The translations under genes were made by a program, and so were the position numbers. Shown one piece after another: positions 1-59,824 of a DNA stretch of 59,824 bases. The DNA lies in NCBI GenBank assembly GCA_026461385.1, contig JAPJNB010000248.1, positions 1 to 59,824 of the forward strand, in the 5' to 3' direction. The stretch is from Akkermansiaceae bacterium (lineage in GTDB: Bacteria > Verrucomicrobiota > Verrucomicrobiia > Verrucomicrobiales > Akkermansiaceae). The first letter of the stretch is position 1. Every line of letters starts with the position of its first letter. The notes under the pieces are model-generated. The model saw only the letters and a list, made by a program, of their open reading frames with translations. It was not told the origin of the DNA and did no database searches.

Positions 1-78
1 GGATTTCCCAAGGGGGGCGGCGGGATGAGCTTTCGCCTAGCGTTTCCAACTACCCGAGACTCTCACAGGGACGCGCGG

Positions 79-222
79 ACGGTGAATTCGGCCCGCAAGG
101 ACGGCACCACCATGGATGCGGCGAGGGCGCCACATCCGACACGCGAGGGCGCGTGTGCTCCCCTGACAGTGAAATCGACCCGCAATGACCACACCACCAT
201 GGATGCGGCGAGGGCGCCGCAC
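79..222. repeat. Two-copy direct repeat, 87-bp offset
   Basis: Two related copies of about 56 bp lie at 79-134 and 166-222. Their 27-bp cores, at 105-131 and 192-218, are identical and begin CACCACCATGG. The outer parts differ at several positions. The open frames across 1-351 look like chance products of this GC-rich repeat, because both strands are open with low-complexity Arg/Ala/Pro content. I see no gene, RNA or clear pyrB terminator in 1-351. Similar short repeats are common between genes in PVC bacteria, but the family is not identified here. Confidence 0.75.
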
Positions 223-351
223 CTGAAATAGGTTGAGAATCATCTCGCCGAACCTTCGCTACCAGTGCCCGCGCCTGACCCATCCGCTCATGCCAGCCGC
301 ATCCCGGTCGCGGATTCTAGGTTGGATTCCAGCCGGTGCCAACTTGTAGAA

Positions 352-1287
352 TCACGAGGGCCTGTCCGCAGCCACGCCTGGCTTCAGCCAATAGAGCACC
401 GCCATTCTAACAGCGATTCCGTTTTCAACCTGGTCGTTGATGAGGCTACGTTCGTAGTCCATGACGGCGTCACACAACTCAACACCACGATTCACAGGTC
501 CCGGGTGCATGATGTACAACCCGCGCTTCCGAATCTCATCAAGGCGGGCTTCGGTCACTCCATAGAGCTTGTGATACTCGCGAATGCTGGGAAAAAACTG
601 GACGTCTTGGCGCTCCATCTGAACCCGCAGCAAGTAGACGACATCGGGTGACCAAACCATGGCTTCTTTATAATCCGTGAAGCGGCGGATATTTTCAGGA
701 CCCATGCGTGGAACCAATGATCCCGGGCCAAGGTAAGCCACATCGATCCCGAGCTTTTTCAGAATGGTGCTGGTCGAGCGCGCAACTCGCGAATGGAGAA
801 TGTCGCCCACAATGAGGACCTTCTTGCCTGTCGGGTCCGGGAATTTCTCCTTGATGGTAAAAGCATCTAACAACGCCTGGGTCGGGTGTGCGTGTGCACC
901 ATCACCCGCATTGATGACTGATGCCCGGGTCTGTCTCGCGATCATGCTCGGCAAGCCGGAGCGGCCATGGCGAACAATGATGTAGTCAGTCCGCATGGCT
1001 TGAAGCGTCTCAACAGTTTCTCTAACAGACTCACCCTTGGCAATCGACGAATGAGCTACATCGAAGTTCGTCACATCAGCAGAAAGACGCTTGGCCGCAA
1101 CTTCGAACGAAGAGTGGGTGCGGGTGCTTGGCTCGTAAAAGAGCATGAGAACTGACTTGCCCTTGAGCGCTGGAACTTTTTTCACGGACCGCGTGAAGAG
1201 CTCCTTAAAGGGAACCGATTGATCCAGGAGGTGTTCGATGTCTCCGCGATCGAGCGAGGCGATGTCGAGTAAGTCTTTACGTACCAT
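352..1287 (-). CDS. pyrB: Aspartate carbamoyltransferase catalytic subunit
   Basis: PyrB joins carbamoyl phosphate and aspartate to make N-carbamoyl-aspartate, the first committed step of pyrimidine synthesis, in the cytoplasm. The 311-residue protein has the carbamoyl-phosphate loop STRTH at residues 54-58, HPTQALLDAF near 134-143 and HPGPVNRGVE at 261-270, all typical of the family. The frame stays open for 15 more codons upstream. I chose the internal Met followed by VRKDLL because the longer version adds a hydrophobic stretch unknown in PyrB and overlaps the preceding gene by more. With this start the overlap is 11 bp. It is the last gene of the minus-strand pyrR cluster. No pyrI or pyrC is visible. 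Confidence 0.95.
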   Translation of the reverse strand: MVRKDLLDIASLDRGDIEHLLDQSVPFKELFTRSVKKVPALKGKSVLMLFYEPSTRTHSSFEVAAKRLSADVTNFDVAHSSIAKGESVRETVETLQAMRTDYIIVRHGRSGLPSMIARQTRASVINAGDGAHAHPTQALLDAFTIKEKFPDPTGKKVLIVGDILHSRVARSTSTILKKLGIDVAYLGPGSLVPRMGPENIRRFTDYKEAMVWSPDVVYLLRVQMERQDVQFFPSIREYHKLYGVTEARLDEIRKRGLYIMHPGPVNRGVELCDAVMDYERSLINDQVENGIAVRMAVLYWLKPGVAADRPS

Positions 1288-1936
1288 GCCGTAGATGGGG
1301 AAAATAATGGAGAGCGCCAAAAACGATGACAAAGATGGCGATCACGACGATGAAGGCTGCGTGATGCCGCGATTGCGGCTTTCGGATGAAGATGATCAAT
1401 GAGAAAACCATCGCAAGCAGGATGCAGGCTGATGGCACTCGCATCCTCAATTGATAAACTTCGTAGCAAATCGGTGCTGCCATCACGAGCAAGTATCCTG
1501 GCAGGATCATCACCGGATGCGCGCTTCGAAGGAGAGGATGGACCGCCTGGCCCGAAGTCCCAATCGCCGCAAGAGCTTCCCTTCGCCGCAGTTCTTGGAG
1601 CTCTCGATCGGAGTGTTTCAGAACAGGGAGAATCGATTCCACGGGCTGCACGGAGGGACGCTCCACTGGCAGCGGAGCCTGCTCGGACTTGCGCAACGAA
1701 CGAACCACCTTGGGAGAACGAGCGGCTGCAGGCGCACCTGCCAATTCATCTGATGCCGGAGCCTGCGTCGCCCCGATTGGCGGCGAGCTGGAATCGATAG
1801 GGACTTCTTCCTTCGCCAAATGGACGCCCTCCGCAGGCAAACTCTTTTCGGCAAGAAATTGACCAGGAATCCCAAGATCCTCGCGGATTCTAGCGATTTC
1901 ATCGGCAGACTTCTTGTTTTGCGGCAGGAGACTCAT
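1277..1936 (-). CDS. Unknown membrane protein between pyrR and pyrB
   Basis: This 219-residue protein is not recognised. Residues 1 to about 130 are hydrophilic and rich in Pro, Ser and Ala. The C-terminal third has three hydrophobic stretches (around VMILPGYLLVMAAPICYEVY, ACILLAMVFSLIIFI and AFIVVIAIFVIVFGAL), so it is probably anchored in the inner membrane with a long soluble N-terminus. The start MSLLPQNKK overlaps the pyrR stop in an ATGA, and its end overlaps pyrB. That implies translational coupling to both pyrimidine genes. An upstream Met in the same frame would lie well inside pyrR and is less likely. Its position suggests co-expression, not a known enzymatic role. Confidence 0.75.
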   Translation of the reverse strand: MSLLPQNKKSADEIARIREDLGIPGQFLAEKSLPAEGVHLAKEEVPIDSSSPPIGATQAPASDELAGAPAAARSPKVVRSLRKSEQAPLPVERPSVQPVESILPVLKHSDRELQELRRREALAAIGTSGQAVHPLLRSAHPVMILPGYLLVMAAPICYEVYQLRMRVPSACILLAMVFSLIIFIRKPQSRHHAAFIVVIAIFVIVFGALHYFPHLRHGT

Positions 1937-2466
1937 GGATTTTCCTTTGCGACAATCTGGATTTGATCCACTCCGTCGCTCCCTACGAGAGAAACCCATA
2001 CATGATCGTGGCGGCAGGTGTCGAGAAGGATACCAACATAGTTCGGCTGAATCGGCATTTCCCGGTGTCCTCGGTCGATCAACACCGCAAGCTCGACCGA
2101 TGCCGGGCGCCCATAGTCAGAGAGTGCATCCAAGGCAGCCCGAATCGTCCGCCCGGTGAAAAGCACGTCATCGACTAAAATAATGTGCGCACCATCGACC
2201 AAAAACGGGATATCGCTCTCTTGCAGGGATGGGTTTTCGTGGAGGTGCTCAAAGTCATCGCGATAGAGGGAAATATCTAACACGCCGAACGATAAGTCCC
2301 ATTGATCCTCAGCGGAAAGCAGCGTCAGGACCCGCTCGGCGACTTCATCGCCACGGCTACGAATGCCAACCAACGCGATGGGTTGGCCGATGTGTTTTGC
2401 CCGAATCGCCTGAGCGAGGCGCTCGACTCCGGCGGCAATGTCTTCGGCAGTAAACGTTCTTTCCAT
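1933..2466 (-). CDS. pyrR: PyrR, pyrimidine operon regulator / uracil phosphoribosyltransferase
   Basis: The 177-residue protein is a type I phosphoribosyltransferase. The PRPP-binding loop reads VDDVLFTGRTIR at residues 98-109, the PyrR signature, and the N-terminus has the family pattern with FTAEDI and RLAQAI. In Gram-positive bacteria PyrR binds pyr mRNA and causes attenuation when UMP is high, and many homologues also convert uracil and PRPP to UMP. No leader with an obvious PyrR-binding loop is seen upstream of purD or of this gene, so the regulatory role here is not shown. It starts 12 bp after purD and couples to the next gene by an ATGA overlap. Confidence 0.93.
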   Translation of the reverse strand: MERTFTAEDIAAGVERLAQAIRAKHIGQPIALVGIRSRGDEVAERVLTLLSAEDQWDLSFGVLDISLYRDDFEHLHENPSLQESDIPFLVDGAHIILVDDVLFTGRTIRAALDALSDYGRPASVELAVLIDRGHREMPIQPNYVGILLDTCRHDHVWVSLVGSDGVDQIQIVAKENP

Positions 2467-2478
2467 GAGGGGTGTGTG

Positions 2479-3729
2479 TTAAAAATTGAGAATACCAATA
2501 TCGCGCCGCCGTTGCAACCCATCGAATGCGACGCAATCCGCCGCCGCGTGAGCCCGAGTCACGGCCACCTCCCGCGTCTCGGCACCGGCGACAACTGCGA
2601 GCACGCGGCCACCTTGAGTTTCCCAATTTCCCGCAGCATCGATCCGCGTTCCGGAGTGGTACACTCGAGCGTCGGTGATGGCATCAAGCCCAGAAATCCG
2701 GTCGCCATTGCGGGAACTTTCAGGGTATCCCGCCGAGGCAAGGATGACGCACACACTCCACCCATCGCTGAAAGCGATGAGATCGCTGCGAAGCTGGCCT
2801 TGGGCACCGGCCAAACAAAATCCAGCGAGATCTCCACGAACCAGCGGCATCACCGCCTGACACTCTGGATCGCCAAACCGGCAATTGTACTCGATCACCT
2901 GCGGCCCAGTGGGAGTGAGCATCAATCCGAAATAGAGAAATCCGCGGTAGGGCAAATTTTCCTGCCGAAGGCCATTGACCGTGGGCCGAACAATTTCTCG
3001 CTCGATGACCTCCAGCACCTCCTCTGAAACCAGTTGGCGGCTCGCCACCGCACCCATCCCACCGGTATTCGGCCCAAGGTCATCATCTGATGCACGCTTG
3101 TAATCTCGCGCTGGCGTGAAAATCAAGTATTGGTCGTCCACAATTGCGGCAAACACCGAAACCTCAGGGCCCGTGAGACACTGCTCGACCAGCACCCGCC
3201 CCGGCCCAAAACGACGCTGAGTGAACACCTCGTCCAGAAAAGCCAAGGCCGACGCTTCATCCGGACAAACCGCCACGCCCTTCCCCGCCGCAAGGCCGTC
3301 AAACTTGAGAACCGTCGGGAACTCGCCGCCAATCGCTTGCAACGCCTCGCCGAGCGTATCCGTCGCCGTGGCACGCGCCGTCGGGATCCCATTGCGGACC
3401 AGAAATTCTTTCGCAAATTCCTTACTTGCCTCGAGTTGCGCCGATTCTTTGGGCGGGCCCCAGCAAGGAATCCCCTGTTTTTCACAAAGATTCGCAAGCC
3501 CCTCACCCTTGACCAAATAGCTCTCTTCACCTGCCACACAGAGATCAATCGCATTGGACTTCATCCAGGTCACCAGCGACTCAAGTCCGTCAGCCTCGAT
3601 CGGCTTGGCCAAGCGAAAAATGGCATCGCTGCCAGGATAACAAAACAACTCGGGCGCACCCGGCGATTCCGCCAATGCCCTCACGAGAGCGTGTTCACGC
3701 CCGCCTTTGCCAACGACCAAAATTCTCAT
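2479..3729 (-). CDS. purD: Phosphoribosylamine-glycine ligase (GAR synthetase)
   Basis: PurD makes GAR from phosphoribosylamine, glycine and ATP, the second step of purine synthesis. The 416-residue protein opens with MRILVVGKGGREHAL, the usual N-terminal motif. It has the ATP-grasp region with KFDGLAAGKGV and later NTGGMGAV and EYNCRFGDPECQ, which bind ATP and metal. Length fits the bacterial family. It lies 94 bp after the LON-domain gene and 12 bp before pyrR, so purine and pyrimidine genes appear to be co-transcribed. Confidence 0.95.
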   Translation of the reverse strand: MRILVVGKGGREHALVRALAESPGAPELFCYPGSDAIFRLAKPIEADGLESLVTWMKSNAIDLCVAGEESYLVKGEGLANLCEKQGIPCWGPPKESAQLEASKEFAKEFLVRNGIPTARATATDTLGEALQAIGGEFPTVLKFDGLAAGKGVAVCPDEASALAFLDEVFTQRRFGPGRVLVEQCLTGPEVSVFAAIVDDQYLIFTPARDYKRASDDDLGPNTGGMGAVASRQLVSEEVLEVIEREIVRPTVNGLRQENLPYRGFLYFGLMLTPTGPQVIEYNCRFGDPECQAVMPLVRGDLAGFCLAGAQGQLRSDLIAFSDGWSVCVILASAGYPESSRNGDRISGLDAITDARVYHSGTRIDAAGNWETQGGRVLAVVAGAETREVAVTRAHAAADCVAFDGLQRRRDIGILNF

Positions 3730-3823
3730 CCACGAAGATTTTCACGGAATAACGCGACGGACTCAACCCTGAATCTCATCGCAGGGGCTCATTTATGGCT
3801 CAATCCCACCAGATCAACCCTCA

Positions 3824-4456
3824 TCAGTCCTCAAGGGCGAGCTGCGCCCTCGCGAGAAAATCACAAATGAGCGGAATCCGGTCACCGATCGAATCCATTT
3901 CCAACAACCGCTGCCTGAGATTCGCCTCATGAATGAACTGCTGGGAAATGAGGTCGGTCATCAACCCCACATCATCGGCGCGATCCAACAACGCAGTGAT
4001 CCCCGCCTGAACCTCTTCCGGCAATGGCCGGATCGCATCCTCAACCGCTCCCCGCAGGGTCTTGATGGCCGCCTCCGCCTGCGACTCGGGCGCAAACTGC
4101 GAAATGACCGGCTCAATGCTAGCACACGGATAGTCCCGATCGTCGTGCCACTCGGTGAAACGAACCCGCATCACCCCGTGGATCAGAAGCTGAGACGTGC
4201 CGTCGTCCTGCTCACGGGATGCCCGAACCAGCCCGACCGTACCCACCCTCGCCACATATTCTGCTGGATCTCCCGACTCATCGCCTAAAAGCCGCCCCAC
4301 CCCAAAGAAACAATCCCCCTCCAACGCCTCCGCAAGCATCTTGCGATAGCGCGGCTCGAAAACAAACAACGGCAAACCGCCGTGCGGAAACAAGGTACAA
4401 TCTGGCAAAAGCATCACGCCGCAGCGCTCAGGAAGGTCAATGGCGGCCATGTCCAT
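3824..4456 (-). CDS. LON substrate-binding domain protein
   Basis: About 210 residues matching the N-terminal substrate-binding domain of Lon protease and nothing else. Near the start it reads LPDCTLFPHGGLPLFVFEPR, followed by YRKMLAEAL, typical of stand-alone LON-domain proteins. No AAA+ module or Ser-Lys protease dyad follows, so it is not a protease by itself. Its cellular role is unknown; protein binding or quality control is the usual guess. Two nearby starts are possible (4456 or 4450), as the extra N-terminal residues of the longest frame are not conserved. It is the first gene of the minus-strand cluster leading to purD. Confidence 0.85.
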   Translation of the reverse strand: MDMAAIDLPERCGVMLLPDCTLFPHGGLPLFVFEPRYRKMLAEALEGDCFFGVGRLLGDESGDPAEYVARVGTVGLVRASREQDDGTSQLLIHGVMRVRFTEWHDDRDYPCASIEPVISQFAPESQAEAAIKTLRGAVEDAIRPLPEEVQAGITALLDRADDVGLMTDLISQQFIHEANLRQRLLEMDSIGDRIPLICDFLARAQLALED

Positions 4457-4611
4457 GAATGGAAACACCCCGCCCCGCTCGATGCAAGGCCGATTGACCC
4501 CACAAAATTACCTTTCTCGCCAATCCTTTCCGAGTTAGACATTTTTCCAAACAATTTTTCGGCGCGGCACCGCTTAACGCACGAATTTCTAATCCCACCT
4601 CTTGTTATCCC

Positions 4612-5343
4612 ATGATCGAAGTCGACCACCTCACCAAACAATTCGGCACCAAACGCGCCGTGGACCATCTTTCGTTCACCGTCAAAAAGGGCGAAGTCCT
4701 TGGTTTCCTCGGACCAAATGGCGCCGGAAAATCCACCACCATGCGCATGATCACCGGCTTCATCCCGCCCACCTCCGGCGATGCCAAGGTCTGCGGAATC
4801 TCGATCGTCGACAACCCTCGTGAAGCCAAAACCAAAATCGGCTACCTCCCCGAGTCCGCTCCACTCTACAATGACATGACGGTCATCGGGTTCCTCAAAT
4901 TTTGCGCATCGATCCGTGGCCTCAAAGGCACCGAAAAAAATGACGCGGTCGAACGCGCCATCGAAACCTGCTTCCTCAATACCGTGGCCCAACAATCGAT
5001 CGATACGCTCTCGAAGGGTTACCGCCACCGGACCTGCCTCGCACAAGCACTCCTGCACGATCCAGAGGTGCTGATTCTCGATGAACCCACCGACGGCTTG
5101 GACCCCAACCAGAAATTTGAAGTCCGCCAACTCATCAAACGCCTCGGCCAAACCAAGGCCATCCTTTTTTCAACCCACATCCTCGAGGAAGTCGAGGCCG
5201 CTTGTAGCCGTGCGGTGATCGTCGACCGAGGGAAAATCGTGGCCGATGGCACGCCCGCCGAACTCCTCGATCAATCGGGCACGGGCTCACTCACCGACTT
5301 GTTCCGCAAGGTCACCTCACGCGACACCGAAGCCGCCGCTTGA
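4612..5343 (+). CDS. ABC transporter ATP-binding protein, GldA-like
   Basis: The 243-residue ATPase has Walker A GPNGAGKST near residue 40, the signature TLSKGYRHR (the LSKGY form usual in GldA-type ATPases, not LSGGQ), Walker B VLILDEPTDGLDP and the H-loop STHILEEVE. It should drive the adjacent permease. In Bacteroidetes GldA acts with GldF and GldG in gliding motility, but similar cassettes occur in non-gliding bacteria as exporters of unknown substrate. It starts the four-gene plus-strand unit, 32 bp ahead of the permease. Confidence 0.93.
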   Translation: MIEVDHLTKQFGTKRAVDHLSFTVKKGEVLGFLGPNGAGKSTTMRMITGFIPPTSGDAKVCGISIVDNPREAKTKIGYLPESAPLYNDMTVIGFLKFCASIRGLKGTEKNDAVERAIETCFLNTVAQQSIDTLSKGYRHRTCLAQALLHDPEVLILDEPTDGLDPNQKFEVRQLIKRLGQTKAILFSTHILEEVEAACSRAVIVDRGKIVADGTPAELLDQSGTGSLTDLFRKVTSRDTEAAA

Positions 5344-5375
5344 TCCACCCAAAAATCTAACCAGACGATTTCACC

Positions 5376-6107
5376 ATGTCTTCCTGCACCATCTACAAAC
5401 GCGAGCTCTCCAGCTATTTCTCGCAGCCAACCGCCTACGCGATCATCGTCATCTTCCTCCTGTTCTCGCTTGGACTTACGTTCACCTTCGGAGAATTCAT
5501 GCGAGTGGGTGACTCATCACTCGAATGGACATTCATCTTCTGGCAGCCATGGGTCTACATGCTGCTCGCACCCGCCGTTGGCATGAAACTCTGGGCTGAC
5601 GAACAACGCACCGGGACCATCGAGCTGCTAGGGACTTTTCCCCTCTCAACTTGGAGCGCGATCCTCGGAAAATATTTCGCCGCCGCCACCGTCTGGCTGA
5701 TCGCACTGGTGCTCACCTTTCCGATCGTCTGCACGGTGAATTATCTGGGTGACCCCGACAATGGTGCGATCTTCTCCGGCTACCTTGGCAGTTTCCTCGT
5801 TTGCTGCACGTTCCTCGCCATCACGATGCTGGTCTCCGCCTGCACGCGCGACCAAGTCGTCTGCCTCATCGTCTCGGTCTCGATCTGTGTGCTCGTTCTG
5901 CTTTGCGGCTACGACCCCGTCACTCGCGAACTCTCCAAAGTCCTATCTCCCAGCATCTTCGAAGGCGTCGTCGCTCTCGGGGTCTGGGATCATTTCAGCT
6001 CGCTGAGCAGCGGAATCTTCCGGCTAAAGGACTTCATCTGGTTCGGCTCGATCATCTCCGTCTGCCTCCTCGGCACCAATGCCATCCTTTCATCCAAGCG
6101 CGCCTAA
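5376..6107 (+). CDS. ABC-2 type permease, GldF-like
   Basis: The 243-residue integral membrane protein has about six hydrophobic segments. The first begins near residue 20 (AYAIIVIFLLFSLGLTFTF). Others include the stretch near YMLLAPAVGMKLWADEQRTG, whose ADE-RTGTIELL motif is typical of ABC-2 permeases of the GldF type. It presumably forms the channel for the preceding ATPase. The leader is C/T-rich with no Shine-Dalgarno sequence. The substrate cannot be read from sequence. Confidence 0.9.
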   Translation: MSSCTIYKRELSSYFSQPTAYAIIVIFLLFSLGLTFTFGEFMRVGDSSLEWTFIFWQPWVYMLLAPAVGMKLWADEQRTGTIELLGTFPLSTWSAILGKYFAAATVWLIALVLTFPIVCTVNYLGDPDNGAIFSGYLGSFLVCCTFLAITMLVSACTRDQVVCLIVSVSICVLVLLCGYDPVTRELSKVLSPSIFEGVVALGVWDHFSSLSSGIFRLKDFIWFGSIISVCLLGTNAILSSKRA

Positions 6108-6149
6108 GGACACCATTCCATCCCATTTTAATCCAAAATTTCAACGCCC

Positions 6150-8042
6150 ATGAAAACCACCCATCCGGTCACCCGCGCAGCCCTCGGTGTTGCCGCGCTC
6201 GTCACGATCGCCCTGCTTTCAAATTGGCTTGTCTCGATGACGCCGCTCGGCAACCGCGGCACGGACTTCACCGAAAACAAGGTCCACACCGTTTCAAGCG
6301 GCACCCGCTCGATCCTCACGGAACTCGATACCCCTGTCGTGATTCGCTACTATGCATCCCGTAGCACCGACTACATGCCAGAGGAACTCAAACTCCACAT
6401 GCGCCGAGTCGATGACCTCCTCAAGGAATACGCCTCACTCTCCAAGGGAAAACTCCGCATCGAAAATCTCGACCCCCAACCCGACACCGATGCTGAGGAC
6501 TCCGCCAACCTCGATGGCATCAGCGGCCAGCGCATGGACGACCAGAACCTCTACTTCGGCCTCGCCATTTCCTGCCTAGATAAAACCAGCGTGATTCCAT
6601 TTCTCAACCCACGTGAGGAAACGATGCTGGAATACCACATTTCGAAAGCCATCGGCGAAGTCACCACACCGACCAAACCAAAGATCGGCGTGATGACGGC
6701 CTTCGACCTCAAGGGAGCCCCAGCCATGATGCCGGGCCAACCCCCAACCCCAGGCTGGGTGATCTATCAGCAACTCAAACAGTCGTTCAATGTGGTGGAT
6801 GTGGCCATGGACTCGACCACCATCGATCCAAAGGAAATCAAGGTTCTTCTCATGTTCCACCCTGCGGGGATCACACCAGCCACCGAATTCGCAGTCGACC
6901 AATACGTGCTCGGCGGCGGAACCGTTGTCGCCTGCCTCGACGCTTACTCGGTGGCAGCACAAATGACGGGCGGCGGGAATCCCATGATGGGCCAGCAGGG
7001 AACTCCCACCACTTCTACGCTTCCCACGCTCCTCCCCGCCTGGGGGATTTCCTTTGAATCCACCCAAGTTCTAGCTGATCCCACGCTTGCCACCAAACTT
7101 GGCGGAGACCGTGTCGGACTCGCTGTGCTTACCCTTGGAAAAAATGCGATGCCCATGAAGGATGACGTAATCACCAAATCTTTAGAATCGGTCACCCTCT
7201 TCCTCCCCGGCGCCTTCACCAAGACTGGCACTGCGGGCGTAACCGCAGACACCCTCATCCGCTCGACAACCCAAGCCGGTTTCGTCAGTGCAATGCGCGC
7301 GGCTCAACTCGATCCCGCACTCGCACGCACCCTCAAATCGAATGGAACCGCCTACGATCTCGTGACCCACCTTTCCGGCAAATTCAAAACCGCCTTCCCT
7401 GACGGCAAACCCAAAGCCGCAACCGAAGACACGAAGACCCCTGCGGACAAGGACGCGCCAAAGCCTGAATCCCTCAAGGAAGCCGCGGCCCCGGGCAATG
7501 TCTTCCTGATTGGTGATGTGGATGCATTCTATGACCGCTTCGCCTACAATGTGCAAAACTTCGGCGGCACACAGATGGCTTCACCATCTAACGGGAATTC
7601 AAGTTTGCTCTTCAACCTCCTCGATCAAGCCACCGGCTCCAAGTATCTGATCGGCTCGCGCTCGCGCTCCGCCATCCGCCGTCCATTCACGGTAATCCAA
7701 GAAATGGAGGCCAATTTCAACAAGACGGTCGGCGTGAAAATCGAGGAGTTCGAAAACAAGCGCAAGGCCGCCCAACAAAAACTCAGCCAACTCCAATCCC
7801 AAAAATCAAGTGGCTCTGAACTCTACCTCTCACCCGCTCAAGAAGAAGAAATCAAAAAACTCCGCGCCGAACAGGTGGAATACGCCAAGCTCATTCGCGA
7901 CCAAGAAAAAGAACTCCGCCGCCAAAAGGATAAACTCGGCGCGCAAATCACCCTGCTCAACGTCGCCGCCATGCCGACCCTTGTGATCCTCGTCGGACTC
8001 TCGCTCTTCATCAAACGCCGCCGCGCAACTCGCGCGAGATAA
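6150..8042 (+). CDS. GldG-like ABC-associated auxiliary protein
   Basis: This 630-residue protein has one membrane segment near residues 10-30 (LGVAALVTIALLSNWLVSM), a large soluble domain with the GldG-type pattern (YYASRSTDYMPEELK, then LRIENLDPQPD), a Pro/Lys/Ala-rich linker near residues 415-450, a C-terminal coiled coil around 525-600 rich in Glu, Lys and Gln, and a final membrane helix (AAMPTLVILVGLSLFI). This layout, with soluble domains outside the membrane between two anchors, fits GldG/ABC-2 auxiliary proteins. It follows the permease by 42 bp and should be part of the same complex. Confidence 0.88.
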   Translation: MKTTHPVTRAALGVAALVTIALLSNWLVSMTPLGNRGTDFTENKVHTVSSGTRSILTELDTPVVIRYYASRSTDYMPEELKLHMRRVDDLLKEYASLSKGKLRIENLDPQPDTDAEDSANLDGISGQRMDDQNLYFGLAISCLDKTSVIPFLNPREETMLEYHISKAIGEVTTPTKPKIGVMTAFDLKGAPAMMPGQPPTPGWVIYQQLKQSFNVVDVAMDSTTIDPKEIKVLLMFHPAGITPATEFAVDQYVLGGGTVVACLDAYSVAAQMTGGGNPMMGQQGTPTTSTLPTLLPAWGISFESTQVLADPTLATKLGGDRVGLAVLTLGKNAMPMKDDVITKSLESVTLFLPGAFTKTGTAGVTADTLIRSTTQAGFVSAMRAAQLDPALARTLKSNGTAYDLVTHLSGKFKTAFPDGKPKAATEDTKTPADKDAPKPESLKEAAAPGNVFLIGDVDAFYDRFAYNVQNFGGTQMASPSNGNSSLLFNLLDQATGSKYLIGSRSRSAIRRPFTVIQEMEANFNKTVGVKIEEFENKRKAAQQKLSQLQSQKSSGSELYLSPAQEEEIKKLRAEQVEYAKLIRDQEKELRRQKDKLGAQITLLNVAAMPTLVILVGLSLFIKRRRATRAR

Positions 8043-8107
8043 CGCCCCACCCCGCATCGAATTCTAACGTCTCCTTTCTCTCAAAATCTCCAAACTTCAT
8101 TTCAACC

Positions 8108-9448
8108 ATGAACAAACGCCAGGTTACCATCCTCTGGGTCATTGCCATCGCACTCGGTGCTGCAGTGGCCACCTTAAAAATCAGCCAAAAGCAGTCGACC
8201 AGCAGCACGATCAAACGCAGCAGGGGCCAGACACTTTTTGAATCATTCCCTGCCACCGAGACGACATCGGTCGACATCCAAGGCGCCACTGACTCAGTCA
8301 CCCTCACCAAAAAAGACGGCAAGTGGAAAATCTCCCAGCGTGATGACTACCCAGCAAACAACACCTTCGCCAACGATTTCATTCGCACGCTTGGTGAACT
8401 GAAGGTCACGCTGGCACTCGAAGCGGGTCCGTCGTTTGCGCCTCGCTTTGGCATGGATGAAGCCGCCTCCAAACCTGCGGATCACGGCCTAACCGCTAGC
8501 TTCAAAGACGCTAGCGGCAAGGAAATCGCCAAGGTATCTCTCGGAAAAAATATCGAAAACGGCGCCGAATCATCCCCCATGGGTGCTGGCGGCGCGGTCG
8601 GTCGCTATGTCCGCAACCATGCCGATGAATCCGGATTCTACGCAGTGCACGAGATGTTCTCATCGATCAGCTCGGATCCAAAGCGCTGGCTGGACTCGGC
8701 ATTCATCAGCCTTGAGAAAATCAAATCCATCACCGTGAGCGCCTTAGATAAGTCTGATGCTGCTTGGAAACTCACCCGCGATGCCGATACCGCTGAGTTC
8801 AAGCTCGATGGCGCTTCCCCGACCGAAGTTCTCGACACCACGGCCACCAATCCACTGAAGAGCATTTTCTCCTACGCACGTTTCGATGATGTCGTGCCAG
8901 TTAGCCAAGTCGCCACCCGCGCTGCCACCATCGGCAAACGCAACGCAACCCTTGAAACCTTCGATGGCTTCACCTACACGATCCACCTCACCCCCGCAAA
9001 GACCGACAAGGCAAAGCCTGCCCCTTCGGAAAGTGCTGGTGAACCACCCGCAAGCGAGCAATTCCTTCTCACCGTGGACGTGACCGCCGAGTTGGCCAAG
9101 GAACGCAAAAAAGACGAGGGCGAAAAACCCGAGGACGCAAAGTCGAAGGACATGGCCTTTGCCGAGCAGCAGAAAACACTCGCCGAAAAACTAACGAAGG
9201 AAAAAGCATTCTCCGGCATCACGTTCGAAGTGACCAAGAGCACCGTCGAAGCTCTCCTCAAGGAGCGTGCCACGCTTCTGACCAAACCCGCACCCGCTCC
9301 ATCAGCCGGCGCCAAGCCCACCGCCAATGTGCAGAAATTCCCGGGTGGCATGATCGCTCGCCCACCGGTGACGGCAACCACCCCGCCAATCGAGGCGGTC
9401 ACGCCACCGATCTCAGTACCGCCCGCTGAGGACGAGCCGAAAAAATAA
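8108..9448 (+). CDS. DUF4340 domain protein
   Basis: The 446-residue protein has an N-terminal membrane anchor (VTILWVIAIALGAAVATL). It has the DUF4340 pattern of a beta-rich repeat (KDGKWKISQRDDYPAN, followed by FIRTLGELKV) that recurs in the middle of the protein (DAAWKLTRDADTAEFKLDG). The last 60 residues are rich in Pro, Ala and Thr, probably disordered. DUF4340 genes usually follow GldA/F/G-type ABC genes, as here, so it is probably the extracytoplasmic partner of that transporter. Its leader contains TTTCTCTCAAAATC, also found before nrdB and nrdA. Confidence 0.88.
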   Translation: MNKRQVTILWVIAIALGAAVATLKISQKQSTSSTIKRSRGQTLFESFPATETTSVDIQGATDSVTLTKKDGKWKISQRDDYPANNTFANDFIRTLGELKVTLALEAGPSFAPRFGMDEAASKPADHGLTASFKDASGKEIAKVSLGKNIENGAESSPMGAGGAVGRYVRNHADESGFYAVHEMFSSISSDPKRWLDSAFISLEKIKSITVSALDKSDAAWKLTRDADTAEFKLDGASPTEVLDTTATNPLKSIFSYARFDDVVPVSQVATRAATIGKRNATLETFDGFTYTIHLTPAKTDKAKPAPSESAGEPPASEQFLLTVDVTAELAKERKKDEGEKPEDAKSKDMAFAEQQKTLAEKLTKEKAFSGITFEVTKSTVEALLKERATLLTKPAPAPSAGAKPTANVQKFPGGMIARPPVTATTPPIEAVTPPISVPPAEDEPKK

Positions 9449-9504
9449 CGCCCGGCCACAAGGCACCACCCGCCTCGATTTCATGAAACCCAAGCGCATT
9501 GTGG

Positions 9505-9529
9505 GATTTCAGCTTCAGTGGCTGAAATC
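9505..9529. terminator. Hairpin at a convergent gene end
   Basis: GATTTCAGC at 9505-9513 pairs perfectly with GCTGAAATC at 9521-9529 around a 7-base loop. It lies between the converging DUF4340 and PH-domain genes and includes the last codons of the latter. There is no T-tract on either side, so it may be an RNA 3'-end stabiliser or a weak terminator, not a classic Rho-independent one. Confidence 0.45.
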
Positions 9530-10006
9530 TCCACCATGCTCATCGAAGTCCATCTCGCGGACGCGCTTGCGGTCGCGCTGAAGCTCGACCTGCTGACGAA
9601 GCAATTCACGGATTTCCATGCCCTCGCGAATGGCCGGAATCACCAAAACGGGCGTCGAGCGATCCGAGGTTTCTAACACAATCGAAGCGAGGCCAGTGAG
9701 ACGCATCCACCATGGGCGAATGGTCCGCGAGTCCTTGACCCGATAGAGTTCAATCTCGTCGATGCTTTGATTGATCACACCCGAGGTGATCCGGATTCGC
9801 TCATTGGTGAGCTCGAAAACTCTGCACCGAACCTCAAGGTACTTCCAAATCAAGTATCCAACAGGCAGCACCCACGCGACCAGCGCTAACGGAAAATAGA
9901 GCCCGCCAATGAGAATCCCAACAAAAACCACCGAGGTCACCGCGATCGGGCCAAGATTAAGCCACTGCGATGAGCTTCCCTTCCAGTGCGAGATTTCTTC
10001 AGTCAT
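9515..10006 (-). CDS. Membrane protein with bacterial PH (DUF304-type) domain
   Basis: About 163 residues. Two adjacent hydrophobic segments (IAVTSVVFVGILIGGLYF and LALVAWVLPVGYLIW) are followed by a bPH2/DUF304 domain with the family hallmark: RVFELTNERIRITSGVINQ, then IELYRVKDSRTIRPWWMRL. Such proteins (YdbS/YdbT-like) sit in the inner membrane with the PH-like domain in the cytoplasm. Their function is not established. I start at MTEEISHW; the frame runs 21 codons further up, with an alternative Met at 10018. Confidence 0.8.
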   Translation of the reverse strand: MTEEISHWKGSSSQWLNLGPIAVTSVVFVGILIGGLYFPLALVAWVLPVGYLIWKYLEVRCRVFELTNERIRITSGVINQSIDEIELYRVKDSRTIRPWWMRLTGLASIVLETSDRSTPVLVIPAIREGMEIRELLRQQVELQRDRKRVREMDFDEHGGDFSH

Positions 10007-10069
10007 GGTGGGGAGCATGATTCTCACCCCCAGAGATTGGCAAGCGAAGATTCCAAGCTCAGCGCCCAT

Positions 10070-10524
10070 CGCCGCGTCAATTACGACCTCGCCAGCGGCC
10101 CGCGTGCAAGCAGCGCGCTTTGTATTAGAGGCGGCAGGGCACGGAATCGAGAATAGACGACTGCTCGCGCGCAGCGGAGATGACGATGAAAAGCCGCTCC
10201 ATCAACTCAGCTTGCAGGCACTTGGAACACTGCACGGTACGGAAGCTCAAGTGCGCGAAGCCAGAGCGGCGATCATAGAGGTGGAGGGGGCCCACACCCC
10301 GCCCCCCCTAGCCTATCGTCGGCTGCACTCTCCCAGCACGCTTACAAAGTCGCGTTACTTTCAATATCCCAGCCTGCATTTGCTTGGCTTGTTTGAGACT
10401 GTGCGATTTGCGGCACAGGAATTTAGGCGCGATTGCTTATTGTATTAGCGAATAATGATTACTGCTAATTTAAGCCGCCAGCGCTTTCGTGCGCAGTACG
10501 TGTTAAGGCTTCTCGCCTACTACG
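10070..10524. other. Gene-free interval at the left edge of the island
   Basis: About 450 bp with no gene I can support. A plus-strand frame runs through much of it, but its translation has no family pattern and it overlaps the PH gene antisense. At about 10288-10310 a G-run (GGGGGC) faces GCCCCC and could form a short GC hairpin. From about 10320 base composition becomes more AT-rich up to the Sel1 gene end. No tRNA or repeat is seen. Confidence 0.5.
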
Positions 10525-11946
10525 CTATTTGGTTTCCCACTCTTGCGCCAAACGCTGGCCCTCGGCCCGCTGGGCGGGTGATAAGTGACTTTCGGAAATC
10601 GACATATTTTTCTTTGCAATTTCATCTCCTTGAGCCGCCGCGAGAAGCGTCCACTTGTAGCCCTCGATTTCGTTTTTCAACACACCTAATCCGTTTGTGT
10701 AGCTGGCCCCGAGGCCACATTGAGCAGCGGCAAGCCCCTGCTCAGCGGCCTTGCGATACCATTTAACGGCTTCTACATCGTCCTTTGTCACGCCATCTCC
10801 ATTAGTATGGCAAACTCCAAGGCTAAATTGGGCCGTAGCATCCCCCTGCTTCGCAGCCTTGCGATACCACGTCACGGCTTCCGAGCAATTTCGTGTCACA
10901 CCTAATCCATTTGTATAAATCGCCCCGAGGTTGCATTGCGCAAAGGCATTTCCTTGCTCAGCAGCCCTTCGAAACCAATTTACTCCCTCGGCGGTGTCCT
11001 TCGAGATACCTATGCCATTGTTGTAGCAAACTCCAAGGTTACATTGTGCGAGGGCATTCCCTTGCTCGGCAGCCTTTCGGAACCACTTCACCGCCTCGGC
11101 CACGTCCTTCGGGATGCCTAAGCCATTATTGTAGCAAGTTCCGAGGTTGCATTGTGCGAGGGCATGCCCTTGCTCCGCAGCCTTGCGATACCACTTTACG
11201 GCTTCCGAATAGTCCTGCGGTACGCCCTGACCGAAGTGGCAGCAAAATCCGAGGCTGTATTGGGCTTTGGCATTATCCTGTTCAGCAGCCTTACGATACC
11301 AATTGGCCGCCTCCGCCACATCCTTCGGAATGCCTGTGCCGTCGTAGTAGCAAGTTCCGAGGCTACATTGGGCATCGGCGTCCCCCTGTTCAGCGGCCTT
11401 TCGGAACCACTTCGCTGTCTCGGTTGCATCCTTCGGAATACCTAAGCCATTGTCATAGCAAACCCCGAGATTGTATTGGGCGAGGGCATTACCCTGTTCG
11501 GCGGCCTTGCGATACCAATTGACCGCCTCGGCCGCATCCTTGGGGATACCTAAGCCATTGTTGTAGCAAGTTCCGAGGTCGTTTTGAGCAGCGGCAAGCC
11601 CCTGTTCCGCGGCCTTTCGGAACCACTTCATGGATTCCGAATAGTCCTGCGGTACGCCTGTGCCGTTAAAGCAGCAAAGTCCGAAGTTGTATTGGGCATC
11701 GTCGTTTCCTTGCTCCGCAGCCTTGCGATACCACTTCACGGCTTCCGAATAATCCTGCGGTACGCCCTGACCGAGGTGGTAGCAAAATCCGAGGCTACAT
11801 TGGGCATCGGCGTTCCCCTGTTCAGCTGCCTTTTTCCACTCCGTCACCTGGTCGGCGGATGGCTTTTCTTGCCCGGACGCAAATGATCCAAAAAACTGCA
11901 CGAACAAAGAGATCAGGCATAGCGGAAGGAAATTAAAAGTCTTCAT
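10525..11946 (-). CDS. Secreted Sel1-repeat (TPR-like) protein
   Basis: The 473-residue protein has an N-terminal signal peptide (hydrophobic FLPLCLISLFVQFFGSFASG). Eleven tandem 36-residue Sel1 repeats follow, each close to AAEQGNAxAQ-LG-CYxNGxGIPKD-EAVKWYRK, from about residue 39 to 435, then a short polar tail. Sel1 repeats form alpha-solenoids that bind other proteins; in bacteria they occur in envelope and host-interaction proteins. The partner is unknown. Many repeats contain one or two Cys in the turn (LGTCYNN), unusual for Sel1 repeats and possibly disulfide-forming after export. It is a lone gene in the accessory island. Confidence 0.88.
   Translation of the reverse strand: MKTFNFLPLCLISLFVQFFGSFASGQEKPSADQVTEWKKAAEQGNADAQCSLGFCYHLGQGVPQDYSEAVKWYRKAAEQGNDDAQYNFGLCCFNGTGVPQDYSESMKWFRKAAEQGLAAAQNDLGTCYNNGLGIPKDAAEAVNWYRKAAEQGNALAQYNLGVCYDNGLGIPKDATETAKWFRKAAEQGDADAQCSLGTCYYDGTGIPKDVAEAANWYRKAAEQDNAKAQYSLGFCCHFGQGVPQDYSEAVKWYRKAAEQGHALAQCNLGTCYNNGLGIPKDVAEAVKWFRKAAEQGNALAQCNLGVCYNNGIGISKDTAEGVNWFRRAAEQGNAFAQCNLGAIYTNGLGVTRNCSEAVTWYRKAAKQGDATAQFSLGVCHTNGDGVTKDDVEAVKWYRKAAEQGLAAAQCGLGASYTNGLGVLKNEIEGYKWTLLAAAQGDEIAKKNMSISESHLSPAQRAEGQRLAQEWETK
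10642..11829 (-). repeat. Eleven 108-bp tandem coding repeats (Sel1)
   Basis: The DNA encoding the Sel1 units is itself strongly repeated with a 108-bp period. Blocks such as TTGCGATACCA and TTCGGAACCACTT recur with few changes. Such arrays tend to gain or lose units by recombination, so unit number may vary between strains. Confidence 0.85.
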
Positions 11947-12017
11947 AACGATAATCTAGTTAACTCAGTCCTATGCTCCGTAACCACTGTTACAAGTAAT
12001 TTTTGTGGCCAGCTATC

Positions 12018-12167
12018 TTAAAGCTGGCGGAAAAGGCAGGAATGACTCACGTTGGCACCCCGAAACTCGAAAGCGGCGACCGTACGCCCACGCTGCGCAC
12101 TGCCCTGAAATTGGCAAAGGCTTTGGACCTGCGCCTCTCATCGGTCCTCAGTGAGTTTGAACTGTAG
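12018..12167 (+). pseudogene. Remnant of an XRE-type HTH regulator
   Basis: Read on the plus strand, 12018-12167 gives LKLAEKAGMTHVGTPKLESG, then DRTPTLRTALKLAKALDLRL, then SSVLSEFEL and a stop. This matches the second half of an XRE/HTH_3 domain: LAEKAGM at the turn, KLE-G-R-PTL, LKLAKAL and the terminal L-S-VL. The first helix and start are missing, with an in-frame stop at 11997-11999. It is therefore a truncated gene, unless a short form starts at the ATG at 12042 (41 residues). The rest of the gap 11947-12358 holds only short inverted repeats, such as GCCCAA-TTG-TTGGGC near 12198. Confidence 0.6.
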
Positions 12168-12358
12168 GTTCTGAGCTGATACTTTAGCCCTCACCTTGCC
12201 CAATTGTTGGGCCGTCTATCCAAGGTTTTTCTCTCACGGTTTCTTACGGATAAAACTCGCATTTTGACCCCTTGTGACGCATTCCAGCGCAACCCGCCAA
12301 GGATTAAGATTGGCTGATAATCCCCTGAATATCGAGGGTTCTGGCGTATTTTAAGATG

Positions 12359-12430
12359 TGCCCCCGTCAAGAATCGAACTTGAATCTAGAGTTTAGGAAA
12401 CCCTTGTTCTATCCATTGAACTACGGGGGC
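12359..12430 (-). tRNA. tRNA-Arg (anticodon CCU)
   Basis: On the minus strand, GCCCCCG at the 5' end pairs with CGGGGGC at the 3' end as a 7-bp acceptor stem. The anticodon stem AGGGT/ACTCT closes the loop TTCCTAA, giving anticodon CCU, which reads the rare AGG codon. The T-arm contains GTTCGATTC. The discriminator is A, and CCA is not encoded (the genome continues CAT). tRNA-Arg(CCU) is a common integration site, and fragments of mobile DNA lie on both sides. Confidence 0.95.
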
Positions 12431-12497
12431 GAATGTGCCAGATGTGCAGGAAGGGAATAACGGCTGAACGAAGATCAGGCAAGCCAGTTGTGAAATC

Positions 12498-13466
12498 CTG
12501 TCGGCGACGGTTCAAAACCGGATTTGTCGCCTATTCAAAACCGGGATCTGTTAAAGGCTAAAAGCCCCCTAAAATAGTGGGCCAAACGTTCTTCGGAGGG
12601 TGCTCTACAACCCAGAATTTCCGGTTTGGATGATCTGCGATGGTGACCGACTTCTTCGAGATGGTGGCGATCTCGTAATTCTGCCCTTCGAAGTACATCG
12701 TTTGGTCGGCATGTTCCCAGCTCTCGACCTTGGCGTGAGCGAGGAGCGAGACCAATCGATTCTGAAACGTGCCAAAACGCCGCTCGCTTTTGCCATTGGC
12801 CTGGGGCGTGGGCCTCAAGTGCCCGCCGAAAATGGGGAAGTGGTTCTGGGTTGTCTCGGCCGAAACAAAGGTGCCTGCAATGTTGCGACCGGAGTGGTTG
12901 TCGACGGTGAGCAGCAGAGATTGTTTGATCCGCGCATACCACCGTTGGTGAATGGAACGATCGTGCTGATAGATTTCGCCAATCCTTGCTCGCCGGAAAC
13001 GCTGGTAAGTCCAAGGCTTACGCTGCGGGCTTCGAACAAGGTGAGCAAAGTGGGTTTCGATGTAGGATTCGACGCTGAAGCGGGCGGTGGGCGACTTGTT
13101 TCTTTTCGCGCAGCGGACATGTCTTGGTCCACCACTGCCACGCCAGCCATTCCACCCGCTCCTTGGTGGCTCTGCCCCCAGACCCCCGGAGTTTTTCGCA
13201 TACGGCCAATGGGCTTGTGGTCGTTAGATTCGGGCCGCGCGAGAGCATGGCGCCAACACGCGGCCCAGAAGGGAAGGCCCCTTTGGCGGAGCCCGCCGCT
13301 CCGGCTGCTCTCCAGCAGAGCCGTATCCTGCGAACTACGCCGAACCGTCGCTCGCAAGACTCAGCGGATCAACCAATCGCAATTCAACTGCGTGACAATC
13401 CAGTTTTGTTCCGTCTCCCAGTCCAGTTTCAAACCGTCTCTGTCCGGTTTTGTTCCGCCCCGACAG
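12498..13466. mobile_element. Degenerate, internally deleted insertion sequence with terminal inverted repeats
   Basis: The left end at 12498-12522 reads CTGTCGG, then a variable stretch, then CAAAACCGGA. The complement of 13443-13466 reads CTGTCGG, then CGGAACAAAACCGGA. These are imperfect inverted repeats of about 25 bp. Similar subterminal motifs (TTCAAAACCGG near 12534 on the left, AGTTTCAAACCG near 13428 on the right) suggest extra transposase-binding sites. The element of about 970 bp carries only a deleted transposase frame. No clear target duplication flanks it. It begins 68 bp from tRNA-Arg. Confidence 0.65.
12558..13230 (-). pseudogene. Transposase remnant (DDE integrase-core type)
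   Basis: The minus-strand frame ending at 12558 stays open to about 13230. In order it reads RIGEIYQHDRSIHQRWYARI, LLLTVDNHSGRNIAGTF, TTQNHF, PTPQANGKSERRFGTFQNRL and HPNRKFWVVEHPPK. These are the first catalytic Asp region (TVDNHSG) and the catalytic Glu region (GKSERRFGT) of an integrase-core transposase, ISNCY-like to my eye. The block with the second catalytic Asp is missing between NHFPIFGG and HLRPTPQ. A second stretch is missing between ESWEHAD and QTMYFEG. Both deletions keep the frame. The N-terminus is unclear and no start is supported. Confidence 0.65.
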
Positions 13467-13657
13467 TAAAAATCTTCATGTGATCGGCACCCATTAGAAC
13501 GTTGGCAAATCATTGATAACCCATAGATTAGAAAATAGTGGACTGAGCACGCTGACCGATTTGCAGGGGGTGATCCTTTAACGATCCCACGCTCTTTGGG
13601 GGCATGGCCACCAAGCCGTGTGAAAGCGGTCGGACCGCCGAAGATCACCGTGCCAGA

Positions 13658-13680
13658 CCGAGCGTGGCAAAAACGCTCGG
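13658..13680 (-). terminator. Hairpin downstream of wecG
   Basis: CCGAGCGT (13658-13665) and ACGCTCGG (13673-13680) form a perfect 8-bp stem with a 7-base loop, 30 bp beyond the stop of the minus-strand WecG-like gene. There is no long U-tract, so efficiency as an intrinsic terminator is doubtful. A second short palindrome, GCGGTC-G-GACCGC, lies at 13626-13638. Confidence 0.4.
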
Positions 13681-13709
13681 CGCTTGGAGTAACGCTTGTA
13701 CTGCTTTAC

Positions 13710-14468
13710 CTAACGACGGATTTGTTTCAATAACCTGATGGCCCTTTGCCCCGGGACCACTTCACGCAAGCGCCATTTAAGGACAACAAAAATGAAATAA
13801 GGCCCATAGATAAAATATCTTTTAAAAAGCCGTTTGGGTTCAACAAAAAACCGCCAAAACCATTCTAAATGAATGCGCCTTAAAATTAAAGGCGCACGCT
13901 GAACATTTTCAGATAGATAGTCGAGCAAAGCCCCGATACCAAGACAAACGGTCGGATTTAGCCGATCACGGTATCTCATAATCCATTTTTCCTGCCGCGG
14001 AACTCCCATTGCTACAAGCAATAATTGAGCACCGGATTGATTAATCCTGGAAATAACTTTTTCATCGTTTTCAAAATACCCATGGTGCGTACCGGCAATG
14101 AGGACATCAGGGACCAGTTCCTTTAATTTTTCTGCGGCCTTATCGGCGATTCCAGGTTTACCGCCCAAAAGAAAAATTTGATAACCCGCCTTTGAAGCCG
14201 ATGATATACAGATCGGAGAAAAATCAGAGCCGTTGCAATTTTCTTTCATCTGGCCACCTAGAATCCATGTCCCGATTCTTAGTCCGATTCCGTCGGGCAA
14301 GACCAGATCAGCCTGATCTAAAATTTCTCTGTAATGAGCATCTTGATCGGCCTGATAAACACAATAGGCATTAAGAAAAAAAATAGTTTTTTTGGTTTTA
14401 AGAAACAGTGCCTGCATTATCAATGATAAAGCATCTTTTATTTCTATATTGTCATACAAAATATTCAT
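13710..14468 (-). CDS. WecG/TagA/CpsF family glycosyltransferase
   Basis: The 252-residue protein has all the family landmarks: FLNAYCVYQA, LPDGIGLRIG near residue 80, FLLGGKPGIADKA, a central MGVPRQEKW, GIGALLDYL, RAPLILRRIHLEWFWR and a basic C-terminus with EPKRLFKRY. Members transfer N-acetylmannosamine or a related sugar from UDP-sugar to a lipid-linked acceptor on the inner membrane face, in teichoic acid, enterobacterial common antigen or exopolysaccharide synthesis. It follows the GT2 gene by 17 bp. It is much more AT-rich than the chromosome around it, so it was probably acquired. Confidence 0.92.
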   Translation of the reverse strand: MNILYDNIEIKDALSLIMQALFLKTKKTIFFLNAYCVYQADQDAHYREILDQADLVLPDGIGLRIGTWILGGQMKENCNGSDFSPICISSASKAGYQIFLLGGKPGIADKAAEKLKELVPDVLIAGTHHGYFENDEKVISRINQSGAQLLLVAMGVPRQEKWIMRYRDRLNPTVCLGIGALLDYLSENVQRAPLILRRIHLEWFWRFFVEPKRLFKRYFIYGPYFIFVVLKWRLREVVPGQRAIRLLKQIRR

Positions 14469-14485
14469 TAAGTTGATTTTTTATG

Positions 14486-15406
14486 CTATGATTGATTGCG
14501 CTTGATCCTTGTTATGCATCCTTTTAAGAAACCGAAACTCCAGAAAATAAGGCCAATAATGAAAAAAGGAAATACCTTGATAAAATTTAAATAGTGGACT
14601 GGACCAGCTTTAATAATTCGCCCTATGATTCGTGCAAACTTAACAAAAATAAATAAAGGAAAAAGAAAAATTGGAAAAACCCAGCGATAAATCATCGATG
14701 GGCTTAAGATTTTCCGGTAAATGATTACATATTTACCTAGCAATATCTGGTTTTGACGAAAACTATCCCAGTTTTCCCTGAAAATATGGTAAGCAACCGC
14801 CTCCGGAATAAACCACACATCGGTACTCCTCCCGATAATCAAGCTTAGAGAAACATCTTCAGATGCCCGGATTTCAGGGAAGCCACCTGCCTTGTTAAAG
14901 ACAGATCGGTCACAAAACATATTACAGGATGGAACCACGCCTATTTTATGTCTTTTCCCAACCGCGAGATATTCATTAAACTGTAGATACAATTGCGCAA
15001 CGGGCAGCGAATTGTGCTTTTGTGATTCCGCAACAAGCACGCCGCCACTCCCAAAAAGACACCCTTCTTTATGGGCAGTTATAATAGCCGAAAGCCATGT
15101 TCTTTCAATATAAACATCGCTATCAATAAAAATCAAAATTTCGCCCTTGGCTTCCTTGGCACCCAGATTGCGCGCTATGGCTGGCCATGTTTTTTGGGGG
15201 AGTTCTATCAGTTTGACTTTTTCTTGTTGGTATTTTTTTAAAGAAATACGACCCTGATCTTTGTCAGATGAATCAACAATAATTACATCTAAAATACAAT
15301 CAAAATCGGTTTGTTCAAAAATACTTTCCAACGTCAAGGAAACAGTCTTCGATGAGTTGTATGAAGGAACAATAAAACTGACTTTTGGTTTTAAGATGGG
15401 CGGCAT
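14486..15406 (-). CDS. Family 2 glycosyltransferase
   Basis: The 306-residue protein starts with the GT-A fold hallmark VSFIVPSYNSS, then DVIIVDSSDKDQG, and has the metal/nucleotide motif FIDSDVYI near residue 95. The C-terminal third has two hydrophobic segments (YRWVFPIFLFPLFIFV and FIKVFPFFIIGLIFWSF), so it is membrane-bound. It probably adds a sugar to a lipid-linked surface glycan together with the following WecG-like gene. AT content is high throughout (under 40% GC by eye), with frequent AAA and TTT codons foreign to the neighbours, a sign of transfer. Confidence 0.9.
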   Translation of the reverse strand: MPPILKPKVSFIVPSYNSSKTVSLTLESIFEQTDFDCILDVIIVDSSDKDQGRISLKKYQQEKVKLIELPQKTWPAIARNLGAKEAKGEILIFIDSDVYIERTWLSAIITAHKEGCLFGSGGVLVAESQKHNSLPVAQLYLQFNEYLAVGKRHKIGVVPSCNMFCDRSVFNKAGGFPEIRASEDVSLSLIIGRSTDVWFIPEAVAYHIFRENWDSFRQNQILLGKYVIIYRKILSPSMIYRWVFPIFLFPLFIFVKFARIIGRIIKAGPVHYLNFIKVFPFFIIGLIFWSFGFLKGCITRIKRNQS

Positions 15407-15608
15407 CAGGAAATGGAAAATAAAGTTTATGTTTACTTTTTAAATATTTTTATAACTTGAAGTTACAATTATGATTGTGAGTTAATTTTTCATTCAAACC
15501 ATAAATTCACGCGTCATAAAAAACATACTACACAATTTCAAAGCTGGATTCAAGCAGCTAATGCCAATTCAATTGAAATTGCCCTTTTTAATATCTTAGA
15601 AAAACAAG

Positions 15609-15873
15609 GCCCGTCGAGATTTGACTGGGTAACGGGCTGAAACTTGCAGGCCTTCGGATGATCTTGAATCGATACGATGCGAATCGGCTTGGGCTTGTAG
15701 GAAAGTTGTCCACAAGGTTTAAATGCGAGAATGCGCCCGTTGGAAGCTCGTCGGAGCAGCGGGTTCTTGTGGCCAAGGGCCAGGCCACAGTCTCAGGCGA
15801 CTGCCTGACGGTTAACATCCCCGAAACGTGCTAGAATCTTTGGCTGAAAGTGGAATGATCTCACCACTTTTTT
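15609..15873 (+). ncRNA. Candidate structured RNA of unknown class
   Basis: The gap 15407-15920 changes abruptly from very AT-rich (to about 15600) to about 53% GC, with nested complementarity. GCCCGT (15609) pairs with ACGGGC (15632). GGCTTGG (15686) pairs with CCAAG-GCC (15773). CCACAAG (15710) pairs with CTTGTGG (15766), enclosing CCCG/CGGG and GCTC/GAGC helices. A terminator hairpin with a T-run closes the stretch on the plus strand. A 76-codon minus-strand frame (15588-15818) has no recognisable content. It does not match RNase P, tmRNA, SRP RNA or 6S RNA patterns I know. Strand and ends are inferred. Confidence 0.35.
15847..15873 (+). terminator. Rho-independent terminator
   Basis: AAAGTGG (15847-15853) pairs with CCACTTT (15864-15870) around a 10-base loop, and three more T follow. 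No plus-strand gene lies upstream, which supports an RNA gene ending here. Read on the other strand it could also end the winged-helix gene transcript, whose stop is at 15921. Confidence 0.55.
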
Positions 15874-15920
15874 AGGGATTAGAACGCACACGTTCCGTCA
15901 CGTTTGATTGAGTGAACGAA

Positions 15921-16163
15921 TCAGGCTTTGCGATAAGCGGCGGCCCTGCCTTTTCCTTGGGGCATCAAGAAACCTTTTTTAACCAACTGCCCAAGCCGCT
16001 TGCGGACACTTTCACGAAGGGCACCTGTAGCAGCCATGACATCAGCCATCGTAACAAGCCCCTGCTCCTCCACCCGGTCAAGGATCGCGCGCTCATGGAC
16101 ACCGAGAAGGCGTGGGGAGAATCGAAGCTCGTTCGGTTCGGGAAGCATCAGTGGATTGCTCAT
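15921..16163 (-). CDS. Small winged-helix DNA-binding protein
   Basis: 80 residues. After a short N-terminal tail, residues 22-78 read as a winged helix: HERAILDRVEEQGLVTMADV forms helix 1 and the turn, RESVRKRLGQLVKKGFL the recognition helix and helix 3, and PQGKGRAAAYR the basic wing. It is probably a small transcription regulator, but neither target nor ligand can be read. It is the rightmost gene of the accessory stretch, transcribed away from bactofilin. The gap to bactofilin (16164-16390) shows no further feature. Confidence 0.65.
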   Translation of the reverse strand: MSNPLMLPEPNELRFSPRLLGVHERAILDRVEEQGLVTMADVMAATGALRESVRKRLGQLVKKGFLMPQGKGRAAAYRKA

Positions 16164-16390
16164 TGCTTTACTCGATTTTGCCCGATTCGTGAAAACAAGC
16201 GGGGTCCTTACCTATGTTTTACCTGATTTTATCCATTTCTGCCTCAACGATGTCATCGTCAGCACTTCAGCGCTTGTGGTGGTGTGCGAGGCGGGGAAGT
16301 TGAATCCTTGCCGCGAACACTTCACGGCCCCTGTCGGCTGCAATCTTTGCGATTGCCAAGTTCCTCGGGCTTTGTTCATTTAAGTGCCCC

Positions 16391-16711
16391 ATGGCAACCC
16401 AGACAAATGTGCTCTCCAGCGGAATCGAAATCACCGGTTCCATTCGCTTTTCCAATGACATGATCATCGATGGAAAAATCGATGGTGAAATCACCTCGGA
16501 AAAGGGCCGGGTAACGATTGGCGAAAATGCGATGATCAAGGGAGACGTCACCGCCGGTGAAGTCAAAGTCTACGGCAAGGTGGAGGGCAAGATCACCTCA
16601 CAGCGCTGCGAGTTGAAGGATAAATCGCGGATCAACGGCGACATCAAGTCCAAGGTTTTCTCGATGGAGGAAGGCGCCCAGCTTTCGGGACGCACCGAGA
16701 TCGGGGGCTAA
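16391..16711 (+). CDS. Bactofilin (polymer-forming cytoskeletal protein)
   Basis: 106 residues with the DUF583 beta-helix pattern: GIEITGSIRFSNDMIIDGKI, DGEITSEKGRVTIGENAMI, GDVTAGEVKVYGKVEGKI and SRINGDIKSK. The Gly-spaced repeats correspond to rungs of the right-handed beta-helix. Bactofilins polymerise without nucleotide under the inner membrane and place enzymes of wall or surface structures. Flanking disordered tails are short here. It stands alone and converges on the CDF transporter gene with a gap of 2 bp. Confidence 0.93.
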   Translation: MATQTNVLSSGIEITGSIRFSNDMIIDGKIDGEITSEKGRVTIGENAMIKGDVTAGEVKVYGKVEGKITSQRCELKDKSRINGDIKSKVFSMEEGAQLSGRTEIGG

Positions 16712-16713
16712 GT

Positions 16714-17679
16714 TCACCGACCTTCCCAGCTCTCTTCGTGATGCTCCGCCGATTTCGGCTCGAGATGGGAAATCACCCGACCATCGGGACGGAGTAAATC
16801 CGCCACACTTGCTTCGATTTGCGTCGCAGCCTCATGCGCTTCACCGACGCTGAGGTCATCATCGAAAACGAGGTGAAACTCGACCCAGTGAGTCCTCCCG
16901 GAGTGGCGGCAGCGAAGGTTGTGGTAGGACAACCCGCGTTCATGCACTTGACGGTCGAGCAAATCGCAAATTTGCCGTTCCACCACGGGGTTACTCTCGT
17001 CGAGCAGGCCACCGAGACTTTCGCGGATCAATTGGAAACCCACTCGGAGGATATTCAGCGCCGCCAAGACCGCCGCGATCGGATCCCACCACACCCAATG
17101 CGTCCATTGGATGAGCGCCAGCGCGACCAAAACCGCCACACTGGACCATACATCGGTCAGCACATGCATTCCATTCGCCCGCACCAGGGGCGAGCCGCTT
17201 TTTTTCCCGATCCGGACCAAGATGACTCCCAGCACCAGATTGATCAGGGCCGCCACAGCAGTGATTTTGACCCCGAAGCCAATGTTGCCGATATGTACCC
17301 CGTAGGTGAATTGGCGAACCGCCTCGTAAAGGATCAAGACGGCCGCCGCCGCGATCATCGCCCCCTCGAAGCCCGCGGACAAAAAGGCCACCTTATCGTG
17401 GCCGAAATGGTGCGTTTCATCGGCCGGTTTATGAGCCAAACGCAAGGCCCAAGCCGCAAATCCGACCGCCAGCAGATGCACCACCGACTCTGCGGCGTCA
17501 GAATACACCGCCGACGAGCCAGTCACCACGGCCGCCGTGACCTTGGCCCCAAGCAGCAACACCGCAACCCCGAGCGAGAGGTTCATCACCTTTTTTTGAT
17601 CCTCAAAGCTGGCCACCCAATCAGTCTGCACACCCGCCTCGACATAGCAATCCTGAGAAATTCGTCGATTGTTTCGCAT
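16714..17679 (-). CDS. Cation diffusion facilitator (CDF) metal efflux protein
   Basis: About 321 residues with six hydrophobic segments. The first metal site lies in SSAVYSDAAESVVH and the second in GMHVLTDVWSS (HxxxD). Between them is the loop ADETHHFGHDKVAF typical of this CDF subfamily. The C-terminal cytoplasmic domain (QVHERGLSYHNLRCR, HWVEFHLVFDDDLSVGEAH) has the ferredoxin-like metal-binding form. It exports divalent metal (Zn, Fe or Mn) in exchange for protons; the metal is not predictable here. The frame extends upstream to 17739; I prefer the Met at 17679, but the start is uncertain. Confidence 0.9.
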   Translation of the reverse strand: MRNNRRISQDCYVEAGVQTDWVASFEDQKKVMNLSLGVAVLLLGAKVTAAVVTGSSAVYSDAAESVVHLLAVGFAAWALRLAHKPADETHHFGHDKVAFLSAGFEGAMIAAAAVLILYEAVRQFTYGVHIGNIGFGVKITAVAALINLVLGVILVRIGKKSGSPLVRANGMHVLTDVWSSVAVLVALALIQWTHWVWWDPIAAVLAALNILRVGFQLIRESLGGLLDESNPVVERQICDLLDRQVHERGLSYHNLRCRHSGRTHWVEFHLVFDDDLSVGEAHEAATQIEASVADLLRPDGRVISHLEPKSAEHHEESWEGR

Positions 17680-17772
17680 CCGTGCTTGTTTTCTGCCAAA
17701 AATCTGGGCAAGGGTGCTCTCCCAGCGCGCCAATCGCACGAAGCCCGCGGGATTTTGACACCTTAATTTTTC

Positions 17773-19482
17773 ATGGATACGCCTCCTTTCTCAGAACTCG
17801 GCCTGCCAGACACGCTGCTTGCCGCTATCGAAACACTCGGATACGAGCGCCCATCTCCCATTCAGGCGATGAGCATTCCGCCAGCCCTGTTAGGCAAGGA
17901 TCTGGTCGGCCTGTCCGCGACCGGTTCCGGCAAAACCGCGGCGTTCACCCTACCCGCGTTGGCGAAGCTCGACGTGCGCCAAGGCCACCCACAGGTGCTC
18001 ATTCTTTGCCCAACCCGCGAGTTGGCAGTCCAAGTGTGCGAGGAAGTCCACCGCCTCGGCGCGAAAATGACCGGCCTCCACGCCACCCCAGTCTACGGTG
18101 GCGCACCCATCGACCGCCAACTCCGAGCCCTCCGCTCCGGCGCCCAGTTGGTCGTTGGCACGCCAGGCCGCTTACTTGACCACCTCCGCCGCGGCAGCTT
18201 CGACCCCTCTCGGATCCAAATGGCCATTCTCGACGAGGCAGACCGCATGCTTGACATGGGCTTCAAGGACGAGATGGACGAGCTCCTCGCCGCGCTGCCA
18301 GCCAGCCGTCAGACCTTGTTTTTCTCCGCCACGATGAATCCTGGCGTTTCACGACTGATCCAGAAATTCGGCAACAGCCCCGAGATCATCGAGATCCAAC
18401 AAAAGGCCCGCACGGTTTCCACCGTCGACCAATCCTACTTCGAAGTCCGCCAGCGCTCGAAGGTTGAGGTGCTCTCACGCATCCTCGACATGAACCCACC
18501 GCGCCTCGGCATCATTTTCTGCAACACCAAGCGGTCGGTCGATGAATGCACCGAAGACCTCGTCAATCGGGGCTACGCCGCAGACCGCCTCCACGGCGAC
18601 ATCACCCAGCAAATGCGTGAGCGCGTCCTCAAACGGTTCCGTGACGGAGCGGTGGAAATCCTCGTCGCCACCGACGTGGCCGCCCGCGGCTTGGACATCG
18701 ATGAAATTGACATCGTTTTCAACTACGACCTCCCAACCGACCCCGAGGATTACGTCCACCGGATCGGTCGTACCGGTCGTGCAGGCCGCTCAGGACGCGC
18801 CGTGAGCTTCGTGTATGGCCGAGAAATCTATCGGATGCAATCGATCGAACGCTACACCCGCAGCGTGGTGCGCCGCGAGCGCATCCCGTCGGTCGAACAA
18901 GTGGAAGGACGCCGCGCCGACCTCATTTTCGACGACCTCAAGGAGCGACTGGAGTCCGGCAAATTTGATGCCTACCAAGACAGCATCGACCGCCTCCTCG
19001 AGCAAGGCCACACGCCCACCGATATCGCAGGCGCATTGGTCACCATGATCCGCGAAGCAAGCGGCCGCGAAGGCTCAGCAATCGAGGAAGATCGCGAACC
19101 CGAACGTCCAGCCCGCCGAGAAAATCGCGACGCTCGACCGCCCCGGGACGACCGCGGGCTACGCCCAGACTACCAGGACCGCTCAGAGCGCCCCGGACCG
19201 CCCCGTGGAGCCTCCCAAGCCGCCGAAGGTGGCATGACACGCCTTTTCCTCTCGCTCGGAAAAACGCACGGCGTCATGGCCAAAGAAATCGTCGGCATGC
19301 TTTACCGTGAAGCCGGCCTGCCAGACGGCTGCCTCGGTCGCATCACCTTGTTCCCGAAACACTCACTCGTGGACGTGCCAGAACAATTCGTCGGACAGGT
19401 CATCGACAAGACCCGCACGGCTCGCCTCCGTGGACGCCCCTTCCGGATGGACGTCGACCGCGGCCCACAAGAGCGCCCCTGA
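17773..19482 (+). CDS. DEAD-box RNA helicase with DbpA-type RNA-binding domain
   Basis: 569 residues. The Q motif region GYERPSPIQ lies at 24-32, ATGSGKT at 49-55, PTRELAVQV near 80, [13 protein letters not shown] at 154-157, FSAT near 190, ARGLDIDEI and [13 protein letters not shown]. An Arg/Pro/Asp-rich linker (about 430-485) follows, then a DbpA-type RNA-binding domain starting near [16 protein letters not shown]. This is the CsdA/DbpA group, which unwinds short RNA duplexes during ribosome assembly or in the cold. It is followed 11 bp later by a 23S-type rRNA methyltransferase, supporting a ribosome role. Confidence 0.94.
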
Positions 19483-19493
19483 TTCGCCAAGCG

Positions 19494-20705
19494 GTGGGGA
19501 TTTCGCGAAATGCGATCGACATTCCCGCTGCGCTGCTTCGTATTTCCGCTGTGCCGACCGTTCAACTCAAGTATCAGACATTCCATCCGTCGATCTGGCC
19601 AAAGATGATCGGCGAGGTTTCCCGTGACGCCACGCCGGGCTCGTTCGTTCTCGTGCTGGGAAAAGAGGGGACGCCGTTTGGTTGGGGGCTTTGGAACCCG
19701 AAGTCTCGGATGCCTCTCCGGATCGTGAGCCACTCGCTTGAGACACTTGAGGACGAATCGTTTTTTGAAAATGCCATCCGCCGCGCTGCGAAACTCCGCC
19801 GTGAGGCACTCCAGTTAGATGCTGAAACCGACAGCTACCGCGCGATTCATGGCGATGCCGATTTCATGCCGGGCATCGTCGCGGACAAGTTCGCCGACGT
19901 GCTTTCAGTGGAGATCACCAACCTCGCCGCATGGCAACGGTTAGAACAATGGCTTCCGATCCTTCATGAGTGCTTCGACACCAACCGCGTGGTCGTCAGC
20001 GTGGATCCCGACCTCGCACGCATCGAGGGAATCCCCCGCCACGGCGGAGTCGAATCCGACAACGTACGATCCGTGAAAATCCGCGAACATGGCGTGCGAT
20101 ACGAAGTCGATTTCAGCGCTGGCCACAAAACCGGATTTTTCTGTGACCAGCGCGACAGCCGGAAAAAGTTTGGGGCCTTGGCCCATGGCCGGACCGTGCT
20201 TGACCTTTGTTGCTACACCGGCGGATTCGGCATTTCCGCCGCACTCGCAGGGGCGGAGGAAGTCACCGGCGTCGACCTCGACGAAACCGCGATCGCCATG
20301 GCCAAGCGCAATGCCAATCTCAACAATGCTCGCGTCAAATTCACCCACGCCGACGCCTTCACCTGGGCGCGCACGATGATTGAAAATGGCCGGACTTGGG
20401 ATCTCGTCATCGCCGACCCACCGAAGTTCATTCACGGTCGTGAAGATGAAATCGGCACGGCAAAATATGCGGATTTGAACAAGCTTGCGCTTCAGTTGGT
20501 CGCACCCGAGGGATTGTTTGTCACCTGCTCGTGCTCTGGACAACTGAGCGCTGGGGAGTTCGAGCAAATCGTAATCACTTCAGCGCACCGCCGGAACAAG
20601 CGCTTGCAGACCTTCGATCGCACCGGCGCAGGCCCAGACCACCCGACGCTCTCGAACTATCCAGAATCGCGCTATCTCAAAGTGCTCTGGTCACGCGTGA
20701 TCTAA
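19494..20705 (+). CDS. RlmI-like class I SAM-dependent rRNA methyltransferase
   Basis: 403 residues. The N-terminal part has a PUA-like segment (SFVLVLGKEGTPFGWGLWNP), then a central domain with AGHKTGFFCDQRDSR. The Rossmann methyltransferase domain has motif I LDLCCYTGGFGISAALAGA, the acidic SAM contact VTGVDLDE and motif IV IADPPKF. CSCSGQLS replaces the catalytic-loop SCS of RlmI. The likely product is 5-methylcytosine in 23S rRNA, by family. It follows the helicase closely. Its stop codon overlaps the hemB stop on the other strand. Confidence 0.88.
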   Translation: MGISRNAIDIPAALLRISAVPTVQLKYQTFHPSIWPKMIGEVSRDATPGSFVLVLGKEGTPFGWGLWNPKSRMPLRIVSHSLETLEDESFFENAIRRAAKLRREALQLDAETDSYRAIHGDADFMPGIVADKFADVLSVEITNLAAWQRLEQWLPILHECFDTNRVVVSVDPDLARIEGIPRHGGVESDNVRSVKIREHGVRYEVDFSAGHKTGFFCDQRDSRKKFGALAHGRTVLDLCCYTGGFGISAALAGAEEVTGVDLDETAIAMAKRNANLNNARVKFTHADAFTWARTMIENGRTWDLVIADPPKFIHGREDEIGTAKYADLNKLALQLVAPEGLFVTCSCSGQLSAGEFEQIVITSAHRRNKRLQTFDRTGAGPDHPTLSNYPESRYLKVLWSRVI

Positions 20706-21694
20706 CAGATCCACCCGCATGCCTGCTTGGCATAGTAGGTCAGGATGATGTCGGCACCCGCGCGTTTGATCGCAAGCAGTGACTCAAGAACGATCGCCCG
20801 CTCGTCCAGCCAACCGCCCGCCGCAGCACTCTTGAGCATCAAATACTCACCACTGACCTGATAGGCAGCAACGGGCAAAACGCTGGATTCTCGGACCCGC
20901 GCGATGATGTCGAGGTAAAGCCCCGCTGGTTTGACCATCAACATGTCAGCACCCTCCGCTTCATCTAACAAGGACTCACGGACGGCCTCGCGCGCATTGG
21001 CTGGATCCATCTGATAGGTTTTTTTATCTCCTTCTTTGGGCGCGGAATCTAACGCCCCACGAAATGGACCATAAAGTGCGGATGCATATTTCGCCGTGTA
21101 CGACAGGATCGAGACGTTCGTGAACCCTGCATCGTCAAGCGCCTCACGGATCGCCGCAACACGCCCGTCCATCATGTCCGACGGCGCAACCACATCCGCG
21201 CCAGCACGGGCATGGCTCAGCGCTTGCCGGCAAAGCACCTCAACGGTTTCGTCATTCAAGACCTCGATCTCACCCGCCCCATCGCGCTGGACGATCCCAT
21301 CATGGCCGTCGGAATTGTACGGATCGAGCGCCACATCGGTGATGACACACAAGCTTGGATGGGCCGCTTTGAGCGCGCGGACCGCACGCGGAACCAACCC
21401 TTCATCATTGGATGATTCTTCCGCGCATGACGTCTTAAGCGGTTCAGCGATCTTCGGGAAAAGCAAGACTGCCGGAATCCCCAGCGCATGGGCCTCACCG
21501 GCTTCACGCACCAAGCTATCGAGCGACCAGCGAGTGACTCCGGGCATCGAAGCGATCGGGGTGTCGACTGGATCCTCGTGAAAGAACAGCGGTAGCACGA
21601 AATCTGTGGGCGATAGCGAAGTCTCGCGAACCATCGAGCGGATCGCGGGGGTGCGTCGGTTGCGGCGTGGGCGAATGAGCGGGTGTGACATCAT
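20702..21694 (-). CDS. hemB: Delta-aminolevulinic acid dehydratase (porphobilinogen synthase)
   Basis: HemB condenses two aminolevulinate molecules to porphobilinogen in tetrapyrrole synthesis. 330 residues. The Schiff-base lysines are in SYTAKYAS (K202) and MLMVKPAG (K255). The segment that binds catalytic Zn through three Cys in many HemB reads VITDVALDPYNSDGHDG (residues 118-133) with Asp and no Cys, which marks the Mg-dependent, Zn-independent form. It is last in the pdxJ-acpS-hemB unit, 6 bp after acpS. Confidence 0.95.
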   Translation of the reverse strand: MMSHPLIRPRRNRRTPAIRSMVRETSLSPTDFVLPLFFHEDPVDTPIASMPGVTRWSLDSLVREAGEAHALGIPAVLLFPKIAEPLKTSCAEESSNDEGLVPRAVRALKAAHPSLCVITDVALDPYNSDGHDGIVQRDGAGEIEVLNDETVEVLCRQALSHARAGADVVAPSDMMDGRVAAIREALDDAGFTNVSILSYTAKYASALYGPFRGALDSAPKEGDKKTYQMDPANAREAVRESLLDEAEGADMLMVKPAGLYLDIIARVRESSVLPVAAYQVSGEYLMLKSAAAGGWLDERAIVLESLLAIKRAGADIILTYYAKQACGWIC

Positions 21695-21700
21695 CGGATT

Positions 21701-22135
21701 TTAGATTGCAGCGCCTAGCGCGTCTTTTTGAATGGGTGCTCGTGCATCAAGTCCATCCCAGATGGCCACCGCATTCGCGGCCGCATAATCACGGGCGTGG
21801 GTTAGACTGATCTGAACCTCAACGATGCCATTTTGGCGAGCAAACTCTGCGGCATGGCCATGAAGTAACAGCTTGGGTGCCCCCGTGGCGGTGCGGACGA
21901 TCTCAAGATCTAACCACCCAGCTTGTCCACCGATCCCAGTGCCCAGCGCTTTTGAAATCGCTTCCTTGGCCGCAAATCTCGCGGCGTAATGGACCGCAGG
22001 CTTCGGGTGACTCTCGCAGTACGCGCGCTCCCCGCCCGTGAATAGCTTCATGAGAAATGAATTCCCGTGGCGCTCAATCGCCGCAGCGATCCGATCCACT
22101 TCCACCACGTCGATTCCAATTCCAAAAAGCTGCAT
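21701..22135 (-). CDS. acpS: Holo-[acyl-carrier-protein] synthase
   Basis: AcpS attaches 4'-phosphopantetheine from CoA to acyl carrier protein. 144 residues, near the family length. The Mg-binding motif GIGIDVVEVDRI is at residues 5-16, and RFAAKEAISKALGTG near 53 is the second conserved block. A C-terminal VQISLTHARDYAAANAVA completes the fold. Only 2 bp separate it from pdxJ and 6 bp from hemB, as in many bacteria where pdxJ-acpS are paired. Confidence 0.95.
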   Translation of the reverse strand: MQLFGIGIDVVEVDRIAAAIERHGNSFLMKLFTGGERAYCESHPKPAVHYAARFAAKEAISKALGTGIGGQAGWLDLEIVRTATGAPKLLLHGHAAEFARQNGIVEVQISLTHARDYAAANAVAIWDGLDARAPIQKDALGAAI

Positions 22136-22137
22136 GG

Positions 22138-22884
22138 CTAAAACGGGTAGGACTGCATGAGCTGCTTCATTTCCCTAACAGCAGTGGTCAATCCCACCCG
22201 AGTCGCACGAGCAACGATGCTGTGGCCGATGTTGAGCTCAGTGAGATGAGGCACCGTGAGGATGGAATCGATGTTCGAGTAGTTGATGCCATGGCCCGCA
22301 TTCACCTGTAGCCCAGCACCGTGTCCCGCCTTGGCGCTGGCAACCAATCGCGCGATTTCTTCCACCAGTCGGCCGCCGCTGGCATTTGCAAACTCACCGG
22401 TGTGCAACTCGATCATTTCGGCACCCGCCTTGCTGGCAGCCTCGATTTGCGCAAGATCAGGATCAATGAACAAGCTGACCCGAATACCAGCATCTTGCAG
22501 CCGCGCCACCGCATCTCGCGTCTTGTCAAAATTCGCCACCACGTCCAAGCCACCCTCGGTGGTGATTTCCATGCGAGCCTCTGGAACAAGGCAGGCGAAA
22601 TCCGGATTCAGCCGGATGGCAATGCCAACCATTTCGTCGGTCACTCCCATTTCGAAATTCAAGGGAACGTCGACCTCGGCCCGCATGCGGAAGGCGTCCG
22701 CATCCTGCATGTGCCGCCGATCGCCCCGGACATGGATGGTCAGCGAATCTGCACCGCCAGCCACCGCATCATGCCCCGCTTGCACCGGGCAAGGTTCAGC
22801 AATTGGCGAGTCCGGAGCCTGCGCGTAGCGCGCCTGCCGAAGGGTCGCAATGTGGTCGATGTTAACGCCGAGGATCAATGGCAT
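22138..22884 (-). CDS. pdxJ: Pyridoxine 5'-phosphate synthase
   Basis: PdxJ closes the pyridine ring from deoxyxylulose 5-phosphate and 3-amino-2-oxopropyl phosphate, the last step of DXP-dependent vitamin B6 synthesis. The TIM-barrel protein has LGVNIDHIATLRQARY at the N-terminus, HVRGDRRHM, LNFEMGVTDEM, VSLFIDPDL, ELHTGEFA and NAGHGINYSN near the end, all family signatures. I start at MPLILGVN (248 residues); 16 further upstream residues in the longer frame are not conserved. Confidence 0.95.
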   Translation of the reverse strand: MPLILGVNIDHIATLRQARYAQAPDSPIAEPCPVQAGHDAVAGGADSLTIHVRGDRRHMQDADAFRMRAEVDVPLNFEMGVTDEMVGIAIRLNPDFACLVPEARMEITTEGGLDVVANFDKTRDAVARLQDAGIRVSLFIDPDLAQIEAASKAGAEMIELHTGEFANASGGRLVEEIARLVASAKAGHGAGLQVNAGHGINYSNIDSILTVPHLTELNIGHSIVARATRVGLTTAVREMKQLMQSYPF

Positions 22885-22993
22885 GTCTGGAGATACCCTC
22901 CGAATGAGTTCCCTGCAAGTCCTCTTCACCATCTGAATCGTAGCACCTAACGACGAATCGCCGCGAAATCAGCGCAAGGAACCAACACCGACC

Positions 22994-25039
22994 TCAGGCC
23001 TCAGCCCCGTCGGCTTGCGCGACGTAAGCACTCTCGCGCAGCGCGATCGGCTTGCGCTTGGTAAGAAGAAGCCAACATTCATACGCAGTCCCCACCACGA
23101 TCAACCCGACAAAAAACAAAAAGACCATCGTCACCACCACATCGATGCGCGCGTTGAAAAGCTGGTTTTTCTCGATAGCGCTCAAGCCCGTGACCGCCTT
23201 GGCCTCAAGCCGCTGGATCGCTGGCAAGAACCCCGCCGCCTTCGCCGAGAAGATCTTCATCCAGCCTGCGGTGAACGTGACGCATGTTAGAAAAACCATC
23301 GGAACCACGGTGACCCAGCAATAGCGCGCCTTTCCCATCTTGATGAGGATGACCGTACCCAAACAAAACGCGATGACTGAGAGAAGTTGGTTAGAAATCC
23401 CGAAGATTGGCCACAGGCTCTGCGCGATTCCAGCCGGATCCAACGCACCCTGATAGAGGAAAAATCCCCAAGCCGAAACCAGTAAGCCGGTCGCAACGAC
23501 ATTTCCCAGCCAAGAGCGGGTATTGCCGAGTCGCGGTGATAGATTTCCTAACAGATCCTGCAAAATGAAACGCCCCACTCGGGTTCCGGCATCCAATGTA
23601 GTGAGGATGAAAAGCGCCTCAAACATGATGGCGAAGTGATACCACAGCGAAAGCGCCGTCTTGCCGGGAATGACTTTGGCAAACATGTGAGCCATGCCTA
23701 CCGCAAACGTTGGTGCACCGCCGACCTTGCCGATCATGTGTGGCTCGCCAAGGTCTTTGGCCAGTTGGCTCATGTGCGCTTCCGTGACCGCATAAACGGG
23801 ACCGTAGGAATTGATCTTCGCGATCTGCGCGGTCACCGCAGCCGCATGGTTCGGATCGACCGGAGAATTGATTGCAAAATATTCCCCTGGCTGAAGCGCA
23901 CACGCCGCAATGATCGCCATCAGCGCAACCAACATTTCGACCACCATCGAGCCATAGCCGATCAGGCGGATGTCCTTCTCCCGCGTGAGCAATTTCGGCG
24001 TGGTCCCAGAGGCGATGAGCGAATGAAAACCGCTGACAGCGCCGCACGCGATGGTGATGCACACGAAAGGAAACACCGGGCCAGGCACGACAAATCCCCC
24101 ACCGTTCACGAAGGGTGTGATGGCGGGCATGTGGAGCGGCGGCGCGAGAATCACGATGAACACTCCGAGCACCGCGACCGTGCCAAGCTTCATGAACGTG
24201 CTCAGGTAGTCACGCGGGGCCAACAACATCCAGACCGGCAACACACTGGCAGCGAATCCATAAATCATGATCGCCCATGCAAGTTGCGTGGCACTCAACG
24301 TAAAAACCGATATCCAAAAAGGAGTTAGATATTTTCCTCCAACGACCGCTGCTGTTAGACCGATCAACCCAAAGACCGACGCCGCCGAGACGCTGCATTT
24401 TCCCGACTTGATCATCAGCCCCATGATGAAGGCCAGGGGAATGGTCGCCGCGATCGTGAACAATCCCCAAGGACTCTCCGCAAGCGCTTTCACCACCACT
24501 AACCCCAAAACTGCTAGAAGAATTGTCATGATCGCGAGCAAGCTAACCATTGCGATGATTCCAATGACCGGATTCATCTCCTCCTTGAGCATTTGGCCAA
24601 GCGATTTTCCATTTCTCCGCATCGAGGCGAAAAGGATGACCGCATCATGTACCCCACCGCCGAGCGTCGCACCAATCAAGATCCAAAGCATCCCCGGGAG
24701 GTAGCCAAACTGCGCAGCAAGCACGGGTCCAACCAGTGGCCCCGGCCCAGCGATGGCCGCAAAGTGGTGACCAAACACCACCCATTTCGGCGTCGGAACA
24801 AAATCTTTTCCATCACTGCAAGTGACCGCCGCGGGTGCACGTGAATCGTCCACCGTGAGAACCTTCGCCATCAACCATGCCGAATAAAACCGATAGGCCA
24901 CAGCGAACGTGCAAACCCCGGCAATCACTAACCAAAGCGCGTTGACCGGCTCATCCCGCTGGATGGCGGCGATGGCAACGGCGAGCATCCCGAGAAGGGA
25001 AACGCCAAACCAAAGAATCATGCGGAACGTGCGAGGCAT
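22994..25039 (-). CDS. cstA: Carbon starvation protein CstA family transporter
   Basis: 681 residues with about 16 hydrophobic segments. Diagnostic blocks are YSAWLMAKV, GHHFAAIAGPGPLVGPVLAAQFGY (in two overlapping motifs), LGGGVHDAVILFASMRRNGKS, SGFHSLIASGTTPK and TTLDAGTRVGRFILQD. CstA proteins take up peptides or pyruvate, and expression usually rises in carbon limitation. It is preceded by a 118-bp gap after rbfA. Without a partner sensor gene nearby, control cannot be predicted. Confidence 0.95.
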   Translation of the reverse strand: MPRTFRMILWFGVSLLGMLAVAIAAIQRDEPVNALWLVIAGVCTFAVAYRFYSAWLMAKVLTVDDSRAPAAVTCSDGKDFVPTPKWVVFGHHFAAIAGPGPLVGPVLAAQFGYLPGMLWILIGATLGGGVHDAVILFASMRRNGKSLGQMLKEEMNPVIGIIAMVSLLAIMTILLAVLGLVVVKALAESPWGLFTIAATIPLAFIMGLMIKSGKCSVSAASVFGLIGLTAAVVGGKYLTPFWISVFTLSATQLAWAIMIYGFAASVLPVWMLLAPRDYLSTFMKLGTVAVLGVFIVILAPPLHMPAITPFVNGGGFVVPGPVFPFVCITIACGAVSGFHSLIASGTTPKLLTREKDIRLIGYGSMVVEMLVALMAIIAACALQPGEYFAINSPVDPNHAAAVTAQIAKINSYGPVYAVTEAHMSQLAKDLGEPHMIGKVGGAPTFAVGMAHMFAKVIPGKTALSLWYHFAIMFEALFILTTLDAGTRVGRFILQDLLGNLSPRLGNTRSWLGNVVATGLLVSAWGFFLYQGALDPAGIAQSLWPIFGISNQLLSVIAFCLGTVILIKMGKARYCWVTVVPMVFLTCVTFTAGWMKIFSAKAAGFLPAIQRLEAKAVTGLSAIEKNQLFNARIDVVVTMVFLFFVGLIVVGTAYECWLLLTKRKPIALRESAYVAQADGAEA

Positions 25040-25157
25040 GGCTCAAACCTAGTGTGCCACTCAGAGCGCTGGCGAGCGTGGAATTCACCCAACTCGCAAA
25101 CGTCCACGAAAAGAATACCGCTGCAACCGACGGAAATTTAATGAGTTGTTCTAACCC

Positions 25158-25514
25158 TCAAACCGGTTCTTCGGGAGCTTTCGGCAACTTGTCGACCTCC
25201 TCAAGAAGGTTGACGATGTCCACCCCACGGATCGCCGAAGCGTCGTGGTTGAAGCGCAAAACCGGCGTCGATTTTAGCACCACCCGCTTCATCACCTTGG
25301 ACTGAATCTGGCCGTGATCCTTGTTGAGCTTCGCAATCACTGAGCCTGCTTCACCGCCAAGCACACCGACCCAGACTTTGGCTTCCTTGAGATCCTGAGT
25401 GACCTCGACCTCACTGACCGTCACCAGTCGGTTGTGCCATTCATAGTCTTTCTGAATGACATTGCCGATCTCGCGGCGGAGGAGCTCGTTGACTCGATCA
25501 AGACGGCGGGACAT
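25158..25514 (-). CDS. rbfA: 30S ribosome-binding factor A
   Basis: 118 residues. The KH-type fold begins SRRLDRVNELLRREIGNVIQ, then VTVSEVEVTQDLKEAKVWV and ends with a variable tail; LKSTPVLRFNHDAS corresponds to the conserved L-R-P-L-F segment. RbfA binds the 30S subunit during 16S maturation and cold adaptation. It follows infB by 84 bp in the usual nusA-infB-rbfA order. Confidence 0.93.
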   Translation of the reverse strand: MSRRLDRVNELLRREIGNVIQKDYEWHNRLVTVSEVEVTQDLKEAKVWVGVLGGEAGSVIAKLNKDHGQIQSKVMKRVVLKSTPVLRFNHDASAIRGVDIVNLLEEVDKLPKAPEEPV

Positions 25515-25598
25515 GGTGCGGTAAATTCTAAAAGCTAAAAAATAAAATGAGTGGCGAACGCCTAACAGCCCCTGAGGATCAAGGGCGCGTTGGCCAGC

Positions 25599-27737
25599 CT
25601 ACAGGGTCTGTGCGTATTTCTCGAGCTTGTAGCACTCGATGATGTCACCTTCCTGATACTCATTGAACTCACCGAGGCGAATGCCGCATTCGAAATTGGT
25701 GCGAACTTCCTCGACCTCCTCATGGAAGCGGCGGAGCGTCGACATGCGACCATCGAACACAGGAATTCCACCGCGAACCACTCGGGCGTGGGCCTTGCGA
25801 TGAATGCGACCATCGGTAACGAACGAACCTGCGGCGCGCCCGCGAGACAATTTGAACACTTGGCGAACTTCCGCGTGGCCGATGACCGACTCGCGGGTGA
25901 GTGGCTCCAACAGACCGAGCATCGCTTCACGCACTTGGTCAATGAGCTCATAAACCACCGAGTAGAGCTTCACCTCGACACCCGCCGCCTTTGCAGACTT
26001 CACCGCCTTGGCCTCCACCTTGACGTTAAATCCGAGGATGATCGCGTCCGTGGATGCTGCGTAGGAAATGTCTGACTCCGTGATCGGCCCAGCAGCTGCC
26101 GTGATGAAAGAGCAATCGACCTTCTCGGATTCAATGGCGAGAACCGCCTTCTTGATCGCCTCGACTGACCCTTGGACATCGCATTTTAAGATCAACTTGA
26201 GTTGAGCCTTGCCACCGCCATCACGAACCATCGAGTAGAGATCCTCCATGCGGTTGCGATGCTGTGGCTTGAGTCGGACGAGCCGTTGAGCCTCTTGGCG
26301 CTCGCCCGCAAGCGATTTCGCCTCGCGCTCCGACTTCATTTCGGTGAGATGGTCACCCACGTTCGGCAATTCTTCAAAACCGATCACTTCGACCGGCATG
26401 CCTGGGTGCGCGGATTTGATTGCCACGCCGCGATCATTGATGAGCGAGCGAACTTTGCCGGCGTAGGGGCCGCAGATGAAGGGTGTGCCAACCTTGAGCG
26501 TGCCAGACTCAACGATGACCGTAGCAGTCGTCCCACGACCGGGAACCACGCGGGCCTCGATGACCGCCGCACGAGCGGTTGCTTTCGGATTTGCCTTGAG
26601 CTCAAGCACTTCGGCTTGGAGGGCCATGAGATCGAGAAGATCGTCCATCCCTGCGCCCGTCAGTGCGGAAACCTCGGCAAACTCCGTGTCACCACCAAAG
26701 TCGGTGGTTTGCAATCCTTGCTCTGCGAGCTGCGATTTCACGCGGTCCACATTCGCGGAGGGAAGGTCGCACTTGTTGATCGCCACGATGATCGTTTTGC
26801 GCGCCTTTTTCGCATGCTTGATCGCCTCGATCGTCTGCGGCATGATGCCATCATTGGCGGCGACCACGAGCACCACGATATCGGTGATGTCGGCACCGCG
26901 GGCGCGCATGTCTGAGAAAATCGCGTGGCCTGGTGTGTCGAGGAAGGTGATTTCCTGCTCGTTGTGAATGACCTGATAGGCACCGATGTGCTGCGTGATG
27001 CCTCCTGCCTCGCCGGCGGTAATCTTCGTCTTGCGAAGGAAATCGAGGATCGAGGTTTTGCCATGGTCGACGTGTCCCATGATCGTGATGATCGGCGGAC
27101 GGTACTTTAGAAGATCCTCTGGCTCTTCGATCACCAATTCTGGCTCCTTGATGACTTCCTCGACCTTGTGGAAGCCTTTGTCCTTATCGCGCTTCTCCCG
27201 CTCGAACACAAACCCGTGAATTTCACAGACCTTTGCGGCGATTTCAGGTTCGAGCGGCTGATTGGGAGCCGGAAACACGCCGATCTTAATGAGATCGGCC
27301 ATGATATTGAATGGCTTGAGTCCGAGGCGGGCGGCCAGATCAGGAATCAGGATCGGCGGCTTGATGACGATCAACTTGGGGTCATCCGAAGCAAGATCGG
27401 AGCCAGTGATTTCGGCTTTATCCGCGATTACCGGGACCACGGCGGGTTTCTCAGCCACCTCCGGTTCCGGTGCGGGAGCGGGTATTTCGGGATCGAGAAT
27501 TTTGGAAATCGTTCCGAGGACTGCTTTGCCCGTGCGCACGGATTTGCGTACTTTTGGCTTTTTATCCTCGGCAAAAAGATCGAGGGCGTTGGCCTTTTGG
27601 GCATCCAAGACACTCGGGGCCGGCGGGATGACTTCTGCCTCCTTGCGCTGACGCTCACGGCGCGAAGGTTTTTTGGCTTCGTCGAGAAGATCGAGAACCT
27701 TGTTTTTATTGGGAGAGCTATCGCTATTTTCGGGCAT
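25599..27737 (-). CDS. infB: Translation initiation factor IF-2
   Basis: 712 residues. The charged N-terminal region (1-120) is low-complexity and variable. An IF2-N-like segment with IPDLAARLGLKPFNIMADLI precedes the G domain, which has G1 GHVDHGKTS at 221-229, G3 DTPGHAIFS and G4 NKCD. Domains II-IV follow, with the DVQGSVEAIKKAV motif of the IF2 core. IF-2 places initiator tRNA on the 30S subunit and promotes subunit joining with GTP hydrolysis. It lies 66 bp after nusA. Confidence 0.97.
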   Translation of the reverse strand: MPENSDSSPNKNKVLDLLDEAKKPSRRERQRKEAEVIPPAPSVLDAQKANALDLFAEDKKPKVRKSVRTGKAVLGTISKILDPEIPAPAPEPEVAEKPAVVPVIADKAEITGSDLASDDPKLIVIKPPILIPDLAARLGLKPFNIMADLIKIGVFPAPNQPLEPEIAAKVCEIHGFVFEREKRDKDKGFHKVEEVIKEPELVIEEPEDLLKYRPPIITIMGHVDHGKTSILDFLRKTKITAGEAGGITQHIGAYQVIHNEQEITFLDTPGHAIFSDMRARGADITDIVVLVVAANDGIMPQTIEAIKHAKKARKTIIVAINKCDLPSANVDRVKSQLAEQGLQTTDFGGDTEFAEVSALTGAGMDDLLDLMALQAEVLELKANPKATARAAVIEARVVPGRGTTATVIVESGTLKVGTPFICGPYAGKVRSLINDRGVAIKSAHPGMPVEVIGFEELPNVGDHLTEMKSEREAKSLAGERQEAQRLVRLKPQHRNRMEDLYSMVRDGGGKAQLKLILKCDVQGSVEAIKKAVLAIESEKVDCSFITAAAGPITESDISYAASTDAIILGFNVKVEAKAVKSAKAAGVEVKLYSVVYELIDQVREAMLGLLEPLTRESVIGHAEVRQVFKLSRGRAAGSFVTDGRIHRKAHARVVRGGIPVFDGRMSTLRRFHEEVEEVRTNFECGIRLGEFNEYQEGDIIECYKLEKYAQTL

Positions 27738-27803
27738 CCGGCTTGTTGCAGAGTTCGTTAGAAATGGAGAAGAGTGGTGAACGGTAAAAAATGGTTAGAA
27801 AAA

Positions 27804-29090
27804 TCAATCGGCATGGCTGGCGACATCGGCGCCATTGACGATCCCATGAGCACGCACGAGGATCGCTTCTGCGGCCTCTTCGGTAATCTCCAGGGCAGCC
27901 GCAATGTAATCTGCAGGCATATCGATGACCAATTCTGGATTAAAACCACCGGCAAGAGTCAGCTTGTTTGCCAATTCGTCGGTGATTCCGAGTTGCTCGC
28001 CAAGCGTGTGGGCAGCACCACCGATTTTTTCTTTAAATTGTTCCTCTTTGGACTCATCGCGACGGACTTGAACGTCCCAGCCCATCAAGCGGGACGAAAG
28101 ACGGGCGTTTTGGCCCTTGCGGCCGATCGCTTTGCTCAAGTCGGCCTCATCGACCGTCACGTGGACGGCACGTGCGACCTCATCAACCGTGATGGAGCGG
28201 AGTTCCGCCGGCTTCAAGGCCTCACGGACAAATTCTTTGGGGTCCTCACTCCAGCGGATGATGTCGACCTTCTCGTTGTTCAGCTCACGGACGATGTTTT
28301 TGACGCGAGCCCCCCGCATGCCAACGCAAGCACCGACAGGATCAACCTTTGGATCGCTACTCCAAACCGCCACCTTTGTGCGAAATCCGGCTTCTCGAGC
28401 GATGCCACGGATTTCAACGGTGCGGTCTGAGATCTCGTTCACCTCAGCTTCAAACAAGCGGCGAACAAAATTCGGGTGGCTTCGTGAAAGGATGATTTCA
28501 GGGCCACGGCCTTCATTTTCAACGGCGAGCACATACGCACGGATGCGGTCGCCGATGTTGTAGTCCTCACCTTGCACTCGCTCACGGTTCGGCATGATGC
28601 CCTCAAATTTCCCGAGATCGATCATCACATCATTCCGCTCGAAGCGGCGGACAGTGCCAGAGACAACATCCCCGGCACGATCCTTGAATTCCTCATAAAT
28701 CATTTCCTTCTCCGCTTGGCGGAGGCGCTGCATCATCGTCTGTTTGGCAGTCTGAACGGCAATGCGACCAAAATCCTTTGGCGTCACATTGAATTCTTGG
28801 ATGTCGCCAACTTGCGCCTCAGGGTTTTTCTTTGAAGCCGTGGCAAGCGGTACTTCGTTGAATCGGTCTGAGTAATCTTCGTCAGCCACCACGGTGAGCG
28901 CGGCGAAAACGCGGGTTTCACCCTTCTTGGTATTCACCTCAGCACGAAGCGTCTCGATGGCATCAGCACCGGGAACCATTTTACGATAGGCCGAAATAAA
29001 GGCAAATTCCAACGCGGCGATGACCTTATCACGGTCGATGCCTTTTTCCTTTTCGTAATAATCAATGAGGGCGACGATGTCGTTAGTCAT
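27804..29090 (-). CDS. nusA: Transcription termination/antitermination factor NusA
   Basis: 428 residues from MTNDIVALIDYYEKEKG; the longer frame adds 21 non-conserved codons. The N-terminal RNA polymerase-binding domain is followed by an S1 domain (AGDVVSGTVRRFERNDVMID), then KH domains with DPVGACVGMRGARVKNI and KAIGRKGQNARLSSRLMGW. A C-terminal helix-hairpin segment (DELANKLTLAGGFNPELVI) takes the place of the acidic repeats. NusA pauses RNA polymerase and helps termination and rRNA antitermination. The rimP gene, usually just upstream, is absent here. Confidence 0.96.
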   Translation of the reverse strand: MTNDIVALIDYYEKEKGIDRDKVIAALEFAFISAYRKMVPGADAIETLRAEVNTKKGETRVFAALTVVADEDYSDRFNEVPLATASKKNPEAQVGDIQEFNVTPKDFGRIAVQTAKQTMMQRLRQAEKEMIYEEFKDRAGDVVSGTVRRFERNDVMIDLGKFEGIMPNRERVQGEDYNIGDRIRAYVLAVENEGRGPEIILSRSHPNFVRRLFEAEVNEISDRTVEIRGIAREAGFRTKVAVWSSDPKVDPVGACVGMRGARVKNIVRELNNEKVDIIRWSEDPKEFVREALKPAELRSITVDEVARAVHVTVDEADLSKAIGRKGQNARLSSRLMGWDVQVRRDESKEEQFKEKIGGAAHTLGEQLGITDELANKLTLAGGFNPELVIDMPADYIAAALEITEEAAEAILVRAHGIVNGADVASHAD

Positions 29091-29128
29091 GGTAGTGTCT
29101 GCAAAGAATACGGGTGACATCTGGAGAC

Positions 29129-29155
29129 AAAAAAGAGTGGGTACTAGACCCACTC
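29129..29155 (-). terminator. Strong Rho-independent terminator before nusA
   Basis: On the minus strand GAGTGGG and CCCACTC form a perfect 7-bp stem with loop TCTAGTA, followed at once by six T (29129-29134). It ends the transcript from the dfrA side (stop at 29271) about 40 bp ahead of the nusA start, so nusA must have its own promoter or be reached by read-through. As it is so close to nusA, which modulates termination, it could also act as a leader attenuator. Confidence 0.85.
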
Positions 29156-29270
29156 CTTTCTTTCGTCAGAAGCTGTTCGGTTGGAGGTTATTCCATGAAA
29201 ATTAAGGTTGCAAGCCGAAACTGGCAAGCCACCCCGACCCCTTCCCTGCGCGTTTTGACCCTTGCTAGGC

Positions 29271-29738
29271 TCACCGGAAGTGCCTGATCACCTCAAAAGT
29301 GTCATGGGTCTCGATCCGCTCAGACTGCGGAAAATCTGCTAGAAACTCTGGAAAATGGGTGTCGCCCTCGTAGGCTTCAAAAACGTGGCTCACCAGTAAA
29401 TCATCCAGCGCTGGCATGAAAGCGGCATAGATCTCCGCACCACCAATGATGAACACCCGCCCATCCAGTCCGGGCAGCCTCGTGAGGTCCTCGGGCCTCG
29501 AAATCACCTCGACCCCATCCGCCGACCAGGCCGTGTCGCGTGTTAGCACGATGTTTCGCCGCTTTGGAAGTGGCCGGCCGATCGATTCATAGGTTTTTCT
29601 GCCCATCACGATGGGGTGACCAGAGGTGGTCCGCTTAAAAAATGCCAGATCCTCCGGCAAATGCCATGGCAACCCGCCAGCACGCCCGATGACCCGCTCG
29701 GGCGTCATCGCAACCACCGCCGTGAGACTCAAGCTCAC
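29271..29738 (-). CDS. folA: Dihydrofolate reductase
   Basis: 155 residues. The active-site acid is in GLPWHLPEDLAFFKR, cofactor binding in VMGRKTYESIGRPLPKRRNIVLTR and IIGGAEIYAAFMP. These are the standard chromosomal DHFR motifs. It reduces dihydrofolate produced by thymidylate synthase, and thyA is two genes upstream. The start overlaps the membrane-protein stop in an ATGA, so the two are translated together. Confidence 0.95.
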   Translation of the reverse strand: MSLSLTAVVAMTPERVIGRAGGLPWHLPEDLAFFKRTTSGHPIVMGRKTYESIGRPLPKRRNIVLTRDTAWSADGVEVISRPEDLTRLPGLDGRVFIIGGAEIYAAFMPALDDLLVSHVFEAYEGDTHFPEFLADFPQSERIETHDTFEVIRHFR

Positions 29739-30103
29739 GAATCCTCCTCCTCTTCCCCATCCGGGCCGTAATGAAAGCTGTGCAACACCCGATGCGCCAC
29801 CGGAGCGAACAACAATCCGGCAAGGACCAAGAACGCAAGACCCGAATAAAGCGCGTAAAACCCAGCAAAAATTTTACCCGCCTCCGACTTCATCGGATCA
29901 ACCGGCCCCATCCCGCCCAAAATCATCGAGGCATTGAGAAACGAATCCGTCCATGGAAGCTGCTCAAAACACCGGTACCCGAGTATCCCTCCGCCCAACG
30001 ACAAGCCAATCAGCCATCCACCGACAAAAAGCGAATGCCCCAACCGACGCAGGAACGCGGCCCTAGAAATGAGTCTCTCCTCTCGATGCTCGTAATCAAA
30101 CAT
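29735..30103 (-). CDS. Small two-helix membrane protein between thyA and folA
   Basis: 122 residues, unrecognised. Hydrophobic helices around LFVGGWLIGLSLGGGILGY and FYALYSGLAFLVLAGLLFAP flank a loop with ASMILGGMGPVDP; the tail is acidic (DGEEEEDS). The pattern, two helices around a Gly-rich loop, recalls small two-helix channel-like proteins, but no selectivity-filter TVGYG is present, so no function is assigned. It is 4 bp from thyA and overlaps folA, indicating expression with the thymidylate genes. Confidence 0.7.
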   Translation of the reverse strand: MFDYEHREERLISRAAFLRRLGHSLFVGGWLIGLSLGGGILGYRCFEQLPWTDSFLNASMILGGMGPVDPMKSEAGKIFAGFYALYSGLAFLVLAGLLFAPVAHRVLHSFHYGPDGEEEEDS

Positions 30104-30107
30104 GGGG

Positions 30108-30920
30108 TCAAATGGCTACCGGAGCCTTGATGTGCGGATGAGGTTCATAGTCTTCGAGGCGAATGTCCTCAAAGGTGAACGCGTCGATGTCCCGGACATC
30201 CGGGTTCAGCCACAGCTTCGGCAAGCGCCGCGGCTCGCGCGTGAGTTGGAGTTCCGCCTGCTCCAAATGGTTCGAATAAAGGTGCAAATCCCCAAACGTG
30301 TGGACGAAATCTCGCGCCTCGTACCCGCAAACGTGGGCAACCATCTGGGTCAGCAAGGCATACGACGCAATGTTGAAAGGCACCCCCAAGAACAAATCCG
30401 CACTGCGCTGATACAGCTGACAAGAAAGCCCACGTCGCCCACCATCGGTCGGTTCATGGACGTAAAATTGAAAAAGCAAATGACACGGAGGCAAGGCCAT
30501 CTGGTGAATTTGACCGACATTCCACGCGGAAACCAGGTGACGCCGCGAACCCGGGTTTCCGAGCAAGCCATCAATCAACAAGCGGATTTGGTCAACCGTC
30601 CGCCCCTCTGGGGTTTCCCATGCCCGCCATTGCTTGCCATAAACCGGCCCGAGCTCGCCATCGGCATCCGCCCATTCATCCCAAATGCTCACGCCATGCT
30701 CTTTCAAGTAGCGGGTGTTGGTCTCCCCTTTGAGAAACCACAACAACTCATGAATGATCGACTGCAGATGTAACTTTTTCGTTGTTAGACAAGGGAATCC
30801 TTGCCGCAAATCGTAGCGAGCTTGTCTTCCGAAAACCGAAACCGTTCCCGTTCCCGTCCGGTCTGGGCGTTCCTCGCCGTGCTCCAAGACATCGCGCATC
30901 AAATCGAGATAGACCTTCAC
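30108..30920 (-). CDS. thyA: Thymidylate synthase
   Basis: 270 residues. [13 protein letters not shown] near residue 21 is the phosphate loop. The catalytic Cys is in [13 protein letters not shown], followed by the [18 protein letters not shown] block and the [12 protein letters not shown] motif. It methylates dUMP to dTMP with methylene-tetrahydrofolate. A short Gly/Arg-rich insert (TDGGRRG) follows the Cys region and is a normal surface variation. Followed by a small membrane protein and folA, it forms a thymidylate-folate unit. Confidence 0.96.
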
Positions 30921-30995
30921 ATCGCCGATTTAGCCACAGCGGCCACCGAGCACGCAAGAACTATGGACTCCGATTTCATCTCAAGCCGCCGCGCC

Positions 30996-32834
30996 TCAGT
31001 CGTGGAGATAGGTGCGCGGACGATAGAGCATCGCGAACGGAATGAAAAGCAGCGTCGTCGCGAGGATCAGCACGGTGAAGAACCGGAAGTAGGCGGCCCC
31101 CTCGAGCTTGCTTTGCCCGCCGGAGAATTCGGTGAGCGCAAAACCGGCCTCGGCAGGTTTTTCATGAATCCCCAGCGCTGCCTTCCGCCGAACTAACCAA
31201 GTGTTGGTGTCCGGCGCAGAGCCGCTGTCCATTTTTTCAAGGATGATACCAATGTCCCACTCAGTCTTATTTTTCCGATCTGGCCCCGCGCTGGAAATCC
31301 GCGCATGGGACGAATCGATGAGATGGTAAACCAACGGATTGCCCCAAGGGTCTTTGGCATTGCCGATCGTTTTAGCTCCAGCCTCATCCGCTGGGAAGGC
31401 CTCTTTGGAAACCGCTTCAATCCGGCTCGCCGCGCCGAGAAACTCAGTGCGTCCCGGGATTTCTAACGATTCAAGGCGTCCTTGCTGGCAGCGCGCGACG
31501 AGATCATCGGCCGTGCCAGTCACGCCATCATACCCCGGCAAGGTGATGGTGCGAGGCGATGCCTGCCAATCCAGGGGAAGCTGTGCCGTCGCCTGCTCGA
31601 ACTGCCTCGTCCCAGCCGAGGAAATGTCGATCATGTGATTAACCTGCGCGGTGAATTGATTCCCACCCCACACGGCGAGCCAAAACAAAGCCATGATCCA
31701 TGACTTCATCGCCTTGGGGGATTGAGTGTAGGCAAATTCAAGCCCAACAATCGACACCATGATCTCTGACGCGGTGATGATGACATAGGCGAGCATTTGC
31801 CAACCAATGGACGGCCGCTGTCCGGAGTCGATCCACGACTGGATCAACGTGGTGAGAGCAAACGACGCTGCGATCAAAGCCAATCCGATGCCGATCTTGC
31901 GCAGCGGCGTCAGATGAAACACTCGATTCATCCATGGATAAATGATGAAGGTGAACAACGGGATGAACAGGAGGATCAGAATCGGGTTGACCGCTTGGAT
32001 CTGCGACTCGAGCCAATGAATCCCCATGAAATTTAGGTTCATTTGCTCCGCCTGAAACACCCAAGAAGAACCCGTTTGATCGTAAAGCGACCAAAACACA
32101 GCGATGAAGGCGAACAAAGGAACCAACTTGCAAACCGCCACGATTCCCTCACGGGAAAACGCCTCCTTGAAGAATGCTTTGCCCGAAGCAGGAATGTGGA
32201 CAAACCGATTCCGTCCCATCCAGAACATGAAGGTCGCGATCGCCATGAGAACCCCCGGAACCCCGAAAGCCCAATGCGGTCCATGATTTTCTAACAACCA
32301 TGGTGTTAGCAAGGTGGAAAAGAACGAACCAAAGTTGATGGCGAAGTAGAACCAATTGTAAACTTTGGAGATCAAGTGGTGGTTATTCTTGCCGAATTGA
32401 TCACCCACATGAGCAGAGACGCAGGGCTTGATTCCTCCGGAACCTAGACAAATCAGGCCGAGTCCCATGCCCAACCACATCGACGAATGCCCATAGGATC
32501 CCATGCAAGCAAGCGCTGCATGACCGAGGCAATAGACGATCGAAAGCCAAAGGATCGTCCGATATTTTCCAAAGAAAATGTCCGCGATCAAGGCACCGAG
32601 AAGCGGCGTGAAATACACCCAACTCGCGAACTGATGATACGCCTCCACCGCTTGATTGGCCGACAACGCCTGCCCGCCAGTGCCATCCATGAGATGCAGG
32701 TATTGCGCCATGAACACGACGAGAATCGTGCGCATGCCATAGAACGAGAAGCGTTCCGCCGCTTCGTTCCCGATGATGAACGGAATGCCTGGCGGCATCT
32801 GATCGGTTTCCAATGGCGCGGAACGGTGGGACAT
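30996..32834 (-). CDS. POT-family proton-coupled peptide transporter with an inserted domain
   Basis: 612 residues. The POT signature EAAERFSFYGMRTI is near residue 24, GGIKPCVSAHVGDQFG near 133 and FYFAINFGSFFS near 162. The helices continue to about residue 396. Between this point and the last helix (about 581-605) lies a soluble insert of roughly 180 residues. It contains PGYDGVTGTADDL and DPWGNPLVYHLIDSSHARIS, then SAGPDRKNKTEWDI, the pattern of the C-terminal domain of type II pseudopilin GspG. POT proteins import di- and tripeptides with protons. The insert should face the periplasm if helix numbering is conventional, but this is inference. Confidence 0.9.
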   Translation of the reverse strand: MSHRSAPLETDQMPPGIPFIIGNEAAERFSFYGMRTILVVFMAQYLHLMDGTGGQALSANQAVEAYHQFASWVYFTPLLGALIADIFFGKYRTILWLSIVYCLGHAALACMGSYGHSSMWLGMGLGLICLGSGGIKPCVSAHVGDQFGKNNHHLISKVYNWFYFAINFGSFFSTLLTPWLLENHGPHWAFGVPGVLMAIATFMFWMGRNRFVHIPASGKAFFKEAFSREGIVAVCKLVPLFAFIAVFWSLYDQTGSSWVFQAEQMNLNFMGIHWLESQIQAVNPILILLFIPLFTFIIYPWMNRVFHLTPLRKIGIGLALIAASFALTTLIQSWIDSGQRPSIGWQMLAYVIITASEIMVSIVGLEFAYTQSPKAMKSWIMALFWLAVWGGNQFTAQVNHMIDISSAGTRQFEQATAQLPLDWQASPRTITLPGYDGVTGTADDLVARCQQGRLESLEIPGRTEFLGAASRIEAVSKEAFPADEAGAKTIGNAKDPWGNPLVYHLIDSSHARISSAGPDRKNKTEWDIGIILEKMDSGSAPDTNTWLVRRKAALGIHEKPAEAGFALTEFSGGQSKLEGAAYFRFFTVLILATTLLFIPFAMLYRPRTYLHD

Positions 32835-32858
32835 CAGTTGCGAATTGCGCGCGAACAG

Positions 32859-33860
32859 TTACCACCGAATGGCAGCGGCGGCCCAAGTGAGACCCGCACC
32901 GAAAACCACCAACACAATGTGCTCGCCCCGTTGAAACGCTCCGGTGCGATTTGCCTCGTCCAATGCGATCGCAACCGCAGCGGCCGATGTGTTCCCATAC
33001 TTGTCGAGATTCACAAAAACTTTGTCATTAGGAACTGCTAGACGATCCGCGATGGCATCGATGATTCTTAAATTCGCCTGATGGGGAATGACGCATGCGA
33101 TGTCCTCCGGTTGAAGCCCGGCACCCTCGATGACTTTTTCCGCAGCCTCTTTCATCCGCGTCACCGCATGCTTGAACACTTCCTTGCCCATCATCGTGAG
33201 CGAAAAGAGATGATCGTTGACGTTCTTTTCGGTGATGGGGCAGGCGCTACCACCACCAGGGATATTGAGAAGATGAGTTAGATTTCCATCGGTGCCCATT
33301 TCCATCGCGAGGATGGCGCCCTCACCCGGTTCGGCACGGCGCAAAACGGCGGCTCCCGCACCATCCCCGAAAAGCACGCAAGTCGTCCGGTCTTCCCAGT
33401 TCGTCACCGCCGAGAGCTTCTCTGCTCCGATGATCAAGGCGTTCTTAAACGCGCCACCGGAGATGAGGCGCTTGGAGATTTCCATCGCGTAAAGGAAACC
33501 CGAGCATGCGGCGGAAATGTCAAAGGCAACCGCGCGGTTCGCACCAAGAATCTGTTGGACATAGCAGGCCGTCGCTGGAGTCGGCGTATCGGGCGTGATC
33601 GTCGCCACGATGATCAGTTCGACATCCTCCGCAGCAAGCCCTGCTTGTTCAAGGGCACGCCTTGCGGCATGCGAAGCCATGTGCGAGGTGAACTCCCCCT
33701 CCGCCGCGATCCGCCGCGCCTTAATCCCAGTCCGCGAGACAATCCACTCGTCGCTTGTGTCAACTCGTGCCGCAAGCTCTTCATTGGTTAAAATCTTTTC
33801 TGGCAAATAACTCCCAGTACCTGCGATGCAGACTTGGATGGCTGGCGTCAATTCACTCAT
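32859..33860 (-). CDS. fabH: 3-oxoacyl-[ACP] synthase III
   Basis: 333 residues. The catalytic Cys is C119 in ISAACSGFLYAMEI, the His is in VIPHQANLRIIDAIADRL and the Asn in YGNTSAAAVAIAL. This is the Cys-His-Asn triad of KAS III. FabH starts fatty-acid synthesis by condensing acetyl-CoA with malonyl-ACP. It follows plsX by 66 bp in the familiar rpmF-plsX-fabH order. Confidence 0.96.
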   Translation of the reverse strand: MSELTPAIQVCIAGTGSYLPEKILTNEELAARVDTSDEWIVSRTGIKARRIAAEGEFTSHMASHAARRALEQAGLAAEDVELIIVATITPDTPTPATACYVQQILGANRAVAFDISAACSGFLYAMEISKRLISGGAFKNALIIGAEKLSAVTNWEDRTTCVLFGDGAGAAVLRRAEPGEGAILAMEMGTDGNLTHLLNIPGGGSACPITEKNVNDHLFSLTMMGKEVFKHAVTRMKEAAEKVIEGAGLQPEDIACVIPHQANLRIIDAIADRLAVPNDKVFVNLDKYGNTSAAAVAIALDEANRTGAFQRGEHIVLVVFGAGLTWAAAAIRW

Positions 33861-33926
33861 GCGCTGGGACGATGAAACCCAACTCGGGCCGCCACAAGCG
33901 AGAAGTGCGGCCAGTGACCGCTTAAA

Positions 33927-34955
33927 TCAACCTGCCGACCCATCCACGAGCGAAATCGCAGTCAATGCCTTTTGGATTTCGACATTCACGCGATTTTCAA
34001 CCGTTTCAATCCCCACGCGGATCGCGTTACGGACGGCCAGCGCGCTTGAGGATCCGTGGGCGATGATCACCACCCCATTGACCCCAAGAAGTGGACTTCC
34101 ACCGTAAGTTTCGTAACTGCTTTTCTCCTTGAGAGCCTTGAACGCGCCTTGAGCCAGCACCGCCCCGGCGATCCGCAGCGGGTTTCCCTTGATTTCGGTT
34201 TTGAGCCATTTTGAAACGGCTTTGGCGGTGGCTTCAATGGTCTTGAGCATGATGTTGCCCACGAATCCATCGCACAGCACCACATCCAGCTCCGTTTCGA
34301 AAAGATCACGCCCCTCGACATTGCCAACAAAGTTGATGCCTGGGGTTTCTTTGAGAAGTTTGAACGTTTCTTTGGTAAAGGTGGTGCCCTTCTCGTCCTC
34401 CTCGCCATTGGACATCAGACCCACTTTCGGGTCCTTCACCCCCAGAACCCCGCGCGAAAACGCAGTTCCCATCACCGCATAGGCGACCAGGTGCTCAGGC
34501 TTCGCTTCAGGATTCGCACCCGCATCGAGGATGTGGCAAATGCCAAACTCATTCGGCAAGGCCGAGGCGATCCCCGCGCGATCCACTCCGGGCAAGGTCC
34601 GCAATTTTAGGGTCGCCGCAGCCACCGCCGCGCCCGTGTTTCCCGCAGAAACGAACGCATCGGCTCGCCCATCTTTTACCATGTCCATCGCAATGCTGAT
34701 CGAAGAAAGCTTCTTCCGCCGCACCGTTTTGGCACCCGGCTCGGCCATTCCAATGACCTCTGGAGCTCCGACAATGCTCACCCGCGGATCATTGAGATCC
34801 AGCCCTTGCCTCCGACATTCCTCCACCAGCACCTCCTCAATTCCCACCAAGTACAGGTGTTGCAGCTTCGGATAATAGCGCAGCGCGTCGATGGCTCCTC
34901 CGATGTTTACGGCAGGGGCGTGATCCCCACCCATGGCGTCTAGGGCAACTTTCAT
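33927..34955 (-). CDS. plsX: Phosphate acyltransferase PlsX
   Basis: 342 residues. The N-terminus MKVALDAMGGDHAP and the blocks FVSAGNTGAAVA, VGLMSNGEEDEKG, NFVGNVEGRDLF and DGFVGNIMLKTIEATAKA are diagnostic. PlsX converts acyl-ACP to acyl-phosphate for phospholipid synthesis at the membrane. It links rpmF and fabH in one unit. Confidence 0.96.
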   Translation of the reverse strand: MKVALDAMGGDHAPAVNIGGAIDALRYYPKLQHLYLVGIEEVLVEECRRQGLDLNDPRVSIVGAPEVIGMAEPGAKTVRRKKLSSISIAMDMVKDGRADAFVSAGNTGAAVAAATLKLRTLPGVDRAGIASALPNEFGICHILDAGANPEAKPEHLVAYAVMGTAFSRGVLGVKDPKVGLMSNGEEDEKGTTFTKETFKLLKETPGINFVGNVEGRDLFETELDVVLCDGFVGNIMLKTIEATAKAVSKWLKTEIKGNPLRIAGAVLAQGAFKALKEKSSYETYGGSPLLGVNGVVIIAHGSSSALAVRNAIRVGIETVENRVNVEIQKALTAISLVDGSAG

Positions 34956-35062
34956 CTCGGATAGGAAGGGCGATTCGGCAATTCAATCAGGGAAAAAACT
35001 ACAAAAAATCACCGCCGCGGACAGTTCCGGGCGGCAACTTCTGGAGAATCCGATCCAACGCT

Positions 35063-35245
35063 TCAGAGAGCCTCGACATCGAGCACCTGACGATTGCGGT
35101 AATAGCCACACGATGGGCACGCAATGTGCGATGGCACTTTACTGCTGCATTCAGGGCAGCTCTTGAAGATCGGTGCACGCCAGCGAGTGGCGCCACGGCG
35201 CATTTTTTGACGGCTTTTGGATTGGCGGCGCTTTGGTACGGCCAT
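35063..35245 (-). CDS. rpmF: 50S ribosomal protein L32
   Basis: 60 residues starting MAVPKRRQSKSRQKMRRG. A four-Cys zinc ribbon is visible (CPEC and CPSC), so this is the Zn-binding C+ form of L32. The longer frame adds 53 non-conserved codons and is rejected. It lies 13 bp after the DUF177 gene and 107 bp before plsX, the standard arrangement. Confidence 0.95.
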   Translation of the reverse strand: MAVPKRRQSKSRQKMRRGATRWRAPIFKSCPECSSKVPSHIACPSCGYYRNRQVLDVEAL

Positions 35246-35258
35246 AGTCTTGGTTCGT

Positions 35259-35762
35259 TTAGTTTGGGTCCTTGAGGTCCTTGAGAGTGTCGAGAGCTGA
35301 CCATCGGTCATCACTCTCGGCGCGGGGCGGAGTGGGTAGCCCATCTTGCATCGACTTGTCCACTGATAAATATCGGGAATCGATTTCACACTTCTGCGGG
35401 ACATCCCCCTCCTCGCATCTTGGGTCGGCCGGAAAGTTGATCAAAACCTCCTCGCGCAGGGCCTCGGTGACGTCGATTTCACCCTCTTTTTCGATCTCCA
35501 CCGAGATGGCCGAATTTTCGAGATAAATCGTTTGAATAAAGGGATGTAGCGTCCTCACACAGGTGAATTCGAACGGCGCCGAGAGCGATCCAGTCAACAA
35601 TAATTCCCCACCAAACCGTTGCCCCCAAAGCTCGTATTTGAGCGGCCCAGCAGCCTGCGCATCGTCCTCCGGAAGATCAAAAATTTCTTTCGCCAACTCA
35701 CCCGAAAATTCCTTCCCCTCCTCGGGAAGGTTGACCAAGTCGACCATCAAACGATTTTTCAT
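35259..35762 (-). CDS. DUF177 (YceD-like) protein
   Basis: 167 residues from MKNRLMVDLVNLPEEG. The C-terminal half has VRTLHPFIQTIYLEN, EALREEVLINFPADPRCEE and a following Cys, the YceD/DUF177 pattern (in E. coli linked to 23S rRNA accumulation). It is directly before rpmF, as in most bacteria. The much longer frame upstream runs antisense into the divergent peptidase gene and is not real. Confidence 0.85.
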   Translation of the reverse strand: MKNRLMVDLVNLPEEGKEFSGELAKEIFDLPEDDAQAAGPLKYELWGQRFGGELLLTGSLSAPFEFTCVRTLHPFIQTIYLENSAISVEIEKEGEIDVTEALREEVLINFPADPRCEEGDVPQKCEIDSRYLSVDKSMQDGLPTPPRAESDDRWSALDTLKDLKDPN

Positions 35763-35868
35763 GCCGAAAAGGTAACCAGCGATCCTGTTTCGCCAAGCCG
35801 CAATTATTTTATCTCTGCCAGATAGTTTGCCCGCCGTCTCACGGTATGATGGAGGACACTTCGACCTC

Positions 35869-36927
35869 ATGATCATCGACATCGCACTCCTCACCCGCAT
35901 TTGTGAAGCCCCCGGCGCTCCCGGGTTTGAAAAGGAAATCCGCAAACTCGTCCTCACCGAACTCGAAGGCCTCGCCGACGACATCCGCGTGGACAACATG
36001 GGCAACGTCGTCGCCCTCAAAAAAGGCAAATCCTCGGCAAAAAAGACGATGGTCGCCGCACACATGGACGAAATCGGCTTCATCGTCACCCACATCGACG
36101 ACCAAGGCTTCGTGCGCTTCAATCCCGTCGGTGGATTCGACCCCAAGACGCTCACTTCACAACGGGTCATCATCCACGGCCGCAAGGATCTCATGGGGGT
36201 AATGGGTTCCAAACCCGTTCATCTCATGAGCCCTGAGGAGCGAAATAAAGTGGTCAAAATCACCGATTACTTCATCGACACCGGCCTGCCACAGAAGGAG
36301 GTCATCAAAGTCGTCGCTGTCGGCGATTTCGTGACCCGCCACTCGCCGCTGATCGAGCTCGGCGACTGCGTCAACGTGAAATCCCTCGACAACCGCGCGT
36401 CGGTTTTTGTGCTCATCGAGACGCTGCGCGCGCTGAAAAAATCCAAGCGCAAACCAGCCTACGACTTCTACGCGGTGTTCACCGTCCAGGAAGAAGTCGG
36501 TCTTCGTGGCGCCCAAGCGTCCGCCATTCAGATCCAGCCCGACTTTGGCTTCGGACTCGACACCACAATCGCGTACGACGTCCCAGGGTCCTCGCCACAA
36601 GAACGCTGCACCTCCCTCGGCGGCGGCGCGGCGATCAAGCTCATGGACTCTTCGGTCATCTGCGACTACCGCATGGTCGCCTTCATGAAGGCCACCGCAA
36701 AACGCCGCAAAATCAAGTGGCAGCCGGAAATTCTCAGCGGTGGTGGCACTGACACCGCGAGCCTTCAGCGCATGGTCGCCGGCGGCTCAATCACCGGTGC
36801 GGTCTCGATCCCAACCCGCCACATTCATCAAACGATCGAATCCTGCCACAAAGAAGACCTTGCGGCCTGCATCAACCTGCTTGCGGCCTGCGTCTGCGAA
36901 CTCGACCAACACGACTGGGCATTTTAA
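35869..36927 (+). CDS. M42-family glutamyl aminopeptidase
   Basis: 352 residues from MIIDIALL, chosen because GGAGGA lies 12 bp upstream, one of the few good Shine-Dalgarno sites in the window. Metal ligands appear in AAHMDEIGF (His, Asp), SLDNRAS, TVQEEVGLRGA (catalytic Glu), FGLDTTIAYD and the terminal RHIHQTIE. M42 enzymes are di-metal aminopeptidases forming tetrahedral complexes that degrade peptides in the cytoplasm. A paralogue is at 50579-51658. Divergent from the DUF177-rpmF unit. Confidence 0.93.
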   Translation: MIIDIALLTRICEAPGAPGFEKEIRKLVLTELEGLADDIRVDNMGNVVALKKGKSSAKKTMVAAHMDEIGFIVTHIDDQGFVRFNPVGGFDPKTLTSQRVIIHGRKDLMGVMGSKPVHLMSPEERNKVVKITDYFIDTGLPQKEVIKVVAVGDFVTRHSPLIELGDCVNVKSLDNRASVFVLIETLRALKKSKRKPAYDFYAVFTVQEEVGLRGAQASAIQIQPDFGFGLDTTIAYDVPGSSPQERCTSLGGGAAIKLMDSSVICDYRMVAFMKATAKRRKIKWQPEILSGGGTDTASLQRMVAGGSITGAVSIPTRHIHQTIESCHKEDLAACINLLAACVCELDQHDWAF

Positions 36928-36947
36928 TCCCCCCCACCCCCTCATCC

Positions 36948-36983
36948 ACCGTCCTTTCTGTCACCGGATCGGGCGGTTTTTTT
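36948..36983 (+). terminator. Terminator after the M42 gene
   Basis: ACCGTCC (36948-36954) pairs with GGGCGGT (36971-36977) with one G-U pair, followed by six more T. It lies 21 bp beyond the peptidase stop. Confidence 0.75.
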
Positions 36984-37129
36984 GTGCCCACCCTACCCGC
37001 TTTAAAAACAAACCACTCAAAATCAAACTGTTAGGTGAAAATTTATTTTATTTAGCCGAATAGTTAGCAAAAGTTGATAATTTTTAAAATCTTCTGCCAG
37101 CCCCAGGATTCTAACAGAACCCAATAAAT

Positions 37130-37145
37130 TTCTTGGCACCAAGAA
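37130..37145. promoter_or_regulatory. Palindrome in the nrdB upstream region
   Basis: TTCTTGG-CA-CCAAGAA is a perfect inverted repeat with 7-bp arms, 220 bp ahead of nrdB in AT-rich non-coding DNA. It looks like an operator for a dimeric repressor but could also be an RNA hairpin. The regulator is unknown. The rest of 36984-37200 shows no gene. Confidence 0.35.
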
Positions 37146-37218
37146 TGGGCCCTCGTTCCTCTGCCTGAATTGCCAAAAGGCCTAAGAAATAAGCATATTT
37201 ACTTTGTATTTACACAAA

Positions 37219-37272
37219 TTGAGATACCACATCTTGTATTGTGAATAATTTGTGGATACTACATGAGCAAAA
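37219..37272 (+). promoter_or_regulatory. Putative nrdB promoter with two NrdR-like boxes
   Basis: TACCACAT at 37225-37232 (continuing CTTGTATT) and TACTACAT at 37257-37264 (continuing GAGCAA) are 32 bp apart, close to three helical turns. This is the spacing usual for paired NrdR boxes. The first also resembles the half-site ACATCTTGT of known NrdR sites. TTGAGA at 37219-37224 and an AATAAT-like hexamer near 37244 could be the -35 and -10. Assignment to NrdR is inference. Confidence 0.4.
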
Positions 37273-37367
37273 TCCGTTTGACTGAGCACACAATTTGCTG
37301 TCTCTTGCTCTTCACTTGTTTTCACTGTACTTGAATTCTTTTCAATCCCTTCTTTTCGCTCAAAATC

Positions 37368-38471
37368 ATGTCCACCATTGCTCCTTCTGCCACCACCACC
37401 ATCGCCCTCGGTAACCGCACCTTCGTTCTCGACCGAGAAAAAGCAGAGCTCGCCTACGCCGGCAAGCGGGTCATCAACGGCAAGCCCACGATGTTCTTCA
37501 ACATCCTCCCACTCAAATACCAGTGGGCGTATGATCTCTACAAAACGATGAAGAACAACCACTGGGAGCCGGAAGACATCACCATGCAAAAGGATGTCGA
37601 ACAGTGGCGTTCCGATGAAATCACCGACGTCGAGCGCTGGATCATCAAAATGGGCATCGGCTATTTTTCGGCTGCCGAAGGCATCGTCGGTGACAACGTA
37701 CTCCACGTCGTCCGCGAAGTGGTCACCGCGCCCGAGCTCAAACTCGTGCTAGGCCGTCATGCCCACGAAGAAAACATCCACGCCGATTCACTCGTCTACA
37801 TGATCTCCTCGCTCGGCATCAACCCTCACGAGTGCGAAGCCATGTTTGAGGACGTCCCATCCATCACCGCCAAGAACAACTTCGTCGTTTCGAACAGCAA
37901 GGCGCTCCGCCGCGACATCGACCTCACCATCACCGAGAACAAGCAAGCGCTCGCGAAGAATATCTTCATGTTCGGCCAAGTCATGGAAGGCACGCAGTTC
38001 TACGGCCTTTTCGGCATGATCCTCAGCCTCTATCGCCAAAACAAGTTCCCTGGAATCGGACAAATGTTCCGCTACACCCTGCGTGACGAATCCAACCACA
38101 TCGAGGTGTTCCGGAATCTTCTCATGGACTTAATCGATGAAAACCCAGACATCTGGACCGAGGACTTCCGCGAGAACCTCCGCGCCACCATGCGCGAAGG
38201 CATCACCCTCGAAAAACAATTCATCCGCGACTGCCTCCCCGTGGCAGGCCTCGGACTGAATTCCGCTGACTTCGAGACCTACATCGACTACATTGCAGAC
38301 CGCCGCCTCACCTCGTGCGGCCTCGCACCCCTCAACGAGTCGGTTTCCAACCCGTTCCCATGGCTCGCGGAAATGATGGACATCAAAAAGGAAACCAATT
38401 TCTTCGAAGGACGCGTCACCGAATACCAAAAGGCTTCGGCACTCGCTTCCGTAGATGACGACGAGCTATAA
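37368..38471 (+). CDS. nrdB: Ribonucleotide reductase beta subunit, class Ic-like
   Basis: 367 residues. The six metal ligands of class I R2 proteins are present: E104 (SAAEG), E135 and H138 (EENIH), E207 (MEGTQF), E241 and H244 (RDESNH). The residue four after the His, which carries the tyrosyl radical in class Ia/Ib, is Leu142 (HADSL-VYM). In Chlamydia, the class Ic type, this site is Phe and a Mn/Fe centre replaces the radical. The overall pattern, including ADRRL and NPFPW near the C-terminus, is Chlamydia-like. It supplies the oxidant for NrdA, which starts 61 bp downstream. Confidence 0.95.
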   Translation: MSTIAPSATTTIALGNRTFVLDREKAELAYAGKRVINGKPTMFFNILPLKYQWAYDLYKTMKNNHWEPEDITMQKDVEQWRSDEITDVERWIIKMGIGYFSAAEGIVGDNVLHVVREVVTAPELKLVLGRHAHEENIHADSLVYMISSLGINPHECEAMFEDVPSITAKNNFVVSNSKALRRDIDLTITENKQALAKNIFMFGQVMEGTQFYGLFGMILSLYRQNKFPGIGQMFRYTLRDESNHIEVFRNLLMDLIDENPDIWTEDFRENLRATMREGITLEKQFIRDCLPVAGLGLNSADFETYIDYIADRRLTSCGLAPLNESVSNPFPWLAEMMDIKKETNFFEGRVTEYQKASALASVDDDEL

Positions 38472-38532
38472 CCCCCTGCCCCCCAAAATAACCCCACCCA
38501 CTCGACCTTCCCATTTTTCTCTCAAAATCACC

Positions 38533-41500
38533 ATGTACCGCCCTGTAAATCCCGACGAGGACATCATTCTCAAACAAGTCATCAGTGACCGCTTCTCCAT
38601 GTCCGTCACGGATCGTGGCTACTCATGGCGCGAAGTCCTTCCCTCGGAAAAACGGGCGTCCAATCCTGACATCATCGTCACCCGCGGCACCGTTGACTCG
38701 CATTTCTCTCTGGAAGATGTCGCCGATGCCATCGGCAACTCGCTCACCGACTTGCTGATCTCCCGCAGCCAAGAGGAAACATCGATCTTCACCGCAGACA
38801 ACCGCAAGTTCGTTTCCGATGTCGCTCACTCAGTGGCGGCCTCACTCATGCAGACGCTCGAGAGTGGCGGACGCCTCCGCCTCTCGGAAGCAGACCTCTA
38901 CCTCCTCATCGAGAAAGCCCTCCTCGAAAACGAAGCCTACGACGTCGCGAAATCCCTCGCCTTCCGCCGCTCGATGGAAAAACACGGCAGCGTCGATCTC
39001 TACGCCGGCCCGAACGCCCTGCCCGTCCGCCTCATTCGCCGCAGTGGCAATGTCGTCCCTTGGTCTGAGACCAAAATCGAAATCGCCGTGCGCAAGGCCT
39101 TCTTGACGATCAAGGAAAACCCAGAGCCCGCGATCGACATCGCCAAGGGCGTCACGGATCGCATCCGCCGCGGTGACCAATCCTTCGTCCACATCGAAGA
39201 CGTCCAAGACATGGTTCAAGAGGAACTCATGCGCCAAGGCCACTTCAAAGCCGCAGAGCATTACATCCTTTACCGGGCCCAGCGCAGCCGCCTCCGTGCC
39301 GAAGAACTCGAGCGCGCCGAGGACCCCAACCAAGAGTTGATGGTCACCGTGACCAATGACGAAGGTGTCTCATCATTCTGGGATGGCACCGACCTCCGCA
39401 AGCGCATCGCCTACGCCTCCATCGGCCTCGACCTTAACATCACGGAACCCGACATCGAGCGCGAACTCCGCCGCTCGGTCGGCACGGAAATTTCCGAAAA
39501 GGATCTTAAAAACACGATCATTCTCAATGCCAAGGCACTCATCGAAAAAGATGCGGACTTCGCGAAATTCGCAGGTCGCATTCTGCTCTCCTACATTTAC
39601 GAAGAAGTCCTCGACTGGAGCATTCTCAAGGACGGCATCGACAAACTGAAACAAGCCCACAAGGCTGCGTTCAAGTCCTACCTCAAGTACGGCGTCTCCA
39701 TCAAACGGCTTCATCCGGATCTGTTAGAAGCCTACAACATCGACAAGTTGGCCGATGCCTTCGACCCCACTGCCGACCTCGATTTCGACTACCTCGGCAT
39801 CCAAACACTCTACGATCGCTACCTGATCGTTGATAAAACCAGCAACAAGCACCGCCGCATCGAGACCCCTCAGTTCTTCTGGATGCGCGTCGCCATGGGC
39901 CTCTTTAAGAAGGAAGAAAACCAGCGGGAAGATTGGGCCATCCGCCTCTACAGTCTCTACAAAGGACGCCGCTTCTGCTCGTCCACTCCCACGCTATTCA
40001 ACTCGGGAACCCTCCACAGCCAGCTCTCATCCTGCTACCTCTACAAGGTCGACGACTCGATCGAATCGATCATGTACCGAGGCATCGCAGAAAATGCCTT
40101 CCTCAGCAAATGGGCGGGTGGTCTCGGCGGTTCATGGACTGCTGTTCGTGGCACCGGCGGCTACATCCAGGGCACCAATGGTGAGTCCCAAGGCATCATC
40201 CCTTTCCTCAAACTCCATAATGACCAGCTCGTGGCGGTCAACCAAGGTGGCAAACGCCGCGGTTCTGGCTGCGCCTATCTCGAAACGTGGCACAACGACA
40301 TCGAGGATTTCCTCGACCTCCGGAAAAACACCGGTGACGAACGTCGCCGCTGCCACGACATGAACACCGCCAACTGGGTTCCTGACCTCTTCATGAAGCG
40401 CATGGAAGACCGTGGCACCTGGACGCTATTCCGCTCAAACGAAGTCCCCGACCTCCACGACCTCTACGGCAGCGCTTTCGAAACCCGCTACTGCGAATAC
40501 GAACAAATGGTCGCCGATGGAAAAATCTGGGGCCGCCAACTTCCCGCCCTCGAGCTCTGGAAGTCGATGCTCAAAATGGTCTTCGAAACCGGTCACCCAT
40601 GGATCACCTTCAAAGACCCCTGCAACGTCCGCTCCCCACAAGACCACTGCGGCGTGATTCACTCAAGCAACCTCTGCACAGAAATCACCCTCAACACGTC
40701 TGACGAAGAAACCGCAGTTTGCAACCTGGGATCGATCGTGCTCGACACTCACATCACCCGCGACGGCGCGCTCGATCACGAAATGCTGAAGGAGACGATC
40801 ACGGTCGCCATCCGCGCGCTCGACAACGTGATCGACATCAATTTCTACCCGACTGAAGCCGCCAAAACGGCGAACAGCCGCCACCGCCCGATCGGTCTCG
40901 GCGTGATGGGTGTCCAAAACGCCCTCTACAAGCGCAACCTCGCGTTCGCCTCGGAGGCCGCAGTGGAATTCAATGACGAGTTCATGGAAGCCATCGCCTA
41001 CTACGCCTACAGCGCCTCCAGTGACCTCGCCTCGGAAGTCGGCTGCTACTCAAGCTACAAGGGCTCCAAATGGGACCGCGGACTCCTCCCACAAGACACC
41101 GTTGACCTCCTCGAATCCGAGCGTGGCCGCAAAATCGACGTCCCACGCGGTGGAAAAATGGACTGGTCAGTCGTCCGGGAAAAAATCGCCAAACACGGCA
41201 TGCGCAACTCGAACGTCCTCGCGATCGCTCCGACCGCGACGATCTCGAACATCATGGGCACCACCCCCTGCATCGAGCCAAACTACAAGAACCTCTACGT
41301 CAAATCCAACCTCGGAGGAGAATTCATCATCCTCAACGCAGAACTCGTGAAGGATCTGAAAAAACTGAACCTCTGGAACCAAGAAATGCTGGATCAACTG
41401 AAGTATTTCGACGGCGAGCTCGATGCGATCGACGAGATCCCCGAGAGCCTCAAGCACAAGCACAAAACGGTCTTCGGCATCAGCTACGAATACATCATCG

Positions 41501-41811
41501 ACGCCGCCGCCCGCCGTCAAAAGTGGATCGACCAAGCCCAAAGTGTGAACCTTTTCCTCGCGACTCCCGAGATGAAAGCCCTCTCGCACATGTATCGCCG
41601 AGCTTGGGATAAAGGCCTCAAAACCACCTACTACCTCCGTACCCTCGGAGCATCAAACGTCGAGAAATCGACCATCGACGTCAAGAAGGAGACCCGAGGC
41701 CTCATGGCAGCGACGGGGGGCACTGACAAGCCGACCTACACCGAGGCAGAAAAGAACGCCTGCTCGATTGAAGCCATGCTGAACGGCGGAACCTGCGAGG
41801 CCTGCCAGTAA
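38533..41811 (+). CDS. nrdA: Ribonucleotide reductase alpha subunit, class I
   Basis: 1092 residues from MYRPVNPDED. The N-terminus seems to have two ATP-cone-type regions: a diverged one ending near LLENEAYDVAKSLAFRR and a canonical one from LIRRSGNVVPWSETKIEIAV to HYILYRAQRSRLR. The catalytic barrel has SSCYLYKVDDSIESI, HSSNLCTEITLN, AVCNLGSI and TYYLRTLGAS; the C-terminal redox pair is CEAC. It reduces NDPs to dNDPs. The long form with extra ATP-cones resembles the chlamydial R1 partner of class Ic R2. An upstream Met at 38455 would overlap nrdB and is rejected. Confidence 0.96.
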   Translation: MYRPVNPDEDIILKQVISDRFSMSVTDRGYSWREVLPSEKRASNPDIIVTRGTVDSHFSLEDVADAIGNSLTDLLISRSQEETSIFTADNRKFVSDVAHSVAASLMQTLESGGRLRLSEADLYLLIEKALLENEAYDVAKSLAFRRSMEKHGSVDLYAGPNALPVRLIRRSGNVVPWSETKIEIAVRKAFLTIKENPEPAIDIAKGVTDRIRRGDQSFVHIEDVQDMVQEELMRQGHFKAAEHYILYRAQRSRLRAEELERAEDPNQELMVTVTNDEGVSSFWDGTDLRKRIAYASIGLDLNITEPDIERELRRSVGTEISEKDLKNTIILNAKALIEKDADFAKFAGRILLSYIYEEVLDWSILKDGIDKLKQAHKAAFKSYLKYGVSIKRLHPDLLEAYNIDKLADAFDPTADLDFDYLGIQTLYDRYLIVDKTSNKHRRIETPQFFWMRVAMGLFKKEENQREDWAIRLYSLYKGRRFCSSTPTLFNSGTLHSQLSSCYLYKVDDSIESIMYRGIAENAFLSKWAGGLGGSWTAVRGTGGYIQGTNGESQGIIPFLKLHNDQLVAVNQGGKRRGSGCAYLETWHNDIEDFLDLRKNTGDERRRCHDMNTANWVPDLFMKRMEDRGTWTLFRSNEVPDLHDLYGSAFETRYCEYEQMVADGKIWGRQLPALELWKSMLKMVFETGHPWITFKDPCNVRSPQDHCGVIHSSNLCTEITLNTSDEETAVCNLGSIVLDTHITRDGALDHEMLKETITVAIRALDNVIDINFYPTEAAKTANSRHRPIGLGVMGVQNALYKRNLAFASEAAVEFNDEFMEAIAYYAYSASSDLASEVGCYSSYKGSKWDRGLLPQDTVDLLESERGRKIDVPRGGKMDWSVVREKIAKHGMRNSNVLAIAPTATISNIMGTTPCIEPNYKNLYVKSNLGGEFIILNAELVKDLKKLNLWNQEMLDQLKYFDGELDAIDEIPESLKHKHKTVFGISYEYIIDAAARRQKWIDQAQSVNLFLATPEMKALSHMYRRAWDKGLKTTYYLRTLGASNVEKSTIDVKKETRGLMAATGGTDKPTYTEAEKNACSIEAMLNGGTCEACQ

Positions 41812-41833
41812 GGGGCGACTAGTTCCTAACAGA

Positions 41834-41871
41834 GGGGGCACAGGCGGAATGTTCGCTCTGGGCCCCTTTTT
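41834..41871 (+). terminator. Terminator after nrdA
   Basis: GGGG-CACAG pairs with CTCTG-GCCCC allowing small bulges, and five T follow (41867-41871). It is 22 bp beyond the nrdA stop. The remaining gap to the groEL terminator shows no gene. Confidence 0.75.
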
Positions 41872-42110
41872 GTTGTCTACCTCAGATCGCCTCAAGCAGC
41901 GAGGTCTGCAGAGCACTGGGACATTTCCCGACGTTTCCGACGGATTTCCACCCCTTGTGCGTCAGCGCACATCGGCGCTTTTCCAATTTACAGCAAAGTC
42001 GGCCACCTCGATGAAGTTTCTGCGGTGGAGACACATGCCATGAGTTTCAAACTTCGCGTTTTCTGAAGTTTCAGCATGGCGCCTCGTAGTTCCCATTGCC
42101 GGGTGGACCC

Positions 42111-42145
42111 AAAAAAAGCCGGACAGGATTTCCTGCCCGGCTTTT
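42111..42145 (-). terminator. Terminator after groEL
   Basis: AAGCCGGACAGGA and TCCTGCCCGGCTT form a long stem with one mismatch, flanked by A-runs and T-runs so that it can work in both directions. On the minus strand seven T follow the stem. It is 36 bp beyond the groEL stop. Confidence 0.85.
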
Positions 42146-42181
42146 GATTGAGGTTTGACGGTTAGAAGCCGTCACGCTGAT

Positions 42182-43828
<1,647 letters not shown>

Positions 43829-43869
43829 TTAAGATTTAAGAATGATGATTGTTGAATTGAGATCGAGGT

Positions 43870-44160
43870 TTAGCCGACGATGCCGAGGATATCGGATTCG
43901 TTGATGATGAGGACTTCCTCGCCACCGACTTTTACTTCGGTGCCGCCGTATTTGGAGATGAGGACTTTATCACCGACTTTGACGGTGAATTCGATGGCCT
44001 TGCCATTGTCATCCTTCCCGCCGGTGCCCAGGCTGATCACCTCTGCTTCTTGAGGTTTTTCCTTGGCGGTGTCGGGGAGGACGATGCCGCCAGCGCTGAT
44101 GGCGTCGGCTTCGAGACGTTTGACGAGGACCCGTTGTCCGAGTGGTTTGATGTTAGCCAT
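43870..44160 (-). CDS. groES: Co-chaperonin GroES (Hsp10)
   Basis: 96 residues from [11 protein letters not shown]. The mobile loop with the hydrophobic edge is [19 protein letters not shown] and the roof loop GGKDDNG; the end [20 protein letters not shown] is characteristic. It caps the GroEL ring. The 14 extra upstream codons of the longest frame are not conserved. No CIRCE element (TTAGCACTC-N9-GAGTGCTAA) precedes it; a hairpin lies upstream instead. Confidence 0.97.
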
Positions 44161-44198
44161 AGTTTGTGGTGTGTTTGTGTTTATTTGGTTGCGAGAGG

Positions 44199-44293
44199 CC
44201 ACGCTGTTTGAGCAGTGTGGAAATTTTTCATGAGAGAGTGGGTTGCGATTTGCGCTGCGATCGGTGGCCTAATGCGTGCATTTTGCAACGCAT
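44199..44293 (-). promoter_or_regulatory. Two hairpins between dnaK and groES
   Basis: CCACGCTG (44199-44206) and CAGTGTGG (44213-44220) pair with one wobble, 40 bp ahead of groES. ATGCGT (44272-44277) and ACGCAT (44288-44293) form a second stem about 40 bp after dnaK. Neither has a U-tract. They could separate or differentially stabilise the dnaK and groES-groEL parts of one transcript, or border a groES promoter. Confidence 0.35.
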
Positions 44294-44332
44294 CGGGCTC
44301 TGGAAAGCACCGCGGACCGAGCGTAAGAGCAA

Positions 44333-46267
<1,935 letters not shown>

Positions 46268-46314
46268 CTAAGTGTGGATCGCTGGTGAGAGCGCTTGATT
46301 TCGCAAAGGCTTTC

Positions 46315-46330
46315 GCATGGATTGTGCCAA
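46315..46330 (-). promoter_or_regulatory. Sigma-54-like promoter match ahead of dnaK
   Basis: On the minus strand TTGGCAC-AATCC-ATGC gives GG and GC separated by 10 bases, the sigma-54 layout (TGGCAC-N5-TTGC), with one mismatch in the -12 part. It lies 75 bp ahead of the dnaK start. A match of this strength can occur by chance and no activator gene is near. Confidence 0.25.
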
Positions 46331-46497
46331 CACGGTTTGAAATATAACTAACTAACTTATAATAAGTGGATTAAATCATTTTTTGAATTCACCTCTGTTT
46401 ATCAGGGAGGTGGAATTGCGCCAATTTGGCTCAGTTCATGCGCGTCAAAACGACGCAGCAGACAGATTTACGCACTTTTCGTATCCGATCTTGTCTA

Positions 46498-46511
46498 GCA
46501 GGATGTCCTGC
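46498..46511. promoter_or_regulatory. Palindrome GCAGGA-TG-TCCTGC before recJ
   Basis: A perfect inverted repeat with 6-bp arms lies 21 bp ahead of the recJ start. Its place just before a DNA-repair gene would suit an operator, but it does not match known LexA boxes. Confidence 0.3.
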
Positions 46512-46532
46512 CCCTAGCATGGTGCTCATCCC

Positions 46533-48233
46533 ATGCGAGCTCAGAATTTCCAATGGATCGCACGCGGCGAACCCTTTCACAACGACACGGTCGGGAGCTC
46601 GGGCTCGTTTCCGCCGATTTTGGAGCACCTCATCCGCCAGCGCGGCTTGCCGTTGGGCACGAATCTCGATGACTACCTCCACCCCAAGCTGAAAAACTTG
46701 GCGGATCCATTCCTCATTCCTGACATGAAGCCCGCCGTTGAGCGGGTGTTGGCAGCGGTGGATCGCGGCGAAGAAGTCTGCATTTACGGGGATTACGACG
46801 TTGACGGTGTTAGCTCGATCACCCTGATGAGGCGCATTCTGATGTCCTACGGGCTGACGCCGCGGCATTTCATCCCACGAAGGGGGCCTGAAGGGTATGG
46901 GCTGAGCACGGCCGCGCTGACACGCTGCATGCAGGAGGGGGCCAAGCCGGATTTATTGATCACCGTCGATTGCGGCACGATCTCGATCAAGGAAGTTGCG
47001 GCGTTGCGTGCCGACGGCATCGATGTGCTGATTGTGGATCACAACGAGCCAGAATTGGCCGGGCGGCCCGATTGTTGTGCATTGGTGAACCCGAAATGTG
47101 GCGATGCATTCACGTACCTTTGTGCGGCCGGGGTGGTTTTCAAATTGGGCCACGCGCTGCTGAAAACCCGTGCGACCGAGCTGGACCTGAAAGAACTGTT
47201 GGACTTGGTGGCCGTCGCGACCATCTCGGACATTGTTCCGATGGTCGGGGAAAATCGCATCATGGTGCGCCACGGGCTCAAATCCCTCTCGAGCACCCTC
47301 AATCCCGGCCTGCGTGCCCTGCAGGAAATCAGCGGGATGACTGGCAGCACCACTTCGATGGATATTGGGTTTCGCATCGGGCCACGACTGAATGCCGCTG
47401 GCCGCATGGATGTGCCCGAAGACGCACTGGCAACGCTGATCACCGATTGCCGACGACACGCGCAGGAGCTCGCGCAAAAGCTCGACGCCTACAACAAGCA
47501 GCGACAGGCCCACGAGGGGCTGATTCGGCGGGAAGCGGTCGAAATGCTCAACTGCGATTTTGATTCACTCAACGACCCGGTCATCGTGCTTGGATCGCGA
47601 ACCTGGCATCACGGCGTGGTCGGCATCGTGGCATCGCGGCTGATGCGCCAATTCCACAAACCCACCTTTATCATCGCCATCGATGAAGGTGGTATTGGCA
47701 AGGGATCGGGGCGGAGCATCGAGGGAATTTCCCTGGTGGACGCGATTCGTGCCTGCCAGGGCGATCTCATCACTGGGGGAGGCCACGCGATGGCCGCTGG
47801 ACTCTCCATCCATGAGGATCAACTCGCTGAGTTCCGTAAGCATTTTTCCGACTACGTCTTGAGTCATAGCAGCCAAGAACAGCGGCAGCCGAAATTGATG
47901 TACGATGCCGAAATTTCCTTCGACCAACTTTCGTTAGAATTTCTCGCGAGCTACGAATTGCTTCAGCCATTTGGCAGTGGAAATCCGCAGCCGGTTTTCG
48001 TTTCACGCCAAGTCGGATTGAGCCGCTCGCCGCTCCACATGAAAAACAACCACCTCCGCTTCATGCTTCGCCAAGGCTACCACGAGCAGGACGCCGTGTT
48101 CTTTGGTGGCGGCGAACATCCGCTGCCAAACCCACCATGGGACATCGCCTTCACCATCGACCGCAACACCTTCCGTGGCAAGACTACCCTGCAGCTCGTG
48201 ATCCAAGACGTCCGCGCCGCGATGATCCCCTGA
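46533..48233 (+). CDS. recJ: Single-stranded-DNA-specific exonuclease RecJ
   Basis: 566 residues of the DHH phosphoesterase family. Motif I is YGDYDVDGVSS (85-95), motif II TVDCGT near 145, and motif III reads LIVDHNEPE with D169-H170-N171, so the second His of DHH is Asn. The DHHA1 region contains VIVLGSRTWHHGVVGIVASRL and SGRSIEGISL, then GGGHAMAAGLSI. The C-terminal OB fold is present. It degrades ssDNA 5' to 3' in recombination and mismatch repair. An ATG at 46533 fits the usual N-terminus. Confidence 0.94.
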   Translation: MRAQNFQWIARGEPFHNDTVGSSGSFPPILEHLIRQRGLPLGTNLDDYLHPKLKNLADPFLIPDMKPAVERVLAAVDRGEEVCIYGDYDVDGVSSITLMRRILMSYGLTPRHFIPRRGPEGYGLSTAALTRCMQEGAKPDLLITVDCGTISIKEVAALRADGIDVLIVDHNEPELAGRPDCCALVNPKCGDAFTYLCAAGVVFKLGHALLKTRATELDLKELLDLVAVATISDIVPMVGENRIMVRHGLKSLSSTLNPGLRALQEISGMTGSTTSMDIGFRIGPRLNAAGRMDVPEDALATLITDCRRHAQELAQKLDAYNKQRQAHEGLIRREAVEMLNCDFDSLNDPVIVLGSRTWHHGVVGIVASRLMRQFHKPTFIIAIDEGGIGKGSGRSIEGISLVDAIRACQGDLITGGGHAMAAGLSIHEDQLAEFRKHFSDYVLSHSSQEQRQPKLMYDAEISFDQLSLEFLASYELLQPFGSGNPQPVFVSRQVGLSRSPLHMKNNHLRFMLRQGYHEQDAVFFGGGEHPLPNPPWDIAFTIDRNTFRGKTTLQLVIQDVRAAMIP

Positions 48234-48311
48234 GTGGCCCGTCATCCAAGGATTTTCGACAAACCGACGCAGAAATTGAAAGACTCCCAGCCTCGCTGAC
48301 GTTTGTGTAAA

Positions 48312-49643
48312 ATGCTGCAACCGCTCGTTTCACGCCGTCGCTTCCTCACCACCACTGCTGCCGGACTGGCAGTGGCTCCATGGGTCACCAGCGGCCTGCG
48401 CGCCGCCTCGCCAAACGGCAAACTCCGCCATGCGTCTATCGGCGTCGGCGGCATGGGCGAGAGCGACCTCGAATCACTCTCCAGCCATCCGATGATTGAA
48501 ATCGTGGCCCTCTGCGACGTCGACAGTAACAATCTCGCGGCGGCCAGCAAATTATTCCCAAAGGCCACCTGCTACCGCGATTGGCGCGATTTGTTAGAAA
48601 AAGAAGCCGATCGCATCGACTCAGTGAACGTCGCAACCCCAGACCACCTTCACGGCTCGATCGGCCTCGAAGCGATGTCGTTAGGCAAGCACCTCTATGG
48701 CCAAAAACCTCTAGCACAAAATTTGTTCGAGTGCCGCCAAATGATGCTACGGGCTCGGGAGAAAAAGGTCGTCACCCAAATGGGCATCCAAGTCTCCGCA
48801 GGGCGCAACGAGCGGCTTGCCGTGGCATTGATCCGCCAGGGCGCCATTGGCAAGGTGAAGGAGGTTCACAGTTGGTCCTATAAGAAATGGGGCGATATGG
48901 AGCCCGTACCCAGCCAAACCGACGAAGTTCCCAAGGAACTGGATTGGAACCTGTGGCTTGGGCCCGCAGCGGAACGCCCATTCATCAATGGCTACTACCA
49001 CCCACAAGAATGGCGCAAACGCCGCAATTTCGGTACCGGCACCCTTGGCGACATGGGCTGCCACATGTTCAGTGGATGGTTCCGCGCGTTGGAGCTCGCC
49101 GCTCCCATCGAGGTTTGCTCGAAGGGTACCGCACCGCTCAACGCCACCAACTGGGCCATCAATGAAAGAGTCGAATACACCTTCAAAGGGACCGCACACA
49201 CCGCAGCCGATACGGTGAAAGTCACTTGGTACGATGGCGATTCCCAACTGCCATCAGAAGTCATCGCCGCGGCAGGTGGGCGCCTCTCAAAGGAAGGGAG
49301 CGTCTTTCTTGGCACCGACGGAGTCATGCTTTTCCCCCACGGCGGAGCCCCATTGCTGGTTCCCAAGGAGCAATTTAAAAACTACCCGATGCCAGAGGTC
49401 CAAGCCGGCGACCATTATCATGAATTCATCGACTGCTGCCTCAAAGGTGACTTCAAGACGGGTGCCAATTTCGACATTGCAGGCCCCCTCACCGAGGCGG
49501 TGTTGTTAGGCTGCCTTTCGAGTCCATTCCCAGGTGAAGTTCTCCGCTGGGATGCTCCCGGGCTGAAGATTTCCAATCACGAACTCGCCAACAAACTTGT
49601 GAAGCGCGACTACCGCAAAGGCTGGGAATTGCCTGGCGTGTAA
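48312..49643 (+). CDS. TAT-exported Gfo/Idh/MocA-family oxidoreductase
   Basis: 443 residues from the ATG (a TTG three codons earlier is possible). The twin-arginine signal SRRRFLTTTAAGLAVAP near residues 7-23 is followed by the Rossmann start LRHASIGVGGMGESDL, IVALCDVD, VNVATPDHLHG and GKHLYGQKPLAQN (family EKP in modified form, QKP). The C-terminal domain begins near IGKVKEVHSWS. Such exported oxidoreductases are abundant in Verrucomicrobia and Planctomycetes and act on sugars or sugar acids outside the cytoplasm. The substrate is unknown. It follows recJ by 78 bp. Confidence 0.92.
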   Translation: MLQPLVSRRRFLTTTAAGLAVAPWVTSGLRAASPNGKLRHASIGVGGMGESDLESLSSHPMIEIVALCDVDSNNLAAASKLFPKATCYRDWRDLLEKEADRIDSVNVATPDHLHGSIGLEAMSLGKHLYGQKPLAQNLFECRQMMLRAREKKVVTQMGIQVSAGRNERLAVALIRQGAIGKVKEVHSWSYKKWGDMEPVPSQTDEVPKELDWNLWLGPAAERPFINGYYHPQEWRKRRNFGTGTLGDMGCHMFSGWFRALELAAPIEVCSKGTAPLNATNWAINERVEYTFKGTAHTAADTVKVTWYDGDSQLPSEVIAAAGGRLSKEGSVFLGTDGVMLFPHGGAPLLVPKEQFKNYPMPEVQAGDHYHEFIDCCLKGDFKTGANFDIAGPLTEAVLLGCLSSPFPGEVLRWDAPGLKISNHELANKLVKRDYRKGWELPGV

Positions 49644-49670
49644 GCATCGCCAACCACCCAGTTCCCAGCA

Positions 49671-50501
49671 TCACCTCACCTTAACAGCGAGTTGGGCTTG
49701 ACCTTTAGGATCTTTTGCCGAATCCGCCGACCAACTGAGTGTGAAGCCAGCGTGAAGTGGTCCTGCACCCGCTGGGACAATCTTCATCATTGAGTTTTCC
49801 GACGCGGTGACTTCAAACTCCTTCCCTTGATAAGCCGAAAGCCCGAGCTGAGCCGCTGCAATTCCAACCGAATTGATCTGCGTCAAATCCGCAACGGCCA
49901 CCCCCGATGTTTCAATTTTTAACCGCTTTTTGTCTACCAAGATCAACTGCAACCGATCCTTCTTGATCTTCTCCTCAAATGTCTTTTCCGTCTTTTTGTC
50001 ACCATCTTTTTTGGCATCCGCATAGGCGTTAGGAAATTTCACCACGATCAAAAATTTCGAGGTACCCTTTAATTGGCTTGAATCTAACAGCTTTCCACCG
50101 AGTAGGATATCACCTGATTTTCCTCCAGTGATCGTCATCTCAAACCCGACATCGCCAGTCACCTTGCCACGTATGACGACATGCTCGGGTTTGCGGGTTG
50201 CGGGCTGTGCCGACTCGAGGGATTCGGGCAACATCTTGCGCTCAACAACCTTGCCATCGGCTTGAGTTTCCTCGACCACAATTCCAATATCCACCGCTTG
50301 CGATTGCCCCAAGACGGCGCCAGTTTTGGACTTCGCCTTCAGTTGGATCTTACCCATCGTCGACACCCCAAACTGGTAATTCTTGTTATCCGATCCAACA
50401 AAATACCCGAGCCAATCCTTTTCACTCAACATCGGAAGCTCCGCGCGAACCGGCACCATGCTGACTGCAGTCATCAGCCCAGCTAAACACAAATTTTTCA
50501 T
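49671..50501 (-). CDS. Secreted protein of unknown function
   Basis: 276 residues from MKNLCLAGLM with a signal peptide ending near VPVRAELPM. The mature part begins LSEKDWLGYFVGSDNKNY and is beta-rich, with a Lys-rich middle (DAKKDGDKKTEKTFEEKIKK) and the final segment FTLSWSADS. No catalytic motif is seen. It lies convergent to the oxidoreductase with a gap of 27 bp and precedes no gene in its own direction. A structural or adhesive envelope role is possible but only a guess. Confidence 0.7.
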   Translation of the reverse strand: MKNLCLAGLMTAVSMVPVRAELPMLSEKDWLGYFVGSDNKNYQFGVSTMGKIQLKAKSKTGAVLGQSQAVDIGIVVEETQADGKVVERKMLPESLESAQPATRKPEHVVIRGKVTGDVGFEMTITGGKSGDILLGGKLLDSSQLKGTSKFLIVVKFPNAYADAKKDGDKKTEKTFEEKIKKDRLQLILVDKKRLKIETSGVAVADLTQINSVGIAAAQLGLSAYQGKEFEVTASENSMMKIVPAGAGPLHAGFTLSWSADSAKDPKGQAQLAVKVR

Positions 50502-50578
50502 TGGATTTTTGAGAATCATGCCAGCAGACCTACGCCAAAAAGGATTTTGCGCAAGCTTAAAATCAGCGCCCTACCCCG

Positions 50579-51658
50579 TCATAAATAGGAAACCAGTCCT
50601 TCGACCGCTTCATCATCGAGCTTTCTCACCAACGCGATGGTCAACGCGAGCATGCTCAAATAGTCATTCACATCGATGATGGCATTGTGTGAGTGGATGT
50701 AACGCGCTGGGACCCCTAGAACAATGCTCGGAACTCCCTCATTTGCCAAATGAAAGGCACCCGCATCCGTGCCACCACTCCGCCTCACCGTGACTTGATG
50801 AGGGATCCCTTCCTCCACCGCCGTCTCGATCGCCAATCTCGCCAATCGGGGGTTGGTGATGGCTGTGGGGTCAAACATCCGGATCTGCACTCCCCCACCG
50901 AGCCGACCTTGGCAGTCCGCCCGCGAAAATCCCGGCGTGTCATCCGCAGGTGGGCCTTCAAGAATGATCGCCACATCGGGCTTGGAAAAATTCGCCGCCG
51001 TCTTGGCCCCGCGCAATCCAACCTCTTCCTGAACCGTTCCACACAAAATCAACCGATTCGGATGCACCGACTGCGCCAAAATCTGACCCGCCTGAATCGT
51101 CCCCGCCATGCCGACGCGGTTGTCGAATGCCTTCGCCATGAAGCAATCTTCACGGCCAATCTCAGTGAATCCCGAAACCGGTGCAATCGGATCCCCTAAC
51201 GAAATCCCAAGGCGCTCAACCACATCACGGCGCGAATCCGCCCCAACATCGATGAACATCTGGTCAATCGTCATCACCTGGCGTCGTTGTGACTCCGGCA
51301 GAAAATGCGGCGGACGCGACGCCACCACGCCAAGAATTTTTTCTCCACCTCGCGTGAGGACCTCAACACGCTGTGAAAGCAAATTGTGCTCCCACCAACC
51401 CCCGATTGCCACGAACTGAATGAACCCATCCGCCGTTATATTTTGCACCATGAACCCAACTTCATCCATGTGACCCGCCACCAACACCCGCGGCCCAGCA
51501 TCGCCCACCTCACAGAACACCGAGCCGTTCCGATCTGCCGATAACTCACCACAATCCGAAAGCTCATCGACAAAAATCGCCCTAACCTCATCCTCATGTC
51601 CGGAAACCGAATGAGCTTCCGTCAACTCCTTCAACAATGAAACCGCCTTGGTACGCAT
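50579..51658 (-). CDS. M42-family aminopeptidase (second copy)
   Basis: 359 residues. Metal-binding and catalytic features are VAGHMDEVGFMV (His, Asp), KAFDNRVGM, TVQEEVGLRGA and RYIHSHNAIID at the C-terminus. FLPESQRRQVMTIDQMFIDV corresponds to the family segment between the halves. It is clearly diverged from the copy at 35869-36927, so this is an old paralogue, perhaps with other specificity. It is separated by 72 bp from the GH57 gene upstream. Confidence 0.92.
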   Translation of the reverse strand: MRTKAVSLLKELTEAHSVSGHEDEVRAIFVDELSDCGELSADRNGSVFCEVGDAGPRVLVAGHMDEVGFMVQNITADGFIQFVAIGGWWEHNLLSQRVEVLTRGGEKILGVVASRPPHFLPESQRRQVMTIDQMFIDVGADSRRDVVERLGISLGDPIAPVSGFTEIGREDCFMAKAFDNRVGMAGTIQAGQILAQSVHPNRLILCGTVQEEVGLRGAKTAANFSKPDVAIILEGPPADDTPGFSRADCQGRLGGGVQIRMFDPTAITNPRLARLAIETAVEEGIPHQVTVRRSGGTDAGAFHLANEGVPSIVLGVPARYIHSHNAIIDVNDYLSMLALTIALVRKLDDEAVEGLVSYL

Positions 51659-51730
51659 GAGGAAATTCTAGCGAATTCGCCCATGGTTCCAAGCATCAAG
51701 TTGCATCTCCCAGCCCTCACCCTCGCGATT

Positions 51731-52930
51731 CTACGATAACATTTTCTGCCGATCCTGCGCCCGACGAAGCCGGATTTGCAAATCCGCTAGGACATTCATG
51801 AAATAAATATAGGCGTCGTACGGACTCGGGTAAGGCGTCATGGTCGAATGAAAATTTCCATCGGTACCACCCTTGGTGGACATCCAGTAAAAATGATCCG
51901 AGGTCTGCATTTTCGCCCACGTGTCGGTGAGCTCCCGGTCATTGACCGCCAAAATCTCATGCTCGAGCCGATGAACTTTCGCGATCGCCTCCTGTTGCAT
52001 CACATTGCCCATCCAAGCGGAAAGATCGCGCTCGGCATCGGCCCATGAAGTGATGAACCTACTATGGTATTCGCGAGATGCTCGATACAGTTCCACGGAT
52101 TCGGACGGTGTCACCCACTGCAAGCCCTGATCCTCTACCGCCTCGGGCAATGCCTTCCAGAAGTCAAAAATCCCAGTCTCCGCCGACTGATGCTCACCGA
52201 TGTTTTCATAGTCCATGAAGATGTTGACCACATCGCCCTCACAATCTCCAAGCCAACCGGCGAATTTCTCAGGAGTCACCGGGAATTCACACCACGATGG
52301 ATCCGAAAATCGAAAGCCCAAATCATCCGACAACCGAGTATTCCGCAGGATCGTCTTGATCCTCGCGGCATCAGGCGCCTGATAGATGAAATTGGGAGAT
52401 CCACCATTCAAATTCCAATCGACCCCTTCCGCGATGATTCCATCGAATCCCATGGTCTCCACCTTCGCGGCGATGGAGTCATTATAAATCAATTCCGTAT
52501 TCCGAAAGACACGCGGCCTAACCGAAAATACCTGCTCAAGCTTCTCCAAGTGCATCTCGACCTGGCGATCAAACTCTTTGTTCGAATGCACGAACGCAAG
52601 CGAATGATAGTAAGTCTCCGCCAATACCTCAACACTTCCAGTGGCCACAAGCTCACGAAATGAATCGAGCACATCGGGCCGATATCGCTCCATCTGCTCG
52701 ATTGCTGTGCCACTGATCGACAATGCCATCCGAAAGCGGCCGTCGTTTTCCTCGACCAACTTTTTGAACATCTTGTTAGCGGGCAAATAACAATTGTCGG
52801 ACACCTTATCGAGAATCTCCGCATTCATGGCGACATCCTCATAAACCGCATTTTCACCAATCCGGAAAAAATCGTAGGGTAGCAGTCGGTTCGGCTGATG
52901 AACCTGAAAGTAGAGGCAAACGTCTGGCAT
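51731..52930 (-). CDS. Glycoside hydrolase family 57 (alpha-amylase/glucanotransferase-like)
   Basis: 399 residues. The GH57 start is LYFQVHQPNRLLPYDFF; the nucleophile Glu is in VFRNTELIYND and the acid/base Asp in NIFMDYENIGEHQ. SCOP-type barrel motifs such as LAETYYHSL precede. These enzymes cleave or transfer alpha-1,4 (or 1,6) glucan bonds in the cytoplasm. It follows the GT4 gene by 32 bp, the pairing common in Bacteroidetes and PVC bacteria for glycogen or maltodextrin metabolism. Confidence 0.9.
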   Translation of the reverse strand: MPDVCLYFQVHQPNRLLPYDFFRIGENAVYEDVAMNAEILDKVSDNCYLPANKMFKKLVEENDGRFRMALSISGTAIEQMERYRPDVLDSFRELVATGSVEVLAETYYHSLAFVHSNKEFDRQVEMHLEKLEQVFSVRPRVFRNTELIYNDSIAAKVETMGFDGIIAEGVDWNLNGGSPNFIYQAPDAARIKTILRNTRLSDDLGFRFSDPSWCEFPVTPEKFAGWLGDCEGDVVNIFMDYENIGEHQSAETGIFDFWKALPEAVEDQGLQWVTPSESVELYRASREYHSRFITSWADAERDLSAWMGNVMQQEAIAKVHRLEHEILAVNDRELTDTWAKMQTSDHFYWMSTKGGTDGNFHSTMTPYPSPYDAYIYFMNVLADLQIRLRRAQDRQKMLS

Positions 52931-52962
52931 GGGTTTGAGAAATAGTTGAATGGGTTAAAAAA

Positions 52963-54273
52963 CTAACTGGCGACTTCCCGATAGATATCGAAGACCTTGG
53001 CACCTGCCGCGTCCCACGTGGATGCTGCAATGTCATGCTTGGCTTGCTCGACGACCCGCTCACGAAGTTCGTCGTCACTGAGCAAGTCATTGATATGCTT
53101 CGCCATCAGCTCGACATCCCAGAAGTCGGCCTTGAGAGCGCCCTTCAGCACTTCGGCGACACCGGATTGCTTAGAAATCACCGCCGGGATACCGAACTGC
53201 GCAGCCTCCAGTGCCGATAAACCAAACGGCTCGGAGACCGATGGCATGCAATACACATCCGTCATCGACAAGAGATCGTTGACCTTATCTTTGTCGAGGA
53301 AACCCGTGAAATGGAAGTGCCCGCCAAGCCCCCTGAATGCACCGGACTCGATCAATGGCCTCAGCTTATCACCGGTCCCAGCCACGACGAAGCGCACATT
53401 CGGATTTTTCGCAATCACCCGCGAAGCCGTCTCCAAGAAAAACTCGGGACCCTTTTGTGAGGTCAAACGCCCCAGAAATAGAACGAGCTTCTCAGGAAAC
53501 TTTTTCTTCAGCGTGAAAACCTCGACCGGGTGCGCCCCATTGTGAACCGGCCGGATTTTCGCGGCCTCGATTCCATAGTAACTCGAAATAATGAGGCCCG
53601 TATAGTGACTCACCGGCACCACGCAGTCGGCCTGCTCCATCCCATACTTTTCGATTTCATAAATCCACCCCCTCGCATCTGCCCCAGCGCGATCGTACTG
53701 CAAGGCGTGCACATGCACGACCAACGGTTTGCCCGTCGCCTTCTTGACTTCGACCCCAGCCAAAAAAGTCATCCAATCATGCGCATGAATGACGTCAAAT
53801 GTCTCCAACATCGCCATTTTTGCCGCAATCTTGGAAAACTCGACCACCTTGCTGCCCAAATCTGACCCGTAAAGCTCACCAGTCCGAAACGATTCAAGCT
53901 GCCGCTGGGTGGTCTCTGAAAATGCGGCCTCCTTCCCCGGCTCCACGACATGAGCAGTCGAAATCACCTCTCCCAACCCTCCAAATTCGCCGCACTCATA
54001 TGGGTCCAGACTCACTGGCACCTGGCGGACTTGCGCAAAACTTTCGTAGCGGTAGCTCGCTTCTGCCGGTTCCAAGTCTTTCACCGTGAGATGGTTGACC
54101 CCCAGAAGATTGAAATCCTCCGGCGCCTCATCTCGCGAAGATTTCGGAACGAGAACCGTTAGATCGACATGCTTTGCAAGGGCTCTTGCAAGCCCGAGAC
54201 ATGCGACTCCCAAGCCACCGTTGATGAGGGGAGGAAACTCCCAGCCTAGCTTGAGGACACGCAATCGATTCAT
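52963..54273 (-). CDS. Family 4 glycosyltransferase, glycogen-synthase-like
   Basis: 436 residues of GT-B fold. The N-terminal nucleotide-sugar loop is GWEFPPLINGGLGVACLGLA, then VIHAHDWMTFLAGVEV. The C-terminal half has LVLFLGRLTSQKGPEFFLE, VVAGTGDKL and the E-x7-E region PSVSEPFGLSALEAAQFG. It is likely to extend alpha-glucan chains from ADP- or UDP-glucose, as it pairs with GH57. Transcription starts within the 450-bp gap before moxR. Confidence 0.9.
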   Translation of the reverse strand: MNRLRVLKLGWEFPPLINGGLGVACLGLARALAKHVDLTVLVPKSSRDEAPEDFNLLGVNHLTVKDLEPAEASYRYESFAQVRQVPVSLDPYECGEFGGLGEVISTAHVVEPGKEAAFSETTQRQLESFRTGELYGSDLGSKVVEFSKIAAKMAMLETFDVIHAHDWMTFLAGVEVKKATGKPLVVHVHALQYDRAGADARGWIYEIEKYGMEQADCVVPVSHYTGLIISSYYGIEAAKIRPVHNGAHPVEVFTLKKKFPEKLVLFLGRLTSQKGPEFFLETASRVIAKNPNVRFVVAGTGDKLRPLIESGAFRGLGGHFHFTGFLDKDKVNDLLSMTDVYCMPSVSEPFGLSALEAAQFGIPAVISKQSGVAEVLKGALKADFWDVELMAKHINDLLSDDELRERVVEQAKHDIAASTWDAAGAKVFDIYREVAS

Positions 54274-54723
54274 AGTTGAGCAAGTATTCAGTGGCCGACC
54301 GCCAAAAGGTTGTGCGGCGCGGCGTTATTTTAGGGATTCTAAGCAAGTAACGGGCCAAATTGGCAGGCCATTACCCGCAAGAATGGGCGGATGAAGAGAG
54401 CTTCGAGGTTCCCACGAAACGGGATCGACCGCAAGCACGTTCGACTCCTGACAGGCAATAATTTGTGCAGCGTCCACGCGATTCACCCTTTCCACCTTGC
54501 CACCCCTTAAATCACGGCAATCACAGAGTTGGCGCTTGGATGTGACCACGCACCCAGACAGACTCCGCCCAACCACGGTTCCTTTACCACCTCAAACCAA
54601 CAGAATTTAGACGACTTCACCACCCTGCGCCGCTTGTCACTCGTGACCACCGACCACTCTCCAGCCCTCAAAATCCCAACCCCTCGGATGACTCAACTCT
54701 TCAAAAAGAACCGCCACTGACCC
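54274..54723. other. Divergent intergenic region between GT4 and moxR
   Basis: 450 bp. A minus-strand frame of 83 codons (54325-54576) ends in IACQESNVLAVDPVSWEP and HPPILAGNGLPIWP, which looks protein-like but matches nothing I know. A plus-strand frame of 63 codons overlaps it (54529-54720) and has no content. Neither is supported. The region must contain promoters for both flanking operons, but no clear -35/-10 pair stands out. Confidence 0.4.
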
Positions 54724-55743
54724 ATGACATTTGAAAAAGGAACCCCTAGCCAACCCTTCGTAAATCCTGCGGATTCCGAAGCCTTCATCCGCGATGCATC
54801 GCATTGGATTCAACCACTCCGCAGCGAAATCGGCCGCTACCTGATTGGCCAAAGCGATCTAGTCGACCGCCTCCTCATTTCGCTCCTCGTCAAGGGCCAC
54901 ATCCTCCTCGAAGGCGTCCCTGGCCTCGCCAAAACCCTAGCACTGAAAACCCTGGCCTCACTCGTAAACGCGAAATTCCACCGGATCCAGTTTACCCCAG
55001 ACATGCTGCCCGCCGACATCGTGGGCACCGAAATCTACGACCCACGTGAAGCTCGCTTCCGCGTGAAACACGGCCCAGTGTTCGCCAATTTCATCCTTGC
55101 TGACGAAATCAACCGCGCTCCCGCGAAGGTGCAGAGCGCTCTGTTAGAAGCGATGCAGGAAAAACAAGTGACCATCGGCGAGGAAACCTTCCCGCTCCCC
55201 TCACCCTTTTTCGTGCTGGCGACTCAAAACCCGCTCGAACAAGAAGGAACCTACCCTCTCCCAGAAGCACAGTTAGATCGCTTCATGATGAAGGTGGTCA
55301 TGGGCTACCCGACGGAGGAAGAAGAACTTCGCGTGCTCGATCTCGCCGGCACCACCGACGAAATGCCGACACCCACCCCGATCGTCAGCCTCGATGAAAT
55401 TCAAAAAGCACGCGTCGTGGTGAACAGCCTTTACCTAGACGACAAGGTCAAACGTTACATCGTGCGCTTGGTCCACGCAACTCGCCGCCCAGACGAATAC
55501 GGCGTCAAAATCGCCCCGTTCATCCGTGTGGGCGCATCACCCCGCGCCACCATCAACCTCGCCCTCGCAAGCAGGGCCCACGCATTCCTTCATGGCCGCG
55601 CCTACGTCACCCCACACGATGTGAAAAATGTCGCCCTCGACGTGCTGCGGCACCGCGTGACAGTCACCTATGAAGCCGAAGCGGAAGGCCTCAACAGCGA
55701 CCAAATCGTCACGCGACTCTTGGACGAGTTGCCAGTGCCATGA
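54724..55743 (+). CDS. MoxR-family AAA+ ATPase
   Basis: 339 residues. Walker A is the MoxR form GVPGLAKT, Walker B FILADEINRAPAK, sensor 1 ATQNPLEQEGTYPLPEAQLD, and the lid contains VGASPRATINLALASRAHAF. MoxR ATPases act as chaperones for metal insertion or complex assembly, working with VWA proteins encoded next to them. It begins the aerotolerance-type Bat operon and overlaps the DUF58 gene by 4 bp. Confidence 0.95.
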   Translation: MTFEKGTPSQPFVNPADSEAFIRDASHWIQPLRSEIGRYLIGQSDLVDRLLISLLVKGHILLEGVPGLAKTLALKTLASLVNAKFHRIQFTPDMLPADIVGTEIYDPREARFRVKHGPVFANFILADEINRAPAKVQSALLEAMQEKQVTIGEETFPLPSPFFVLATQNPLEQEGTYPLPEAQLDRFMMKVVMGYPTEEEELRVLDLAGTTDEMPTPTPIVSLDEIQKARVVVNSLYLDDKVKRYIVRLVHATRRPDEYGVKIAPFIRVGASPRATINLALASRAHAFLHGRAYVTPHDVKNVALDVLRHRVTVTYEAEAEGLNSDQIVTRLLDELPVP

Positions 55744-56693
55744 TAAAGCGCAAGGACAAAACAGACACCTCCGCGAGCCATCAAGAAGAAGCACGCGCCG
55801 CAGAAATCCTCGGCCGCGTCCGCCGGATGGAAGTCAGGACGAACCGACTGGTCGACGACTCGCTCGCTGGCCGCTACGCAAGCGTCTTCAAGGGCCGTGG
55901 CATGGACTTCGACCGCGTGCGAAATTACATGCCCGGCGATGACGTCCGGACGATCGACTGGAACGTCACCGCACGCACCGGCGAGGCACACGTGAAACTT
56001 TTCACCGAAGAACGGGAGCTGACGATTTTACTCATGATCGATGTCAGCGGGTCTTCGGATTTCGGCTCCGTGGTGGATTCGAAACGAGAACTCGCCGCAG
56101 AGGCCGCCGGGGTCCTTGCCGCCTCAGCAATCCGCAACCGCGACAAGGTCGGCCTGATCCTTTTCAGCGACGATGTCGAACTATACATCCCCCCGGGAAA
56201 GGGCCGCATGCACATCATGCGACTGATCCGTGAGACCTTATATTTCCAACCGGAACAACGCGGCACCAACATCGCCAAGGCCTTGGACTTCGCGAACCAA
56301 GTCATTCACCGAAAGTCGGTGGTCTTCCTCGTTTCAGACTTCTGCCTCGGCAGCCCATTCGAAGAACGCCTGAACCTGCTTCGCACGAAACTTCAAGTGA
56401 CAAACCGCCGCCACGATGTGATCGCCGTGACGGTCACCGACCCCCGTGAGGAATCCCTGCCCGATGTCGGACGCATCTGCATCGAAGACGCAGAAAGCGG
56501 CGAAGTCGTGGAAATCGACACCGGCAACCCAAAGGTCCGTGACGCCTACCAAAAGCAATCTCGCACCCGTCGTGAACTCACCACCACTCGCATCCGATCC
56601 TTGGGGGTCGATCTGCTAGAGTTCACCAACGGCGAAAACTGGATGCCCACTCTCATCGGTTTTTTCCGAGGTCGCCGCCAGCGGTCAGGTTGA
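55740..56693 (+). CDS. DUF58 domain protein (VWA-like)
   Basis: 317 residues. The DUF58 signature DDVRTIDWNVTARTGEAHVK is near residue 64. A VWA-like fold with MIDVSGSSDFGS follows, so the metal-adhesion (MIDAS) sequence is intact. VFLVSDFCLGSPFEERL is the second VWA block. DUF58 proteins accompany MoxR and BatA/B. It starts in the ATGA overlap with moxR and precedes the next gene by 12 bp. Confidence 0.93.
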   Translation: MIKRKDKTDTSASHQEEARAAEILGRVRRMEVRTNRLVDDSLAGRYASVFKGRGMDFDRVRNYMPGDDVRTIDWNVTARTGEAHVKLFTEERELTILLMIDVSGSSDFGSVVDSKRELAAEAAGVLAASAIRNRDKVGLILFSDDVELYIPPGKGRMHIMRLIRETLYFQPEQRGTNIAKALDFANQVIHRKSVVFLVSDFCLGSPFEERLNLLRTKLQVTNRRHDVIAVTVTDPREESLPDVGRICIEDAESGEVVEIDTGNPKVRDAYQKQSRTRRELTTTRIRSLGVDLLEFTNGENWMPTLIGFFRGRRQRSG

Positions 56694-56705
56694 TTTTCTC
56701 TAACC

Positions 56706-57299
56706 ATGCCCAAAAACCGCTTCATACCATCACTGCTTGCGATCTGCGCCATCATGACCGCAGCGATGTCGTGCAGCCTGTACGCCCAAGCGCCCGACGC
56801 AGCCGAGGACATCCGCGGGCCGAAAGCGTTGGTGGAAATCCCCGTGCCTACCAAATCACCCATCGCATGGTGGGTAGGCATTGCTGGAGGCGTCGTGGTG
56901 ATCGCCCTCGCCACCTACTTCTGGAGAAAACATTCACGCAAAAAAACGGCTCCCCGTCCATCCGCCATCGCCTTGAAGTCACTCATGGAACTGGCAAACA
57001 CTCGGGATTCTCTAGCCGCAGATGCATTCGCTGAACGTGCCGCGCAGTTGGTCCGGAATTACATCGAGGCACAGTTCGGCATCGCTGCTCCACGGCGCAC
57101 GACTGAGGAGTTCCTCCACGGTCTAACCGAAAAAAATCAATCCTCTCTCATTCAGCAAAGCCAAACCCTCCAACCGTTTTTAAAATCCTGCGATCTCGCG
57201 AAATTCGCAGGGGCTAACCTCGATTTCCACCGACGAGAGGAACTCATCGAAACGGCACGCGAGTTCGTGCGCTCAACGTCCATCACGCCGACTTCATGA
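56706..57299 (+). CDS. Membrane protein of the Bat operon (DUF4381-like)
   Basis: 197 residues. An N-terminal hydrophobic stretch (FIPSLLAICAIMTAAMSCSL, ending in a possible lipobox Cys) is followed by a short extracytoplasmic part, one membrane helix (AWWVGIAGGVVVIALATYFW) and a cytoplasmic tail with the pattern LVRNYIEAQFGIAAPRRTTE and CDLAKFAGANL, as in DUF4381 proteins found between DUF58 and BatA genes. It presumably anchors or regulates the complex. Overlaps batA by 4 bp. Confidence 0.8.
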   Translation: MPKNRFIPSLLAICAIMTAAMSCSLYAQAPDAAEDIRGPKALVEIPVPTKSPIAWWVGIAGGVVVIALATYFWRKHSRKKTAPRPSAIALKSLMELANTRDSLAADAFAERAAQLVRNYIEAQFGIAAPRRTTEEFLHGLTEKNQSSLIQQSQTLQPFLKSCDLAKFAGANLDFHRREELIETAREFVRSTSITPTS

Positions 57300-58306
57300 C
57301 GAACGAGAGTTTTCAATTCGCCCATCCGGCAGTTCTTTTCCTGCTGCTTTTCCTGCCCCTACTCGCCATCTGGAAAGGCCGCTGGGGCCAACCCGTCGCG
57401 ATCAAAATGCCATCCACCGCGGATGCGATCAGCGTCGGTGCTCGCCCCCGCACCAAGGCTGGCGGTTTCCTCCCATTCTTCGGATTGATCGCTCTCGGGC
57501 TTTTGATCATCGCACTTGCACGACCTCGTCTCGGAAAGGGCTCGACCGATATCGAAACCAGCGGAATCGACGTGGTTCTTACACTAGACGTCTCCGGCTC
57601 GATGGAAGCACTGGACTTCAAGCTCGATGGACAACCCGCCAATCGACTCGAAGTGGTCAAAAAGGTCGTTGCCAAATTTGTAGGCCAACGCCCTAACGAC
57701 AAACTTGGCATGGTGGCATTTGCCGGAAGACCTTACCTAGTGAGCCCCCTCACTCTTGACCATGACTTCTTGGCCAAGCGCCTCGCCGATGTCAAAATGG
57801 GCCAGGTCGAGGACGGCACCGCCATCGGCTCCGCCATCGCGTCATCGGTCGACCACTTGCGTGACTCAACCGCGAAGTCTCGCATTATTATTCTCCTAAC
57901 AGATGGCGTCAATAATGCCGGCGCGATCAATCCACTCACCGCCGCAGAAGCCGCGAAGGCCCTTGGAATCAAGGTGTACACCATCGGCGCAGGAACCCGT
58001 GGTGAAGCGCCCATCCCCGTTCGCGACGGCTTCGGCAGAACCTTTTTGCAAACCATGAAGGTCGATATCGATGAGAAAATGCTAGGCGAGGTTGCCTCAG
58101 CAACTGGCGCTCAATCGTTCCGAGCCACCGATACCGACTCGCTAGAGAAGATCTACGAGTCGATCAACCAACTTGAAAAAACCACGCGGAAGATGAAGAA
58201 GTACCAGCAATACGAAGAGCTCTTCCTCTACTTCCTCGCACCAGGCCTTGCACTGCTTCTGCTAGAACTTTTCCTAACACAGACCCGCTTCCGGCGGCTG
58301 CCCTAA
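57296..58306 (+). CDS. BatA-like VWA-domain membrane protein
   Basis: 336 residues. Two N-terminal helices (HPAVLFLLLFLPLLAIW, FLPFFGLIALGLLIIALA) precede a VWA domain with an intact MIDAS: VVLTLDVSGSMEALD near residue 97, DGTAIGSAIASSVDHLRD for the Thr, and IILLTDGVNNAG for the Asp. A last helix (LFLYFLAPGLALLLLELFL) completes the BatA layout. It forms the membrane complex with BatB and MoxR. Next to the BatB-TPR gene by 7 bp. Confidence 0.93.
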   Translation: MTNESFQFAHPAVLFLLLFLPLLAIWKGRWGQPVAIKMPSTADAISVGARPRTKAGGFLPFFGLIALGLLIIALARPRLGKGSTDIETSGIDVVLTLDVSGSMEALDFKLDGQPANRLEVVKKVVAKFVGQRPNDKLGMVAFAGRPYLVSPLTLDHDFLAKRLADVKMGQVEDGTAIGSAIASSVDHLRDSTAKSRIIILLTDGVNNAGAINPLTAAEAAKALGIKVYTIGAGTRGEAPIPVRDGFGRTFLQTMKVDIDEKMLGEVASATGAQSFRATDTDSLEKIYESINQLEKTTRKMKKYQQYEELFLYFLAPGLALLLLELFLTQTRFRRLP

Positions 58307-58313
58307 CTGAATC

Positions 58314-59824
58314 ATGGACGACACCGCACTCCATTTCGCCCAGCCCCTTTGGATCATCGTCGGCACCGTCGTCTGTGCTGGAGCCGTCGGCTTGTTCCTC
58401 CGCTTCGACAAGCGCCGGGAGGCAGACTTGGCCAAGTTGATTCACCCACGCTTTCGCCAACGCCTCACCGAAGGCTTCTCACCCAAGCGCCGCAACCTCA
58501 AACGCGGGCTGTGGTTGCTCGCCGTCTTCATGGCCTTCTGCGCAATCGCACGACCGCAAATGGGCTACGAATGGCGGGAGGTGAGGCGCAAGGGAATCGA
58601 TATTCTCTTCGCCGTGGACACGTCTCGCAGCATGCTGGCGGATGATCTAACGCCCAACCGGCTAGAACGCGCTCGACTTGGCATCATCGACTTTGTCGCA
58701 CGGCTCGAGGGCGACCGAGTGGGGCTTATCCCCTTCGCCGGCAGCGCCTTCGCCCTTTGCCCACTGACTTTGGACTATGATGCGTTCCGTGAATCTTTGA
58801 ACGCGCTCAATACCGACCTCATCCCACGCCAAGGCACTGACCTCGCCAGTGCGATCAAGGAGGCGGAACGTCTCTTTAAGGAAAATGGCAACAACCACCG
58901 CGTGCTGGTTCTCCTAACCGATGGCGAGGACCTCCAAGGTTCGGTCATCGATGCCGCGAAGGAAGCCGCGAAAAACGGAATGGCCATCTACACGGTGGGT
59001 GTCGGAAGCCCTCAGGGATCTACAATCCCCATCCCTTTGAGAAATGGTGGCACCGATTTCGTCCGCGACCAAAATGGCCAACCCGTCCGGACAACTCTGG
59101 ATGAAACCACTCTCAAGGAAATTGCTTCGGTCACCAACGCACTTTATGTCCCACTGGGCAAGGGCGCAGAGGGACTCAATACGATCTACAAAGAAAAACT
59201 GCGCTTGGTTCCAAAAAGCGAGATGGATCAGCGGCTTGAACGCATACCACTGGAGCACTTCGAGTGGCCCCTCGGCGCAAGCGTCATGCTTCTCCTGCTA
59301 GAATTTTTCATTAGAGACCGTCACCGCCCGAAGAAAGATCGCCCACTGCAATCGGTTGGACGCCGAAACAAAGCGGTCTTCAAGGCACCAGCCCTCGTTG
59401 TTTTTGGATTCATCGCTTTAGTCCCAAAACCAAGCCACGCCGCCGAGGCACCGCCTGCGACAATCGATCCGCGCCAATCCTACAACCAAGGAACTGACGC
59501 CTATACCAAAAACGATTTTGAAAAGGCTACCGAATCGCTCCGTGCATCCCTGCGCACTCAAGACACCACTCTCCAGCAGCGCTCATACTATAACCTTGGC
59601 AACACGCTCTACCGCAAAGGGCAGGCCGCACTCCAAAAAGATCCAGAATCGACAATCAAACTTTGGACCGATTCTTGCAAAGCCTATCAGGATGCGCTCG
59701 CACTCAACGCAAACGACGAGGATGCGACCTTTAACCAATCACTGGTTGAACGAAAACTAGAGGAATTGAAGAAGCAACAAAAACAAAACGACAAGAAGGA
59801 CGACAAGAAGGACGACAAGAAGGA
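58314..59824 (+). CDS. BatB-like VWA protein fused to TPR (BatC-like), partial
   Basis: 503 codons are visible; the gene continues past the window end. Helices near residues 12-29 and 65-80 precede a VWA domain with the MIDAS DTSRS at 102-106 and LLTDGED at 200-206. A helix follows (316-333). Then comes a second hydrophobic stretch (ALVVFGFIALVPKPSHAAE, about 360-378), which looks like an internal signal sequence, and a TPR region (SYNQGTDAYTKNDFEKATES, then YNLGNTLYRKG). The last visible residues are Lys/Asp repeats (KKDDKKDD). Thus BatB and BatC, separate genes in many bacteria, are joined here. Confidence 0.9.
   Translation, partial: MDDTALHFAQPLWIIVGTVVCAGAVGLFLRFDKRREADLAKLIHPRFRQRLTEGFSPKRRNLKRGLWLLAVFMAFCAIARPQMGYEWREVRRKGIDILFAVDTSRSMLADDLTPNRLERARLGIIDFVARLEGDRVGLIPFAGSAFALCPLTLDYDAFRESLNALNTDLIPRQGTDLASAIKEAERLFKENGNNHRVLVLLTDGEDLQGSVIDAAKEAAKNGMAIYTVGVGSPQGSTIPIPLRNGGTDFVRDQNGQPVRTTLDETTLKEIASVTNALYVPLGKGAEGLNTIYKEKLRLVPKSEMDQRLERIPLEHFEWPLGASVMLLLLEFFIRDRHRPKKDRPLQSVGRRNKAVFKAPALVVFGFIALVPKPSHAAEAPPATIDPRQSYNQGTDAYTKNDFEKATESLRASLRTQDTTLQQRSYYNLGNTLYRKGQAALQKDPESTIKLWTDSCKAYQDALALNANDEDATFNQSLVERKLEELKKQQKQNDKKDDKKDDKK

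Follow-up and report, generated by a model that had tools for sequence, protein, structure and literature searches.

The gene at positions 30996-32834 (minus strand) of the window, by which is meant the whole stretch of 59,824 nucleotides of DNA that was analysed, encodes a peptide transporter of the POT family with a domain inserted between its last two membrane helices, TM11 and TM12, and this domain is homologous to the head of GspG, the major pseudopilin of type II secretion. The most probable role of the insert is that of an accessory domain in the periplasm, folded with calcium, which would correspond to the extracellular domain of PepT1/PepT2 but have arisen separately, and we read the distribution of the insert as a single gain within Verrucomicrobiales after which it was kept. 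The features of the transporter itself are:

30996-32834, minus strand: POT/PTR2 proton-coupled oligopeptide symporter with an inserted, predicted periplasmic domain, 612 aa (ORF, Pfam, PDB match, AlphaFold2)
32748-32765, minus strand: ExxERF motif of TM1, residues 24-29 (invariant in the 75-row alignment A4; aligned with PepTSo)
31629-31715, minus strand: TM11, residues 374-402, preceding the insert (AlphaFold2 helix 374-402)
31026-31097, minus strand: TM12, residues 580-603 (AlphaFold2 helix 580-603)

The reading frame begins with ATG and runs unbroken for 612 codons. A preliminary description had called the product a POT peptide transporter, which is borne out by its match to Pfam PTR2 (E 5e-81, 273 bits against a curated cut-off of 27); in the Pfam scan of the whole protein PTR2 alone was found, and the extra part had no match. 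The closest solved sequence in a PDB sequence search is PepTSo of Shewanella (2xut/4uvm, E 9.8e-100), the POT of 6ei3 matching at E 3e-89, and Foldseek places PepTSo 4uvm and 6ei3 at the top when given the full-length AlphaFold2 model, which was built from a 75-row alignment (pLDDT 87.7, pTM 0.89) and has twelve membrane helices with the extra domain between helices 374-402 and 580-603. Aligned with PepTSo, the window protein has E24, E27, R28, K136 and E357, of which K136 is at least 90% conserved and the other four invariant in the 75-row alignment A4. It keeps intact the canonical residues of the family, namely ExxERF on TM1, the lysine of TM4 and the glutamate of TM10, which we take to be the functional ones, and would import di- and tripeptides together with protons across the inner membrane, in the manner of PepTSo and PepT. 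PepTSo and the 6ei3 POT, its nearest relatives of solved structure in both sequence and fold, align with it at ExxERF, K136 and the TM10 glutamate but have no domain between TM11 and TM12, whereas the model of the window protein has no HA/HB helix pair between TM6 and TM7.

The insert and its parts map as follows:

31104-31628, minus strand: inserted, predicted periplasmic domain, residues 403-577 (a loop of 5-9 residues in insertless orthologues; conserved in 75 aligned relatives)
31503-31535, minus strand: first calcium-loop-like motif, GYDGVTGTADD, residues 434-444, in the N-terminal beta hairpin (hhalign against GspG)
31230-31451, minus strand: GspG-head-like core, with predicted helices 462-475 and 483-490 and strands 502-505, 510-515 and 528-535 (AlphaFold2, VIA-align to 3g20, hhalign)
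31335-31352, minus strand: DPWGNP signature, residues 495-500 (aligned with the DPWG of GspG)
31251-31292, minus strand: second calcium-loop motif, SAGPDRKNKTEWDI, residues 515-528, the putative equivalent of the GspG calcium loop (aligned with that loop)
31176-31202, minus strand: conserved WLxRRK helix, residues 545-553, following the head (AlphaFold2 helix 546-553; W546 in 105 of 106 inserts)

The extra domain had been placed at residues 397-575, before the last helix, and comparison with insertless orthologues now sets it close by, at 403-577. Among 158 aligned transporters, TM11 and TM12 are separated by 5-9 residues where the insert is lacking and by 123-201 where it is present, the one exception being L064, whose frame breaks in TM11. 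In POT proteins of the usual topology the TM11-TM12 loop is periplasmic, and for this reason the insert should be periplasmic too; it probably keeps a single orientation at the outer side of the membrane, and the pTM of the full-length model suggests a defined placement of the domain.

The homology to GspG was established by profile comparison. When 75 inserts were compared by hhalign with 16 GspG proteins of Verrucomicrobiales (31 loci tried, 19 passing a motif filter, 16 used), a probability of 96.6 and a score of 63.3 over 55 columns were obtained, while the 21 controls gave 18.4 (reversed GspG) and at most 20.8 (20 column shuffles). With the AlphaFold2 model of the insert alone (pLDDT 84.1), VIA-align returned as its top six structures only (pseudo)pilins (3g20, 3soj, 4lw9 EpsG, 5g2f, 4noa and 1qve), unrelated structures reaching Z 4.4 at most; the first of the six is GspG 3g20, with 72 aligned residues, 2.3 A, 26% identity and a Z of 6.7, which is middling, since by the tool's own note a Z under 8 may mean a common arrangement, so that the assignment to GspG is carried by the agreement of the (pseudo)pilin family together with the sequence profile. 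VIA-align re-aligns Foldseek's own candidates only, and Foldseek alone returned no match to the insert model at E<=0.001, PilE 4noa standing at rank 28; the structural kinship with pilins rests, therefore, on VIA-align and hhalign. GspG 3g20 also came first in PDB profile searches (A1 and A5), at E values of 0.26 and 0.55 that are not significant alone. Pfam T2SSG was matched at E<=0.01 by 16 of 75 inserts in one set and 5 of 33 in another, and no insert of either set matched any other Pfam family; the window's own insert falls under the cut-offs both of T2SSG (E 0.047, 14.2 bits against 21) and of TIGR01710 (12.1 bits against 88.85). The GspG-type reading had originally been drawn from three motifs, which do stand where they were placed (DPWGNP at 495-500, SAGPDRKNKTEWDI at 515-528 and PGYDGVTGTADDL at 433-445), and both the profile comparison and the structure comparison proposed with it uphold it, the predicted fold being pilin-like.

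The insert shares with GspG/PulG the head fold, the DPWGNP strand and a calcium loop of the form S-x-G-x-D-x7-D, and differs in being embedded in a transporter and in what surrounds the head. Neither a prepilin cleavage motif nor an N-terminal filament helix was found in residues 403-577, which begin after TM11, and both are present in the GspG of the window's genome (L151); the insert is therefore a borrowed head and not a pseudopilin. It adds to the GspG plan an N-terminal hairpin with another loop and the WLxRRK helix, the latter having no counterpart in the GspG alignment.

The signature is well conserved among 106 inserts (D495 in 98, W497 in 94, G498 in 97), and so is the second loop, with S515 in 103, G517 in all 106, D519 in 102, T524 in 100 and D527 in 102 of the 106 distinct inserts; judged from the alignment, G517, D519, T524 and D527 would be the conserved counterparts of the residues of the GspG calcium loop. 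The identities of the calcium ligands in that loop are reportedly described in work by Korotkov in 2009 and Lopez-Castilla in 2017. The first loop, which is covered by PGYDGVTGTADDL, has the consensus GxDGxxGTxDD and is degraded or missing in some inserts (G434 in 97, D436 in 92 and D443 in 91 of 106), and its likeness to the GspG calcium loop appears in the alignment of residues 426-452 with GspG (hhalign probability 85.5, score 27.5, none of 100 shuffles scoring above 14.5). The insert probably binds calcium through one or both of these loops. Among the roles first proposed for it, namely the binding of peptides, of calcium or of an envelope partner, sequence backing was obtained for the calcium loop. 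Calcium is cited as critical for the folding and assembly of PulG, a GspG homologue (PMC6692295). An origin of the two hairpins by internal duplication is possible: in register they score 12.9, a value set against one of 60 shuffles that reached 13.3 and against equal scores (12.8-13.3) of windows overlapping the second hairpin (starts 499-511). In six proteins of the genus codes g210 and g215 (L156-L159, L168 and L171) the insert is reduced to 123-127 residues, the first hairpin being gone and the DPWGNP strand degenerate, with the second loop kept.

Other POT proteins with the insert, a search for which had been proposed, were found widely in the window's family, and their distribution and tree were mapped. 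A scan of named genomes passed 239 stretches, of which the best 80 were kept, and in 74 of these 80 loci a single frame covers the entire protein, the other six being split or cut (L064, L080, L104, L105, L107 and L111). Named hosts among the best 80 of 239 include Luteolibacter marinus, Haloferula rosea and Verrucomicrobiaceae bacterium E54, alongside many MAGs of Akkermansiaceae, Roseibacillus and Rubritalea. The suspicion that the domain might be a mis-annotated fusion absent from close relatives falls away, since close relatives have it, in most cases in frame; the insertion is not a product of chance or of an assembly fusion. As to the split copies, L064:3847-5680 (Luteolibacter pohnpeiensis KCTC 22041) consists of two overlapping frames with a break in TM11 just before the insert, either real or an assembly error, and L111 (Rubritalea profundi SAORIC-165), L080, L107 and L040 are two-frame splits at differing places.

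Within the window's family a transporter match was found in 133 of 145 sampled genomes and was end-to-end (start <=11, end >=605) in at least 93 of them by hand count. In genus code g18, probably Akkermansia itself, the match ends at about residue 409 among the matches listed, and five g18 transporters (L163, L164, L165, L169 and L170) have no insert. Orthologues that lack the insert are found in other parts of the class, where the first 402 residues show 52-62% identity, and in a few members of the order (L031-L035). In a phylum-wide sample the insert profile was matched at E<=1e-5 in 20 of 387 genomes: fifteen belong to the window's family, at 7.7e-31 or better, and the other five match weakly (2.7e-6 to 7e-6), through short open frames that, where they could be read, are prepilins or an anchored head.

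The presence of the insert changes on one branch of the transporter tree. In this tree, a quick one of 87 sequences over 396 membrane-part columns with the insert excluded, a single state change separates 59 proteins with the insert from 28 without (SH-aLRT 99), and none of 500 shuffles did as well. The rows were chosen from 158 so as to include all insertless proteins, all odd forms and about every third of the others, and one branch is very long (L160, 7.75). With the outgroup rooting, this change can be read as a single gain, with no loss among the rows included.

The insert may have come from GspG or from one of the anchored GspG-head proteins of Verrucomicrobiota (L042, L043, L046, L047, L048 and L149), which match it as strongly as GspG does (probability 96.7, score 64.7). 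The latter are stand-alone, one-helix proteins with no prepilin motif, unlike the insert, which is embedded in a transporter. In four of five loci their genes lie directly after a DUF1501 gene, namely L242 (G004:C1), L244 (G402:C28; DUF1800 confirmed before the DUF1501 gene), L245 (G024:C111) and L246 (G010:C176); the fifth, L243, lies elsewhere. These anchored non-pilin heads are a second use of the GspG-like head outside filaments.

The insert is under purifying selection. Among 11 sequences (55 pairs, many saturated), its dN/dS, where dS could be estimated, is 0.07-0.46, mostly above that of the membrane part and well below 1, so that it is constrained even though it changes faster. It could be supposed that a domain landed in a permissive loop and was kept mainly because it folds harmlessly or stabilises the protein. 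The faster change, seen also in the identity to the window, for which the membrane part exceeds the insert in every listed insert-bearing relative but L160, would suit this, as would the trimming of the insert in g215 and the minimal impact on transport of the mammalian extracellular domain insertion, as given in PMC4597091. Yet the low dN/dS and the near-invariant residues in 106 inserts of a deep clade, the absence of any secondary loss over 59 rows and the persistence of the calcium loop in the shortest inserts make such tolerance improbable.

One syntenic copy, adjoining fabH in G466 (L231:7931-9676, G466:C105; an open frame of 592 residues), carries the changes E27G, R28Q, D252S, Q253H, N283K and E366A and keeps E24, K136 and E357; its identity to the window is 37% in the insert and 33% in the membrane part, the opposite of all others. 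No second copy like it was seen among the matches listed for 73 genomes of the genus. Either the role of the insert outlasts transport here or, this being a single genome, the gene is decaying; the loss of transporter residues with better retention of the insert fits a role partly separate from transport.

As regards function, we tentatively prefer a domain with an accessory role, probably that of docking, at the periplasmic side of the importer. In an ancestor within Verrucomicrobiales the periplasmic TM11-TM12 loop would have been replaced once by a GspG-like head lacking the filament-forming helix, and this head, standing beside the importer mouth, would by analogy dock a periplasmic partner such as a peptidase or other envelope protein. 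The accessory or docking job at the mouth, which is argued from analogy, would be the least certain of these steps. Open reading frames place fabH and thyA on either side of the transporter in the window, and no constant neighbour gene was found by tblastn over 81 loci, some with short flanks (fabH in 35, thyA in 2); there is therefore no operon that points to a peptidase.

The main rival, which we hold to be rather unlikely, is a regulatory or gating cap, with the calcium-bound head lying across the outer openings of both bundles and tuning transport or entry by periplasmic calcium or peptide. The pTM of 0.89 would be compatible with such a cap, near-invariant W546, G572 and G573 come after the head, and conserved clade-specific residues (111, 112, 115, 120, 187, 277, 332 and 336) cluster in the TM3-TM4 loop and at the outer ends of TM4, TM6, TM8 and TM9, that is, in both bundles. 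The clade-specific positions of the membrane part lie on the outer side in 8 of 12 cases (p 0.03, ranging over 0.03-0.065 with the threshold), a borderline enrichment for which the converse outer-face test gave a similar figure at one threshold; it was set aside as a specific sign of head packing, and that the head packs on the transporter is weakly suggested by these sequence comparisons. The insert is, moreover, far more variable than the membrane part, which would be unusual in a gate, and short forms of 123-127 aa (e.g., L156 and L158) do without the first loop.

A further explanation invokes type II secretion, whose machine would recognise the GspG-like head and so place the importer where secreted proteases free peptides. 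The head is a GspG homologue, GspG is common in the group (PF08334 matched at E<=1e-5 in 115 of 145 family genomes), and 18 of 20 g18 genomes have no PF08334 match at E<=0.001, g18 being the genus with the five insertless transporters. Against this, PF08334 is not matched at E<=1e-5 in several insert-bearing genomes, including four whose completeness is 92% or more (G451, 95%; G476, 96%; G474, 92%; G487, 92%), the insert has no filament-forming helix and the window transporter is not adjacent to secretion genes, so that we consider this explanation very doubtful. In its obligate form the link is unlikely, as the co-occurrence test went against it, a test in which the incompleteness of MAGs could hide GspG. 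It is about as remote a prospect that Verrucomicrobiales turned a filament-head fold into a module for interaction and placed it in a peptide importer, so that uptake is coupled physically, and switched by calcium, to the source of the peptides, a peptidase or a secretion system that recognises the GspG fold; if that were so, the anchored heads that stand alone would be another instance in which this module is employed.

The accessory-domain reading draws on PepT1/PepT2 (SLC15A1/A2), which are, like the window protein, POT proteins with a folded extracellular domain in the C-bundle and no HA/HB helices. As described in PMC4597091, their domain comprises two immunoglobulin-like domains between TM9 and TM10, its removal hardly affects transport, and it binds trypsin, which the authors call a hypothesis requiring in vivo work. 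The window insert lies between TM11 and TM12 and is pilin-like, and the difference in loop and fold therefore implies an independent gain; the comparison is one of working principle, by analogy, and not of membership. It suggests that bacteria, like mammals with PepT1, have put an outer accessory domain into a peptide transporter.

No description of a POT protein with a pseudopilin-like insert was found in the literature searched, subscription papers being mostly outside its coverage. Folded domains inside a transporter core appear to be rare, and the 2015 PepT1/PepT2 paper presents its case as the first such structure to its authors' knowledge (PMC4597091). The insert is an independent bacterial case in the POT family, in another loop and with another fold, and an instance of a pseudopilin head used outside filaments; with natural insertless orthologues at 52-62% identity as ready controls, it lends itself to the study of why outer domains are gained by peptide importers.

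Two minor observations were made. In the insertless POT proteins L164, L166, L170 and L045 the stretch between TM6 and TM7 measures 96-140 residues, compared with 23 in the insert-bearing form. At positions 14001-16000 of the window G+C falls to 0.399, from about 0.56 in the surroundings.
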